Source: Archangium violaceum (GTDB lineage Bacteria > Myxococcota > Myxococcia > Myxococcales > Myxococcaceae). Taken from it: a DNA stretch of 64,000 nucleotides. The DNA is taken from assembly GCF_016887565.1 (NCBI RefSeq), contig NZ_CP069396.1, positions 8,290,001 through 8,354,000 of the forward strand, read 5' to 3'. The notes under the pieces are model-generated. The model searched no databases, was not told where the DNA came from, and saw only the letters and a list, made by a program, of their open reading frames with translations. Positions 1 to 64,000 of the stretch are shown in pieces. The first letter of the stretch is position 1. Every line of letters begins with the position of its first letter. The translations under genes were made by a program, and so were the position numbers.

Positions 1-3000
1 TCGGCGGCCTTCCGCTCCGCGCTCGGGTACCTCACCCGCGGCATCGGCTTCCTCCCCGCGGAGGCCTGGCGGACGAGCTACGAGCAGACCCTCCGGTTCC
101 ACAAGGAGGCGGCGGAGTGTGCGTACCTCGTGGGCGATCTGGCGTCCGCCGAGCGGTTCATCTCCTCCGCGCTGCTCCATTCCACGTCGCGCTTCGAGAA
201 GGCGGATCTCTACATCCTCCGGATTCTCGCCAGCATGATCAGGCAGTCCTTCCCGGAGGCGCTCCAGTGGGGACGAGAGGGATTGCGGTTGTTCGGCATG
301 GAGCTGCCGGAAAAGCAGGACACCCCCCAGGCCCTCGTGGCCGAGTTCGCCCGGGTGAAGGAGAACAGGCGGGGCCGCTCCATGGAGGAGATCCTCGAGG
401 AACCCACTTCCGAGGATCCGGAGCACCTGGCCTGCATGCGGCTGCTGACGGAGACGGGCGTGGCGGTCCTGTACATGGATCCCGAGTTGTTCGCCTTCAT
501 CAACACCCGCGTCGTCAACCTGTCGTTGAAGCATGGCAACACGCGCTACGCGCCCACGTCGTATGCCGTGTATGGAGGGATTCTCTCGTCGGCACTGGGT
601 GACTACGCCACCGGTCACGCCTTCGGACGCCTGGGTGTGGAGCTGTGCCGGCGCTACACGGATCTCCGGCAGACGAGCAGGACGCTGGTCACGTTCGCGT
701 TGGGTGTGAACCATTGGAGGGCGCCCCTACGCACCAGCATTCCGTTCCTCCGTCAGGCTTTCACCTCCGCGCAGGCGAGCGGCGATCTCCACCTGGCCAC
801 CTATACGTTCCCCGCGTCGGTGAACACCTTGTTCGCGATGGGCACCGCGCTCCCTCAGGTGCTCTCGGAGATCGAGACCGACCTGGCCTATGTCCGGAAG
901 GCCGGCCTGCTCTGGCGGATCCAATCCCTCATCAGCCTTCGTCAGGCCATCCGATCCCTGCAGGATCGCACTCACGAGCACGCCCGTTTCGGGGATGACA
1001 CGTTCGACGAGGAGGCCTTCCTCGCCACGAACCGGCAGGTGCCCACGGTCCTGTGCATGTACTGGATTCAGCGCCACCAGGTGTCCTACTTCCTGGGAGA
1101 CGTCGAGGACGCGTGGGAGATGTCGCGGCGGACCCGCGAGCTCCTCGCCTACCTGAGAGGGTGGCACCTCCTCACCGAGCACAACTTCTACACCTCGCTC
1201 ACCCTGGCGGCCCGCTACGACAGGGCCCCGCCCGAGGAAAAGGCCCACCTGATGGAGGAGCTGGTGGCCAACCAGCGCCAGCTCGGCATCTGGGCGGAGA
1301 ATTGCCCGGAGAATTACCGCCACAAGCACCAGCTCATCAGTGCCGAGCTCGCCCGCATCGAGGGACATCACCTGGAGGCCCTGAGGCTCTACGACCAGGC
1401 CATCGAGGCGGCCCATCGCGAGCAGTTCCTCCACGAGGAAGCACTCGCCAGCGAGCTGGCGGGCCGCTACTACCTCTCCGTCGGCGGCAAGCGCCTCGCC
1501 CACGGCTATCTGCGCTCCGCCCTCGAGGGCTATGCCCGTTGGGGCGCTCAGGCCAAGGTGTCGGATCTCGAGGAGGAGTTCCCCGAGCTGACGTTGGTCG
1601 AACCCACGCGCTGGGACACTCCGGCCCCCACCTCGGAGCGTCCCGGGCCAGCGGGCTCCACGCTCGATCTGCTCACCCTCCTCAAGTCCGCCGAGACGCT
1701 CGTCAGCGAGGTCGTCCTGGAGCGCCTCCTCGAGAAGCTCATGGGCGTGTGTCTCGAGGCGGCGGGAGCCCAGCGTGGCGCGCTCGTGCTCGAGGAGAAG
1801 GACTCGCTCCGGGTGCGCGCGGTGGGCACGGTCTCCGAGCCCGTCTCGCTGGTACACACTTCCCTGGAGGAATCGGACCAGGTTCCCAGCACCGTCATCG
1901 AACACGCCTACCGGTCGGGAGAGACCCTCGTCCTGGCGGATGCCGCCCATCAAGGACGGTTCTCCTCCGACCCCTACGTCGTCCGGCAGGCCGTGAAGTC
2001 GGCCCTGGCCATTCCCATCCAACGGCCCGGCAGGACGATGGGCGTTCTCTACCTCGAGAACAACCTCGCCACCCGCGCTTTCACCACCGAGCGCGTCCGC
2101 GTCCTGCGGCTGCTCTCCTCCCAGATCGCCATCTCCCTGGAGAACAGCCTCCTCTTCGAACAGCTGCGCATCGAGGTCGAGGAGCGCAGGCGCGCGGAGC
2201 AGGCCGTGCGCTTCCTGGCCGAGTGGAGCCTGACCCTGTCCGAGTCCCTGGACTTCGAGACGACGCTGGCCAAGGTGACCCGCTCGGTCGTCCCCTACCT
2301 GGCTGACTGGTGCGTGGTCGACGTGGTCGAGAAGGACGGGCGGATACGCCGGGTGGCCCTGGCCCATATGGAGCCGGCCAAGGAGCAACTGCTGCGCGAG
2401 ATGTCGGAGAAGTACCCCCCCACGTGGAGCTCACCGGAGCCGATCGCCCGCACGCTGCGCACGGGCCAGCCCGTGCTCCTCGCCAATCTCGACGAGGCGG
2501 TCGTGCGCAAGGCCAACCTCGGCCGGGATGAACGGTATTTCGACATCCTTCGGACCATCTCGTTTCGCACGGGCATGGTCGTTCCTCTCGTCGCCCGCGG
2601 AAAGACGCTCGGAAGCATCCTCTTCGTGTCGTCCGGCGCCAGGCGCCGCTACACCGAGGCGGAGCTGAACATCGCACAGGAGATGGCACGCCGGGCCGCC
2701 GTCTGCATCGACAATGCCTGGCTGTACCGCGAGGCCCAGGAGGCCATCCACCTGCGCGACGACTTCCTGTCCGTCGCCTCCCACGAGCTCAACACCCCCA
2801 TCACCTCCCTCCGTCTCTCCGTCCAGGGCCTCATGCGACGCGCCGCCTCCGAGCTGCCTCAGACCGCTCAGCGCGCCCTGCGCACCGCCGAGCAGCAGAC
2901 GCGCAAGCTCGCCGGACTCATCAAGGAGCTGCTCGAGGTGTCGCGCATCCACGCCGGGCGCCTCCACCTCCAGCTCGAATGGGTGGATCTGTCCGCCGTG

Positions 3001-3495
3001 CTTCAGGAGGTGGTCGAGCGCCAGGGCGAGTCGCTGACCCGCGCGGAGTGTCCGCTCACTCTTCACGTCCAGGAGACGGTCGCGGGCCGCTGGGATCGCA
3101 GCCGCCTGGAGCAGGTGATCGGCAACCTGCTGTCCAACGCCATCAAGTTCGCTCCTGGCCGCCCCATCGAGCTCTCGCTCTCTCGAGACGGCGGCACCGC
3201 GTGCCTCGTGGTCAAGGACCAGGGCATTGGCATCGCTCCCGACCGCATGCCTCATATCTTCGGGCGGTTCGAACGGGCCGTCTCCTCGGAGAATTATGGG
3301 GGACTCGGGCTCGGGCTCTACATCGTGCACGAGATCGTCACCGCCCTGGGTGGCGCCGTCCGCGTGGAGAGCAAGCCCGGTGAGGGGGCTACTTTCACGG
3401 TGGAGCTGCCCTGCGCGGGGCCTCCCTCTTCCGAGTCTGAAAGCCAGGAGATCGAGGCCACGGCTTCCAGCTCCGTCTCGCGGGCTCCCCAGTGA
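1..3495 (+). CDS. GAF-domain sensor histidine kinase, 5' end outside window
   Basis: The frame is open to the first base, so the true start lies upstream. An ATG at 130 is internal. The first half (to about nt 1620) is helical and TPR-like. Two GAF-type regions follow (about nt 1690-2160 and 2200-2740), then a HisKA H-box with the motif ASHELNTP (His codon 2782-2784) and a HATPase domain with N-box NLLSNAIKF, G1 box DQGIGIAP and a GLGLGL lid near the end. All catalytic motifs look intact, so it should be an active cytoplasmic kinase. No receiver domain is fused at the C-terminus. In myxobacteria this architecture is often preceded by a Ser/Thr kinase and an AAA ATPase domain, which would be outside the window; that part is inference. 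Confidence 0.9.
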   Translation, partial: SAAFRSALGYLTRGIGFLPAEAWRTSYEQTLRFHKEAAECAYLVGDLASAERFISSALLHSTSRFEKADLYILRILASMIRQSFPEALQWGREGLRLFGMELPEKQDTPQALVAEFARVKENRRGRSMEEILEEPTSEDPEHLACMRLLTETGVAVLYMDPELFAFINTRVVNLSLKHGNTRYAPTSYAVYGGILSSALGDYATGHAFGRLGVELCRRYTDLRQTSRTLVTFALGVNHWRAPLRTSIPFLRQAFTSAQASGDLHLATYTFPASVNTLFAMGTALPQVLSEIETDLAYVRKAGLLWRIQSLISLRQAIRSLQDRTHEHARFGDDTFDEEAFLATNRQVPTVLCMYWIQRHQVSYFLGDVEDAWEMSRRTRELLAYLRGWHLLTEHNFYTSLTLAARYDRAPPEEKAHLMEELVANQRQLGIWAENCPENYRHKHQLISAELARIEGHHLEALRLYDQAIEAAHREQFLHEEALASELAGRYYLSVGGKRLAHGYLRSALEGYARWGAQAKVSDLEEEFPELTLVEPTRWDTPAPTSERPGPAGSTLDLLTLLKSAETLVSEVVLERLLEKLMGVCLEAAGAQRGALVLEEKDSLRVRAVGTVSEPVSLVHTSLEESDQVPSTVIEHAYRSGETLVLADAAHQGRFSSDPYVVRQAVKSALAIPIQRPGRTMGVLYLENNLATRAFTTERVRVLRLLSSQIAISLENSLLFEQLRIEVEERRRAEQAVRFLAEWSLTLSESLDFETTLAKVTRSVVPYLADWCVVDVVEKDGRIRRVALAHMEPAKEQLLREMSEKYPPTWSSPEPIARTLRTGQPVLLANLDEAVVRKANLGRDERYFDILRTISFRTGMVVPLVARGKTLGSILFVSSGARRRYTEAELNIAQEMARRAAVCIDNAWLYREAQEAIHLRDDFLSVASHELNTPITSLRLSVQGLMRRAASELPQTAQRALRTAEQQTRKLAGLIKELLEVSRIHAGRLHLQLEWVDLSAVLQEVVERQGESLTRAECPLTLHVQETVAGRWDRSRLEQVIGNLLSNAIKFAPGRPIELSLSRDGGTACLVVKDQGIGIAPDRMPHIFGRFERAVSSENYGGLGLGLYIVHEIVTALGGAVRVESKPGEGATFTVELPCAGPPSSESESQEIEATASSSVSRAPQ

Positions 3496-3504
3496 GGAAC
3501 CCTT

Positions 3505-3541
3505 TACCCTCACCCCAGCCCTCTCCCAGAGGGAGAGGGGG
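3505..3541. repeat. REP-like hairpin repeat, copy 1
   Basis: The unit begins TACCCTCACCCC and contains the perfect dyad CCCTCTCCC-AGA-GGGAGAGGG (stem 9, loop 3; 3519-3539). A second copy with the same flank lies at 56656-56690. This copy sits between two convergent genes and could stop transcription from both sides. Confidence 0.75.
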
Positions 3542-3552
3542 CATACACGGTT

Positions 3553-4692
3553 CTAGAAGCCTGACATCTTCGAGAGGATCTCTTTCATCACCTCCGAAGT
3601 GCCTCCTCCAATCGTGATGAGCCGGATGTCTCTCCATGCCCTCGCGATGTGCGTCTCCTCAATGTAACCCATCCCTCCGAAGAACTGCTGCACGTCGTAG
3701 GCCACCTTCTGCGCCAGATCTCCCGCGAACAGCTTCGCCATGGAGATCTCCCTCACCGCGTTCTCCTTCGCGTTGAAGACGTCCACCGCGTGGTACGTCA
3801 GCCGCTTCGCCGCCTCGATCGCCGCCATGTGCTCCACCAGCTTGTGGCGCCACACCTGGAACCCCAGCAGCGACTTGCCGAACGCCTGCCTCTCCTTCCC
3901 GTATTGGAGCGCGTCCTCGATCATCCGCTCCATCCCCCCCACCGCGCACAGCGCTCCCACCAGGCGCTCTCCCTGGAAGTTCGTCATGATGTGGTAGAAG
4001 CCCTCGTTCTCCTCCCCCAGCACGTAGCGGCGCGGAATCCGGCAGTCCTCGAAGTAGAGGATCGCCGTGTCCGAGGACAGGTTCCCCACCTTGTCCAGCT
4101 TCTTCGATACCCCGTACCCCTTCACGTCCGTCGGGAACGTCACCAACGAGACTCCCCCGTACCCCGGCCCCCCCGTCCGCACCGCCAGCGTGATGAAGTC
4201 CGCTCGCGTTCCATTCGTAATCCACATCTTCGAGCCGTTGATGACGTAGTCATCCCCGTCCAGGCGAGCCGTCGTCTGGATGCTCGCCACGTCCGAGCCA
4301 CATCCCGGCTCGCTGATGCCCAACGCGGCGATCTTCTCGCCCGCCAGCGCCGGCGCCAGGAACTCGCGCTTCTGCTCGTCCGTGCCGATCTCGTTGATGA
4401 TCGGCGTCGCCATCTGCCCCTGCACCAGCAACGCCATGTTCACGCCCGCGTTCCGGCTCCGTGTCAGCTCCTCCGTGAACGCCGTCACGTACCAGTAGTC
4501 CAGCCCGCTCCCGCCGTACTTCGGATCGTGGTTGATGCCGAAGAAGCCCAGCTCCCCGCACTTCTGGAAGATCTCCCTCGGGAAGATGCCCGCCCGGTCC
4601 CACTCCAGGGCGTGGGGCGTCATCTCCTTCTCCACGAACGTGCGCACCGTCTTACGGAATGCCTCATGCTCCTCTGTGAACGGATTCGGCAT
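3553..4692 (-). CDS. Acyl-CoA dehydrogenase, long-chain/isovaleryl type
   Basis: The 379-residue protein has the full acyl-CoA dehydrogenase fold, from [17 protein letters not shown] to [12 protein letters not shown]. It should oxidise acyl-CoA to the trans-2-enoyl-CoA using FAD and electron-transfer flavoprotein. The position that is Glu in medium-chain enzymes (YEGT) is Gly here (IGGGTSE). A Glu is present in [10 protein letters not shown], where long-chain and isovaleryl-CoA dehydrogenases keep the catalytic base. The FAD-contact stretch around [12 protein letters not shown] is conserved. The start is the ATG at 4692 with GAGGAG about 11 nt upstream. It is transcribed away from the 4769 gene across a 76-nt divergent gap. 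The substrate cannot be fixed from sequence. Confidence 0.93.
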
Positions 4693-4719
4693 GGTCGCTG
4701 TGGCTCCTCGGGGTGATTG

Positions 4720-4733
4720 ATTGATGAGTCAAT
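4720..4733. promoter_or_regulatory. Candidate operator dyad in divergent gap
   Basis: ATTGA-TGAG-TCAAT is a perfect 5-bp dyad with a 4-nt centre, midway between the divergent starts at 4692 and 4769. Short dyads of this kind are typical of TetR-type repressors of acyl-CoA metabolism, but no regulator is adjacent. Tentative. Confidence 0.3.
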
Positions 4734-4768
4734 AGTACAAGGCTCTCTCTCGCGAACAAGGACGACCC

Positions 4769-5863
4769 ATGGCTTCTGTCACCCTCGCGCTACTGGCTGT
4801 CCTCGTGGCCACACCGGCCGCCCGGCCCCCAGCCGAGGAGGTACTCCGCGCTCAGTGCCAGACCTGGGCCTCCGACCCCAAGAACCCCTGGGCCCTCGCC
4901 CATGGCATCACCCTCGAGGGCCGCTCCTTCAAGGCTCGCGATGGTCGCCCCGCCGCCAACGTCATCGTCTCGGACTTCCTCCGCCGCGAGGGCTCCGGGC
5001 CGAACGCGGACCTCCGCTTCGAGGCCTTCTCCGCCGATGGCACCCCCGTCGAGCCCCACCCGAATCTCCAGGTGAAGACGCTCCTGCTCGCGGGCCACCC
5101 GCTCTCGCAGGCCTTCCAGGCAGGCTGGGGCCGCGTCACCCTCGGTACGCTCGTGGAGGACCTGAAGCGCGACTTCCGCCGCGACTCCGCCCTCTCACCC
5201 CATGGCGCCTGGACGCTCGATGCCCTCTCCCACGTGCTGCCCCCTGGCTCCACCTTCACCAACGGTGCTGGGGAGAGCATCCGCTTCGACGCCGTCATGG
5301 ACGAGGCCCTCGCCCTGCTCGAACGTGAACAGTCGGAGCTGATGGCCGGCATGAAGGCCGGGCTGCCTCAGGTACCCAAGCGCAAGCAGGGCATCTACGC
5401 CCACCCCTGTGGCGGGCTGCACCTCTTCCAGGCCGTGGCCACCCATGCGCGCCACCCCTCCGTGCGCAAGGCGTGGGGCTCGCGCCTCGACGCGCAGGTG
5501 GACGTCCTCTTCTACCGGCTCGCCTCCGAGTCCCGGCAGTACGACGCCGCCCTCTCCTCCGCCCCGCCCCAGTACCGCCTGCCCGTGCTCGTACAGATGG
5601 TGAAGTTCTACGGGCACTTCCTCGAGACGCTCGGCCGCTTCCGCGAGGAGACGCGCTGGAAGCCCTCGCCCTCGCAGGCCCAGGCCGTGGACCAGGCCCG
5701 CGCGCTGCTCGATGGCGCGGTGCGTCGACTCGACATGTCCGGCGCCTTCCGCGACATGGAGTCACTGAAGACGACGCAGCCCCAGTCGTACCTGGACCTC
5801 ATCGGCGACTCGTGCCACGCCGCGCACGGCCTGAGCTACTGGAGGAACCACCTCGGAGGTTGA
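4769..5863 (+). CDS. Secreted protein of unknown function
   Basis: The 364-residue protein starts with a short signal-peptide-like segment (MASVTLALLAVLVATPAARP). The start ATG has AAGGACG 5 nt upstream. I recognise no family. The mature part is mostly helical and polar, with Cys residues in RAQCQTW, HPCGGLH and GDSCHAAH and a His-containing stretch (YAHPCGGLHLFQAVATHAR). The next gene, a lipoprotein at 5878, starts 14 nt after the stop, so the two are probably co-transcribed and both exported. Confidence 0.7.
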   Translation: MASVTLALLAVLVATPAARPPAEEVLRAQCQTWASDPKNPWALAHGITLEGRSFKARDGRPAANVIVSDFLRREGSGPNADLRFEAFSADGTPVEPHPNLQVKTLLLAGHPLSQAFQAGWGRVTLGTLVEDLKRDFRRDSALSPHGAWTLDALSHVLPPGSTFTNGAGESIRFDAVMDEALALLEREQSELMAGMKAGLPQVPKRKQGIYAHPCGGLHLFQAVATHARHPSVRKAWGSRLDAQVDVLFYRLASESRQYDAALSSAPPQYRLPVLVQMVKFYGHFLETLGRFREETRWKPSPSQAQAVDQARALLDGAVRRLDMSGAFRDMESLKTTQPQSYLDLIGDSCHAAHGLSYWRNHLGG

Positions 5864-5877
5864 TACAAGGGTCAACC

Positions 5878-8800
5878 ATGTCCTCCCCCCTCCGCCTCCT
5901 GGCCTCGGGCCTGGTCCTCATCGGACTCACGCTCGCTGGCTGCAAGAAGGAGAGCTGCCTCGGCAATGAAGATGGCTGCCGGGTCGTCAGCCCCTGCGAG
6001 AAGCTGAGTTACTCCTGTGAAGCCGCCTCCGGCTCGAAGCTCGAGGTGCGCGTCCTCACTCCCGACGACAAGCGCGCCGGCAGCCATGCCCCCACCGCTG
6101 GCGCCAACACCGTGCCCGGTGGCCTCAACGCCATCGCGGCCCGTGGCGACATCCTCCTGGGCAATGACCGGGCGGTGGCCGTCATCGCCGGCATCGGCAA
6201 CACGCACCTGCTGGATCCCGGTGGCGGCGCGCTGCTCGACCTGAGCGCCCGCGGCAAGGACAACGACGGCCTCAACCAGGTGCTCCAGGTGGTGGGCATC
6301 CTCCCCGCGGATGCCGCGCACTACACCTCGGCGGAGATCATCGACGAGCGCCCCAACCGCGTGGCCGTCCAACTGCGCGGCACGCTCGATGGCAAGCCCG
6401 AGTTCCCCATCGCCACCCTCTACGAGATGCGCCCGTGCGAGCCCGGCATCCGCGTGCGCACCGAGGTCCTCAACACCTCCGTGGACCCGCAGCTCTGGGC
6501 CCTGGCCGACGGCTTCTACTGGAGCGGCCGCGAGGCCCTGCCCTTCACGCCCTCGCAGGGCACCGGCTACCAGCACCCGTCCTTCAGCCTGCTCACCATC
6601 GGTGACGCCTTCCGCAAGTTCCCCTACCTGACGGCCGCTCTCTCCTCCGATCCGCCCAGCAGCTACGCCGAGGTCTCCTGCGGGAAGACGGACGTGCTCG
6701 AGGGCTTCCAGAGCGATCAGATCTCCTCCGCCGGTCTGCCGCGCACCGTGGTGGCCTCGCGGGACTACCTCGTCTTCGAGCGCTTCCTCGCCGTGTCCGA
6801 GCGCGGCGACGTGGCCAGCGCCGCGGACCTGGCCCTGGAGGCCCGGCAGAAGCTCCATGGCGAGAAGTACGTGACGCTGCGCGGAACGGTGACCCGCCGC
6901 CAGGCGCCGCTCTCCTCCGGCCGCGAGGTCAGCGTCATCATCAGCGAGGGCGACCTCGCCGCCGACCCGAGCACCCGCATCCCGTGGACCCAGGTGACGC
7001 CCGACAAGGAGGGCAACTTCCAGGCCCGCGTTCCCGCCGGCCGCGCCTACGCCGTGGAGTTGCACGCCTTCGGCCGCAAGGTGGCCGACCGGCAGCTCGA
7101 CAAGGTGGACGCGGACACCGACGTGGGCACGCTCGCCGTCCCCGGCAACACCCGCCTCACCGTGAAGGTGGAGGACGCCGACCACCCCGGCCAGAAGCTC
7201 ACCGCAGAGGTCTTCGTCGTCCCCGTGGACGCCTCCATCCAGAAGGACACCGAGGGCTCGCTGCATGGCCGCTTCGGCACGTGCGCGCCGTGGCTCGGTC
7301 CTCCCCCGGGCCCCTCGCCCGCGTGCAACCGCTTCCTCGTCAACGGCAACGCCCCCATGGACACCTCCGTGGACGCCCCCATGGGCCGCTTCCACATCTA
7401 CACCTTCAAGGGCCCCTTCTGGACGCTCGCCCGTGAGACCGTCACGCTCGGCGCCGAGGACACCACCCTCACCTTCAAGCTGCGCAAGCTGCCCCTCCAG
7501 CCCTCCGGCACCGTGGGCGCGGACCTGCACGTGCACGGCGGCGCCAGCTTCGACAGCTCCATCCCCGACCTGGACCGCGTGCTGTCCTTCGCCGCCACGG
7601 ACCTGGACGTCATCGTCTCCACCGACCACGACGTCATCTATGACTACGGCCAGGTCGTCCAGAGCCTGGGTCTGCAGGAGAAGATGAGCACCGTGGTGGG
7701 TCTGGAGACCACCGGCCACATCCTCTGGATGAAGCGCCCCGGCTACGACATCCCCCTCGTGGTGGGCCACTACAACTTCTGGCCGCTCGAGTACGACCCG
7801 ACGAAGGCCCGCAACGGCGCCCCGTCGGACGAGCTCGTCGAGCCCGGTGAGCTGATGGACCGCGTGAAGGCCAGCGCCCCCCCCGCCCTGAGAGATCAGT
7901 TCATCGCCCAGCTCAACCACCCCTGGGCCGACGCCGAGTTCGGCCGCGACCTGGGCTACCCGCGCGCGCTCGCGATCAACACGCTCGAGAACCTGCCCTC
8001 ACGGGATGACGGCACCAGCGCCGGCATGTACGTGCGCTCGCCCAAGGGTGGCTTCGCCAACAACGGCCAGCACGCCCAGGAGGTGATGAACGGCACCCAG
8101 AACGACATGCTGCTGCCCTACCGCGCCTTCTGGTTCTACACGCTCGGCCAGGGCCAGCTCGTGACGGGCACCGCCAACAGCGACTCGCACAGCCTCACCG
8201 ACAACACCGTGGGCGTGCCCCGCAACATCGTCTACGCGAACACCCGCCCTGGCACCGGGTTCGACACCGCCCGCTTCAACGCCGCCCTCAAGGCCGGCGC
8301 CTCCTTCGGCACCAACGGCCCCATCATCGAGGCCACCATCGACACCGCCAGCGGACCCGGGCGCTATGGCACCTCGCCCCTGGTGCCCTCGGCCGACGCG
8401 AAGCTTCACCTCAAGGTCTCCGCCGCCCCCTGGGTGCCCCTGGACGAGGTGCGCATCATCGTCAATGGCGTCGTCGTGAAGACGCTGGACGGCGCGGCGA
8501 TCTCCCCCCCGGGCGATGCGTTCGACCCGTTCAATCCCGGTCCGATCGATCCGGTCGTCACCGCCGGGCTCGTGCGCTACGAGGGCAACATCCCCCTCTC
8601 CGAGCTGCTCGTCCGCTCGGGTGATGCATGGCTCGTGGTGGAGGCCGGCACCCGCCTGCCTCCCGCCGCCGACTTCGGCGGTCCCGCGGGCGAGGGTCCG
8701 GATGGCATCCCCGACACCGGAGACAACAACGGGGACGGCGTGGTGGATCGCAACGACATCGCCAAGGACTCCTCCTACGGCCCGCTGCGCACCCCCGCGC

Positions 8801-8940
8801 CCCCCTCCAGCGAGGCGGATCCGCTCTTCCACTTCGCCCAGGTGGTCACCGGCGGCTACCCGATGGCCTTCACCAACCCCTTCCTCCTCGACCGGAACGG
8901 CAACGGACGCTTCGATGCCCCCGGCGTGGCCGCTCCGTGA
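5878..8940 (+). CDS. PHP-domain metallohydrolase lipoprotein (CehA/McbA-like)
   Basis: The 1020-residue protein begins with a lipoprotein signal (lipobox LAGC, then CKKES), so it is probably anchored in the outer membrane or periplasm. The start is the ATG at 5878; the frame is open further upstream but there overlaps the preceding gene. The C-terminal half has a PHP metallo-phosphoesterase core: GADLHVHG (His551, His553), STDHD (residues 581-585), QLNHPWAD and NSDSHSL. The region before it is beta-rich, with carboxypeptidase-regulatory-like repeats. Near the C-terminus DNNGDGVVDRND and DRNGNGRFD look like EF-hand calcium loops. CehA/McbA relatives hydrolyse phosphate or carbamate esters; the substrate here is unknown. 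Confidence 0.82.
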   Translation: MSSPLRLLASGLVLIGLTLAGCKKESCLGNEDGCRVVSPCEKLSYSCEAASGSKLEVRVLTPDDKRAGSHAPTAGANTVPGGLNAIAARGDILLGNDRAVAVIAGIGNTHLLDPGGGALLDLSARGKDNDGLNQVLQVVGILPADAAHYTSAEIIDERPNRVAVQLRGTLDGKPEFPIATLYEMRPCEPGIRVRTEVLNTSVDPQLWALADGFYWSGREALPFTPSQGTGYQHPSFSLLTIGDAFRKFPYLTAALSSDPPSSYAEVSCGKTDVLEGFQSDQISSAGLPRTVVASRDYLVFERFLAVSERGDVASAADLALEARQKLHGEKYVTLRGTVTRRQAPLSSGREVSVIISEGDLAADPSTRIPWTQVTPDKEGNFQARVPAGRAYAVELHAFGRKVADRQLDKVDADTDVGTLAVPGNTRLTVKVEDADHPGQKLTAEVFVVPVDASIQKDTEGSLHGRFGTCAPWLGPPPGPSPACNRFLVNGNAPMDTSVDAPMGRFHIYTFKGPFWTLARETVTLGAEDTTLTFKLRKLPLQPSGTVGADLHVHGGASFDSSIPDLDRVLSFAATDLDVIVSTDHDVIYDYGQVVQSLGLQEKMSTVVGLETTGHILWMKRPGYDIPLVVGHYNFWPLEYDPTKARNGAPSDELVEPGELMDRVKASAPPALRDQFIAQLNHPWADAEFGRDLGYPRALAINTLENLPSRDDGTSAGMYVRSPKGGFANNGQHAQEVMNGTQNDMLLPYRAFWFYTLGQGQLVTGTANSDSHSLTDNTVGVPRNIVYANTRPGTGFDTARFNAALKAGASFGTNGPIIEATIDTASGPGRYGTSPLVPSADAKLHLKVSAAPWVPLDEVRIIVNGVVVKTLDGAAISPPGDAFDPFNPGPIDPVVTAGLVRYEGNIPLSELLVRSGDAWLVVEAGTRLPPAADFGGPAGEGPDGIPDTGDNNGDGVVDRNDIAKDSSYGPLRTPAPPSSEADPLFHFAQVVTGGYPMAFTNPFLLDRNGNGRFDAPGVAAP

Positions 8941-8960
8941 ATCGAGGGTCCATCGTGAAC

Positions 8961-9785
8961 ATGTCCCGACTGCTCGTCTCCCTCGTCGCCCTGCTGCTCC
9001 TGCCCGCCGCCGCCCGCGCGGAGGGCGGGTGTGAGGAGTGGATCTCCCCCGCGCTCGCCGAGGGCCCCGTCACCTTCGGCTTCCTGTCCGCCGATGTCGC
9101 CACCGGCCGCCGCGCCTGTCCCCGCACCGAGGCGGGCTTCGGCGTCCAGGGCGGCGCCATCATCGAGACCGCCAACCTCTATGGCGCCGTCACCGGGGCC
9201 GGCCTCCTCTCCGGCAGCCTCGCCGTGCGTCCGGACCTGGAGGTCTTCGCCACCCTGGAGGCCCTGCGCGTCCAGTACGTGCAGAACGCCACCCTCACCG
9301 GCACGGTCATCTCGCTCGGGCAGCTCACCGTGGGCGGCACCTGGATGGCGCTGACGCGTGGGCCGCTCGTGGTGTCCCCGAGCGTGCGGCTCCAGCTGCC
9401 CACGTCCTTCGCCAGCCCGCGCATGCGCACCGTAGGCGGAGAGGTGGGCGCCGCCGTGCTGTACCGGCCCGTCAACCGCTTCGAGGTGCACGGGTACGCG
9501 GGCGTGGACACCGCCATGAGCCTGGGCGCCGCGGCCGCGCTGCCCCGGGTCGGCTTCCTGGTGAACGTCGGCACCGAGTACGCGCTCTGCAGCGGCTTCG
9601 CCGCCGTGCTGGACGCCAACGTGCACTTCGGCCACCGGGCCGCGCTCGACTACGTGGCGCCGGCCCTCGGGCTGCGCTTCCGCGCGGGCGAGCACTTCGG
9701 CGCGGAGCTCGGCGCGAGCATGCCCGTCCTCGGCGCCGAGCGGGCCCTGGCCATTGGCGGGCTGAAGCTCACGTACCGGATGTAA
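8961..9785 (+). CDS. Outer-membrane beta-barrel-like protein, hypothetical
   Basis: The 274-residue protein has a clear signal peptide (MSRLLVSLVALLLLPAAARA). The rest alternates glycine-rich and aromatic strand-like segments and ends GGLKLTYRM; a terminal hydrophobic strand is usual for outer-membrane barrels. I chose the ATG at 8961; a GTG two codons upstream (8955) is equally in frame. It follows the PHP lipoprotein by 20 nt and is probably the last gene of that transcript. No specific family recognised. Confidence 0.65.
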   Translation: MSRLLVSLVALLLLPAAARAEGGCEEWISPALAEGPVTFGFLSADVATGRRACPRTEAGFGVQGGAIIETANLYGAVTGAGLLSGSLAVRPDLEVFATLEALRVQYVQNATLTGTVISLGQLTVGGTWMALTRGPLVVSPSVRLQLPTSFASPRMRTVGGEVGAAVLYRPVNRFEVHGYAGVDTAMSLGAAAALPRVGFLVNVGTEYALCSGFAAVLDANVHFGHRAALDYVAPALGLRFRAGEHFGAELGASMPVLGAERALAIGGLKLTYRM

Positions 9786-9809
9786 CGCCGGCTCTCCCCA
9801 AAATGGACC

Positions 9810-9832
9810 GCTCCCTTTACGGAAGAGGGAGC
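9810..9832 (+). terminator. Hairpin after the 8961 gene
   Basis: GCTCCCT pairs with AGGGAGC around a 9-nt loop, 25 nt after the stop. No T-run follows, so termination is only suggested. Confidence 0.35.
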
Positions 9833-9972
9833 ATCCGCCAGCATGCGACAAGCGCCAGCAGCCGTCCTGGCGCTCCGCTTCTCGCACGCCTTCGCGAAGT
9901 CCATGACGAGCCAGGAGGGGGGGGCGTCACCTCTACCCGGGAGAGGTCCTTCCGTCCTGCCCAGGAGATGAC

Positions 9973-10479
9973 ATGAGCCAGTCCGCCAGCAAGAGACGAG
10001 TCCTCGTCATCGATGACTCCGAGGCCATCCACACCGACTTCCGCCGGATCCTCTGCCCGGAGCCGCGCAAGGGAAAGAACGACCTGGACCTGCTGGAGGA
10101 GGCCCTCTTCGGCCCGGCGGCTCCCACTCGCGGCGAGGGCCCCAACGAGCCGGAGTTCGAGCTGGACTCGGCCTTCCAGGGCCAGGAGGGGGTGGCCAAG
10201 GTCACCGAGTCCCTGACCGCCGGCCGCCCCTATTCGCTCATCTTCCTCGACTACCGCATGCCGCCGGGCTGGAACGGGGCCGAGACGCTCAAGCGCCTCC
10301 GGGTGGTGGCTCCCTCGCTCCCCGTGGTGCTCTGCTCGGCCTACTCCGACTACTCCTGGACGGAGCTCATGCGGGAGTTCGGCAAATCCCAGGTCTTGAG
10401 GGAGCTGCGCAAGCCCTTCAACGGCCAGGAGGTGCGGCAGATGGCGCTCGCCCTCACCGAGCCTCGAAGCCCGGGGTAG
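9973..10479 (+). CDS. Single-domain response regulator with acidic insert
   Basis: The 168-residue receiver keeps the usual residues: Asp14/Asp15 (VIDDSEA), phospho-acceptor Asp93 (IFLDYRMPPGWNG), Ser122 (LCSAYSD) and Lys147 (LRKPF). It differs from ordinary receivers in a stretch of about 45 residues after helix 1 (CPEPRK to EFELDSAF), which holds acidic motifs such as LDLLEEALFG. There is no output domain. It precedes the kinase at 10668 and has a close duplicate at 12857, so it probably takes phosphate from that kinase. The start ATG has AGGAG about 6 nt upstream. Confidence 0.9.
   Translation: MSQSASKRRVLVIDDSEAIHTDFRRILCPEPRKGKNDLDLLEEALFGPAAPTRGEGPNEPEFELDSAFQGQEGVAKVTESLTAGRPYSLIFLDYRMPPGWNGAETLKRLRVVAPSLPVVLCSAYSDYSWTELMREFGKSQVLRELRKPFNGQEVRQMALALTEPRSPG
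10001..10071 (+). repeat. 71-bp direct repeat, copy 1 (receiver duplication)
   Basis: This stretch is identical over 71 bp to 12885-12955. Both encode the same receiver segment, from LVIDDSEAIH to CPEPRK. The identity includes third codon positions, which suggests recent duplication or gene conversion. Confidence 0.9.
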
Positions 10480-10667
10480 CCCCCCCGGACGCGGCCCAGA
10501 AAAGATGGGGGGCAGGCAGGTCCCCGCCCGCCCCGGGGCGGAATTCCGGCGGGCGGTCTGCTGTCGAACTGCCACAGCCGAACTCCCGATGGACGTACAC
10601 CGTGGCACATGCAGACAGCGCCTGAGCCGTGCGCTCGCTACCCGTGGAGCCAGGCTGACAGGTCGCC

Positions 10668-12860
10668 ATGCAGCCATCCCCCAGTCCACGCGCACCCCTG
10701 GCCCGCTCCACGCTCATCCACATGGGCGTACGCATCGCCGTCGTCATCGCGCTGAGCACCCTGTTCAGCTACTTCCACATGTTCAGCACCCTGCGCACCG
10801 AGGCCCTCGCGCAGTTGGAGCAGCATGTCTCGGAGCGTGCGCAGCGCGAGCAGAGCATCTTCGTGCTGGCGCAGGACAATCACGTCGTCCTCAAGCAGGC
10901 CCTCGAGGAGAGGATCCGCGCCCTCTCCCCCGAGGAAGTGAGCACCCGCTTCGAGCTCCTGTTCGCGCACCTGCCCGATGGCACCGTGCGCAGCCGCCCC
11001 GAGAGCTTCGACGGCACGAAGATGGTGTGCGTCTTCGTCCCCAGGGGAGTGACCGTCGACGCGGATCTGCGCCGCCGGCTCGTCGCCTCCCATGACGTGC
11101 TCGCCCAGTACGGACCCGCCTTCCACACGCGCTTCACGGACAGCTACATCACCCTGCCCGAGGGGCCGATCGCGCTCTACTGGCCGGAGCGCTCCACCTG
11201 GTGCAGGGACGCCGCGCCCACCGACTCCGTCATCGACCAGGACTACTTCCCCATCAGCCTGCCGAAGAACAATCCGCGGAGAATGACGGCCTGGTCCGGC
11301 GTCTACGTGGACACGGTGAGCGGCCAGTCGCTGACCTCGGTCACCACGCCGTTGGACATGGACGGCCGGCATGTCGCCTCGGTCAGTCACGACGTTCCCC
11401 TCTCGGACCTGCTGGGCCGTACCATCGCGGACCACCTCCCCGGCGCCTACAACGTCATCTTCCGCGGGAACGGGCAGCTCATCGCCTACCCCGGACAGAA
11501 GGAGGGGATGTCCACATCGTCCGAGTCCACGGCGCCACGGGAGCACCTGCACCGCATCTTCGAGCGGATGAAGGAACGTCCGGACGACCCGACACCGCTG
11601 GAGCTGCCGGAGTCCGGCGAGTACATCGCCACGGCCCGGTTGCAGGGGACCGGCTGGTACTTCACCACGGTGCTCCCCGAGAGCGTGGTGTCCCGGCCCG
11701 CATTCCAAGCGGCGCGCCAGGTGCTGCTGCTCGGCCTGGTGGCCCTCGTCGTGGAGCTGGCCATCATGTACTGGGTGCTGAAGCAACAGGTCACCCGACC
11801 CCTGCTCACCTTCACCCAGGCCACCGGCCGTGTCGCCGCTGGCGACTTCCACGTCGAGCTCGACACATCCCGCGGTGACGAGCTGGGACAGCTGGCCCGC
11901 TCCTTCCGCCTCATGGCCGACGAGATCCAACGCCGCGAGGAGGCCCTGCGTCAGGCCAACGAGGGCCTGGAACAGCGCGTCGAGGAGCGCACCCGGGAGC
12001 TCAAGAACATCCACCAGCAGCTGGTGCAGACGGCCCGCCGCGCCGGCATGGCGGAGATCGCCACCAACGTGCTGCACAACGTGGGCAACGTGCTCAACAG
12101 CGTCTACACCTCGGCCCAGGTCGCCAAGGAGCGGGTGAGCGAGATGCGGCTGGAGCACGTGGGCCGGGTCGCCAACATGCTCGAGCAGAACCAGGCCAGC
12201 ATCGCCACCTACCTCGCCCAGGACGAGCGCGGCCGGCACGTCATGCCCTTCCTGTCCCGGTTGAGCCAGAATCTCCAGGACGAGCGCAATGAGGTCATCA
12301 CCCTGCTCGACGACGTGGGCCGCTACACCGAGCACATCGGCGACATCGTCAAGGTTCAACAGAACTACGCCAGGATTCCCCGGGTCCACGAGCCCGTCGT
12401 CCTCGCCGACCTGCTGGAAGACTCCCTTCGCATCAACTCGGCCGGGCTCACCCGCCACCAGGTCAAGGTGCAGCGTCACATCGTCCCCCTGCCTCCCATG
12501 CTGGCCGACAAACACAAGATCTTGATGATCCTCGTCAACCTGGTCAGCAATGCCAAATACGCCATGGATGGCGTACCACGGGACGAGCGGCTCCTGAGCG
12601 TGAGGATGGAGAATACCCGGGACGAGCACGTCCGCATCGAGATCCGTGACAACGGAATGGGTATCGCTCCGGAGATGCTCACGCGCATCTTCCAATATGG
12701 CTTCACCACCCGCCCGGATGGACATGGCTTCGGCCTGCACTCCAGCGCCCTCGCCGCCCAGGAGCTGGGCGGCTCACTGGACGTCCACAGCGAAGGGCCG
12801 GGACGTGGCGCCACCTTCACCCTGGACATCCCCTTCGTTCCCGCCCCGGAGACCCCATGA
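10668..12860 (+). CDS. Membrane sensor histidine kinase (HAMP, His470)
   Basis: The 730-residue protein has an N-terminal transmembrane helix (about residues 17-40), a periplasmic sensor domain of roughly 310 residues, a second helix (about 352-371, VLLLGLVALVVELAIMYWVL), a HAMP linker and a coiled coil. The phospho-accepting His is probably His470 in the unusual H-box NVLHNVGNVLNS. The HATPase part has NLVSNAKYAMDG, DNGMGIAPEML and GHGFGLHSSA. The last four bases (ATGA) overlap the start of the second receiver at 12857, so those two are translationally coupled. The stimulus is unknown; the periplasmic part could be a Cache-type small-ligand sensor. Confidence 0.92.
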   Translation: MQPSPSPRAPLARSTLIHMGVRIAVVIALSTLFSYFHMFSTLRTEALAQLEQHVSERAQREQSIFVLAQDNHVVLKQALEERIRALSPEEVSTRFELLFAHLPDGTVRSRPESFDGTKMVCVFVPRGVTVDADLRRRLVASHDVLAQYGPAFHTRFTDSYITLPEGPIALYWPERSTWCRDAAPTDSVIDQDYFPISLPKNNPRRMTAWSGVYVDTVSGQSLTSVTTPLDMDGRHVASVSHDVPLSDLLGRTIADHLPGAYNVIFRGNGQLIAYPGQKEGMSTSSESTAPREHLHRIFERMKERPDDPTPLELPESGEYIATARLQGTGWYFTTVLPESVVSRPAFQAARQVLLLGLVALVVELAIMYWVLKQQVTRPLLTFTQATGRVAAGDFHVELDTSRGDELGQLARSFRLMADEIQRREEALRQANEGLEQRVEERTRELKNIHQQLVQTARRAGMAEIATNVLHNVGNVLNSVYTSAQVAKERVSEMRLEHVGRVANMLEQNQASIATYLAQDERGRHVMPFLSRLSQNLQDERNEVITLLDDVGRYTEHIGDIVKVQQNYARIPRVHEPVVLADLLEDSLRINSAGLTRHQVKVQRHIVPLPPMLADKHKILMILVNLVSNAKYAMDGVPRDERLLSVRMENTRDEHVRIEIRDNGMGIAPEMLTRIFQYGFTTRPDGHGFGLHSSALAAQELGGSLDVHSEGPGRGATFTLDIPFVPAPETP

Positions 12861-13351
12861 GCAACTGCGTCAGCAAGAAGCGAATCCTCGTCATCGATGA
12901 CTCCGAGGCCATCCACACCGACTTCCGCCGGATCCTCTGCCCGGAGCCGCGCAAGAGCCGGGATGATCTGGACGAGTTGGAAGAGGCGCTCTTCGGCTCG
13001 AATCCCGCGCAGGACCATCCCTCCAGCGAGTCGGAGTTCGAGGTGGACTCGGCCTTCCAGGGTCAGGAGGGGGTCGCCAAGGTCAACGAGTCGCTGACCA
13101 GGGGCCACCCCTATTCACTCATCTTCCTCGACTACCGGATGCCGCCCGGCTGGAATGGCGCCGAGACACTCAGACGGCTGCGCCTGGTGTCTCCCTCGCT
13201 GCGCGTGGTGCTCTGCTCGGCCTACTCCGACTACTCCTGGGGAGAGCTCGTCCAGGAGTTCGGCAGGTCCCAATTGCTGACGGAGTTGCGAAAGCCTTTC
13301 AATGGCCCACAGGTCCGCCAGCTCGCGATCTCCCTCATCGGGCCGACGTGA
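12857..13351 (+). CDS. Single-domain response regulator, paralogue of 9973 gene
   Basis: The 164-residue protein matches the 9973 receiver over nearly its whole length, with the same acidic insert. Phospho-acceptor is Asp92 (FLDYRMPPGWNG). The inserts differ (SNPAQDHPSSESE here versus PAAPTRGEGPNEP), so the copies may have different partners. Its start overlaps the kinase stop by 4 nt. Its 3' end overlaps the convergent PKS gene C by 17 nt. Confidence 0.9.
   Translation: MSNCVSKKRILVIDDSEAIHTDFRRILCPEPRKSRDDLDELEEALFGSNPAQDHPSSESEFEVDSAFQGQEGVAKVNESLTRGHPYSLIFLDYRMPPGWNGAETLRRLRLVSPSLRVVLCSAYSDYSWGELVQEFGRSQLLTELRKPFNGPQVRQLAISLIGPT
12885..12955 (+). repeat. 71-bp direct repeat, copy 2
   Basis: Identical to 10001-10071; see that entry. 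Confidence 0.9.
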
Positions 13352-15689
13352 GCCAATGGCGCTGGCGTTCGAAGGGATAGGTGGGCAGCGGAACCCGGCG
13401 CCGGTGGTAGGGCGCGTCGTAGGCCTCCCAGTCCACCTTCACCCCCTTCACATACAGCATCCCCAGCGTCTCGAGGATCTGCGCCCACTCCGAGCGGCCC
13501 CGCCGGAGTGAAGTCAGCCAACCGGCCTCGGGCCTTCCCTCCGGTCTCGGGCCCAATTCCAGACACACGTCCACGCCGTGCTCGCGGAGCGCCTGCTCCG
13601 TCTCCTCGTTCAACGAGAGCAGTTGGGGCGCCGTGTAGGCCTCCGCCTGGGACGGCCCACCGGCCGCCAGTCTCAGCCCCTCCTCCAGGCCGAAGACGCC
13701 CCCATCCACCGCGGCGACCAGCTGCCCTACCCCCCGCCCCACCACCGCCCGCGGCACCACGCCCCACGCCCGCCACATCCGCGACAGGCCCCACTCCAGC
13801 GCGAAGACCGCCGCCCTCCCGTACGCCTCCTCCTTCACCCGCTCGGACTCGGGGCCACACAGCACCCACAGCAGGGGCTTCTCCAGCACGCCCTTCAGGG
13901 CCGCCCCGCACTCCTCCAGCGCGTCACGGAAGACGGGCTGCGTCTCGTACAGCACCCGGCCCATGTCCGCGTACCGCCCGCCTTCCCCACCGAAGATGAA
14001 GGCCACGCTCGGCGCGAGGCTTCCCGCCCGGCCCGGCCGCGGACCTTCCACGTCGCGCCCCGCCTCCACCGCGAGGAGCCGCTCGCGCATCTCTCGCGCG
14101 TCACTTCCCACCACCGCCAGCCGGTGCTCGAAGTGCGCCCGCCCCGCCGCGGCCGTGAAGCACACGTCTCCCAGCTCCACCCCGCCCGCCTCCAGGAAGC
14201 GCGCGTAACGGCCCGCCTGCGCACGCAGCGCCTCCTCGCCGCGCGCCGACAGCACCAGGAGGTGCTCCGGCCGATCCACCTCCCGCTTCACCTCCACCCG
14301 CGCCGGCGCCTCCCCCAACACCACGTGCGCCAGGGTGCCCGTCCGCCCGTACGAGGTCACCCCCGCGATGCGCCGGTCCTGCGTCGGCTCCCACGGCGTC
14401 AGCTCCACCGGCACCTTCACCCCCATCTCCGCCCAGTCGATATAGGGATTGGGATTCTTCAGGTGCAGGTGTGGCGGCAGCTCCCGGTGCTGCATCGCCA
14501 GCACCACCTTCATCATCCCCACCACGCCCGAGGCCGCCTCCGGGTAGCCGATGTTCGTCTTCACCGAGCCCATCCACAGCGACTCCCCACCCTTGCGCCC
14601 CTCCCTCAGCACCGCCCACATCGCCTCCGCCTCGATGGGATCTCCCATCGCCGTCCCCGTGCCGTGCGCCTCCAGGTAGCTCACCTCCGCTGGCGGCACT
14701 CCCGCGCCGCGCAATGCCTGACGGATGACCTCCTGCTGCGCCACGCCATTGGGCACCGTGAACGCGCTGCTCGGGCCATCGTGCCCCACCGCCGAGCCCC
14801 GGATGACCGCCAGGATGGTGTCTCCCTGGGCCTGGGCCTCCGACAAGCGTTTGAGCACCAGCACGCCACAGGCCTCGGCTCGGCCATACCCATCCGCCGA
14901 GGCATCGAAAGCCTTGCATCTCCCGTCCGGCGAGAGCACCCCGCTCTGGGAAAGATAGACACTCACCTCCGGCGAGAGGACGAGGTTCACGCCTCCCGCC
15001 AGGGCCATCGCGCACTCCCCGTTCCTCAGGCTCTGGCAGGCCAGGTGCACCGCCACCAGCGAGGACGAGCACGCCGTGTCCACCACCAGGCTCGGTCCCT
15101 GGAAGCCAAACACATAGGACAGACGTCCGGAGATGGCGCAGTTGGCTCGTGCCCCGAGGAAGCCAGCGTCGATGCCCTCCAGGCCTCCCGTGTCCAGCAC
15201 GCGCTGCCCGTAGTCGTTGTTCATCACCCCGATGAAGACACCCACCCGCTCGCGCCCGCCACGCTCCACCGCGTGCCCGGCCCGCTCCAATGCCTCCCAG
15301 GCCACCTCCAGCACCAGCCGCTGCTGCGGATCCATGCTCTCCGCCTCGCGCGGCGGAATGCCGAAGAAACGCGCGTCGAACCGGTCCACGTTCTTCAGGA
15401 AGCCGCCCCGTGTCGTGCGGATCTTCCCCTTCGCGCGGGGATCCGGATCGTACAGGGCCTGGGCGTCCCACCGGTCCGGTGGGAGCTCGCTGGTGGCATC
15501 GATTCCCTTCGACAACAGCTCCCAGAAGGCCTCCGGACTCTCCACTCCACCCGGCAGCCGGCACCCCATGCCGATGATCGCGATCGGCTCCCGACGGGCG
15601 GCCTCGGCCTGCTCCAGCCGAGCCTCCAGCTTGCGAATCTTCACCAACTGCTGCTGCAAGAGCTGGCGGTAATTGGGCTCCTCGGACAT
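13335..15689 (-). CDS. PKS protein C: KS (His to Tyr) plus AT remnant, no ACP
   Basis: The 784-residue protein starts at the ATG 15689 (GAGG upstream), 8 nt after gene B. The N-terminus is a docking-type coiled coil (MSEEPNYRQLLQQQLVKIRK). The ketosynthase (about 37-465) has active-site Cys207 (VDTACSSSL) and His342 (EAHGTGTAMGD), but the second His is Tyr382 (KTNIGYPEAASG; codon 14544-14546). The TNAHV motif near its end reads TLAHV. The AT-like region (about 565-760) has GRGVGQ instead of GHSxGE (Arg652, Gly653) and lacks the HAFH sub-domain. The protein ends right after the post-AT motif YPFERQRHW. There is no reductive domain, ACP or thioesterase. It is probably unable to condense. Confidence 0.9.
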   Translation of the reverse strand: MSEEPNYRQLLQQQLVKIRKLEARLEQAEAARREPIAIIGMGCRLPGGVESPEAFWELLSKGIDATSELPPDRWDAQALYDPDPRAKGKIRTTRGGFLKNVDRFDARFFGIPPREAESMDPQQRLVLEVAWEALERAGHAVERGGRERVGVFIGVMNNDYGQRVLDTGGLEGIDAGFLGARANCAISGRLSYVFGFQGPSLVVDTACSSSLVAVHLACQSLRNGECAMALAGGVNLVLSPEVSVYLSQSGVLSPDGRCKAFDASADGYGRAEACGVLVLKRLSEAQAQGDTILAVIRGSAVGHDGPSSAFTVPNGVAQQEVIRQALRGAGVPPAEVSYLEAHGTGTAMGDPIEAEAMWAVLREGRKGGESLWMGSVKTNIGYPEAASGVVGMMKVVLAMQHRELPPHLHLKNPNPYIDWAEMGVKVPVELTPWEPTQDRRIAGVTSYGRTGTLAHVVLGEAPARVEVKREVDRPEHLLVLSARGEEALRAQAGRYARFLEAGGVELGDVCFTAAAGRAHFEHRLAVVGSDAREMRERLLAVEAGRDVEGPRPGRAGSLAPSVAFIFGGEGGRYADMGRVLYETQPVFRDALEECGAALKGVLEKPLLWVLCGPESERVKEEAYGRAAVFALEWGLSRMWRAWGVVPRAVVGRGVGQLVAAVDGGVFGLEEGLRLAAGGPSQAEAYTAPQLLSLNEETEQALREHGVDVCLELGPRPEGRPEAGWLTSLRRGRSEWAQILETLGMLYVKGVKVDWEAYDAPYHRRRVPLPTYPFERQRHWLTSAR

Positions 15690-15697
15690 CTCTGGCC

Positions 15698-18600
15698 TCA
15701 CGAATCCTTGGCGAGATCCTCGGCCACCAGCCGCGCCAGATCGGCGTCGGACAGTGCGTCGAGATCCTTCACGAGCGCGTCCTCGGGCTCGCGTACGGGA
15801 ACGGGTATCGGCTTCGGAGCCTCTCCCATGTCGAGCTTCAGCACCTCTCCCAGCAGGTGTTTCACCAGGAAGTCGATGGTCGGGTGATCCAACGCCACCG
15901 TCGCGGGGATCGACGCGCCGAGCCCCTTCTGCAACACATTGCGCAACTCGATGGCCATCAGCGAGTCCATGCCGAGCTCCGCGAACCCCTGCCGCCAATC
16001 CACCTCCTGGGTGGAGAGATGGAGGATGCGCGCCACGTCCTCCTGGAGGCTTCGTGCCAGCAAGCGCTCCCGCTCATGGGGCGGTGCCGCCCGGAGCCGC
16101 TCCATGAGGGGGTAGCGGGAGGAGGCCGGCTCCGCGCTCGTCCGCGGCGCAGCGCTCCGGGCCGGTGGTGCCAGCGTTTCGTAGAAGGACGAGCGCCCCA
16201 CGGCCCCGAGTCCCTCCAGGTACACCGGCCACTGGATGGACAGCAGCGCCACCTGGGGCCCGCCACTCGCGAGCGCCTCGGAGAACAGCTCGAGCGCCCG
16301 TTGCGTCGACAGGGGCCGGATGCCCCGGTGTTCGAGCACTCGCGCCACGTGCCCGTCCGCCGCGCCCACCATGCCCACCTCCGCCCACGGTCCCCAGTCG
16401 AGCGACTGGCACACCCGTCCGCGTGCCCGCCGCTCGTGCGCGAGCGCGTCCAGGAAGGCGTTCGCCGCCGCGTAGTTGCCCTGGCCCGCCGAGCCGAGCG
16501 TCGCGGACGCCGAGGAGAAGAGGACGAAGAAGTCCAGCGGCCGGCCCTCGGTGAGCCGGTGCAGGTTCCACGCCCCCGCCACCTTCGGAGACATCACCCG
16601 CTCGAAGCGCTCCAGGTCCAGCTGCGCGAGCGCCCCGTCATCGAGCACCCCCGCCGCGTGGAGGATGCCTCGCAGCGGCGGCGACTCCGCGTCGAGCCGC
16701 TGGAGGAGCCGCGCCACCTCCGCCTCGCGCGAGACATCCACGGAGGCGACGGTGACGTGGGCTCCCGCCCGCTCGAGCCCGCGCACCGCCTCGGAGGCCT
16801 GGGCCGAGGGCGCGCGGCGTCCCACCAGCACCAGGTGACGCGCGCCCTGTTCCACCATCCACTTCGCCACCTCCAGGCCCAGCCCTCCCAGTCCTCCCGT
16901 GAGGAGGTACGTGGCATCCGGCCGGAGCGTGAGGGCCTGGGTGCGAGCGCTCGCGTCCCGCCGCAGCACCGGGTGCAGGCGCGCGCCTCCACGGAAGGCC
17001 ACCTCCCGCTCGGGAGCGTCTCCTCCGCGTCCCAGCTCGGCGAGGAGGAGCCGGAGCCCGCCCTCGAGGTCCTCTGGATCCAGGTCCACGCGGGTGCAGC
17101 GCAGCTCCGTGCGCTCCACGTCCAGCACCCGGCCGAGTCCCCACAGCGAGGCCTGGGCGAGCGCGAGCGCCGGGCGCGTCTCGTTCACCGCCTGCGCGCC
17201 TCGGGTGACGAGCCACAGCGGTGCCGGCACTCCACTGCGGCCCGCCAGTGCCTGTACGAGGTGCAGCGCGCCACCGCTCGCCGCCAGCGCGGCACGCTGC
17301 ATCGCCTCGGCGGAGGCGTCCTCCAGGGCCGGCTGATCCAGGCCCCACAGGTACACCACTCCCGCGCAGCCGTCCTGCCCGAGGGCATCGTTCAACAGGC
17401 GCGAGAAGTCCTGGGGCCGACGCGCATCCAGCTCGAACATCCCGGGCCCCAGCGCTCGGAACGCGGCTCCCGGACGGACGCGGATCACCGGTGCCCCCCG
17501 CTCCTCGAGCATGCGTCCGAGCCGCTCGCCCACTCCCTGCCCATCCGTCAGCAGTACCCACGGCCCACCGTCCCACCGCGGTGCCGGGGCGGGCCGGGGC
17601 GTGGGCTCGGGCCGCCAGGTGATTTCGTAGCGCGCCGCCTCCTGCTTCGGCGCCATGGCGGTGCGCAGGTTCTCCTGGCTCGTCAGCCGCCCCCGGAAGC
17701 CGGAGATCTCCGCCACCACACCCTGCTCGTCGAGGATGCGCAGATCGCCCCCGAGGAACTCATCCGACGAGGCCCGCGCGCCCTCTTCCACCCGGGCGTG
17801 GACCCACACCGTTCCCCTCGGACGCCGGTACATGCTGAACCGCGAGATGCTGAAGGGGATGAACAGCGTGTTGGCACCACGCGAGCGATCCAGGGCCCAA
17901 CCCGCGAGCACCTGGATGCACGAGTCGATGAGGCCCGGATGGAGCGGGTAGTCCTCCAGCCTGTCCTTCAGCGGAGGCAGCTTCATCTCCCCGAGGATCT
18001 CGTTGCCCTGGCGTCCCAGCAGGTGGATCCACTGGTAGCCCGGCCCCAGCGTGTAGCCCCGCTCGAGCATGACCCGGTAGAAGTCCGCTCCCGAGCGCCG
18101 CTCCTGGCAACGGGCATGGAGCTCCGCTCGCGAGGCCCAGGGCGCGGGCTCCGCCCCCTGCCCCAGGCGCAGCTCCCCCGTGGCGTGCAGGAGCCAGGAC
18201 GCGGAGCCTTCGCTCTGGCCCAGCGACCTCACCTCGAACGCGCTCCCCTTCTCACGAGGCGCGAGGATGACCTGAAGCGTGCGCTCCTCGTCGTCCGCGA
18301 GCACCAGCGCCTGGGAGAAGGTCAGGTTCTCCAGCGTGCACGCCGGTGAGCCGTGGGCGTCCTCCACCGCGGAGAGCGCCAGCGACACGTGCGAGGACCC
18401 CGCCACGACGACGGTACCGAAGAGGCGATGATCCTCGAGGTGCGCCGGCCGGGAGGCCGAATACGTGGCCTCGTAGACGAGCGAGTCGAGCGCCGGCGAG
18501 CGCAGGCGGCGGCCAAGGTGCGGCCTGACGTTCTCCTCGCTCCGGGGCGCGGACGCCTCCGTGCGCGAAGCCGCTCCCCTCCACCAGTAGCGCTGGCGCT

Positions 18601-21600
18601 GGAAGGGATAGGTGGGCAACCGCACCCGGCGGCGCGCATACGGTGCGTCGTAGGCCGCCCAGTCCACCTCCACGCCCCGCACGTACAGCGTGCTCAGGGT
18701 CTCCAGCAGCTGCGACCACTCACCCCGGCCAGGACGCAGCGAGGCCAGTCCGCCCGCCATGCCCCGCCCCTCCGGATGGGAGCCCACCACCAGGGCCACC
18801 TCCATCCCGCGCGACCTCAGCTCCTTCGCCAGCACGTCCCATTGCCCGCCCACCGCGCCCCGGCCGCCCACCGCCAGCCTCAGTCCCTCCTCCAGGCTGA
18901 CGGCACCCCGCTCCACCGCCGCCACGTGCTCGCCCACCCCCAGCCCCACCACCTCCTCCGGCTTCACGCCCCACGCCCTCCACAGCTGGGCCAGCGACCA
19001 CTCCAACGCGAAGACCGCCGCCCTCGCGTACGCCCGCTCCTTCAACAGCGCGAGCCCGGGCCCGTACAGCACCTGCCGCAGCGGCTTCTCCAGCACCTCC
19101 TTCAGCGCCTCCTCGCATTTGCCCAGCGCCTCGCGGAAGACGGGCTGCGTCTCGTCCAGCTCCCGCCCCAGTCCCGTCCAGAGCTCCCCGCCGAACACGA
19201 ACGCCACCTTCGGCGCCGCGCCCACCGGGCTCCCCCGGATGACCCCCGCCACCTCACGCCCCGCCGCCACCGCCTCCAGCCGCTCGCGCAGCAGCGCCCC
19301 GCTCCCTCCCACCACCGCCAGCCGGTGCTCCAGGGCCGCCCGCCCCACCGCCGCCGTGAAGCACACGTCTCCCAGGGACTCGCCGCCCTCCAGGACCCGC
19401 GCGTAGTTGCCCGACAGCGCTCGCAGCGCCTCCGCGCTCCGGGCCGACAGCACCAGCACGTGCTCCGGCCGCTCCACCTCCTGCTTCTGCTCCGGCATTG
19501 GCGGTGCCTCCTCCAGCACCACGTGCGCGTTCGTCCCGCTGAAGCCAAACGAGCTCACGCCCGCGATGCGCCGCCCCTGCGTCGGCTCCCAGGCCGTCAG
19601 CTCCACCGGCACCGCCACACCCATCCCCTTCCAGTCGATGTGCGGGTTGGGCTCCTTCAAGTGCAGGTGCGCCGGCAGCTGCCGGTTCCTCATCGCCAGC
19701 ACCACCTTCGCCACCCCGGCGATTCCCGCCGCGGACTCCAGGTGGCCGATGTTCGTCTTCACCGAGCCCATCCACAGCGACTCGCCGCCCTTGCGCCCCT
19801 GCTTGAACACGGACCACATCGCCTCCGCCTCGATGGGGTCTCCCAGCGACGTGCCCGTCCCGTGCGCCTCCAGGTAGCTCACCTCCGGCGGTGACACTCC
19901 CGCCGCCCGCAGCGCCTGCTGGATGACGGCCTGCTGCGCCAGTCCGTTCGGCACGGTGAGCCCGCTGCTCGGCCCGTCCTGGTTCACCGCCGAGCCCCGG
20001 ATCAGCGCCAGCACCGTGTGCCCCTTCGCCCTCGCCTCCGACAGCCGCTCGAGCACCAGCACGCCACAGCCCTCGCCGCGCGCGAAGCCGTTGGCCGAGG
20101 CGTCGAACGTCTTGCACCGGCCATCCGTCGCCAGCATCCGCGCCTTGCAGGCCGACAGCGTCACCTCGGGCGAGAAGACCAGGTTCACTCCCGCCGCCAG
20201 CGCCATGCTGGACTCGCCACTGCGCAGGCTCTGGCAGGCCAGGTGCACCGACACCAGCGCCGACGAGCACGCCGTGTCCACCGCCATGCTCGGCCCCTGC
20301 AGGCCCAGCGTGTAGGACAGCCGTCCGGCCGCCACGTTCAGCGCCGTGCCCGAGGACAGGTACGCATCCAGCTCCGTCGGGTCTCCCCCGAGCATCAGCC
20401 GCGAGTACTCGGACGCGGAGATGCCCACGAAGACGCCCGTGCGCGAGTTGCGCAGCGCGTGCGGATCCTGCCCGGCGTTCTCCAGCGCCTCCCAGGCCAC
20501 CTCCAGCAGCAGCCGCTGCTGCGGATCCATGCTCTCCGCCTCGCGCGGGGAGATGCCGAAGAACCGTGGCTCGAAGCTGGCCACGTCCCGCAGGAAGCCT
20601 CCGCGGCGCACGTACATCTTCCCGGGCACCTCGGGGTCCGCGTCGTACCAGGCGTCCGCGTCCCACCGGTCTCCGGGAACCTCCACGGTGGCGTCCGTCC
20701 CCTCGCGCAGCAGCTCCCAGAAGGCCTCCGGCGTGTCCGCGCCACCGGGGAACCGGCAGGCCAGTCCCACGATGGCGATCGGCTCGTCCGACTGCCTCCG
20801 CCTCCGGGGCTCGGCCGTGGGGGTCCGAGGCAGCCCCGCTTCGACCAGCGACGAGAGGTGCTCCGTGAGCGACTGAAGGTTCGGGAAGTTGAAGGCCAGC
20901 GTCGCCGGCAGCTTCAGTCCCAGGGTGTCCTGCAACCGCCCCTTCAGCTCCACCGCCATGATGGAGTCCATCCCCAGCTCGGCGAAGCCTCGCTCCGGCG
21001 GCAGGGGCTGCTCGGCATCCAGACCAAGCACCCGGGCCACCCGCTCCCGCACCATGGCTTGCAGTGCCTCACGCCGGGCGGCGGGCGTGGCGGCCTCGCG
21101 CCACGGTGCCGAGGCGGGCGCCTCCGTCCCGGCCTCCGCCTTCGGCTTCGGCGCCTCGTCCGAGATGCGCTCCAGGAAGCGCCGGCCACTCCGGGCCTCG
21201 AACACGGGCTTGAAGCGCTCCCACCGGACCGCCGCCACCACCCCCTGTGGCACGCCCGCCGCGAGCAGGCGCTCCATCCACTCCACTCCGGCCTCCGGAG
21301 CGAGCGCGTCCACGCCCACGTCCTCCAGCCAGCGCCGCGTCTCGGGCGAGGCCATCCCCGCGCCGCTCCACGGTCCCCAGTTGATGACCGACGCCACCAG
21401 CCCCTGCTCGCGCCGGTGCGCCACGAGCGCGTCCAGGAAGGCATTGCCCGCGGCGTAGTGTCCCGAGCCCGTCGAGCCCCACACCGACGAGATGGACGAG
21501 AAGAGGACGAAGAAGTCCAGCGCGTCCCCGCGCGTCAGCTCGTGGAGGTTCCAGGCCCCCTCCACCTTCGGGGCCAGCACCCGGTCGAGCTTCTCGACGT

Positions 21601-24600
21601 CCAGCTCCTGCAGCCGCGCGTTCGTGGAGACCCCCGCCGCGTGGATGACTCCGCGCAGCGCGGGCATCGAGCTCCTCATGCGCTCGAGCAACGCCACCAT
21701 CTCGTCACGCCGGGCCACGTCCGCCTGGGCCAGCAGCACCGTGGCCCCCGCGGACTCCAGCTCGCGCACCGAGGCGATCCGCGCCGCCAGCTCTCCGCCC
21801 TGCGACACCAGCTCGTCCCAACGCGCCCGCTCCGGGAAGGCGCTCCGCGCGGTGAGCACGAGATGCCGGGCGCCCCGGCCCACCAGCCAGCGCGCCACCT
21901 GGAGGCCCAACGCCCCCTGGCCGCCCGTGACGAGGTACGTGCCCGCGGGCTCCACCCGCATGGGCCTCGACTCCTGGGCCTCCCGTCTCACCAGGCGCGC
22001 CACGTACCGCTCCATGCCTCGCAGCGCGACCTGATCCTCCCCCTTCACCGCGCTCAGCTCTTCCCAGAGCCGCTCCGCGTCGTGCTCGAGGCCCAGGTCG
22101 ATCAACCCGCCCCACCGCTCCGGGTGCTCCAGCGCCGCCACCCTCCCCAGGCCCCACAACGGCGCCTGGGCGGGCTCCACCTTCTCGGAGCCCTTCCCCA
22201 CCGGCTGCGCGCCACGCGTGACGATCCACAGCCTGCCGCCCGGCTCCGGCGCGGACTCCAGCACCCGCAGCACCGAGGCCACTCCGGCACACGCCTCGCG
22301 CAGCCCCACGCCCTCCACGCCCGCCACGTCCAGGCCCCACAGGTACACCACGCCCGCGCAGGGGAACGTCGCGGAGAAGCGCTGGCGCCACAGTCCCTCC
22401 AGGGCCACGGCGTCCAGCGGAGACACCGCCAGGGACTCCGGCCCCGGCGCCGAGCCCGCGTACACCTTCACGCAGCCGGGCCCCAGGGCCTCGGCGAGGC
22501 GCTCGCCCACTCCGCCCTGATCGCACAGCAGCAGCCACGTGCCGCCCGAGGGCCCGGCGGCGGACCCCTTGCGCTCGGAGGCAGCCCACTCCACCCCGTA
22601 CAGCTCGCCCCGCACGCCCTGCTCGGGCTTGCTGGCGGGGGCCTCCACCACCGGCGCGGGACGCGCGGGCTCGGACGCCACGGCGGGCACCCAGTACCGC
22701 TGGCGCTGCCAGGGGTAGTGCGGCAGCTCCACCTTGCGACGCGCCGGCTCCGGGTCCACCTTGCGCCAGTCCAGCGGGTAGCCCCGCACGAACAGGTGAC
22801 CCAGGGCCCCCAGCATCTGCTCCAGGTCATCCTTGCCCTTGCGCAGCGAGGGAAGGAACGCCGGCCCCTCACCCAGGCAGGCCCGTCCGAGCCCCAGCAG
22901 CGTGGTGTGCGGGCCCACCTCCACGAAGGTGTCGATGCCCAGGCCGCGCAGGGACTCCAGGCCCTGCTGGAAGCGCACGGCCTCGCGCGCGTGGCGACGC
23001 CAGTAACCCGGAGCACCCAGCTCGCCCGGGCCCACCGGCCGGCCGGTCACGTTGGAGATGAGCGGCAGCTTCGCGGGCGACAGCGTCATCCCCGCCGCCT
23101 TCATCTCCAGCGCGCCGAGCATCGGCTCCAGCAGCGGCGAGTGGAAGGCATGCGAGACGTTGAGCCGCCGCACGGCGATGCCCTGTGCCTCCAGCGCCGA
23201 GGTGACGTGCGCCAGCGCCTCGCCCTGGCCCGAGAGGGACAGCTGGCCCGGCGCGTTGTACGCGGCGATGGACACCCGGTCCTTATAGGGCGCGAGCAGC
23301 GGCGCCACCTGCTCCTCGGTGGCGAACACCGTGGCCATGACGCCTCCGGCGGGCAGCGCCTGCATGAGACGCCCGCGCTCGGCGATGAGCTCCAGCGCGT
23401 CCTCCATGGAGAGGATGCCCGCCACGCACGCGGCGGCGAACTCGCCCACGCTGTGTCCCATGACGGCATCCGGCACCACGCCCCACGAGCGCCACACCTC
23501 CGCCAGCGCGTACTCCAGCGCGAACAGGGCCGGCTGGCTGTAGAGGGTCTGGTCGATGGGAGACGGCGCTCCTTCCTTCGGGAAGAGCACCGACAGCAGA
23601 TCCATCCTCGGCTTCAGCTTCGCGGCGCAGCGGTTGAGCGCCTCACGGTAGACCTCGGACGTCTCGTAGAGCCGCCGCCCCATGCCGGTGAACTGCGAGC
23701 CCTGCCCGGTGAAGAGGAAGGCCACCTTCGGAGCGGTGTTCCCCGCCTTGCCCTGGGCCACCTGCTCCGGCTTCGAGCCCGAGGCGAAGGCCTTCAGGCC
23801 CGTGGTCAGCGCCTCCGTCGAGCCGCCCGCCACCGCCAGCCGGAACGGGAGCCGGGCGCGGGTGGTGTTGGCGGTGAAGCACACGTCCGCCGCGTCCAGC
23901 TCCGGGTGGGCCCCGAGGTGCTCGGCCTGGCGGCGTGCCAGCTCCACCAGCGCCTCCTCGCTCCGGGCCGAGAGCGTCAGCATGTGCGCGGAACGCGCGG
24001 CCGGAGTCCGCTCGGCAGCCGCCTTCGACGGCGCCTCCTCCAGGATGACGTGGGCGTTCGTCCCGCTCATGCCGAACGAGCTCACCCCCGCCCGCCGGGG
24101 CGCCTCGCCCCGCGTCCACGGCTGCTGCTCGGTGGGGACGAAGAACGGCGTGCCCTCCAACTGGATGCGCGGGTTGAGCCGGCTGAAGTTCAGGTGCCGG
24201 GGGATGGCCTCGTGCTGGAGCGCCAGCACGGCCTTGATGAGCCCCGCGACGCCCGCCGCCGCCTCCAGGTGCCCCAGGTTCGTCTTCACCGACGCGAGCG
24301 CGCACCGGGAGCCATCCTCCCTCGGCTTGCCCAGCACGTCGATCAGCGCCTCGACCTCGATCGGATCTCCCAGCGGGGTGCCGGTGCCATGCGCCTCCAC
24401 GTACCCGATGGAGGACGGCTCCACCCGCGCGCTGGCCAGCGCCTGCCGCAGCAGGGCCTGCTGCGCGAGCACGTTGGGCGCGGTGAAGCCCGTGGAGCGG
24501 CCATCCTGGTTGATGGCGGTGCCCCGGATGATGGCGAGGATGTCATCCCCCTGCGCCTTCGCGTCCGACAGGCGCTTGAGCACCACGACGCCGCAGCCCT

Positions 24601-25380
24601 CGCCCCGCACGAAGCCATTGGCCCGCGCGTCGAAGGCGCTGCACCGCCCGTTCGGAGAGAGCGCCTGCATGCGCACGAGCCCCTCCGTGATGAACGAGTC
24701 CAGGATGAGGTTCACCCCGCCGGCGAGCGCCAGGTTGCACTCGCCACTCCGAAGGCTCTGACACGCCAGGTGCACCGCGACGAGCGACGAGGAACATGCC
24801 GTGTCCACGGCGAGGCTCGGCCCCTGCAACCCGAGCAGGTAGGAGAGGCGCCCGGGCGGGAAGCAGTGGCCGTTGCCCGTGACGAAGTAGGCGTCCACCT
24901 GTCCCGGCCCCGAGGGCAGCAGCCGCTCGTAGTCATTGCCGGTGAGGCCCACGAAGACGCCCGTGGGCGAGCCCGCCAGCCGCTCCGGATCCACCCCCGC
25001 GTGCTCCAGGGCCTCCCAGACCACCTCCAGCAGCAGCCGCTGTTGCGGATCCATGCTGGCGGCCTCGCGCGGGGAGATGCCGAAGAAGCCCGCGTCGAAG
25101 CCGCTCACGTCGTCCAGGTAGCCACCCCAGCGCGCCCCCGAGCCGTCCGCTCCCTCGCGGCGTGAGGCCGGCTCGCGGCGGATGGCCTCGCGCCCCTCCG
25201 CCAGCAGCTTCCAGTAGGCCTCGGGCGTGTCCGCGCCTCCCGGGAAGCGGCAGCCCATTCCCACGATGGCGATGGGCTCGGTGCGGGTCAGCTCCAGCGC
25301 GTCGATGCGGGCCTGCATCTTCTGCATGGCCAGCACCGCGCGCGCCAGGCGCTGCTTGAGCTCGTCCTTGACGTCCTCAC

Positions 25381-25384
<4 letters not shown>
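15698..25384 (-). CDS. PKS protein B: KS-AT-KR-ACP-KS-AT0-DH-KR-ACP
   Basis: 3228 residues, two modules. GTG start at 25384, with GGAGG upstream and 3-nt overlap with gene A. Module 1: KS Cys197, AT Ser645 (GHSVGE) with HAFHS (malonyl-type), KR Tyr1310 and ACP Ser1474 (GMDSIMA). This KR lacks the LDD motif and has VWGS, as in A-type reductases. Module 2: KS Cys1706 with both His motifs; AT0 with GLGVGE (Gly2149 for Ser) and no HAFH part; DH with His2319 and Asp2487, although HxxxGxxxxP ends in Ala; KR with LDD (B-type) and Tyr2971; ACP Ser3141 (GMDSLMA). Predicted steps are a beta-hydroxyl, then an alkene. The C-terminus (LDALSDADLARLV) is a docking tail matching C. Confidence 0.95.
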
Positions 25385-33123
<7,739 letters not shown>

Positions 33124-33138
33124 GTGGTGCCTTCCTGT

Positions 33139-33152
33139 GACCGTCAACGGTC
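33139..33152. promoter_or_regulatory. Perfect palindrome upstream of PKS gene A
   Basis: GACCGT-CA-ACGGTC is a perfect 6-bp dyad ending 16 nt before the gene A start. It overlaps the ribosome-site side of the leader, so a protein bound here could block transcription or initiation. No cognate regulator is identified. Confidence 0.45.
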
Positions 33153-33191
33153 CACTGCGAGCTTGGTGAGTGTCAACCGCCAGACTGTCAA
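33142..33191 (-). promoter_or_regulatory. Three TTGAC direct repeats before PKS gene A
   Basis: On the minus strand TTGACA occurs at 33191-33186 and 33176-33171, and TTGACG at 33147-33142. The spacings are 15 and 29 nt. Either TTGACA could be a -35 box, but no good -10 lies 16-18 nt downstream. The regular spacing fits repeated regulator half-sites on about the same DNA face. Confidence 0.3.
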
Positions 33192-33357
33192 TGAATTACG
33201 ACTCTCACGGGATTCGCGTGGTTTGCTTTCCAGCGCTCAGGTCGTCTCAAGGATGCCATTCCCCCCGCCAGGCTGCCGGACGCCAATTCTCCAAGAGATG
33301 CGGCACCCGGACTCGGCATGCCCCAAAATCGCATGTCTTTTTTTGCCTGGGGAGCGG

Positions 33358-33419
33358 GTAAAGGCAGACCCCCACCCTTTACGGGAGATCCGGGACTTCA
33401 GACGTCCCGGTTCCTCCCG
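33358..33419 (-). terminator. Tandem hairpins downstream of the 33448 gene
   Basis: Hairpin 1 is GTAAAGG/CCTTTAC (33358-33382). Hairpin 2 has an inner stem CCGGGAC/GTCCCGG and an outer stem CGGGAG/CTCCCG (33382-33419). They lie 29-90 nt beyond the CoA-transferase stop on the minus strand. There is no T-run, so they may also be leader structures of the PKS mRNA. Confidence 0.35.
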
Positions 33420-33447
33420 AACTACTTCCGCCAAATCCAGACAGAAC

Positions 33448-34620
33448 TCAGTTCGCCAGCTTTTCGATTTCTTCTGGGCTGAATCCTGCCTCTGAGAGAA
33501 TTTTGTGATTGTGCTGTCCAAGGGTGGGAGGAGGCCGCAAGGGTGTCTCTCCCATTCGCAGGGGCGTAAGGAGATGGATCACCTTCCGTCCCCGTTGAGA
33601 GTCTTCAGACTCGATGAAAAGACCACGCGCGCGGAGTTGGGGATCCTCCAACACCTCATCGCCCTCGAGGACGGGTTCGACACACAGGTCCTTGCCCGCG
33701 AAACGTTCCTTCCAATGGGACAGGGGGTGCTCGGCGAAGAGGCGTGTGAACTCAGACTTCACGCGCAGGCCGGGCTCACCGGTGTCGTATGCGTCCGCGA
33801 GGAGATCCGGGCGGCCCAAAACCTCACACACGCCCGCGAGGAATTTGGGCTCCAGCGCGCCCACGGACAGGTAGCGGTCATCGCGGGTGCGATACAGCCC
33901 GTAGCAGGCATAGCCGCCGTTGAGGGCCTCGCGGCCGCGGCGCAGGGGCTGGCCCTGCTCGCCCATCACCAGCCGCGCCGCCAGGTGCATGTGGAGGAAG
34001 GCCATGGCGCCATCCGTCATGGACACGTCCACGAGGCGGCCCTGCCCGGTGCGCTCGCGCTCGTGGAGCGCCGCGAGGATGCCCACCAGCGCGAAGAGGC
34101 TGCCGCCGCCGATGTCTCCGAGCTGCACGCCCGGGAAGGCCGGCGCGCCCTGCGCGTCCCCGCCGTAGGCGAGCACGCCCGCGCGCGCCGCGTAGTTGAT
34201 GTCGTGCCCCGCCTTCAGCCGGTCCGGCCCCGTCTGCCCGTAGCCGGAGATGGCGCAGTAGATGAGCCGGGGGTTCTGCGCGCTCAGCACGCTCCAGCCC
34301 ACGCCCAGCTTGTCCATCACGCCGGGCCGGAAGCTCTCCACCAGCACGTCGTAGCCGCGCACCAGCCGCTTGAGGGCCTCGCGTCCCTCGGGGGACTTGA
34401 GGTTGAGCACCAGCGAGCGCTTGTTGCGGTTGAGGCCGTAGTAGAGCGCGCTCTCGTCGTCGCGCATCGGCGGCATCTGGCGGATGTAGTCACCGCCGTC
34501 GGGGTCCTCGACCTTGTCCACCGTGGCGCCCAGATCGGCGAGCACCAGCGTGGCGTACGGGCCCGGCAGCAGCCGGGACAGATCCAGGACCTTGAGTCCG
34601 GACAGGGGAAGCGTGTTCAT
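33448..34620 (-). CDS. Family III CoA-transferase, 2-methylacyl-CoA racemase type
   Basis: 390 residues from the ATG at 34620 (MNTLPLSGLKVLDLSRLLPG). An upstream in-frame extension is proline-rich and improbable. The CaiB/BaiF fold is clear. Residues that serve alpha-methylacyl-CoA racemase are present: His in LKAGHDINYAARAG, Asp in VQLGDIGGGS and Glu in VGALEPKF. Racemases of this type interconvert 2-methylacyl-CoA epimers during branched-chain oxidation. The SCP2 gene just upstream on the same strand fits lipid or acyl-CoA handling, but a terminator separates the two. It lies upstream of the PKS; a role in PKS precursor supply is unproven. Confidence 0.85.
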   Translation of the reverse strand: MNTLPLSGLKVLDLSRLLPGPYATLVLADLGATVDKVEDPDGGDYIRQMPPMRDDESALYYGLNRNKRSLVLNLKSPEGREALKRLVRGYDVLVESFRPGVMDKLGVGWSVLSAQNPRLIYCAISGYGQTGPDRLKAGHDINYAARAGVLAYGGDAQGAPAFPGVQLGDIGGGSLFALVGILAALHERERTGQGRLVDVSMTDGAMAFLHMHLAARLVMGEQGQPLRRGREALNGGYACYGLYRTRDDRYLSVGALEPKFLAGVCEVLGRPDLLADAYDTGEPGLRVKSEFTRLFAEHPLSHWKERFAGKDLCVEPVLEGDEVLEDPQLRARGLFIESEDSQRGRKVIHLLTPLRMGETPLRPPPTLGQHNHKILSEAGFSPEEIEKLAN

Positions 34621-34650
34621 GTGGGGGGGTGGGGGGGCTGGGGGGATGCG

Positions 34651-34695
34651 GACAAAAAAGAAGCGGCGCGGCCCCGGAAGGGGAGCACGCGCCGC
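34651..34695 (-). terminator. Rho-independent terminator of the SCP2 gene
   Basis: On the minus strand a stem of GCGGCGCG with CGCGCCGC, enclosing CCCC-TTCC-GGGG, is followed by CTTCTTTTTT. It lies about 40 nt after the SCP2 stop and before the racemase gene. Confidence 0.75.
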
Positions 34696-34734
34696 CCGAG
34701 GAGACACGCGCCCGGAGGCGCGGCTCCGGTGATT

Positions 34735-35064
34735 CTAGCCGAGCAGCTTGGCCAGCTTCATGGCGAGGCCCATGTCCATCGGCTTGAACTTGAGCTTGCC
34801 CTGCATGGCGGCCATCTGGGCGTTGAGCTGCTTGGAGCGGATCTTCACGAAGTCGTCGTTGCTGACGGTGATGGTCATCTTCGGGGTGCCCTCGGCGCCC
34901 TTCGTCACCCAGTCAGCCGGCTTGGTACAGTCCAGCGTCCAGGTGCCCCCGTTGTCGCCGGTGATGTTGAAGTGGATGACCGAGTTGATGTCCTTGGCCA
35001 GCTGCGGGTTCTGCTGCAGCGTGGTCGGGATGTCCTTCTCGATGATCTCCTGAGCATTCGCCAT
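34735..35064 (-). CDS. SCP2 sterol/lipid-binding domain protein
   Basis: 109 residues from the ATG at 35064, with AGGAGA 6 nt upstream. It is a single SCP2 domain: an N-terminal helix (EIIEKDIPTTLQQNPQLAKDI), strands VIHFNITGDNGGTWTLD and PKMTITVSNDDFVKI, then MAAMQGKLKFKPMDMGLAMKL near the end. SCP2 proteins bind acyl chains, acyl-CoAs or sterols in a hydrophobic tunnel. There is no signal peptide, so it is cytoplasmic. Confidence 0.88.
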   Translation of the reverse strand: MANAQEIIEKDIPTTLQQNPQLAKDINSVIHFNITGDNGGTWTLDCTKPADWVTKGAEGTPKMTITVSNDDFVKIRSKQLNAQMAAMQGKLKFKPMDMGLAMKLAKLLG

Positions 35065-35154
35065 GGCACTCTCCTGTGGAGGATTGACTGCTGAATCAAC
35101 GACGGGGCGGACCGTAATGACGGTATCCGGGCAGGTCAAGCCAGCAGGCGCCCG

Positions 35155-35691
35155 TCAGCGCCCGGCACTGGCCTGGGCCTGGCCCAGCGAACGCCGGACC
35201 ATGTCCAGCAGATCGTTCAATTCGAAGGGCTTGGCCAGGTGACCCACCGCGCCAATGTCCGTGGCCTTGCTGCCCACGTTGCGATCCGCGCTCAGGACGA
35301 TGAGGGGGATGTTGGCCACGCTGGGCTTCTGCCTCATGCGCTGGGCGAACTCCCAGCCGTCCATCACCGGCATCATCAGGTCCAACAGGATGAGCTGGGG
35401 GGGCTCCGGCTCGAGGCGCTCCAGCGCCTCCTTTCCATTGCGGGCGCGACGAATCTCGAAGCCCTCAGCCTCGAGAATCTCGGAGAGGGCCTCGAGGATG
35501 TCGGGGTCGTCATCGACCACCAGCACGACGTGGGCATCCTGGTGCTGAGAATGAGCTGAGGACAGATTTTTCTCCTGAGGTTGCGCGCACCCTGATTTTC
35601 CGCCGAATCCCTGCGGAAGGGTACGGAAGATATCAACTGGTTCGAGGGGCAGGTTGGCAGGCTCGTTGCAAAATCGACAATGCCTCCCCAC
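35155..35691 (-). CDS. Single-domain response regulator
   Basis: 178 residues from a GTG at 35691 with AGGAGA about 4 nt upstream. The receiver occupies about residues 55-170: VVDDDPD (Asp60-62), Asp104 in LLDLMMPVMDG, Ser134 and Lys154 (LAKPF). The first 50 residues are unusual for a receiver and include CRFC. They may be a real extension, or translation may start later, at a GTG near residue 56; I favour the GTG at 35691 because of its ribosome site. The gene is divergent from the kinase at 35706 with only 14 nt between starts. Confidence 0.82.
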   Translation of the reverse strand: MGRHCRFCNEPANLPLEPVDIFRTLPQGFGGKSGCAQPQEKNLSSAHSQHQDAHVVLVVDDDPDILEALSEILEAEGFEIRRARNGKEALERLEPEPPQLILLDLMMPVMDGWEFAQRMRQKPSVANIPLIVLSADRNVGSKATDIGAVGHLAKPFELNDLLDMVRRSLGQAQASAGR

Positions 35692-35705
35692 CGTTCTCCT
35701 AACCC

Positions 35706-36728
35706 ATGGACCAGGAGACAGCAGGCGTGAGGGAAGAGGGGGAGCAAACGGTGGTCGTCGGAGAGGACGTACCCGGATTCGCCATCCTCTCGCGTCGCGG
35801 TCATCTGCGCGAGGTGGATGGGCGGATGCGCACCCACCTGGGGGTGGTCCAGCTCCCCGAGGCGGTGGGCTCGCTGGAGGAGCTGCTGAGGGGGGTGGGG
35901 TTCCGTCAGCGGCCGGGTGCGGACCTGTGGGAGCACGAGGGGCGGCTGCTCCGGGCGGGCGAGCGCGCCCTGGAGGACGGAGCGAGGCTGCTGTGGACGC
36001 TCCCCATCGAGGGGGATGAGGAGCTCGTCCGCCGCCGGGTGCGCTATCTGGGGTTGGCCTCTCATGATCTGCGGGGCTCCCTGGCGAACGTGCGCTCCTA
36101 CGCCGCCCTGCTGCTCAACGGTCGCATCCCGCTCGAGCCCAAGGCCAAACGCGGGTTGGAGACCATTCTCCGGAACACGGACCGGGCCTTGTCCTTTGCC
36201 CAGGACTTCTTCGACGCGAGCCGGGCCGACCTGGGCATGCTGGCGTGCGAGCCGGAGAAACAACCGCTCGAACCGCTGCTCGCCCAGGCGGTGGAGCACC
36301 AGCTGGAGGCGGCCGGCGCGGCGAGCGTGGGGCTGAGCCTGGAGCTGCCGGGCACGCCCCTGCCCGAGGTGGAGGTGGACGCGGGCCGCGTGCAGCACGC
36401 CGTGGAGGCCTTCATCCGTCACCACCTGCTGCACGTGCAGCCCGGAGAGCAGCTGCGGGTGCGGGCGAGGCCGGAGGACGGCGGGCTGCGGGTGGAGGTG
36501 CGGCGCGACGGCGTGCCCCCCTCGGAAGAAGAGACCGCCCTCACCTTCGCGCGAGAGGAGCGCGCCTTCCGGGAGAAGAAGCTGGAGGATCCCCTGCGGC
36601 TGGGGCTCGCACGGCAGGAGATCGAGGCACTGGGCGGCTCCGTTGGGGTGACAACCGACGAGGGAGGGACCACCCTCTTCCTTACACTCCCCATCGCCCT
36701 CTCTTCCTCGGCGAGCGCCCAGGCCTGA
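35706..36728 (+). CDS. Histidine-kinase-like protein with degenerate ATP site
   Basis: 340 residues, no transmembrane segment. An N-terminal ligand- or PAS-like region precedes an H-box with His120 (LASHDLRGSLANVRSYAALL). The HATPase region is eroded. The N-box reads AFIRHHLLHV without Asn, the G1 box reads RRDGVPP rather than DxGxG, and the lid reads DPLRLGL. The C-terminal strand (GGSVGVTTDEGGTTLFLTLP) keeps the fold. It may therefore be a phosphotransfer or scaffold protein rather than an ATP-using kinase. The ATG at 35706 has no ribosome site and sits next to the divergent receiver start, so the true start could be downstream. Confidence 0.78.
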   Translation: MDQETAGVREEGEQTVVVGEDVPGFAILSRRGHLREVDGRMRTHLGVVQLPEAVGSLEELLRGVGFRQRPGADLWEHEGRLLRAGERALEDGARLLWTLPIEGDEELVRRRVRYLGLASHDLRGSLANVRSYAALLLNGRIPLEPKAKRGLETILRNTDRALSFAQDFFDASRADLGMLACEPEKQPLEPLLAQAVEHQLEAAGAASVGLSLELPGTPLPEVEVDAGRVQHAVEAFIRHHLLHVQPGEQLRVRARPEDGGLRVEVRRDGVPPSEEETALTFAREERAFREKKLEDPLRLGLARQEIEALGGSVGVTTDEGGTTLFLTLPIALSSSASAQA

Positions 36729-36801
36729 GCTTCCTGATCTCTTGCTGGCGACCCGCGCCCTCCGGGGCTATCCTGCCCCGGCCTTTTCCAAGGAGTGCGA
36801 G

Positions 36802-37038
36802 ATGGGTCTGAAGATGTCGGAGATTCTGCTGATCATGGGGGTGCTGCTGCTCCTCTTCGGAGGCTCGCGCCTGCCGCAGCTCGGCTCCGCGCTGGGCAGT
36901 GCCATCCGCAACTTCAAGCGCGGCTTCGGTGGTGAGGAGGCCCCCGCCGCCGAGGAGAAGAAGCCCTCGGGGACGCTGGCCAGCGGCGGTGGCGTGGACA
37001 AGGACGTCAACGCCCGCAGCACCACGCACCAGGGCTGA
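36802..37038 (+). CDS. tatA: Twin-arginine translocase subunit TatA/E family
   Basis: 78 residues from the ATG at 36802 with AGGAG 7 nt upstream. It has one N-terminal membrane helix (SEILLIMGVLLLLFG), the FG-x-x-RLP hinge (FGGSRLPQLG) and an amphipathic helix (SALGSAIRNFKRGF), followed by a charged, disordered tail. TatA forms the pore for export of folded twin-arginine substrates. tatB and tatC are not adjacent, which is common. Confidence 0.92.
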   Translation: MGLKMSEILLIMGVLLLLFGGSRLPQLGSALGSAIRNFKRGFGGEEAPAAEEKKPSGTLASGGGVDKDVNARSTTHQG

Positions 37039-37143
37039 GACCCCGGTCCACTTCCGAACCCCGCGCCCGCTCGGCCCGCCCTCCTGGGGTGAGGCTGAAC
37101 GGGCGTTGTCGCTCCAGTACCGGCCAGCCGGCCAGGCGCCCGC

Positions 37144-38997
37144 TCAATCCGGCGAGTCACCCTCGTAGAGGCCGTCCAGCAGGGCCTTGAACTTGAGGCT
37201 GACGTGCTTGCGCTTCACCTTGAGGCTCGGCGTGAGCTCGCCCGTCTCCTGGCTGAAGTCGGAGTCCATCACCACGAAGCGCTTGAGCGTGCTGTAGGAC
37301 GGCAGCTCGGTGTTCACCTTGTCGAGGATCTCCTGCACCGCGGCGTGGAGCTCCGGCCGCCGGCACAGCTCCGCGTAGGAGCCGGGCGTCACGCCCTTGT
37401 CGGTGAGCAGCTTGCGCGCGGGCTCCTCGGCCACGGTGATGAGCGCCACCAGGTACTTGCGCTTGTCGCCGTGCACCATCGCCTGGCTGATGAGCGGGAA
37501 CGTCTTGAGCGTGTTCTCGATGTTCTGCGGCGCGACGTTCTTGCCGCCGGCGGTGACGATGATGTCCTTCTTGCGATCCGTGATGCGGACGTAGCCCTCC
37601 GCGTCCACCTCGCCGATGTCCCCGGTGTGGTACCAGCCGTCCGGCTCGAGATCCGCCTCGGTGGCCGCATCGTTCTTGTAGTAGCCCTTCATCACTCCGG
37701 GGCCGCGAATGAGGATCTCCCCGTCCGGGGCGATCTTCACCTCGGTGCCAGGCAGTGGCGGGCCCACGGTGCCGATCTTGATCTTCTCCGGGGGGTTGAC
37801 GCAGGTGGCGGCCGACGTCTCGGTGAGGCCGTAGCCCTCCACCACCTTGTAGCCGAGCAGATCGAAGAACCAGGCGATCTTCCGGGAGAGCGGCGCGCCG
37901 CCGGAGACGAACAGGCGCATGTTGCCCCCCAGCTTCTCGTCGAGCGTGGCGCGCACCTTGGAGAACACCAGCTTGCGCGCCAGGGCGAGGCCCACGTGGG
38001 GCGGCTCACGGCCCTGGGTCTTCGCCTCCACGTACTCGTCGAAGAGCGACAAGGCCCAGCGGAACAGGCGGCCCTTCAAGCCCGGCGCCGAGGAGCCATT
38101 GGTCACCACGCCGTTGTAGACCTTCTCGAAGACGCGCGGCACCGCCGGGAGGATGGTGGGGTGCGTCTCCATCAGGTTGGCCAGCAGCTTGTCCGTGTTC
38201 TCGGCGAACACCATCCGGAAGCCCATGGACAGCCAGGCGGCCATCACCACCTTCCCGAAGGAGTGCGCCAGGGGCAGGAACATCATCACCGAGTCGCTGG
38301 GCGCCATCACCCCGACGCCCTTCACCCCATTGGCCTCGTAGGCCCAGTTGCCGTGGGTGAGGAGCACGCCCTTGGGGTCCCCCGTGGTACCGGAGGTGTA
38401 GATGATGCAGCAGGTGTCCTCCATCTTCACGGAGCGCACCCGCTCCTCGAAGGACTCGGGCCGGGCCTCGTGGGCCTGGCGTCCCTGGGCCAGCAGGTCC
38501 GCCAGCGTCAGCTCCGCATTGCCGGAGACCGGGCCCTCGAAGAGGACCACCTCGCGCACGCCAGGACACTCGGCGAGCTTCTGCCGCAGGCGGGTGGCGC
38601 GCCCGGCCTGCTTGGGCGTCTTCTCGTCATGGTCCACGAAGACGAACGACGCCTCGGAGTGGTTGAGGATGTAGCGGACCTCATCCGGGGTGTTGGACGC
38701 GTAGATGGGGACGGTGATGGCCCGCGCCGCGGCGATGGCCAGATCACACATCACCCACCGGAGGCTGGTGTCCGCGAAGATGGCGACCCGGTCCCCCGGC
38801 TTCACTCCTCGCGCGAGGAGCCCGGCGGACAGCGCCTTCACGTCCTCGAGGATGCCTCCCCAGGCGACGTCCTCCCAGCGGCCCTCCGTCTTCCAGCTCG
38901 CGGCGACCTTGGCGGGAGACTGGGCCCGTTGCAGCAACAACTCGACGAGGTTGCCCACGGGCGTGGTGGAGGTGGCCAGCTGGGTCTCCGCTCTCAT
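37144..38997 (-). CDS. Long-chain acyl-CoA synthetase (AMP-forming)
   Basis: 617 residues, the length of FadD15-type ligases. The AMP-binding motif is IIYTSGTTGDPKGVLLTH (about residue 200). Further motifs are EGYGLTETSAATCV and GWYHTGDIGEVDAEGYVRI, then DRKKDIIVTAGGKNVAPQNIE with the adenylation Lys region. It activates fatty acids to acyl-CoA at the membrane face. The ATG has GGAGGAG upstream and overlaps the stop of the 38994 gene by 4 nt (ATGA), so the two are translationally coupled. Confidence 0.93.
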   Translation of the reverse strand: MRAETQLATSTTPVGNLVELLLQRAQSPAKVAASWKTEGRWEDVAWGGILEDVKALSAGLLARGVKPGDRVAIFADTSLRWVMCDLAIAAARAITVPIYASNTPDEVRYILNHSEASFVFVDHDEKTPKQAGRATRLRQKLAECPGVREVVLFEGPVSGNAELTLADLLAQGRQAHEARPESFEERVRSVKMEDTCCIIYTSGTTGDPKGVLLTHGNWAYEANGVKGVGVMAPSDSVMMFLPLAHSFGKVVMAAWLSMGFRMVFAENTDKLLANLMETHPTILPAVPRVFEKVYNGVVTNGSSAPGLKGRLFRWALSLFDEYVEAKTQGREPPHVGLALARKLVFSKVRATLDEKLGGNMRLFVSGGAPLSRKIAWFFDLLGYKVVEGYGLTETSAATCVNPPEKIKIGTVGPPLPGTEVKIAPDGEILIRGPGVMKGYYKNDAATEADLEPDGWYHTGDIGEVDAEGYVRITDRKKDIIVTAGGKNVAPQNIENTLKTFPLISQAMVHGDKRKYLVALITVAEEPARKLLTDKGVTPGSYAELCRRPELHAAVQEILDKVNTELPSYSTLKRFVVMDSDFSQETGELTPSLKVKRKHVSLKFKALLDGLYEGDSPD

Positions 38998-39734
38998 TTG
39001 AGCTCCTCCTCAATGGCGGCCTGGACCTTCTTCGCCCATCCCTGGACGCGTTGACCCTCGGCCGGGTCGTACCCCACGCTGCCCTGGGTCACCTTGAGGA
39101 TGGCCTCGTGCGCCTGCTTCTCCTCGCCATCGGCGAGCAGCGTCTCGGCCAGGAACAGCCAGGCCCGAAGCTGCTCGGGGTGTTTCGCGATGGCCTTCTG
39201 GTAGAAAGAGGCGGACTTCTTCAAGTCCCTCTTGGGCCACGGCAGCTCATAGTAATAACGCCCCTTGGCCAGAAGAGGTCCTCCACGCTCGTACATCGGG
39301 TCGATCTTCAGCGCGGCGTCCAGGCGCTCGTTGTACTTACCCTCCAGGCCCTCGCCGAGCGCCGTGACGATGCCCACCGCCTGCGAGTAGCCGCCGATGC
39401 CCAGGGCCGCGAAGTACTGGCCCTCGACGCGCTCCGGCGCCACCTTCCGGGCGCGATCACCGAGCTCCCACGTCTGCTTACCCAGGCTCTTCTTCGCCTT
39501 CGAGTCCGAGGTGCCGTCCGCCTGCCACTGACGGAGCCGGGCCGCGCGCCACAGCACCTCGTAGTCCTCGGGCGTGGCCGCGAGCGCCTTCTGCAGGGCT
39601 TCGTCCAACTGCTTCACCGCGGCGGCATCGCCACGACGGGCGTACAGGGCATCCCACGCGGACAGCTCTTCCGGGGTCGCGGCCAGCGCTGGCAGGGCCA
39701 GCAGCACGAAAAGGGCAAGTGAAATCGAGCGCAT
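38994..39734 (-). CDS. Exported TPR protein, TatT-like
   Basis: 246 residues with a signal peptide (MRSISLALFVLLALPALA). Helical TPR-like repeats follow. The segment GRYYYELPWPKRDLKKSASFYQKAI resembles the periplasmic TatT component associated with some TRAP transporters. TatT proteins form trimers with pores that may pass hydrophobic ligands. Here the partner gene is an acyl-CoA synthetase rather than a TRAP permease, which suggests a fatty-acid ligand (inference). Confidence 0.72.
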   Translation of the reverse strand: MRSISLALFVLLALPALAATPEELSAWDALYARRGDAAAVKQLDEALQKALAATPEDYEVLWRAARLRQWQADGTSDSKAKKSLGKQTWELGDRARKVAPERVEGQYFAALGIGGYSQAVGIVTALGEGLEGKYNERLDAALKIDPMYERGGPLLAKGRYYYELPWPKRDLKKSASFYQKAIAKHPEQLRAWLFLAETLLADGEEKQAHEAILKVTQGSVGYDPAEGQRVQGWAKKVQAAIEEELK

Positions 39735-39783
39735 ACCGGCCGTGTTAGCACGCGCTTTTCTCCACCGGCAACCCGAGCCCCCA

Positions 39784-39835
39784 AACGGCGAAGGCGGTAC
39801 CCGTGGTGCCGAAGCACCTCAGGTACCGCCCCGTT
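39784..39835 (-). terminator. Long nested hairpin after the sigma-factor gene
   Basis: Three nested stems: AACGG/CCGTT, GGCGGTACC/GGTACCGCC and GGTGC/GCACC closed by a CGAA loop. It starts 31 nt after the sigma stop on the minus strand. No T-run follows, so it could be a processing site as well as a terminator. Confidence 0.5.
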
Positions 39836-39865
39836 GGGTGGTGGACATGGAGCCTGTTCTCGAGG

Positions 39866-40612
39866 TCAGGCCGCGTCCGCCGAGGAGGCCTGCTGCTCCT
39901 CGTCCTGGTTGAAGGCCGCCAGGTAGCGCTCGAGGAAGTTCTTCGTCTTGAGCTCCACCTGCCGCACGCGCTCGCGCGACACGCCCCAGCGCTGGCCCAG
40001 CTCCTCCAGCGTGCGCGGCTTGTCCTGCGTGAGCCGCTCCTGAAGGATGTCCCAGCCCAGGTCGCCAATGCGCTTGCGCACCTTGGCCAGCGCCTCCTGA
40101 ACCTCCTCGGTCTGCTCGCGGCCCAGGAAGATCTCCGCGGGAGACGGGCCGCCGTCCTCGAGCCGATCCAGGAAGGTCGTCTCGCCTTCCTCGTCGATGC
40201 TCGCGTCGAGCGAGAAGTCCGTCATGCTGCCCCGCTCGGCCTCGCCGCCACGCACCTGGCTGCGGTTGTCCTTCAGGTAGCGGGTGATGTAGGCGCGAAT
40301 CCACCACACCGCATAGGTGGCGAAGCGCACGTTCTTCTTCGGGTCGAAGTGCTCGATCGCCTTCATCAGACCCACATTGCCTTCCTGGATGAGGTCATCC
40401 AGCCGGGCTCCGCGGTTGGCGAATTTCTTCGCCACCGCCACCACGAAGGCCAGGTTGGACGTCGCGAGCGTCTGTCGCGCCGCCTCATCACCCTTGCGGG
40501 CACGCCCGGCCAGCTCGTACTCCTGCTCTCGGGTCAGCTGCGAGTGATCCCCGAGATGGCGCAGGTAGTGCGACAGGCCCTCGGCTCCAAACTTCATCGT
40601 CCTGTTCGCCAT
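39866..40612 (-). CDS. RNA polymerase sigma factor, sigma-32 (RpoH)-like
   Basis: 248 residues from the ATG at 40612 with GGAGG 8 nt upstream. Region 2 is clear (LATSNLAFVVAVAKKF, LDDLIQEGNVGLMKAIEHFD, RFATYAVWWIRAYITRYL). Region 4 is TLEELGQRWGVSRERVRQVE. The RpoH-box that binds DnaK and FtsH in enterobacteria (QRKLFFNLR) is absent; its place reads RSQVRGGEAERG. Myxococcus has several such factors (SigB/SigC type) used in development and stress rather than classic heat shock. Transcribed alone. Confidence 0.9.
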   Translation of the reverse strand: MANRTMKFGAEGLSHYLRHLGDHSQLTREQEYELAGRARKGDEAARQTLATSNLAFVVAVAKKFANRGARLDDLIQEGNVGLMKAIEHFDPKKNVRFATYAVWWIRAYITRYLKDNRSQVRGGEAERGSMTDFSLDASIDEEGETTFLDRLEDGGPSPAEIFLGREQTEEVQEALAKVRKRIGDLGWDILQERLTQDKPRTLEELGQRWGVSRERVRQVELKTKNFLERYLAAFNQDEEQQASSADAA

Positions 40613-40778
40613 TTTTCGCGTCCTCCATTCCCTCTTTGACGGACGCGCCCGCCCCAGTTCCGCGTCCACACCACTAGGACGCACAACGAGCCGAAGGGTT
40701 TCTCATTTCCGTTCCGGGGTATTTCTCCCGCTTACCCTGTCTACAAGCAGCCAGGGCTCGTTACGGGAGAGTTACGAC

Positions 40779-40800
40779 CCCTTTCCCGCTGGGGAAAGGG
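40779..40800 (-). terminator. Hairpin after the FAD-oxidase gene
   Basis: CCCTTTCCC-GCTG-GGGAAAGGG is a 9-bp stem with a 4-nt loop, 36 nt past the stop on the minus strand. No T-run follows. Confidence 0.45.
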
Positions 40801-40836
40801 CCCCTTGCCTCGGAAAACGAGCGCATCCGCGTGGAA

Positions 40837-42282
40837 TCAAGAACGCTTGGGCGCGGGAAAGATTTTCTCGGGGTTCAACATCCCTGAAGGATCGAAGAAG
40901 CGCTTCAATTGGCGCTGAAGCTCCAGCACGGGCTCGGGCTGCTCCATCGCCAGATATTCCCGCTTGGCATGTCCCACTCCGTGCTCGCCCGTGATGGTGC
41001 CGCCCATGGAGACGGTGAGCTCCAGCATGCGCTGGATGGCGGTCTCCACCAGGGCGCGCTGGTGCGGGCCCTCATAGAGGATGTTGGCGTGCAGGTTTCC
41101 GTCCCCGGCGTGACCGTACGTGGCCACCAGCAGGCCGAGCTCTCCGCCCATCGCCTTGAGCGCCTGGATGATGTCGGGAATACGGGACCGGGGTACCACG
41201 ATGTCCTCGGAGACTTTGTGCGGGCGGAGCGCGCGCAGGGCCCTCGAGACCACCCGGCGGGCCGCCCAGAGCTTCTCGCGCTGGGACTCGTCCTGGGCCA
41301 CGAGGACTTCCGTGGCACCGTGCCGCTCGCAGATCTCCCCGAGCTGGCCGAGCTCCGCGAACAAGCCGTCCTCCACGTTCCCATCCACCTCGGCGATGAC
41401 GGCCGAGCCGGCACCCGGCGGGAAGTTGAAACCCCGACCATCCACGGCCTGGAGCGCCACCTCGTCGATGAGCTCCAACGTGCGGGGAAGGATTCCGGCG
41501 GCCAGCACGGCGGAGATGGCACGTGCGGCGGTGTGCACCGAGTCGAAAATGACCAGGGCCGTCTTCACGTACCGGGGCTTGGGAATGAGCTGGACGGTGA
41601 TCTCCGTGGCCACGCCGAGCGTGCCCTCGGAGCCCACGAAGAGGCCCACCAGGTCATAGCCGGCCACGCCCTTGATGGTGCGGCGGCCCAGGCGGAGCAC
41701 CTCGCCGCTCGGCAGCACCCACTCCAGGCCGATGACGTAGTCGCGCGTCACACCGTACTTGAGCGCCCGGGGGCCACCGGCGTTCTCCGCCACGTTGCCC
41801 CCCATGGTGCAGAACTCCCACGAGTTCGGATCCGGCGGGTAGAAGAGCCCCTGCTCCTCCACGGCCTTCATCAGGTCTCCCGTGATGACGCCCGGCTGCA
41901 CCACGGCGGTGAGGTCCTCCACCGACACACCCAGGATGCGGTTCATCCGCTCCAGGCTCACCACCACGCCCCCCATCAAGGGCAGCGAGCCGCCGCTCTT
42001 GCCGCTGCGCGCCCCACAGGGCGTGAAGGGCACCCCCAGCGACTGGCACGTCCGGAAGACGGCCGACACCTGGGCGGTGTCCTCCGGAAACACCACGAGA
42101 TCCGGCGGGAAGACGCCGCTGTCGGACTCGTCCTTGGAGTAGTTCTCCCGCGAGGACTCGTCGCGGCGCACCTGGCCGGGCGAGAGCACCTCCACCAGCG
42201 CCGCGTGCGCGCGCTCCAGGAGCGAGGGGTCGGGCCGGGGGAAGGTCCGCTCCGAGGGCAGCGTCATCCGGGCTCCACTCAT
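40837..42282 (-). CDS. FAD-linked 2-hydroxyacid oxidase, GlcD family
   Basis: 481 residues. It has an FAD-binding PCMH-type domain (CGARSGKSGGSLPLMGG, VVQPGVITGDL, CTMGGNVAENAGGPRALKYG, GSEGTLGV) and a C-terminal domain ending TGEHGVGHAKREYL and LNPEKIFP. This family oxidises D-lactate, glycolate or D-2-hydroxyglutarate. The start ATG (42282) overlaps the stop of the FolE gene as ATGA. A ferredoxin-like partner (GlcE/GlcF) is not adjacent, although a Rieske protein is encoded two genes upstream. Confidence 0.92.
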   Translation of the reverse strand: MSGARMTLPSERTFPRPDPSLLERAHAALVEVLSPGQVRRDESSRENYSKDESDSGVFPPDLVVFPEDTAQVSAVFRTCQSLGVPFTPCGARSGKSGGSLPLMGGVVVSLERMNRILGVSVEDLTAVVQPGVITGDLMKAVEEQGLFYPPDPNSWEFCTMGGNVAENAGGPRALKYGVTRDYVIGLEWVLPSGEVLRLGRRTIKGVAGYDLVGLFVGSEGTLGVATEITVQLIPKPRYVKTALVIFDSVHTAARAISAVLAAGILPRTLELIDEVALQAVDGRGFNFPPGAGSAVIAEVDGNVEDGLFAELGQLGEICERHGATEVLVAQDESQREKLWAARRVVSRALRALRPHKVSEDIVVPRSRIPDIIQALKAMGGELGLLVATYGHAGDGNLHANILYEGPHQRALVETAIQRMLELTVSMGGTITGEHGVGHAKREYLAMEQPEPVLELQRQLKRFFDPSGMLNPEKIFPAPKRS

Positions 42283-42884
42283 CTCCTCGCTCCCAACCGC
42301 GCCCACAGCTCGCGGCGCAGCGCTCCGTCCTTGCGCAACTGGCCCTCGTAGGCCTCCGCGTGGGTGCGGGCATCCCGCTGCCGATCTCCCCGGATGCGCA
42401 GGCACGCCTGCTCCGCCTCGATGATGCAGGCGGTGGCGGGGCTCTGCAGCACGCGCGCCAGCGACGAGGCCACCTCGCGTGCCAGATCCTCCTGGAGGAT
42501 GAGCCGGTGCGCGAAGCAGTCCACCAGCGCGCTCAACCGGCCGAAGCCCACCACCCTCTTCGCCGGCATGTAGGCCACGTGCGCCCGGCCCTCCAGGGGC
42601 AGCAGGTGGTGCGGGCACATGGAGTGGAAGCGCAGGTCCGTCACCACCACCAGCTCCCCGGACGAGCCCGGAGGTGCCGGGAACGTCTCCCCCAGCGCCT
42701 CCTCCGCCGTGCGCCCGTAGCCGTCGAGGAACTCCTCCGTCCAGGCCTCGGCCACCCGCTCCGGAGTCCCCATCAGGTTGGGGTCGCCCTCCTGCCGCAG
42801 GCCGGCGGCGCGCAGGAAGTCCTGGATGGCGGCGGCCATGGCCACCCGGTCCGGCTTGCCCGCTCCTGCCGGCGGGGACTTCAC
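42279..42884 (-). CDS. folE: GTP cyclohydrolase I-like protein with altered catalytic residue
   Basis: About 201 residues. The FolE fold is clear: PERVAEAWTEEFLDGYG, FHSMCPHHLLPLEG (zinc Cys and His, catalytic His), VGFGRLSALVDCFAHRLILQEDL and AEQACLRIRGD (zinc Cys). The residue equal to E. coli His179 is Gln (codon 42408-42410), where the usual motif is AEH-x-C. The enzyme normally converts GTP to dihydroneopterin triphosphate. The start is uncertain: GTG at 42884 is used here; GTG 42896 and ATG 42839 are alternatives and none has a well-spaced ribosome site. A further open extension toward 43190 overlaps the Rieske gene and is rejected. Confidence 0.85.
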   Translation of the reverse strand: MKSPPAGAGKPDRVAMAAAIQDFLRAAGLRQEGDPNLMGTPERVAEAWTEEFLDGYGRTAEEALGETFPAPPGSSGELVVVTDLRFHSMCPHHLLPLEGRAHVAYMPAKRVVGFGRLSALVDCFAHRLILQEDLAREVASSLARVLQSPATACIIEAEQACLRIRGDRQRDARTHAEAYEGQLRKDGALRRELWARLGARR

Positions 42885-42975
42885 GCCTCCTTGCACGCGA
42901 CGCGCTACTCGGGGGTTTCCCACAGGCGAAGCTCCTTGAGGCCGTCGAGCTGGAGTCCCTCCCGGCCATCGATAC

Positions 42976-43317
42976 TCAGGGGGCGGGCAACCTACCCGAA
43001 GCCGCCACCTGAATCTCGTCTCCGATGACACGTACAGCGTAGATGCGCACCCGCGCGCCGGGATGCGTGGGGCTGTCGCCGGTGCGGACGTCGAAGGCCC
43101 AGGCATGCAGGGGGCAATAGAGGAGGCACCCGTCCTGATCCCCCTCCGACAGGGGTCCTCCCCGGTGAGGGCAGGCCTGCTGCACCGCATGCAACCGTCC
43201 GTCGACCCGGACCAGGGCCACCCACTCCTCCCCTACCCTCACCACCGCCCGGCCCCGCTCATCCAGCTGAGCCAGACGTGCCACGGGAATGAAGTGCTCG
43301 TCGGCGTGTCCGTCCAT
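42976..43317 (-). CDS. Rieske [2Fe-2S] ferredoxin-type protein
   Basis: 113 residues from the ATG at 43317 with GGGAG upstream. The cluster ligands are Cys49/His51 (CPHRGG) and Cys68/His71 (CPLHAW). It has no membrane anchor and resembles soluble electron-transfer proteins of the NirD/dioxygenase-ferredoxin type. It is the first gene of a minus-strand set with the FolE-like protein and the FAD oxidase. Electron transfer to or from the oxidase is an inference from position. Confidence 0.9.
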   Translation of the reverse strand: MDGHADEHFIPVARLAQLDERGRAVVRVGEEWVALVRVDGRLHAVQQACPHRGGPLSEGDQDGCLLYCPLHAWAFDVRTGDSPTHPGARVRIYAVRVIGDEIQVAASGRLPAP

Positions 43318-43389
43318 CGCGCTCCCCAACGCACCGCGAAGCTCCACCCGTCCTCGCGTGAATACGGTGGGAGGGCCCTCGTCGCTCCC

Positions 43390-43417
43390 TTGACACCTCT
43401 ATAGGGGACCAGTAGAG
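43390..43417 (+). promoter_or_regulatory. Candidate promoter/operator of the zinc locus
   Basis: TTGACA (43390-43395) is followed by a 21-bp dyad with arms CTCTA/TAGAG (43397-43417). A Zur-type repressor would be expected for such a locus, but the match to known Zur boxes is poor and the -10 is weak. Confidence 0.25.
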
Positions 43418-43442
43418 CAGATAATTACCGTTTTCCTGCCCG

Positions 43443-43859
43443 ATGCGAATGCGCTCCCACATCGCTGGACACCTCCTTGCCCTGCTGGTGGTGGCGGTGT
43501 GGATCGTCCAGCCGCTGATCGCCATCGCCCATGCGCGGGAGCACGTGCACCGCTACTGTCCGACGCACCGCGCCTTCGAGGAGGCTTCGGCCAACGGGGG
43601 TACGGCGCGCGCCACGTGGATCCGGAACGCCAAGGCCCTCGAGAAGCAGCCTCCCGCCGCCTTCGGCCCCCTGCTCCATGAGGAGTGCGCCTTCGTGTCG
43701 GTCAGCGCGCGGGAGGAGCTGCCCGGGCCTCCCGAGGTCCAGCCCGTCGTCCAGGCCTGCCTCGAGGTGAGCCTGCCGGCCACCGCGCCGCCCCGGCCCC
43801 TCTGCGCGCTGTCCGTTCTCGATACCGCCCCCAAGGCCTCGCCTCCGGCGCGCGTCTAG
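43443..43859 (+). CDS. Small secreted His/Cys-containing protein
   Basis: 138 residues with an N-terminal membrane or signal segment (AGHLLALLVVAVWIVQPLIAIAHA). His and Cys are clustered right after it (HAREHVHRYCPTHRAFEE) and later in LLHEECAFVSVS; these may bind metal. No family recognised with confidence; it recalls DUF2946-type proteins that occur beside metal transport genes. It opens the row of zinc-uptake genes, with 66 nt to the porin-like gene. A second protein of similar plan is encoded at 56722-57156. Confidence 0.6.
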   Translation: MRMRSHIAGHLLALLVVAVWIVQPLIAIAHAREHVHRYCPTHRAFEEASANGGTARATWIRNAKALEKQPPAAFGPLLHEECAFVSVSAREELPGPPEVQPVVQACLEVSLPATAPPRPLCALSVLDTAPKASPPARV

Positions 43860-43925
43860 CGCCGTCGAAGCGAAGTCATGGGTCGGCGTCCGCCCTCATC
43901 CGGACGTCTGGTTCGAGGAGTCCTT

Positions 43926-45266
43926 GTGTCCCCCACATCGCGCCGGCTCGCCGGCCTCGCCGTCTGCCTGTCGTTCTGTCTCTCCCCGTCCGCATCGGCC
44001 CAGACGTCGCCCGACGCGGGCACCCCTTCCGGGTCCTCCGACGCGGGCACGTCGCCCGAGGAGACCTCGCCGGACACGGGTGTCTCCGCCGAGGATCTGA
44101 AGGCGCTCGAGGAGGCGCTCGGGCAGGACGCCGCCGCGGCCGCGCAGTCCGGTGCCTCGGCCAGCACCCCGGCCCCATCGCCCTCCAGCGGCGTCACGAT
44201 CAGCCCGACGAACATCAACATCCGGGGGCTGGAGCTGTCCTTCGTGCTGGACGTGGCGGGCGCCGCCTTCACCTCGAAGGAGCCCCTGCAGACGGGCGGG
44301 CATGATCCCACCGGCAGCGGCTTCAACTTCCAGCAGCTGGAGATGTCGCTCAACACGGCGGTGGACCCGTACTTCCGCTTCACCGGCAACATCGTCTTCA
44401 GCCAGTTCGGCGTCGAGGTGGAGGAGGCCTACGCCACCACCACCTCCCTGCCCGCCAACCTCCAACTGCGCGCCGGCCAGTTCCTCACCCGCTTCGGCCG
44501 GCTCAACCCCACGCACCCGCACGCGTGGGACTTCGTGGATCAGCCCTTCTCCATCGGCCGCGTCTTCGGTGGCGAGGGCAACCGCGGGCTGGGCGTGGAG
44601 GCCTCCTGGCTCACCCCGCTGCCCTGGTACGTGGAGGTGATCGGCTCGGTCACCGACGCCAGCGGCGAGGGCACCGCGCGCAGCTTCCTCGGCTCCTCGG
44701 GCAGCGGCGTCACCTCGCCCTTCGACTTCCAGTTCACCGGCACGGTGAAGCAGTTCTTCCCGCTGTCGGATGACCTGTCGCTGATGTGGGGCCTGTCGGG
44801 CGCCAATGGCCCCAACCCCACCGGCTACCACAACCGCACCGACGTCCTCGGCACGGACGTGTACCTCAAGTACCGGCCCATCTCCGGCGGCAGCACCACG
44901 ATGGTGACCCTCCAGGGCGAGCTCTTCTACCGGCGCCGGCAGGTCCCCCAGGACGTGCTGTCGGACTTCAACGGGTATGGCCAGGTGCTCTGGCGCTTCG
45001 CCCAGCGCTGGGCCACCGCCGCGCGCTACGAGTTCGGCAGCCCGGCGCTCACCCGGGGCGGGCTCGTCACGGATGATCCGCTCGATCCCGAGTGGACCGA
45101 CGACCGCCAGCGCATCTCCGCCAACCTCACCTTCTGGCCCACCGAGTTCTCCCGCCTGCGCCTGCAGGGCGCCACCGACCTCGCCAGCTGGCGCGAACGC
45201 CCGGACTACTCGGTCTTCCTCGCACTCGAAGTGGTGATGGGCGCGCACGGCGCCCACGCCTTCTGA
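43926..45266 (+). CDS. Porin-like outer-membrane protein of the zinc locus
   Basis: 446 residues from a GTG at 43926 with GAGGAG 5 nt upstream; an ATG at 43878 lacks such a site. A signal peptide (LAGLAVCLSFCLSPSASAQ) is followed by an acidic low-complexity stretch rich in Ser, Pro, Asp and Glu. The barrel part has many alternating strands (NLQLRAGQFLTRFGRLNP, TMVTLQGELFYRRRQ) and ends with LALEVVMGAHGAHAF. It resembles phosphate-selective-porin-like barrels. Its position directly before znuA suggests outer-membrane entry of metal for this system. Confidence 0.75.
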   Translation: MSPTSRRLAGLAVCLSFCLSPSASAQTSPDAGTPSGSSDAGTSPEETSPDTGVSAEDLKALEEALGQDAAAAAQSGASASTPAPSPSSGVTISPTNINIRGLELSFVLDVAGAAFTSKEPLQTGGHDPTGSGFNFQQLEMSLNTAVDPYFRFTGNIVFSQFGVEVEEAYATTTSLPANLQLRAGQFLTRFGRLNPTHPHAWDFVDQPFSIGRVFGGEGNRGLGVEASWLTPLPWYVEVIGSVTDASGEGTARSFLGSSGSGVTSPFDFQFTGTVKQFFPLSDDLSLMWGLSGANGPNPTGYHNRTDVLGTDVYLKYRPISGGSTTMVTLQGELFYRRRQVPQDVLSDFNGYGQVLWRFAQRWATAARYEFGSPALTRGGLVTDDPLDPEWTDDRQRISANLTFWPTEFSRLRLQGATDLASWRERPDYSVFLALEVVMGAHGAHAF

Positions 45267-45291
45267 AACCCTCTTGCTCCAGGAGTCTCCG

Positions 45292-46215
45292 ATGAGTCCC
45301 TCTCGATGGATCGCGGCCCTGAGCGCCGCCCTCTGCGTCCTCCTCTCCTTCCCCGCGCGTGCCGACCTGAAGGTGGTGACGTCCGTGCCGGACCTCGCCG
45401 CGCTCGTCAAGGCGGTGGGCGGCGACAAGGTGCAGGTCACCTCGCTGGCCCTGTCCACGCAGGATCCGCACTTCGTGGACGCCAAGCCCAACCTCGCCCT
45501 GGATCTCAACCGGGCGGACCTGCTGCTCGCCATCGGCATGGAGCTGGAGATCGGCTGGCTGCCCACGCTCCAGAACGGCGCCCGCAACGAGCGCATCCTC
45601 ACGGGCAACAACGGCTACCTGGACGTGTCCCAGTTCGCGCGCAAGCTGGAGGCCCCCACCACGCCGGTGGACCGCAGCCAGGGCGACGTGCACCCGGGCG
45701 GCAACCCGCACTTCCTCTATGACCCGCGCGCGGGCCTGGCGGTGGCCACGGGCATCGCCGACCGGATGATCTCCCTGGATCCGAAGAACGCGGACACCTA
45801 CCGCGCCAATCTGGCGAAGTTCTCCACCGAGTTGGAGCAGGCGCGCGCTGGCTGGGAGAAGCGCCTGGCCGGGATGAAGGGCGTGCCCGTCATCGCCTAC
45901 CACCGGACGACGGCGTACCTGGCGGACTGGACGGGCTTCCAGACCATCGCCTACCTCGAGCCCAAGCCCGGCATCCCGCCCAACCCCGCCCACGTGGCCC
46001 AGGTGCTGGGAATGGGGCGGCAGAAGAAGGCCCGGATGGTCCTCCAGGAGGAGTACTACCCCGCCACCACCAGCAAGCAGCTGTCGAAGCTCCTCCCCGC
46101 GCCGCTCGTCGTCCTCCCCGGCGGTACCAACTTCCGTGGCGGACAGACGTACCTCCAGCGCCTCGAGGAGATCGTCACGCGCCTGGAGAACGGCCTGAAG
46201 GGACAGGGGACCTGA
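45292..46215 (+). CDS. znuA: Zinc/manganese-type periplasmic binding protein (ZnuA family)
   Basis: 307 residues from the ATG at 45292 with AGGAG 6 nt upstream. Signal peptide MSPSRWIAALSAALCVLLSF. Cluster A-I metal-binding fold: DLKVVTSVPDLAALVKAVGG, His60 (TQDPHFVD), His140 (GGNPHFLYDP), His204 (AYHRTTAYL) and an acidic ligand in QEEYYP (253-254). It lacks the long His-rich loop typical of zinc-specific ZnuA; instead the cognate ATPase has a His-rich tail. Metal choice (Zn or Mn) is not certain. Confidence 0.88.
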   Translation: MSPSRWIAALSAALCVLLSFPARADLKVVTSVPDLAALVKAVGGDKVQVTSLALSTQDPHFVDAKPNLALDLNRADLLLAIGMELEIGWLPTLQNGARNERILTGNNGYLDVSQFARKLEAPTTPVDRSQGDVHPGGNPHFLYDPRAGLAVATGIADRMISLDPKNADTYRANLAKFSTELEQARAGWEKRLAGMKGVPVIAYHRTTAYLADWTGFQTIAYLEPKPGIPPNPAHVAQVLGMGRQKKARMVLQEEYYPATTSKQLSKLLPAPLVVLPGGTNFRGGQTYLQRLEEIVTRLENGLKGQGT

Positions 46216-46218
46216 CCG

Positions 46219-47064
46219 ATGCGACGCGCTCTCCTCTTGCTGTGGGGACTGACGCTCGGTGGCTGCGCGTGGGAGCCCGGCCAGGGCTTCGCGGTGGTGC
46301 AGCCCTCGGTGCGCGTGGCCTACGAGCCGCTCGCCGATCGCGCCACGAGCGACGGCTACCAGCGGCTGAGCTCGGACTACCAGGTGCGCGTGGACATGGC
46401 CATGATGCGGCTGTCCGGCATCGAGCTGCTCGCCAGCGCGGGCGGCGCCAGCGGCGCCTTCGATCCGTCCAACCCGCCTCCGGGCTACTCGCTGTGCCAC
46501 GGTGGCCACTGCCACCGCGACGACGGGGCGCTCATCCCCTACGAGCAGATCTCCGCGGAGATGGGTGGCGGCGGAGGCTCCCGCACGGTGGTGACGCTCC
46601 CCGTCACGGAGCCACTCGATCTGCTCTCTCCAGAGAAGCGCACCGTCAGCTGCTCGCCCCGGTGTGCCCTGCCGGAGACCCAGGTGTCCCAGGGCCGCTG
46701 GGGCGTCGAGTCCCTGCGCTTGGAAGGCTCCGTGCGCGACGGGCGCGTTCCCCCGCGCATCGCCGACGCGCGCCGCTTCCGGGTGGACTTCGCGCCGGGC
46801 GAGGAGAGTGATGCCCCCGTGGCGATCCTCACCGGTGAGTTGGATCTGCCCTCGGACCGCTCCACCCCCCCGGAGGCGAAGCTGGACCTGGACCTGAAGT
46901 TGACGGCCGCGCTCTTCGATCCCCTGGACTGGAACCCGCTGAGCCAGGACGCAGATGGCGTGGTGATCATCAACGCCTCGAGCAACCCCGAGGCATACAA
47001 GGCGCTGGTGGAGCGGCTGGCCCGTTTCTCCCCCGAGGCGGAGGTGACCCGTGCAGACCCATGA
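46219..47064 (+). CDS. Lipoprotein of the zinc-uptake operon, unknown family
   Basis: 281 residues with a lipobox (LTLGGCAW). It contains a compact His/Cys motif, LCHGGHCHRDDG, and a Cys pair (VSCSPRCALPE). The rest is beta-rich. It begins 3 nt after znuA and its end overlaps the ATPase gene by 14 nt, so it is part of the same operon. It probably binds metal in the periplasm or on the outer membrane and may hand it to ZnuA; that is inference. Confidence 0.75.
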   Translation: MRRALLLLWGLTLGGCAWEPGQGFAVVQPSVRVAYEPLADRATSDGYQRLSSDYQVRVDMAMMRLSGIELLASAGGASGAFDPSNPPPGYSLCHGGHCHRDDGALIPYEQISAEMGGGGGSRTVVTLPVTEPLDLLSPEKRTVSCSPRCALPETQVSQGRWGVESLRLEGSVRDGRVPPRIADARRFRVDFAPGEESDAPVAILTGELDLPSDRSTPPEAKLDLDLKLTAALFDPLDWNPLSQDADGVVIINASSNPEAYKALVERLARFSPEAEVTRADP

Positions 47065-47866
47065 CCATGCCCATGCCCACACCCACGCGGATGGCCATGC
47101 CCATCACCAGCACGAGCACTCGTCCGACCTGCTGCTGTGCTGTGAGGACCTGGTCGTCGGCTACAACGGCAAGCCGCTGCTGCCGGCCATCAGCCTGCAG
47201 ATCCGCCGAGGCACCTTCCTGTCCGTCATCGGCCGCAACGGCTCGGGCAAGAGCACCTGGTTCAAGACGCTGCTCGGCATGCTGCCGCCCGTCTCCGGCA
47301 GCGTGGCCCGCACCAGCGAGCACGTGAAGAGCGCCTACGTGCCGCAGACCTCCGGCATCGACGCGCTGCTGCCGGTGCGCTCGCGCGAGCTGGTGCAGTG
47401 GGGGCGGCTGTCCGGGTGGAACTTCCTGTGGCCCTTCCCCAAGAAGCAGGATCGGGCGGTGGTGGAGTCGGCGCTGGACTCGGCCGGAGCGCGGCCCATC
47501 GCCAACCGGCCCTACCGCGACCTGTCCGGAGGCCAGAAGCAGCGGGCCCTGCTGGCACGGGTGCTGGCCACCGAGGCGGACCTGGTGCTGCTGGACGAGC
47601 CCACCGCCTCCATGGACGCCGTGGCCGAGCGCGAGACCATGCAGCGGCTGGCGGAGCTGGCGCGCGGGCCCCGGCGGCTCGCGGTGGTGGTGGTGAGCCA
47701 CGACCTGCAGATGGCCGCCGACTTCTGCGACCAGTTCCTCTTCGTGGACAAGGACGGCCCCGCCATCGTTCTGGGGGACGCGAACACGGTCTTCTGCCAT
47801 CCTGCGTTCCGCCACAAGTACGGCGACGACTACTGCCCCACCCACAACCCCGTCCACCCTCGATAG
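47051..47866 (+). CDS. znuC: Metal ABC transporter ATPase with His-rich N-terminus
   Basis: 271 residues from a GTG at 47051 with GGAGG 6 nt upstream. Walker A is GRNGSGKST (Lys67), signature LSGGQKQR and Walker B LVLLDEP, followed by VVSHD. The first 23 residues carry ten His in an alternating pattern (HDHAHAHTHADGHAHH), ahead of the usual domain start. ZnuC proteins do not normally have this tail. It could buffer or sense cytoplasmic zinc and so gate transport (inference). Confidence 0.92.
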   Translation: MQTHDHAHAHTHADGHAHHQHEHSSDLLLCCEDLVVGYNGKPLLPAISLQIRRGTFLSVIGRNGSGKSTWFKTLLGMLPPVSGSVARTSEHVKSAYVPQTSGIDALLPVRSRELVQWGRLSGWNFLWPFPKKQDRAVVESALDSAGARPIANRPYRDLSGGQKQRALLARVLATEADLVLLDEPTASMDAVAERETMQRLAELARGPRRLAVVVVSHDLQMAADFCDQFLFVDKDGPAIVLGDANTVFCHPAFRHKYGDDYCPTHNPVHPR

Positions 47867-47875
47867 GACAGCCGC

Positions 47876-48754
47876 TTGGATCCGCAGCTCGCCGAGACCT
47901 CCACCTGGGCACAGTTCTGGGATGCATACGAGCTGTTCAGGGACCCCATGCTCTGCGCCCTCATCGCCGGGTGCGCGCTGGGGTTCCTCAGCGTGTACGT
48001 GGTGCTGCGGCGCATGGTGTTCGTCAGTGCCGCCGTGACGCAGTCGGCCGGCCTGGGCGTGGCGCTGGCCTTCTTCGCGCAGATCCATGTGGGCGTCCCC
48101 ATCGAGCCCACCCTGGGCGCGGTGGGCATGGCGCTGGTGGCCACGATGCTGCTGATGACGGATCCCTCCCGGCTGCGGCTCACGCACGAGAGCATGCTGG
48201 GCCTGGCCTACGCGCTCACGGGTGGCGCGGCCATCCTGGTGGGAGACCGCATCTCCCAGGAGGCCCATGACATCCAGGGCATCCTCTTCGGCACGGCGGT
48301 GCTGGTGGAGCGGCCCCAGCTCATCGCGGTGACCGTGGTGGGCACCACCACCCTCTTCCTCCACCTGTGGTGGTTCCGAGGCCTCACCTTCGCCAGCTTC
48401 GACCGCACCGGGGCCATGGTGCAGGGGCTGCCGGTGCGGATGCTCGACGCGGTGGTGATGATCTCCATCGGCCTCATGGTGGGCGTGTCGGCGCGGGCCC
48501 TGGGCGCACTGCCGGTGTTCGCCTTCTCCACCCTGTCGGCCATCGCCGCGCTGATGTTGGATCTGCGGCTGCCGTGGACCTTCCTGCTGGCCACGCTCGC
48601 CGGAGCCATCTCCGGCCTGGGCGGCTACCTCTTCGCCTACTTCTACAACTTCCCCGTGGGCGGCTCGCAGACGGTGCTCGCGAGCGCGCTGGTGGTGCTC
48701 GCGATGATCGTGCGGGCCCTGCGCCAGCTCTTCACGCACGGCACGTCCAGCTGA
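47876..48754 (+). CDS. znuB: Metal ABC transporter permease (ZnuB family)
   Basis: 292 residues from a TTG at 47876 with AGGA upstream; no ATG is better placed. About eight membrane segments, for example CALIAGCALGFLSVYVVL and MALVATMLLM. The ABC-3 family loop reads GALPVFAFSTLSAIAALML. It forms the inner-membrane channel for the metal delivered by the ZnuA-like protein. Last gene of the operon. Confidence 0.9.
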   Translation: MDPQLAETSTWAQFWDAYELFRDPMLCALIAGCALGFLSVYVVLRRMVFVSAAVTQSAGLGVALAFFAQIHVGVPIEPTLGAVGMALVATMLLMTDPSRLRLTHESMLGLAYALTGGAAILVGDRISQEAHDIQGILFGTAVLVERPQLIAVTVVGTTTLFLHLWWFRGLTFASFDRTGAMVQGLPVRMLDAVVMISIGLMVGVSARALGALPVFAFSTLSAIAALMLDLRLPWTFLLATLAGAISGLGGYLFAYFYNFPVGGSQTVLASALVVLAMIVRALRQLFTHGTSS

Positions 48755-48766
48755 ACCGGGCCCCGC

Positions 48767-48785
48767 CAGGCCCCTCGGGGGCCTG
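48767..48785 (+). terminator. Hairpin at end of the zinc operon
   Basis: CAGGCCCC-TCG-GGGGCCTG is a perfect 8-bp stem, 13 nt after the znuB stop. No T-run. Confidence 0.5.
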
Positions 48786-48901
48786 ACAGGCAGCCGGCGG
48801 GTGGAGCGGAGGAAGCGGGCGCCTGATGCACCCTCCCCGGCCACCCATATTGGGCCTGGGAGGTCCATGAGAGGACAAGAGCGCCTCCCAGGGGGCCTTC
48901 C

Positions 48902-50425
48902 ATGGTGGACACCACCTCTGGAGAGAAGAGCAAGCACCTGCCCACGGGCGTGACCGGGCTGGATGTCGTGCTCCACGGAGGGCTCCTGCGCGGCGCGATG
49001 TACCTCGTCACGGGCGCGCCGGGCACTGGCAAGACGGTTCTTTCGAGCCAGATCGCCTTCCACCGCGCGGCCGCTGGCGAGAATGTCGTCTACGTCACGA
49101 CGTTCTCCGAGTCCCATGCACGACTGCTGTCCAACCTCGAGACCTTCACCTTCTTCGACCGCTCGCTCGTCCAGAGCCGCCTCACCCTGCTGAGCGGGGT
49201 CGCGGCGCTCGAGGAAGGCGGCCTCAAGCGATTCCAGGCGATGCTCAGCCAGGCGGTGCGCGAACATCACGCGTCCCTGATCGTCATCGACTCGCTGAAC
49301 ACGGCTTCCGAGCTGGCGTCCTCTTCCTTCGTCTACCGCAAGTTCCTGCGGGAGCTCGGCACCCTCCTGTCACTCGTGGGCTGCACGGCGCTGCTGGTCG
49401 CGCACAAAGGGGAAGGACAGGAGATGCTCCATCAGTTCGCCGCCGACGGCATCATCGAGCTCGACCAGAAGATGCTCGGGATGCGACTGACGCGCGAGGT
49501 CATGATCCTCAAGCAGCGGGGCAGTGCGCACCTGGGAGGCCGGCACGTCTTCGACATCGGAGACTCGGGCCTCACGGTCCACCCGCGAAGGGAAGCGCTC
49601 CTGCTCGATCGGGAGCTGGCCACCCGTCCTTCGGAGCACAAGAGCCGCTTCGGTATTCGCGGGCTCGACGACATGTTGGAGGGAGGCGTGCCCTCGGCGT
49701 CGATGACGGCGGTGATGGGCGCTCCCGGCAGCGGGAAGACCTTGCTCGGCCTCCACCTGCTGAAGGAGGGACTGAGCCTGGGGCAGCCGAGCCTCTATTT
49801 CGGATTCTACGAAACGCCCCCGCGGCTGATCGCCAAGGCGGAGGGTGTGGGCCTGCGATTGCGCGAGTCCGTGGAGTCCGGACTGCTGGAGGTACAGTGG
49901 CGGCAGCCGACCGAGCAGTTCCTCGATTCCATCGCCGAGCAGATATTGGAGAGGGTGTACCGCAACAAGGTGAAGCGGCTGTTCCTCGACGGCGTCGACG
50001 GGCTGATGCAAGCCGTGGCACACCCGGAGCGCTTCCCCGTCTTCTTCACCGCGCTGAGCAACGAGCTGCGCGCGCTCGGAGTGAGCAGTGCCGTCTCGAT
50101 GGAGACGCCCTTCGGCGGCCCCGAGCTCGGCCTCGCCCCGGTGGGTCTGTCCGCGACTGTCGAGAACATCATCTTCGTGCGGTACGTGGAGCTCCGCGCG
50201 CGGCTCCACCGGCTCATCTCCATCTTGAAGGTCCGCGAGAGCAACTATGACCCGTCCATCCGCGAGTTCCACATCACGCCCCAGGGTCTCGAGGTCGCGA
50301 GCACTTTCGACAGTGCCGAAGTGGTGCTCGGCCAGATGGCCCTGGGAGGAATGAGGGCCCCCGCCCCCGGCCCTCCTTCCTCGCACTCCCGCTCCCCCCA
50401 GGAAGGCTCGGGAGAAGACGTATGA
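48902..50425 (+). CDS. KaiC-like double RecA-type ATPase
   Basis: 507 residues, two tandem KaiC/RecA domains. Walker A motifs are GAPGTGKT (about residue 39) and GAPGSGKT (about 277); Walker B-type strands are LIVIDSLN and RLFLDGVDGL. The length is close to cyanobacterial KaiC (519), but KaiA and KaiB are absent and the Ser/Thr phosphosite pair cannot be placed. Non-cyanobacterial relatives often couple to two-component proteins. Here the stop overlaps the receiver start as ATGA. The C-terminal tail is Pro/Ser-rich. Confidence 0.9.
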   Translation: MVDTTSGEKSKHLPTGVTGLDVVLHGGLLRGAMYLVTGAPGTGKTVLSSQIAFHRAAAGENVVYVTTFSESHARLLSNLETFTFFDRSLVQSRLTLLSGVAALEEGGLKRFQAMLSQAVREHHASLIVIDSLNTASELASSSFVYRKFLRELGTLLSLVGCTALLVAHKGEGQEMLHQFAADGIIELDQKMLGMRLTREVMILKQRGSAHLGGRHVFDIGDSGLTVHPRREALLLDRELATRPSEHKSRFGIRGLDDMLEGGVPSASMTAVMGAPGSGKTLLGLHLLKEGLSLGQPSLYFGFYETPPRLIAKAEGVGLRLRESVESGLLEVQWRQPTEQFLDSIAEQILERVYRNKVKRLFLDGVDGLMQAVAHPERFPVFFTALSNELRALGVSSAVSMETPFGGPELGLAPVGLSATVENIIFVRYVELRARLHRLISILKVRESNYDPSIREFHITPQGLEVASTFDSAEVVLGQMALGGMRAPAPGPPSSHSRSPQEGSGEDV

Positions 50426-50772
50426 GTCATGTGCTCATCGTCGACGACGAGCCGGACATCGCGAGCGTGCTGGCGGAGCTCCTGGGTGATGAGGGCTTCG
50501 ACGTCCGCGTCGTGCACGATGGCCGCCAGGCCCTGGCCGCCATGGCGGAGAAGAAGCCGGATCTGCTCATCACCGACCTGATGATGCCCAGGATGGACGG
50601 GCACACGTTGATCCGAGAGGTCCGCGACAGCGCGCCGCTCCGGGACATCCCCATCCTGGTGATGAGCGCCGGAACACTGGACAGGAACCTCGTCACCCCC
50701 AAGACGCGGTTCCTGCCCAAACCCTTCGAGTTCGACCGGATGCTCGAGGTGCTCAAGCAACTGCTCGGGTGA
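50422..50772 (+). CDS. Single-domain response regulator coupled to KaiC-like gene
   Basis: 116 residues, receiver only: Asp8/Asp9 (IVDDEPD), Asp52 (ITDLMMPRMDG), Ser82 (VMSAG) and Lys100 (LPKPF). All key residues are intact. The 4-nt overlap with the KaiC-like gene indicates equimolar synthesis. It may be the input or output partner of the ATPase. It ends 4 nt before the convergent dehydrogenase gene. Confidence 0.92.
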   Translation: MSHVLIVDDEPDIASVLAELLGDEGFDVRVVHDGRQALAAMAEKKPDLLITDLMMPRMDGHTLIREVRDSAPLRDIPILVMSAGTLDRNLVTPKTRFLPKPFEFDRMLEVLKQLLG

Positions 50773-50776
50773 GGAC

Positions 50777-51565
50777 TCAGAACACGCTGCGCACGAGGCC
50801 GCCGTCGACGCGGAGGGCCGCCCCGTTGATGGCGGAGGCGAGCGGGCTGCTCACGTAGGCGGCGAAGTCCGCGATCTCCTTCGGGTCGATGAGGCGCTCG
50901 ATGAGCGACGTGGGACGGTTCTCCCGCATGAAGCGCCGCTCCGCCTCCTCGAGGGACACGCCGGGGAAGAGATCCTGGACGAACTTGCCGACCCCCTCGG
51001 TCCGGGTCGAACCCGGCAGGAGGGTGTTGACGGTGACCGCCGTCCCCTTGGTCAGCTCGGCGAGGCTGCGGGACACGGAGAGCTGCATGGTCTTCGTCGC
51101 GGCGTAGTGGGCCATCTCGGGCGAGGGGCTGATGGCGGACTCACTGGCGATGAAGATGATGCGGCCGGTCTTCTTCGCCAGCATGGCCTTGAGGTAGTGG
51201 CGGGCCAGGCGCACGCCGCTCATGATGTTGACCTCGAACAGGCGCTGCCAGGCCTCGTCCGTCTCGTCGAAGAAGCCCACGGCTTCGTAGATGCCGAGGT
51301 TGTTGATGAGGATGTCCACCTCGGGGAACTGGCGGAGGGTCTCCGCGGTGCCCTCGGCGGTGCCGTTGTCGGCGGCCAGCTTCTCGAGCTTCGCGCCCGG
51401 CACGCGGGCACGGATGTCGGCGATGGCGGACTCGACGCTGGAGGCGGTGCGTCCGTTGACGATCACCCTGGCGCCTTCACGGGCGAGCGAGGTGGCGATT
51501 TCCTTGCCGATGCCTCCAGAGGATGCGGTGACGAGGGCGAGCTTGTTGTCGAGTTGCAGATTCAT
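50777..51565 (-). CDS. Short-chain dehydrogenase/reductase
   Basis: 262 residues, classical SDR: cofactor motif TASSGGIG (13-20), NNLG (88-91), a catalytic Ser near 141-143 and Tyr154-x3-Lys158 (YAATK). The PGSTRTEG loop and the C-terminal INGAALRVDGG are typical of 3-oxoacyl-ACP-reductase-like enzymes. NGR at positions 38-40 after strand 2 suggests NADP preference. Substrate unknown. Confidence 0.93.
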   Translation of the reverse strand: MNLQLDNKLALVTASSGGIGKEIATSLAREGARVIVNGRTASSVESAIADIRARVPGAKLEKLAADNGTAEGTAETLRQFPEVDILINNLGIYEAVGFFDETDEAWQRLFEVNIMSGVRLARHYLKAMLAKKTGRIIFIASESAISPSPEMAHYAATKTMQLSVSRSLAELTKGTAVTVNTLLPGSTRTEGVGKFVQDLFPGVSLEEAERRFMRENRPTSLIERLIDPKEIADFAAYVSSPLASAINGAALRVDGGLVRSVF

Positions 51566-51617
51566 GGGGGTGCTCTCTAACGAGGGAGGGCCTTCGATGC
51601 AGCCCTGAGGCAGGACA

Positions 51618-52166
51618 CTAACGGACCGCGGCGGAGACCTTCTTGAACTCGGGAGTGCCCGCGCACCCGAGCAGATCGAAGAGCGCGGCCTCGACGGTGA
51701 CGATGTGCGCGCCCGCCTCGCGGCACATCTCCAGGCCCACGCGGCGATCCTCCGGGCTGCGCGACATCACGGCGTCTGCGCAGAGAAACGGGGTGAAGCC
51801 CTTCTCGGTCAGGTCGCGCACCGTCTGGAAGACACAGACGTGCGTCTCCATGCCGATGAGGAGCACCTGCTTGCGCTCGCCGAGCCGCGTGGCCACGTCC
51901 GGCACACAGGCGGTGAACTCGAGCTTCTCCACCGCCGAGTAGTTGCCCAGCCGCATCTTCACCAGCGAGTGCGTGGGGCCCAGACCCTTGGGGTACTGCT
52001 CGGTGACGATGATGGGCAGCTCGAGCGCCTTGGCGCCCTCGATGGCGGCGTTGCAGCGGTTGAGCACCCGGTCGAGCGCGTCCCGCTCCATGGCGGCGCA
52101 CAGCCGCTCCTGGATGTCCACGACGAGGAGCGAGGCCTGGTCTCTCTTGAGTCGGAAGGTGGGCAT
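51618..52166 (-). CDS. Isochorismatase-family hydrolase
   Basis: 182 residues from the ATG at 52166. A longer upstream frame overlaps the divergent hydrolase gene and is not credible. The triad is Asp17 (LLVVDIQE), a Lys probably at 81, and Cys111 (GMETHVCVFQT). It resembles YcaC/ISOC-type amidohydrolases of unknown physiological substrate. It lies 52 nt downstream of the dehydrogenase start on the same strand, so the two could share a transcript. Confidence 0.88.
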   Translation of the reverse strand: MPTFRLKRDQASLLVVDIQERLCAAMERDALDRVLNRCNAAIEGAKALELPIIVTEQYPKGLGPTHSLVKMRLGNYSAVEKLEFTACVPDVATRLGERKQVLLIGMETHVCVFQTVRDLTEKGFTPFLCADAVMSRSPEDRRVGLEMCREAGAHIVTVEAALFDLLGCAGTPEFKKVSAAVR

Positions 52167-52262
52167 GGGGGCGGATTGTCCGAAGCCATGCCCCCTCGTC
52201 AAGCACGGCGCGCGGGCGATTGATGCCCCCCGAACGGGTCCGCTGGGGTATGCGGGAGCGTG

Positions 52263-53114
52263 ATGAGCGCTCCCCTGCATCTGGATGACTGGGGTGGCAC
52301 CGGCCCGGTGCTGCACCTCGCCCATGCCAACGGCTTTCCCCCGGGCAGCTACCGCAAGCTCATCGAGTCCCTCAAGCCGCGCTACCACGTCTTCACCCTC
52401 CGCAGCCGCTGCCTCGTGCCGGGGGCGGATCCGCGCTCGATGCGGGACTGGGACGACATGGCCGAGGATCTGGCCCGGGCGCTGCGCGCACGCGGGCTGG
52501 AGGGGGTGGTGGGCGTGGGCCACAGCATGGGCGGCGTGGCGACGCTGCTCGCCTCCGTGAAGGACCCGGGGCTCTTCCGGGCCGTGGTGGCGTTGGACCC
52601 GGTGCTGTTCACGGGCAAGCGACTGCTGCTGATCCAGGCGCTGAGCCTGCTCGGTCTGCGGCATCGGGTTCCCCCCGCGAGCCTGGCCCGGCGCCGCCGC
52701 GAGGCCTGGGGCTCCCGAGAGGAAGCCGCCACGAGCTACCGCAAGAAGGCCCTCTTCCAGCGGTTCGATCCCGAGTGCTTCCAGGACTACATCACCCACG
52801 GCCTCACCGAGGTGCCCGGAGGCGGCTTCCGGCTCACCATCCCCAGGGACTGGGAGGCCCGCGTCTTCGAGACCTCACCGCGCGGCGTCTGGCGGAAGCT
52901 GCGCGCGGTGCCCGTCCCCGCGCTCGTGCTGCGCGGGCGGGACTCGGACACGCTCCTCCCGGAGGCACTGGAGCGCGTCCGTCACACGCTCCCCGGTGTC
53001 CTCACCGAGGAGCAGCCCGGCACCCACCTCTTCCCGCTGGAACATCCGGAGGACTGCGGACGGCGCATCCTCTCGTTCCTCACGAGACACTCTCCAGGGC
53101 CCGGAGCGGGATGA
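52263..53114 (+). CDS. Alpha/beta-fold hydrolase
   Basis: 283 residues from the ATG at 52263 (GGGAG upstream; a GTG one codon earlier is also possible). The nucleophile is Ser88 in GHSMGG. An oxyanion-type HANGFPPGSY stretch lies near the N-terminus. Asp in LRGRDSDTLL and His in GTHLFPLEHPED complete the likely triad. A serine esterase or lipase-like role is expected. The 3' end overlaps the convergent TPR gene by 35 nt. Confidence 0.88.
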   Translation: MSAPLHLDDWGGTGPVLHLAHANGFPPGSYRKLIESLKPRYHVFTLRSRCLVPGADPRSMRDWDDMAEDLARALRARGLEGVVGVGHSMGGVATLLASVKDPGLFRAVVALDPVLFTGKRLLLIQALSLLGLRHRVPPASLARRRREAWGSREEAATSYRKKALFQRFDPECFQDYITHGLTEVPGGGFRLTIPRDWEARVFETSPRGVWRKLRAVPVPALVLRGRDSDTLLPEALERVRHTLPGVLTEEQPGTHLFPLEHPEDCGRRILSFLTRHSPGPGAG

Positions 53115-54795
53115 CGTTGGAGTGCGCTACGGCCTCCACGCCGAGCCCTCCTCCCCGGCTCGCCAGGAAGGCGCGGGCACGCCGGCCCTCGGGCAGGTGC
53201 GGATCCGCATCGAGCCAGCACTCCAGGACGGAGGCGAAGGCCGAGGCCGCCTCGGAGAGGGAGCCCCGGGCGACATGCGCCTCGGCCACGAGGAGCCAGG
53301 CATGGCCACAGCCAGGACGCTCCTTCACGAGCGCCTCGGCCAGGTCCAGGGCCCTGTCCGCCCTGCCCGAGCGCAGCCGAGAGCGGGCCAGCGTCTCACG
53401 CGCCGGGCGGGAGAAGGCCGCCGGACCCGCCGCGCGCAGCCGGCGCTCCAGCCGCATCGCGCGGATGAGCGTGGCCTCGGCATGGGCGTCATCCCCTTGA
53501 CGGGACTCCAGCGCGCCGCGCAGCTCGCAGGCCGCCAGCTCCACCACCCGGGCGACGTCGCGCGGGCACAGCATGCGGCTGTCGCCCTTGCGCTCCTCGG
53601 ACAGCGGCGGGTGCAGCGCGTCGAGCTCGTCGCAGGCCCGCTCCGCCTCCACGAGCTTGCCGGACTCCAGGGCGCGCAGCCCCCGCGCATACGTCTCCAG
53701 GCCCGTGAGGAACCCGCGCTCCGCCGGGCTCGCCTCGGGCGGCAGCTCCACGCGAAGCTCCGCCGCCGCGCGCCAGAAACCGAAGCGCAGGTGCAGGCTG
53801 GCGAGCGCGCCGGCCGCGAACACGAGCGCCTGTCCCGAGTGCGGCTGCACCGACTCCGCGCGGGAGCGCAGGCGGCGCGCCCAGGACTGGGCCTCGCCAT
53901 AGCGCCCCGCGTCGGCGCACGCCACGGTGAGCAGGCGCAGCGCCTGGCCCGCCACCGGCGCGGCGGACTCGGGCAGCGACTCCTGGGCGAGCCAGGCGTC
54001 ATCCGCGGCCACCGCCGCCTCCAGCACCTCACGCGCCTCGCGCGTATGCCCCACGCGCAGCAGCAGCCGGCCGGAGCCGAGCAGCGCCGTGCTCGCGCGA
54101 GGTGCCAGCAACCGCAGGCGCCGCGCGCTCTCCAGCGCCGCCTCGGGGCGGTGACTGTCCACCATCACCTGCACCCACGCATGGTGGACCCCCTCGTGGT
54201 TGGGGTGCGTGCGCAGCAGCTCGCGCAGGAGCGCCTGGGCATACGGCTGGCCCGCTCCGGGGCGCCCATCCGGCTCGTACCCGTCCGCGAGGAAGCTGGC
54301 GAGCAGCAGGCGCGCCTCGGCGTCCTCGGGGAAGAGGTCGACGAGGGACTCCATCTCGCGCACGAAGCCGTGGCGGCCGTTGGAGGGGCCCTTGTCGGCC
54401 AGGAAGGTGGCCGCGACGATGTAGCGCTGCTCCGCGTCCGTCACGTCCTCGCTGAGGGCCAGCGCCCGATGGATGGCCTCCGCCCGCTCCCCCGCGTAGC
54501 GGGCACCGGCCCCACGCGTCATCGCCAGGCCCCAGTACGCCATGGCCAGCCGTGGATCCCTCCGCGCGGCCTCCGCGAAGGCGCGCCGGGCCTCGGCACC
54601 CCACCCGAGGTGCAGCAGACGCAGGCCCTGATCGAAATACGCCTGGGCCAGGGGCACCCGGGTGCTCACCTGGAGGTGCGCGCGGCCGAGGCCCTCGCGC
54701 AGCGGTGGCGTGGACAGCTCCACGTCCGGGACGTCGTCCCAGGGGGCGGAGGGGAAGATGGAGGGTTCCTCGGCTCGAAGGAGTCGTGCCAGCAT
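53080..54795 (-). CDS. TPR-repeat protein, hypothetical
   Basis: 571 residues from the ATG at 54795 with AGAGAGG 5 nt upstream. It consists of helical repeats (QAYFDQGLRLLHLGWGAEARRAF, EAARRDPRLAMAYWGLAM and others). The early QAYFDQGLRLLHLGW motif matches a group of secreted or cytoplasmic TPR proteins in which His and Trp near the first repeats are conserved. No signal peptide. Last of three tightly spaced genes (55418, 54807, 53080). Confidence 0.72.
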   Translation of the reverse strand: MLARLLRAEEPSIFPSAPWDDVPDVELSTPPLREGLGRAHLQVSTRVPLAQAYFDQGLRLLHLGWGAEARRAFAEAARRDPRLAMAYWGLAMTRGAGARYAGERAEAIHRALALSEDVTDAEQRYIVAATFLADKGPSNGRHGFVREMESLVDLFPEDAEARLLLASFLADGYEPDGRPGAGQPYAQALLRELLRTHPNHEGVHHAWVQVMVDSHRPEAALESARRLRLLAPRASTALLGSGRLLLRVGHTREAREVLEAAVAADDAWLAQESLPESAAPVAGQALRLLTVACADAGRYGEAQSWARRLRSRAESVQPHSGQALVFAAGALASLHLRFGFWRAAAELRVELPPEASPAERGFLTGLETYARGLRALESGKLVEAERACDELDALHPPLSEERKGDSRMLCPRDVARVVELAACELRGALESRQGDDAHAEATLIRAMRLERRLRAAGPAAFSRPARETLARSRLRSGRADRALDLAEALVKERPGCGHAWLLVAEAHVARGSLSEAASAFASVLECWLDADPHLPEGRRARAFLASRGGGLGVEAVAHSNVIPLRALESVS

Positions 54796-54806
54796 GATGA
54801 CCTCTC

Positions 54807-55409
54807 TCACGCCCCGACGGGGGCGAACGATTCGTCCACAACGGGCCGCTCCAGCGCCTCGACGCGACTGGCCAGCCCCCTCCACGCCACCGCCAGCTTC
54901 TCCACGGGCACCGGCGGCGCCTTGCGCCGTGCCGCGACGCACTCGTGCCGCCAGCCCATCCCCATCACCTCCGCCACCCACTCCTCGTACCCGGCCAGCC
55001 ATCCGGCCAGGCACACCACCGCGGCGCGCGCGGCGGAGCGCTCGTCCGGGGTGACGGGCTCGCGAGGAGCCCCGAGCCCCTCCGCGTGGAAGACCGGCCA
55101 CACCACGTGGCCCTCCTCCACCAGGGACGGGGAGAAACCGTCGCGCGGCACGTAGACGGTCTCGCCGCACACGCGGCACAGCGCCCCGAAACCCCACAGC
55201 GTGAAGGCCCCTCCCCCCGGCAACGCACCCGAGTAGGCGCTGGTGCCCCGCTGTCCCGCTGGAATGCGCTCGCGCGTGAGGCCCCGGCGCAGCAACAGGT
55301 TGTCCTCGTGGGTGACATCGCGGCCGATGCACCACATGGAGACGTCGAACAGCCGCTCGCCCTCGCGCCGCACGTCCTGCGGGAGGAGCTGGAAAAGGGA
55401 GGAGCCCAT
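54807..55409 (-). CDS. Hypothetical protein with CxxC
   Basis: 200 residues from the ATG at 55409. The centre has LCRVCGETVYVPRDG, a possible half zinc-ribbon. N-terminal MWCIGRDV and C-terminal Arg/Glu-rich helices are not family-specific. It starts 8 nt after the 55418 gene and ends 11 nt before the TPR gene, so it sits in one operon. Function unknown. Confidence 0.7.
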   Translation of the reverse strand: MGSSLFQLLPQDVRREGERLFDVSMWCIGRDVTHEDNLLLRRGLTRERIPAGQRGTSAYSGALPGGGAFTLWGFGALCRVCGETVYVPRDGFSPSLVEEGHVVWPVFHAEGLGAPREPVTPDERSAARAAVVCLAGWLAGYEEWVAEVMGMGWRHECVAARRKAPPVPVEKLAVAWRGLASRVEALERPVVDESFAPVGA

Positions 55410-55417
55410 GACGTGCC

Positions 55418-55795
55418 TCAGCTCGCCTTGGCCGCCGCGCCCTTGCGGACCGGCACCTCGCCGAACAGCGCCTTGAAGTCCACCTGCTGGCCGCCCTTCT
55501 TGCCCAGCACGGCATTCACCGCGCGCACCAGCTTGCCGCGCACCTTCGGCGGCAGCGGCTTGTCCTCCAGGGCGGCGTTCACCTGCTGCACGCTCACGCC
55601 CCGGCCGCTCTTCGGCTTGCCGATGCCCAGCTCCGCGTACGGCTTCGTCTGCTTCTCCTTGTCGCGCCGCTTGTCGGAGCGCTGCTTCGCCAGCTTGCGG
55701 TCATCCTCGGCGCGCGCCTCGAGCTGGCTGGACAGGCGCACGAGCGCCTCGGGCTGGAGCTGCTGATCGTTCAGGAACTGCTTGAAGGTACCCAT
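55418..55795 (-). CDS. Small basic hypothetical protein
   Basis: 125 residues from the ATG at 55795 with AGGAGA 6 nt upstream. An N-terminal coiled region with many Lys/Arg (DRKLAKQRSDKRRDKEKQTK) is followed by a globular part (VSVQQVNAALEDKPLPPKVRGKL). It could bind nucleic acid because of its charge, but there is no known motif. First gene of the three-gene set. Confidence 0.7.
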   Translation of the reverse strand: MGTFKQFLNDQQLQPEALVRLSSQLEARAEDDRKLAKQRSDKRRDKEKQTKPYAELGIGKPKSGRGVSVQQVNAALEDKPLPPKVRGKLVRAVNAVLGKKGGQQVDFKALFGEVPVRKGAAAKAS

Positions 55796-55870
55796 GGTCG
55801 TCTCCTGTTGAGTGGGTGGAAGGGGTGGAGCGGGGGCGGACCGTGCCCCCGCTCCGGGTGTGACGTGTGC

Positions 55871-56356
55871 TCAGTGCTCGTGCTCGTGCTCTTCACCCTC
55901 CTCCTCGATGACGAGCGAGACGCTCGTCTGGGAGGTGGGGCCGAAGGTCAGCGTGTACGCGCCCACCTGGAGCTCGGCGACGTAGCGGCCCTTGATCTCG
56001 CTGCACGCCTCCGAGTCCTTGGCCGAGGACTCGAACGACACGGACGAGGACCCGGAGGTGCTGGTGATCCCCAGGTTCACGTCGGAGCCGAGGAAGAAGA
56101 CGTAGTGGGCGGCCTCGCCCACCTGGAAAGACACCGAGCCCGTGTTGCCCCCGGTGCCCGCCGGCAACGAGATGTCGTAACGCTTGTGATCATTGCTCAC
56201 GGCGGGCGCTCCGCTCGCCGTGGCGCTCGCGGTCACGGGGGCGCTGGGGCCTTCCTTGAGGTGCTCGCACCCCTCGGTATCGGCCTCGCTGGTATTGCCG
56301 CACCCCACGACAAGGGCACTCGACAGCAGGCAGGCGAACAGGGACTTCTTCATCAT
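55871..56356 (-). CDS. Lipoprotein with C-terminal His/Glu tail
   Basis: 161 residues with a lipobox (ALVVGCGN). The mature protein is a small beta-sandwich-like domain (YDISLPAG to AYTLTFGPTS), and ends in an acidic His tail (EEEGEEHEHEH), likely to bind divalent metal. It stands alone on the minus strand. The gene on its upstream side (56722-57156) encodes another small His/Cys-containing membrane or secreted protein, but a 365-nt gap separates them. Confidence 0.75.
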   Translation of the reverse strand: MMKKSLFACLLSSALVVGCGNTSEADTEGCEHLKEGPSAPVTASATASGAPAVSNDHKRYDISLPAGTGGNTGSVSFQVGEAAHYVFFLGSDVNLGITSTSGSSSVSFESSAKDSEACSEIKGRYVAELQVGAYTLTFGPTSQTSVSLVIEEEGEEHEHEH

Positions 56357-56721
56357 GGTGTCTGACTCCAGCTAGGGACTGCGTTGTGGTGCTGCGAACA
56401 TCCCCACGCTCCCGTCCCGAGGACGACATGGGACGCCCGGAGCGAGGGGAAAGTCGTGAGAGTGGACGCTGAGCGGAATGGGCCTCGCCTCACGCGCCAC
56501 GGCCCTGGATTCGGAGCGCCGTGGACATGCACGGACCGCGCGCTCCGAGCCTCAGCGAGGCACGGGCATGCGTTCGGGTGCGGGAAACGGATCCGAGTGG
56601 GCTGGGAGCGCTGGCGATGCGCGAGGGGATCACGGCCGCGCGCGAGGAGGGTCGATACCCTCACCCCGACCCTCTCCCAGAGGGAGAGGGAGGGGATGCG
56701 CGGAGCGGAAACCCCTTGGGC
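56357..56721. other. 365-nt intergenic region with a REP-like repeat
   Basis: I see no credible gene here: frames that cross it lack ribosome sites and codon bias. It contains the second REP-like hairpin (56656-56690) and must hold the promoter of the 55871 lipoprotein. Confidence 0.6.
56656..56690. repeat. REP-like hairpin repeat, copy 2
   Basis: Same unit as 3505-3541: the flank TACCCTCACCCC, then CCCTCTCCC-AGA-GGGAGAGGG (56670-56690). It lies 31 nt past the stop of the 56722 gene and may end its transcript. Confidence 0.75.
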
Positions 56722-57156
56722 TCAGACCACGGGCGGTGAGGACTTGGGCGCCAGGTGGAGCCACTCCACCGGCGGCTCCACGCTCTCGCTGTCCACCACC
56801 AGCACCGGCCCCGACAGGACCGGCGCCTCTGGCGACAACATCACTCCGGCCGGCGGCGGCGCCACCCGGCGGAGGAAGACATGCGCACAGTGTGCATCCG
56901 CGCCGTGTACGGAGGCCTTCGCCTCCGCGCGCGTGATGCGCTCGTCCTCGAAGGACACCTTCGCCTGGACCTGCGCTTCACCCTGCTCCACTCCCACCTC
57001 GTGCAGCAGCTCGCCGTGCTCGAGGCACGTGGCGTGCTGTACCAGGACGAAGTGCGCCACACTCCCCAGGTACGCCAGCACACACAGCAGCACCAGCGGC
57101 AGCGCCAGCAGGCGCGACCGTCGGGACAGCAGGGGCTCGGAGAAGGGGCGGCTCAC
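56722..57156 (-). CDS. Small membrane/secreted His/Cys-containing protein
   Basis: About 144 residues from a GTG at 57156; the start is uncertain (a TTG at 57225 is also in frame). One N-terminal hydrophobic segment (LLALPLVLLCVLAYLGSVAHF) is followed by HATCLEHGELLHE and HGADAHCAHVFL. The plan matches the protein at 43443-43859: membrane anchor, then a His/Cys cluster, then a second cluster. A metal-binding role is likely but unproven. Confidence 0.55.
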   Translation of the reverse strand: MSRPFSEPLLSRRSRLLALPLVLLCVLAYLGSVAHFVLVQHATCLEHGELLHEVGVEQGEAQVQAKVSFEDERITRAEAKASVHGADAHCAHVFLRRVAPPPAGVMLSPEAPVLSGPVLVVDSESVEPPVEWLHLAPKSSPPVV

Positions 57157-57237
57157 GGGAAACGTGGTTTCAGGGGAAATACAGTTGCGTCTTGGAGTTG
57201 TACGCGAGGGCGCGCCCGCGTGCAAGTGATTGCCGAG

Positions 57238-58890
57238 TCAGACGGCGTAGCCCATGGCGCCAGCCTTCACCGGGGCCTCCGGGTCGAGCATCACGTTGAC
57301 GCAGGCCACCGTGCCACTGGCCAGGGCCCGCTCGAGCGCGGGGCGGATCTGCGCCGGTTCCGTCACGAGCTCGCCATGGCCGCCGAACGCCTCCACCACT
57401 TTGTCGTAGCGGGTGGGCGCCAGGCGCGTGCCCGGAGACTTGTCCTCACCGAACATCTGCACCTGGGGAATGCGGATCTGCCCCCAGGCGGCGTCGTTGC
57501 CCACCACGCACACCATGGGGAGCTTGAAGCGCAGCGCCGTCTCGAAGTCCATGCCGTTGAGGCCGAAGGAGCCATCGCCCTGGATGATCCAGTGCGTGCG
57601 CTCCGGGTGCAGCACCTTCGAGGCGAGCGCGAACGGCGCCCCCACCCCGAGGCACCCGAGCGGGCCTGGATCCAACCACCGGCCCGGCCGGTTCAGCTCG
57701 ATGACCTTGGCCGCCATGGCGACCCAGTTGCCCCCATCGGCGATGAACACGGGATCCTGCCCCGGGCCGTTGGCCACCTCCGACATCTCCCGGGCCAATC
57801 GGTAGTGGTGGATGGGCACGCTGTCGTTCTTCGTCCACTCCTCGAGGTCGCGCAGCTTCTTCCGCTCGCGCTCACGTAGCTGGGAGATGAACGTGTCCCG
57901 CGTCGCCCTGGGCGCCGCGTCCGCGAAGGCGGTGAGCGCGCTGTAGCTGTCCGCGATGAGGCCCACGTCCACCGCGCGGTTGCGCCCCACCTCGGTGGGA
58001 TCGATGTCCACCTGGACGATCTTCGACTCGGCGCTGAAGGTGGGCTCGGCGCCGTAGTTGAGCCGGAAGTCGAAGGGCGTGCCGATGACGAACACCAGAT
58101 CCGCCCCGCTCAGCGCGTCCTTGCGCGTGTGCTGGAAGAAGAGCGGGTGGTTCGCCGGCAGGCAGCCGCGCCCCGCGCCATTGAGGTACACGGGAATGCG
58201 CGCCGTCTCCGCGAAGCGCCGCAGCGCGTCCCAGGCCCCGTCCCAGTACACCGACGAGCCCGCGATGATGGCCGGGCGCTCGGCGGACTTCAGCAGCGCC
58301 ATGGCCTCGTCCACCTTGCGCGGATCCGGCGCCTGCCGCGCGTCCGTGCGGTAGCTCCGGGGCAGCTGCAGGGTCTCCTCGTCCACGCCGTTGCAGAGCA
58401 CGTCCCACGCCAGCTCCAGGAACACCGGCCCCGGCCGCCCGGAGAGCGCCACGCGGAAGGCCTTGGCCAGGTACGCCGGCACCAGCTCCGGCGTGGGGAT
58501 GCGGTCCGACCACTTGGAGATGCGGTGGAACAGGTCCACCTGCTCCATCTCCTGCAGGGAGCCGCGGCTCTGGTTGAAGATGGGGGCCGCGCCGCCCAGC
58601 AGGATCATGGGCGAGCTGGCCGCGTGGGCGTTGGCCACGCCGGTGAGCGCGTCCGTCACCCCGGGGCCCGCCGTCACCACCGCCACGCCTACCCCACGCG
58701 TCACCCGCGCATAGGCATCCGCCGCATGGGCGGCCGCCTGCTCGTGACGGGTGTCGATGACCTGGATGCCCTCCTCCACGCACCCCGCGTAGATGGGGGC
58801 CACATGCAGCCCCGAGAGGGTGAAGATGTGTCGGACGCCCTCCTTCTTCAGCATCCGTCCGACGAGCTGCCCACCGGTGACCATGCCCAT
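57238..58890 (-). CDS. ThDP-dependent lyase/carboligase (benzaldehyde lyase-like)
   Basis: 550 residues from the ATG at 58890 with GGGAGG upstream. ThDP family: catalytic Glu50 (DTRHEQAAAHAADAYAR) and cofactor motif GDGSFGLNGMDFETALRF with VVGNDAAWG. The N-terminus (VTGGQLVGRMLKKEGVRHIF) aligns with benzaldehyde lyase, including His29; the lyase His26 is Ser here. The 2-hydroxyacyl-CoA lyase and acetolactate synthase branches are the other options. It probably cleaves or forms 2-hydroxy ketones or acyl-CoAs. Divergent from the ATP-grasp-like gene at 59083 across 192 nt. Confidence 0.85.
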   Translation of the reverse strand: MGMVTGGQLVGRMLKKEGVRHIFTLSGLHVAPIYAGCVEEGIQVIDTRHEQAAAHAADAYARVTRGVGVAVVTAGPGVTDALTGVANAHAASSPMILLGGAAPIFNQSRGSLQEMEQVDLFHRISKWSDRIPTPELVPAYLAKAFRVALSGRPGPVFLELAWDVLCNGVDEETLQLPRSYRTDARQAPDPRKVDEAMALLKSAERPAIIAGSSVYWDGAWDALRRFAETARIPVYLNGAGRGCLPANHPLFFQHTRKDALSGADLVFVIGTPFDFRLNYGAEPTFSAESKIVQVDIDPTEVGRNRAVDVGLIADSYSALTAFADAAPRATRDTFISQLRERERKKLRDLEEWTKNDSVPIHHYRLAREMSEVANGPGQDPVFIADGGNWVAMAAKVIELNRPGRWLDPGPLGCLGVGAPFALASKVLHPERTHWIIQGDGSFGLNGMDFETALRFKLPMVCVVGNDAAWGQIRIPQVQMFGEDKSPGTRLAPTRYDKVVEAFGGHGELVTEPAQIRPALERALASGTVACVNVMLDPEAPVKAGAMGYAV

Positions 58891-59082
58891 GGCGTGCGTC
58901 CTCCCTGTGTTGGGAACCTCGGAAGTCCGGCCATCATGGCCGAATCCCGCCGCCCTGGAAGCCCCTGGATGCCCGGTCCCCCCTCGGCCGGCATGGAAAG
59001 GTGCGCCTTGTCCTGTCGAAGGCACTCCCCGGACGGCCCCGGGCGGGATAGGAAGGGCGCTCGAAACGAGAAGGATCCCCCC

Positions 59083-60549
59083 GTGCAAGAGTTCCTGGAA
59101 GTCCTGCGGCGTCAGGCGGTCCACTTCGGACCCGAGCTGGCCCGCACCGCATATGCGCGAGGCCTGGCCGTCACCCAGAAGGACGGCACCACCCGGCCCA
59201 TCCCCGTCACCGCCACCCCCGTCATCCTCGACGCCGCGGAGATCCGCCGGCGCTCCGCCCTCTCCGCGCTCCTGGCCTCGGCCACGGTGAAGATGACGCG
59301 CGCGGTGCTCGCCAGCGACCAGCGCGAGCTGCTGCTCGGCGGTCTCTCCCCCCTGGAGCGCGCGCTCACCGAGCGCACCTTCGCCAACGTGCAGCGCCTG
59401 GCCACCACGCGGGTGGACTACTTCGTGGACTCGCAGCCGCGCGCCCTCGAGGTCAACGCCACGATTCCGGCCATGCAGGGCTACTCGGACATCGCGGCCC
59501 GCACGTTCATCGAGGTGGTGGGCCGGCACTTCCGCTACCCCGAGAAGGCCCTCCACGCGGTCATCACCCCCAATGGCAGCAACGCGCTCGCCCTGTACCG
59601 GGCCCTGCTGGACGGCTACGCCGCCGAGCGCGACGGGAAGATGCCGGAGACGGTCGCCCTGCTCTGCCGCCGCAACGACGCGCAGATCACCGAGCAGCGC
59701 TACCTGTGCGAGCGCTTCCGCGAGTTCGGCGCGGACGCGGACATCGTCCACCCGGACGAGGTGTCCGGCGAGGAGTACTTCGAGGTGCGCGGCAAGCGCT
59801 ATGACCTGGTGTACCGGCACCTCTTCGTGCGGCGGTTGGAGGAGACGCCAGCGCCGTGGGTGGAGGAGTTCTTCGGCACGGTGCCAGGGCGCAAGGCGGT
59901 GCTGCTCAACCCGCCGGTGTCGCCGGTGGAGGTGAAGACGACCTTCGCGCTGCTCTCCCAGTCGCTCGTGGAGCCCGCGCTCGCCGAGTCCGCCGGGCTG
60001 TCCGCCGAGGAGATGGAGGCGGTGCGCGCGTCGGTGCCCTGGACGAGGCCCTTCCGGCACGGCCCCGGCGTGGGTCCGGACGGCGAGCGCGTGGAGGACC
60101 TGGTGGCGTGCGTAGTGGCGGAGCCCAAGCGCTTCGTCCTCAAGCGGGCGTGGGATTACGGCGGCCGGGCGGTGTACCTCGGCCGCTCGGTGGGCACTCC
60201 GGCGTTCGAGGAGCGCGCGCGCGCCGCCTACGGCACCGTGCCCACCTGGGCGGAGCTGTGCGAGCGGGCCGCCACGGATCCAGCGGGCGGCGGCTTCGTG
60301 GTGCAGGAGGTGGTGGAGACCACCCCCGAGGAGCACCTGCTGTGCGAGGAGAGCGGCGTGACGTCGCTGCGGCTCCACGTGGACTACTCCGCGTACGCCT
60401 CGGTGGGACTAACGAAGCAGCCGGCCTGGGGCGGGGTGTGCCGGGGCTCCACCTCGGAGATCGTCAACATCGTGGGCGGAGGTGGCGTGCTTCCCCTCAT
60501 CACCACCGAGGTCGCCCAGAAGCTGCTCATGGCCTGGAAGGCGCTCTGA
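59083..60549 (+). CDS. ATP-grasp-like protein (circularly permuted type), hypothetical
   Basis: 488 residues from a GTG at 59083 with AAGGA 7-8 nt upstream. Supporting motifs are LEVNATIPAMQGYSD, LCRRNDAQITEQRYL, RFVLKRAWDYGGRAVYLG and STSEIVNIVGGGG. The order and spacing recall circularly permuted ATP-grasp ligases (glutathionylspermidine-synthase-like group), which join a carboxylate to an amine using ATP. The acceptor is unknown. It could be a peptide- or polyamine-modifying enzyme; the family call is moderate. Confidence 0.6.
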   Translation: MQEFLEVLRRQAVHFGPELARTAYARGLAVTQKDGTTRPIPVTATPVILDAAEIRRRSALSALLASATVKMTRAVLASDQRELLLGGLSPLERALTERTFANVQRLATTRVDYFVDSQPRALEVNATIPAMQGYSDIAARTFIEVVGRHFRYPEKALHAVITPNGSNALALYRALLDGYAAERDGKMPETVALLCRRNDAQITEQRYLCERFREFGADADIVHPDEVSGEEYFEVRGKRYDLVYRHLFVRRLEETPAPWVEEFFGTVPGRKAVLLNPPVSPVEVKTTFALLSQSLVEPALAESAGLSAEEMEAVRASVPWTRPFRHGPGVGPDGERVEDLVACVVAEPKRFVLKRAWDYGGRAVYLGRSVGTPAFEERARAAYGTVPTWAELCERAATDPAGGGFVVQEVVETTPEEHLLCEESGVTSLRLHVDYSAYASVGLTKQPAWGGVCRGSTSEIVNIVGGGGVLPLITTEVAQKLLMAWKAL

Positions 60550-60666
60550 TCGCGGCCCCACCGGACATCCGGGAAGGGATACCCGGCACACGGGTTGTAG
60601 GCGCGCTATAAAGACCGCGCCGGGTGGGAGTTCTCCGCCCGACGCAAGGAAAGGACACAGGAACCT

Positions 60667-61377
60667 ATGTCTTGGGAATCTCCCGGTTGGCAGACGGCTC
60701 GCGCCGAGGTCAGTGACATCCTCGTGCAGGAGTCCCAGCGCGCCTTCATGTCGCGCGTGTACGGCTGGATGTTCGCCGGGCTCACCGTGACGGGCCTGGT
60801 GGCGCTCTTCGCGGCCTCCAGCGAGGCGGTGCTGACGCAGGTCATCCAGTGGCGCTGGCCGCTGTTCTTCGCGCAGCTCGGCCTGGCCTGGGGCCTGTCG
60901 GGGATGGCGCAGCGGCTCTCGGGCCTGGTGGCCGGGGCGCTCTTCCTCCTCTACTCGATCATCACCGGGCTCACCTTCTCGGTCATCTTCCTCATCTACA
61001 CGTCGGCCTCCATCAGCAACGCCTTCCTGCTGACGGCGGGCACCTTCGGAGCGATGAGCATCTTCGGGACCGTCACCAAGAAGAACCTGAGCGGCTGGGC
61101 CACCTTCCTCATCATGGGCGCCATCGGCTGCGTCATCGCCAGCGTCGTCCAGGCCATCTGGCCCAACCCGATGCTCAACTTCGTGCTGGGGTGCGCGGGC
61201 GTGCTCGTCTTCGCGGGCCTCACCGCGTACGACACGCAGAAGCTGCGCGAGATGCACGCGGGCGCGGGTTACAGCTCGGCCGCCACGCTGAGCATCGTCG
61301 GCGCCCTGGTGCTCTACATCGACTTCATCAACCTCTTCATCTCGATGCTGCGCCTCTTCGGCGATCGCCGCCGGTAG
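60667..61377 (+). CDS. Bax inhibitor-1/YccA family membrane protein
   Basis: 236 residues with about seven membrane helices: VYGWMFAGLTVTGLVALFAA, LLYSIITGLTFSVIFLIY and LVLYIDFINLFISMLRLFG, among others. The YccA/TMBIM signature includes VFAGLTAYDTQKL and the acidic residue in LYIDFINLF. Bacterial members act as pH-sensitive calcium leak channels or bind FtsH. A typical terminator follows at 61403. Confidence 0.93.
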   Translation: MSWESPGWQTARAEVSDILVQESQRAFMSRVYGWMFAGLTVTGLVALFAASSEAVLTQVIQWRWPLFFAQLGLAWGLSGMAQRLSGLVAGALFLLYSIITGLTFSVIFLIYTSASISNAFLLTAGTFGAMSIFGTVTKKNLSGWATFLIMGAIGCVIASVVQAIWPNPMLNFVLGCAGVLVFAGLTAYDTQKLREMHAGAGYSSAATLSIVGALVLYIDFINLFISMLRLFGDRRR

Positions 61378-61402
61378 ACGCACTCGCGTTGGACGAGTCC
61401 GG

Positions 61403-61437
61403 GGCGGTGGGCTTCGCGGCCCACCGCCTTTTCATTT
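61403..61437 (+). terminator. Rho-independent terminator of the BI-1 family gene
   Basis: Perfect 10-bp stem GGCGGTGGGC/GCCCACCGCC with loop TTCGCG, followed by TTTTCATTT. Confidence 0.9.
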
Positions 61438-61467
61438 GGGGAGCACCTTCCGGTCGCGCGCCGGACG

Positions 61468-61492
61468 AACTGGTCTGACTGTCAGACCAGTT
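61468..61492. promoter_or_regulatory. 25-bp near-perfect palindrome before the scramblase-like gene
   Basis: AACTGGTCTGA-CTG-TCAGACCAGTT has 11-bp perfect arms. It lies after the BI-1 terminator and 64 nt before the 61557 start, so it is not needed as a terminator. A dyad of this length and symmetry suits a TetR-type repressor, although no regulator gene is adjacent. Confidence 0.6.
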
Positions 61493-61556
61493 GCTCCCGA
61501 GCGCGCCCGGGACCTCCCCTGACAGGACCGCCCCTACCTGGCCTAGACTTTCCGGC

Positions 61557-62369
61557 ATGGGCCAAGAGAACGGGCGACCACGGCGGGACGACGAGCTGGA
61601 GCTGGATTGGAAGGGGCGCACCGCACCGGAGGAGCGCGTCCAGCAGACCGCGCTCGCGGAAGCGGGGGCGGGCCGTGGAGCGCCGGGAGATCCCCGCTAC
61701 ATGGGACTGGAGCTGCGTAGCGTGCTCGGCCCGGTGATCGAAGGGCCGGGCCTGAGCATCCGGCAGATCAAGGAGTGGGCGGAGATCCTCGTCGGCTGGG
61801 AGACGCGCAACCGCTACGAGGCGATCGACGCCGACGGGCGCTTCATGCTGTACATCGGCGAGACGGGCGAGGGCTGGGGCAACGCGCTGCTGCGCAACCT
61901 CTGGCCCTTCCGCCGCGTGGAGCTCGAGTGCATGACGCAGGGAGGCACCCGGGCCCTGAGCATCCACCAGCCCTGGACGTTCTTCTTCACGTACGTGGAG
62001 GTGACGGCCTGGGACGGGCGCCAGCTGGGCTACATCCAGCAGCGCTTCGGGGTATTGCGCCGGACGTTCGACCTCTGCACCCCGGCGGGCGTGGTGATGG
62101 CCACACTGGAGGGGCCGCTGTGGAAGCCCTGGACCTTCCACGTCAAGCAGCGGGGCCAGGAGGTGGCCACCATCCGCAAGCAGTGGAGCGGGTTGGGCAA
62201 GGAGGTCTTCAGCGACGCCGACAACTTCGGGGTGGAGTTCCACTCCGGCCTCACCGACGCCCGGTTGCGGCAGATGGTGCTCGCCGCCACGCTGATGGTG
62301 GACCTCTGCTACTTCGAGGAGCGCAACCGGAGCGGCTCCTTCTGGGATTTTCTGGGCTTCTTCGACTGA
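61557..62369 (+). CDS. Phospholipid scramblase-like (LURP-one/Tubby fold) protein
   Basis: 270 residues from the ATG at 61557. An N-terminal charged tail is followed by scramblase-like beta repeats (LSIRQIKEWAEILVGWETRNRYEAID, RFMLYIGETGEG, LLRNLWPFRRVELEC). The second half has GYIQQRFGVLRRTFDLC and FHVKQRGQEVATI. The C-terminal hydrophobic helix (QMVLAATLMVDLCYFEE) may touch the membrane. Members bind membrane lipids, and true scramblase activity in bacteria is uncertain. It ends 7 nt before the convergent ferredoxin gene. Confidence 0.8.
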   Translation: MGQENGRPRRDDELELDWKGRTAPEERVQQTALAEAGAGRGAPGDPRYMGLELRSVLGPVIEGPGLSIRQIKEWAEILVGWETRNRYEAIDADGRFMLYIGETGEGWGNALLRNLWPFRRVELECMTQGGTRALSIHQPWTFFFTYVEVTAWDGRQLGYIQQRFGVLRRTFDLCTPAGVVMATLEGPLWKPWTFHVKQRGQEVATIRKQWSGLGKEVFSDADNFGVEFHSGLTDARLRQMVLAATLMVDLCYFEERNRSGSFWDFLGFFD

Positions 62370-62376
62370 GGCCGGT

Positions 62377-62709
62377 CTACTCGGCCTTCTTGCGCGAGAA
62401 CGGCATCAGCAGCCGCTCCACGGGGTGCCCGCCCACGAGGTGCTCGTCGACGATGGTGGGCACATCCTCGGGCTTCACCGCGCCGTACCAGGTGCCCTCG
62501 GGGTAGACGACCACCGAGACGCCGAACGCACAGGTGTCCAGACACCCGGCCGCGTTGGCCCTCATCTGTCCCTTCAAGCCGCGCTTCTCCAGCTCTTCCT
62601 TGAAGCGGGCACGCACCTCCTCGGCGCCCTTCGACGCGCAGCACCCCTTGGGGTGCCCCTCGGGGCGCTGGTTGGTGCAGACGAATACATGACGCTTGAA
62701 CGGAGGCAT
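62377..62709 (-). CDS. Thioredoxin-like [2Fe-2S] ferredoxin
   Basis: 110 residues, ATG at 62709 with AGGAGGG upstream. Cluster Cys: Cys11 (VFVCTNQRP), Cys23/24 (KGCCASKG), Cys56 and Cys60 (AGCLDTCAFG). This is the stand-alone (2Fe-2S) thioredoxin-like ferredoxin family (Aquifex Fd type), including PEDVPTIVDEHLVGG near the end. It is an electron carrier; its partner is not evident. Confidence 0.92.
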   Translation of the reverse strand: MPPFKRHVFVCTNQRPEGHPKGCCASKGAEEVRARFKEELEKRGLKGQMRANAAGCLDTCAFGVSVVVYPEGTWYGAVKPEDVPTIVDEHLVGGHPVERLLMPFSRKKAE

Positions 62710-63295
62710 GTCGCCCTCCTAACGCGGCTTCCGTCCAAAAGCGATTAACGCAATCGGCACCTGTCTGTCCCTTTCTTGCCTCGGGGTCTAGGCGGCCGGA
62801 CGATCCGTGCACAGACTCTCAGCAAACATCCGCTAGTGATCATCGGCCTTTCCGCAGGAGTGACCCTACATGACTCGTCATATGATGACGATCCACTGCA
62901 TCGAGGGCTGCGCAAGAGAGTTGATCGGCGGCCGGGCAGGCTTTAGATCGGCACCCCCGGCGCGGTTCCGAGCCGTGGAAGGCGTTCCGGACGTGGACCG
63001 TCCAATCGGTCACACTCCCCTAGCTGTAGGTGGCTCAACGATGGCGGACACAAGATCTAGGGGTCACAGAACCTTGACGAGTCCGGAACGAAGATCGTAC
63101 CTTTACTTACCTGTCTGCCCCCCAAGCGAGCAGGCGGGACCCCAAAAACAGAGAATTTGACCCATCGTTACGTACTCTTCCCTACCCGGGGAGGAGGCGT
63201 GTCGAAACGAGATCACTCGATCCCGAGAGATCTCGCGGGCTTGGCTTTTTGCAAATTTTGCATTCACACGCTGGGTGAAAGCAGTGGGAGGGACC
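62710..63295. other. 586-nt region before nrdJ, no convincing gene
   Basis: It is markedly less GC-rich than its surroundings. It contains a dyad CGTCAT-ATG-ATGACG (62876-62890), an inverted repeat CCCCTAG/CTAGGGG (63017-63023 and 63057-63063) and a 16-nt stretch at 63048-63063 that matches an NrdR box at 12 of 16 positions. A 96-codon frame at 62870-63160 has an AGGAG site but odd codon use. I could not find the conserved core of a cobalamin riboswitch. Confidence 0.5.
63048..63063 (+). promoter_or_regulatory. Possible NrdR box
   Basis: ACACAAGATCTAGGGG matches the consensus ACACTATATCTAGTGT at 12 of 16 positions. NrdR boxes normally come in pairs about 31 nt apart, and a clear partner is missing; a weak ACAC...CTAG element sits 36 nt upstream. 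It is 233 nt from the nrdJ start. Confidence 0.2.

Positions 63296-64000
<705 letters not shown>

Follow-up and report, generated by a model that had tools for sequence, protein, structure and literature searches.

The window analysed here, a 64,000-nt stretch of the Archangium violaceum genome, carries a series of three PKS genes, A, B and C, whose features are collected in Table 1. With the gene starts as used, A overlaps B by 4 bp and a gap of 8 bp separates B from C, which runs from an ATG at 15689 to a stop codon at 13337-13335 and gives a product of 784 aa. The assignment of a named equivalog to the CoA-transferase gene upstream of A was rejected, every score lying under its cut-off. When 39 open reading frames of the window were put to Pfam, 9 were without any family match, and no thioesterase, alpha/beta hydrolase or discrete ACP was found among the 39.

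Table 1. Features of the A-B-C locus, in positions of the window
Feature	Position	Strand	Description
Gene C	13335..15689	-	Docking domain, KS (Cys-His-Tyr), AT remnant, post-AT linker; ends the A-B-C series
N-terminal docking coiled coil of C, residues 1-33	15591..15689	-	Docking role by resemblance
KS domain of C, residues 34-458	14316..15590	-	Pfam and predicted KS fold
Cys207, codon TGC	15069..15071	-	Putative nucleophile; kept in 10/10 orthologues
His342 of HGTGT	14664..14666	-	Kept in 10/10 orthologues
Tyr382, codon TAC	14544..14546	-	At the His position of NIGH; Tyr in 10/10 orthologues
Gate loop of C, Arg449 and Leu453	14331..14345	-	Motif GRTGT[LV] in 10/10 orthologues
AT remnant of C, residues 557-728	13506..14021	-	GRGVGQ; C-terminal part of AT gone
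Gene B	15698..25384	-	KS-AT-KR-ACP / KS-AT remnant-DH-KR-ACP; docking helix at C-terminus
Dead AT, module 2 of B	18737..19216	-	GLGVGE, truncated
Gene A	25381..33147	-	KS-AT remnant (GHGVGE)-AT (GHSMGE)-DH-ER-KR-ACP
CoA-transferase family III gene	33448..34707	-	Upstream of A, same strand; 10/10 loci
SCP2-family gene	34735..35139	-	Present at 10/10 loci

The KS of C matches PF00109 (2.3e-99) and PF02801 (2.7e-39) over their full length, which makes it a type I modular cis-AT ketosynthase. Nevertheless, the Cys-His-His triad of an elongating KS is absent, the third residue being Tyr382; Lys377 (SVKTN) is retained, as it is in all ten orthologues described below. The initial annotation had read Tyr in place of the catalytic His, with Cys207 and His342 kept, and a protein devoid of ACP or release domain which stops at the post-AT linker. 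Both statements hold at the level of the codons (TAC, TGC and those of HGTGT), of the orthologues and of the domain search, since Pfam detected no ACP, TE, KR or MT in C and the protein ends past the linker. In addition, and unnoticed by the initial annotation, the AT is dead, with GRGVGQ where GHSxGE is expected and Val for the catalytic Ser in 10/10 orthologues. The Acyl_transf_1 match is limited to residues 564-676 (model positions 2-114 of 319) and, with the boundaries set in this work, the AT segment has 172 aa against 299 aa in the intact AT of B, about 127 aa less. This remnant is present in all ten orthologues; the dead AT of module 2 of B is down to 13 aligned residues in the four genomes of the second genus. 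An AlphaFold2 model of residues 1-470, the second one built, from an alignment of 50 KS sequences (that of the window and 49 of the 76 referenced KSs), gave a KS fold with a mean pLDDT of 91.3, which superposed on 7UWR with a Z of 63.0 and 1.2 Å over 423 residues; full-length C, modelled with 10 near relatives alone, had a pLDDT of 40.0 and was unusable.

Among 96 family genomes searched, 10, belonging to two genera, carry C, always in the same place (downstream synteny was inspected in 6 of the 10 loci), with Cys and Tyr present, ACP absent and the reading frame open. The recurrence of the architecture in related genomes, which the initial annotation had proposed as a check, has therefore been found, and continuation into a full module, which it had named as contrary evidence, occurs in none of the ten Tyr-bearing orthologues. 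A search pattern with Tyr matched once per genome in the ten carriers, and the same pattern with His gave 422 matches in 60 of the 96 genomes. An eleventh Tyr match, in G167, was discarded, as it is not a KS and sits in a 31-residue open stretch. C was not found in G080, where A- and B-like pieces occur in a fragmented assembly, 86% complete, so that absence is not implied. Since Tyr stands at the same codon in ten genomes of two genera, neither chance nor a sequencing mistake explains Tyr382.

The KS of C is under purifying selection, with a pooled dN/dS of 0.150 (codon bootstrap 0.112-0.200), compared with 0.142 (0.098-0.193) for the sister KS in B; two working KSs of the line gave 0.084 and 0.095, the KS of C being somewhat less constrained than these. 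The docking domain had the lowest pooled value of the parts of C measured (0.024). These pairs share genomes and the bootstrap was taken over codons only. The AT remnant gave 0.254 (0.176-0.353), a range overlapping the one obtained for the KS, and in comparisons of distant genomes domains still at work in this line can match or exceed it, as does the DH of A with 0.71; for this reason, the selection data do not cleanly divide C into a catalytic KS and an idle AT remnant. Purifying selection on C fits a structural or gatekeeping role as well.

Across the KS, 157 sites show a conservation of 85% or more among 70 other KSs, a set picked by similarity in which near-copies are included, so that its members are not independent, and of which one lacks the Cys. 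Whereas 126 of these sites are fully kept in the C orthologues, 17 are changed in all ten, 12 of them being invariant within C, and 10 of the 17 fall in three catalytic or gate segments (302-310, 382-390 and 445-453). Position 382 is Tyr in 10/10 C orthologues and His in 70/70 other KSs; Arg449 is fixed in C and occurs in 0/70; and position 453, Asn in 70/70, is Leu or Val in C. Placement of these sites relied on motif alignment to FabF numbering and on a constant offset of 10 to CalA3. In the alignment, segment 445-453 falls on gate loop 1 of FabF, as described in the available part of PMC7138838, and by motif alignment Arg449 takes the position of FabF Phe400, and Leu453 that of Asn404.

As regards origin, a tree was built with 70 of the 80 KSs left from 84 after duplicate removal. 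Matches above an E-value of 1e-50, or without query positions 20-400, had been excluded, and the ten orthologous regions were represented only by their A, B and C proteins. The C sequences form a single clade (100% SH-aLRT), on a long stem (0.30), sister to the KSs of module 2 of B. A third genus (G057 and G058) has a positional counterpart of C, with 63-66% identity over the matched part, which comes after a DH-KR-ACP module, as C does, and has a docking sequence of the same type (NYRQ..QQQLVKIRKLEARLE). This protein keeps His (NLGHLE), its AT reads GHSVGE and, by contig-end logic, we infer that it belongs to a full KS-AT-MT-ACP module. The exact ends shared by contigs fit a collapsed KS-AT repeat, which suggests the order B' then C' (KS-AT-MT-ACP); placing that module inside the third-genus B was dropped, as the exact ends of the short contigs are common to the long ones (95 bp in G057, 127 bp in G058). 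The counterpart likely shows the ancestral state of C. However, its KS groups with the module-2 KS of its own genus and not with C (99% SH-aLRT), so that the correspondence is positional and orthology is not established. The KS copies of this genus are near-identical, with 85-87% identity at the DNA level, and the placement could have arisen from gene conversion between such copies or from a separate duplication.

Several known ketosynthases offer points of comparison. Loading KSs of the KSQ type have Gln in place of Cys and differ in this from C, where Cys207 is kept in 10/10 orthologues. A close parallel is CalA3 of calcimycin biosynthesis (PDB 7WVZ, 8I4Y and 8I4Z), an ACP-less protein in which the AT is dead and the KS frees the chain through either amidation or hydrolysis (PMC10006239). 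Like C, it is a terminal PKS protein with an N-terminal docking domain, an AT without catalytic Ser, and Cys and first His kept; unlike C, it keeps the second His and bears a dead DH and KR. The constant offset matches L437/T438/L439 of CalA3 with Tyr447/Gly448/Arg449 of C, from which the gate loop of CalA3 would be altered too. By pairwise bit scores over the same stretch, C is much closer to CurL (592.6) than to CalA3 (367.1). In the tenuazonic acid synthetase TAS1, according to the available part of PMC4640141, a terminal KS with a Cys-His-Asn triad performs the release cyclization. It resembles C in being terminal, neither AT nor ACP coming after it, in having a third triad residue other than His and in a release step carried out by the KS, as proposed for C, and differs in the residue itself and in being fungal, NRPS-fused and active on an amino-acid-containing chain. 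Furthermore, NonJ/NonK and CerJ (C-O) and BomK (C-N) are mentioned in PMC10006239 as KS homologues joining a chain to O or N, and its authors regard KSs of noncanonical reactivity as a limited group. As far as the accessible text of PMC8302727 and PMC10952193 goes, trans-AT KS0 domains have lost condensation and take the chain from an upstream ACP, as is proposed for C, but there the chain proceeds to a following ACP, which C does not have; in one of them, Art11KS1, about 130 N-terminal residues are missing (PMC8302727, in part).

On the evidence of sequence, C is probably not dead and would release the finished molecule. With slightly more confidence than doubt, it may be described as a docked, KS-derived release enzyme which accepts the chain on Cys207 and hands it over either to water or to a small nucleophile. 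C would dock onto the C-terminus of B, as the terminal helices suggest, and Cys207 would receive the finished acyl chain from the last ACP of B, the presumed donor. The usual decarboxylative C-C bond could not then be formed, judging from established KS chemistry, given the Tyr in place of the second His, the dead AT and the lack of an ACP. Instead, His342 may activate water or a small nucleophile, thereby discharging the chain, while Tyr382 and Arg449 may shape or position the acceptor. Candidate nucleophiles are CoA and a hydroxyl or an amine, either on the chain itself or on a different molecule; both the reaction and its acceptor are proposed. The reuse of the KS for release or transfer, put forward by the initial annotation, is thus favoured, with CalA3 and TAS1 as precedents of published function, transesterification being one option of several. 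Nevertheless, CalA3 H372A, which changes the acceptor-positioning residue, lost amidation (PMC10006239), so that losing the second His could make specific transfer weaker instead of possible.

A possible but not probable sub-case of such release is a plain KS-derived hydrolase, giving a free acid which might be activated by the neighbouring CoA-transferase. Five active-site mutants of CalA3, including that of the equivalent His, were without amidation and formed 3.4- to 4.9-fold more acid (PMC10006239), and the family III gene is found in all ten loci, although it may serve the starter unit instead. However, C197A is among these mutants and raised hydrolysis 4.46-fold (PMC10006239), so that hydrolysis need not involve the KS nucleophile and, in CalA3, does not prove Cys-based catalysis; moreover, that Arg449 and Tyr382 are fixed points to positioning of the acceptor. 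It is unlikely that C is an inert conserved subunit, docking on B to stabilise, cap or gate the last ACP while release is carried out by an unlinked thioesterase or takes place spontaneously. Such a role would suit the strong constraint on the docking domain and the AT remnant kept in all ten orthologues, and release may come from elsewhere, given the lack of a thioesterase among the 39 frames scanned; yet an inert cap would need neither Cys207, His342 and Lys377 in 10/10 nor catalytic and gate sites changed to specific residues and then fixed.

Transfer alone, with C as a KS0 which delivers the chain in trans, either to a discrete ACP or to a different carrier, where further steps would follow, is decidedly unlikely. 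Transacylation by KS0 domains without condensation is documented, in the available parts of PMC8302727 and PMC10952193, and C retains Cys and His342. Against it, neither C itself nor the scanned frames of the window contain an ACP to accept the chain, and in Art14KS4, OzmH-KS8 and BaeKS3 it is the first His that is substituted, according to the accessible text of PMC8302727, whereas C loses the second. As for the dead remnant, the other branch of the initial annotation, by which C is left over from an earlier extension module, the position of C as sister to module-type KSs and the disappearance of its AT and ACP functions would agree with it. This branch is contradicted by purifying selection on the KS and docking domain, the dN/dS of the KS being like that of the sister KS, by a frame open in 10/10 and by altered residues, Tyr among them, fixed in 10/10, which make it highly improbable.

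Beyond the preferred reading of C as a release enzyme, a bolder proposal is made tentatively, and with more doubt than confidence: C may be the first of a class of Cys-His-Tyr ketosynthases whose triad and gate (Tyr382, Arg449 and Leu/Val453) were rewritten to attach the finished chain to a specific non-carbon acceptor and stand in for a thioesterase, and which arose when an extension module lost its AT, methyltransferase and ACP. In this context, the locus provides a natural series, from the working-type sister KSs in B, through the His-bearing counterpart of the third genus, with its inferred full module, to the truncated C with a rewritten and fixed site in ten species. The conversion of a C-C bond-former into a release enzyme thereby becomes a testable question, with matched proteins and few residues. 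Proteins such as C may be mistaken for broken modules.

Dihydropyrone formation by C, from the 5-hydroxy-2-enoyl chain predicted from B, was set aside, since the last KR of B carries LDD, a motif which by the KR rule suggests an E double bond. C has VMNN, in 9/10 orthologues, at what we take to be the dimer-interface loop. Met at position 2 of the dimer-interface motif is reported, in the available part of PMC11321453, to favour alpha,beta-unsaturated chains, a preference which fits the final DH-KR module of B.

C, the terminal PKS protein, follows two proteins which were resolved as KS-AT remnant-AT-DH-ER-KR-ACP (A) and as KS-AT-KR-ACP followed by KS-AT remnant-DH-KR-ACP (B). Given the chosen start codons, there is a 4-bp overlap between A and B and an 8-bp gap between B and C, so that the three genes look like a single operon. 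According to Pfam, C comprises a complete KS (residues 34-410), the linker joining KS to AT, and an AT of which just the initial third is matched. This AT spans 172 aa vs 299 aa in the intact AT of B and carries GRGVGQ where GHSxGE is expected. The initial annotation, describing a His-to-Tyr ketosynthase with Cys207 and His342 retained in a protein devoid of ACP or release domain, was borne out on both counts: a TAC codon replaces the His of NIGH, Cys207, His342 and Lys377 are kept, and Pfam detected neither kind of domain in C. In addition, no thioesterase, alpha/beta hydrolase or discrete ACP was detected among the 39 ORFs of the window submitted to Pfam, 9 of which matched no family.

Coordinates of gene C and of the other features discussed
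Feature	Coordinates	Strand	Details
Gene C	13335-15689	minus	ATG at 15689, stop ending at 13335; 784 aa
Codon of Tyr382 in C	14546-14544		TAC
AT remnant, B module 2	18737-19216		
First AT of the tandem in A	30841-31479		GHGVGE
CoA-transferase family III and SCP2-family genes	33448-35139		
Response-regulator-like gene	9973-10479		
HAMP sensor kinase gene	10668-12860		
Response-regulator-like gene	12857-13351		

A whole-length counterpart of C was found in 10 of the 96 family genomes searched, comprising all six of the window's genus and all four of a second genus, the other nine proteins being 69-96% identical to that of the window (alignment A1). The proposed search for the same architecture in related genomes therefore returned ten carriers, all ending after the AT remnant, and continuation into a full module was seen in none of these Tyr-bearing proteins (0/10). 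Cys207, His342, Lys377, Tyr382 and Arg449 are present in all ten, and every locus contains the CoA-transferase, SCP2, response regulator, histidine kinase, TatA, A, B and C genes. An AMP-ligase accompanies them in the six first-genus loci and was not found in the examined stretches of the four second-genus loci; downstream of C, in the six loci examined, no gene of G033 matched any in G034, G002 or G003. The pattern K-x-N-[ILV]-G-Tyr-x-E was matched in 11 of 195 phylum genomes, ten of the matches being C; its His version was matched 422 times, spread over 60 of the 96 genomes of the family. The eleventh Tyr match, located in a 31-residue open stretch, was rejected as a KS.

Among 157 sites at least 85% conserved in 70 other KSs, 126 are kept and 17 are changed in all ten C proteins, 10 of the latter falling in segments 302-310, 382-390 and 445-453. 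The changes include Tyr382 (His in 70/70 other KSs), Leu/Val453 (Asn in 70/70), Ala273 (Gly in 70/70), Tyr447 (Phe in 69/70) and Gly302 (Asn in 68/70); Arg449 is fixed in C at a position which is variable elsewhere and Arg in none of the 70. By motif alignment, residues 447, 449 and 453 correspond to Phe398, Phe400 and Asn404 of FabF, the KS used for reference numbering. The FabF study describes a site gated by loop 1 (399-402) with Phe400, a contact between Asn404 and Asp265 of loop 2, and a substrate carbonyl contacted by both His residues (PMC7138838). Structure prediction for residues 1-470 gave a KS fold with high confidence (pLDDT 91.3), matching 7UWR (Z 63.0, 1.2 A) and CalA3, the terminal KS protein of calcimycin biosynthesis (Z 54.4, 5.5 A).

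Constraint on the KS of C is firmly established as similar to that on the sister KS of B, with dN/dS, pooled over seven close pairs which share genomes, of 0.150 (0.112-0.200) and 0.142, respectively. On the same basis, two other KSs of the line gave 0.084 and 0.095, the docking domain 0.024, the intact AT of B 0.136 and the AT remnant of C 0.254 (0.176-0.353). In four more distant pairs the remnant reached 0.49-0.54 vs 0.17-0.23 for the KS, a contrast not to be overread, since the intervals for the close pairs overlap and values of this order are also attained by functional domains of the line (B KR1 0.57, B DH 0.57, A DH 0.71).

In established KS chemistry the Cys is the nucleophile; acylation of C would still be expected, and condensation would not. 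By analogy with published releasing KSs, C most likely accepts the unsaturated chain built by B and releases it onto water or some small nucleophile, an explanation which, taken as a whole, we consider marginally favoured. Contained within it is the narrower proposal that C acts as a hydrolase, which on its own appears rather unlikely. CalA3, a terminal, ACP-less protein with a dead AT, is reported to release its chain through the KS by amidation or hydrolysis, and amidation was lost, with a 3.4- to 4.9-fold increase in hydrolysis, on mutation of C197, H332, H372, K367 or L437, the increase being seen in C197A as well (PMC10006239). It is the closest working model for C, but its defining second His is absent from C. 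Similarly, TAS1, of tenuazonic acid biosynthesis, demonstrates that release can be carried out by a terminal KS whose third residue is Asn rather than His (PMC4640141), but C does not carry this defining Asn either, and it also lacks two features of KS0 domains. C may thus be likened to CalA3 and TAS1 in its working, with Cys-His-Tyr as a candidate new variant; no paper on such a KS was recognised in the literature search, which is weak evidence of novelty. VMNN occurs in nine of the ten C proteins, at what we take to be the dimer-interface loop. A Met at this loop has been reported to favour unsaturated chains (PMC11321453), and that of VMNN would suit the final DH of B.

As regards origin, in a quick tree (SH-aLRT only) the C sequences group as a single clade on a stem of 0.30 (vs 0.11), its sister being the B module-2 KSs together with a B-like fragment of G080. 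In two genomes of a third genus (G057 and G058), the positional counterpart, C', has the same docking sequence type as C, is 63-66% identical over the matched part and retains NLGHLE. The KS-AT repeats of both loci (L057, G057:C26; L058, G058:C41) are collapsed at contig ends, and the ends of short contigs are identical to those of long ones over 95 bp and 127 bp, respectively; taken at face value, these contigs would yield a false module order. The fitting path runs from the module-2 KS through AT, DH-KR-ACP, a C'-type KS, AT and methyltransferase to ACP, which points to a full extension module as the likely ancestor of C. The tree groups C' with the module-2 KS of its own genus, not with C, a placement compatible with gene conversion or with an independent duplication.

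The window's line has three dead ATs, each with Val at the position of the catalytic Ser. In six genomes the AT of B module 2 is inactive and shortened; in four it is reduced to 13 aligned residues, and it is missing from the G080 fragment. In the window as well as in G031-G034 and G080, this amounts to an AT-less module within a cis-AT line. The KS, DH, KR and ACP of the window's module are normal Pfam matches, and its loading would have to depend on another AT. The motif of the first tandem AT of A is the same in 10/10, and in G057 and G058 each of the tandem ATs is matched strongly by Pfam along most of the model's length. Upstream, on the strand of the PKS genes, the CoA-transferase family III and SCP2-family genes are conserved next to a PKS for which no loading module was observed, and they possibly supply the starter. 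Finally, the two response-regulator-like genes flank the sensor kinase gene, facing the PKS operon, and they look like paralogues, as both have the same best place in G003, G005 and G006.
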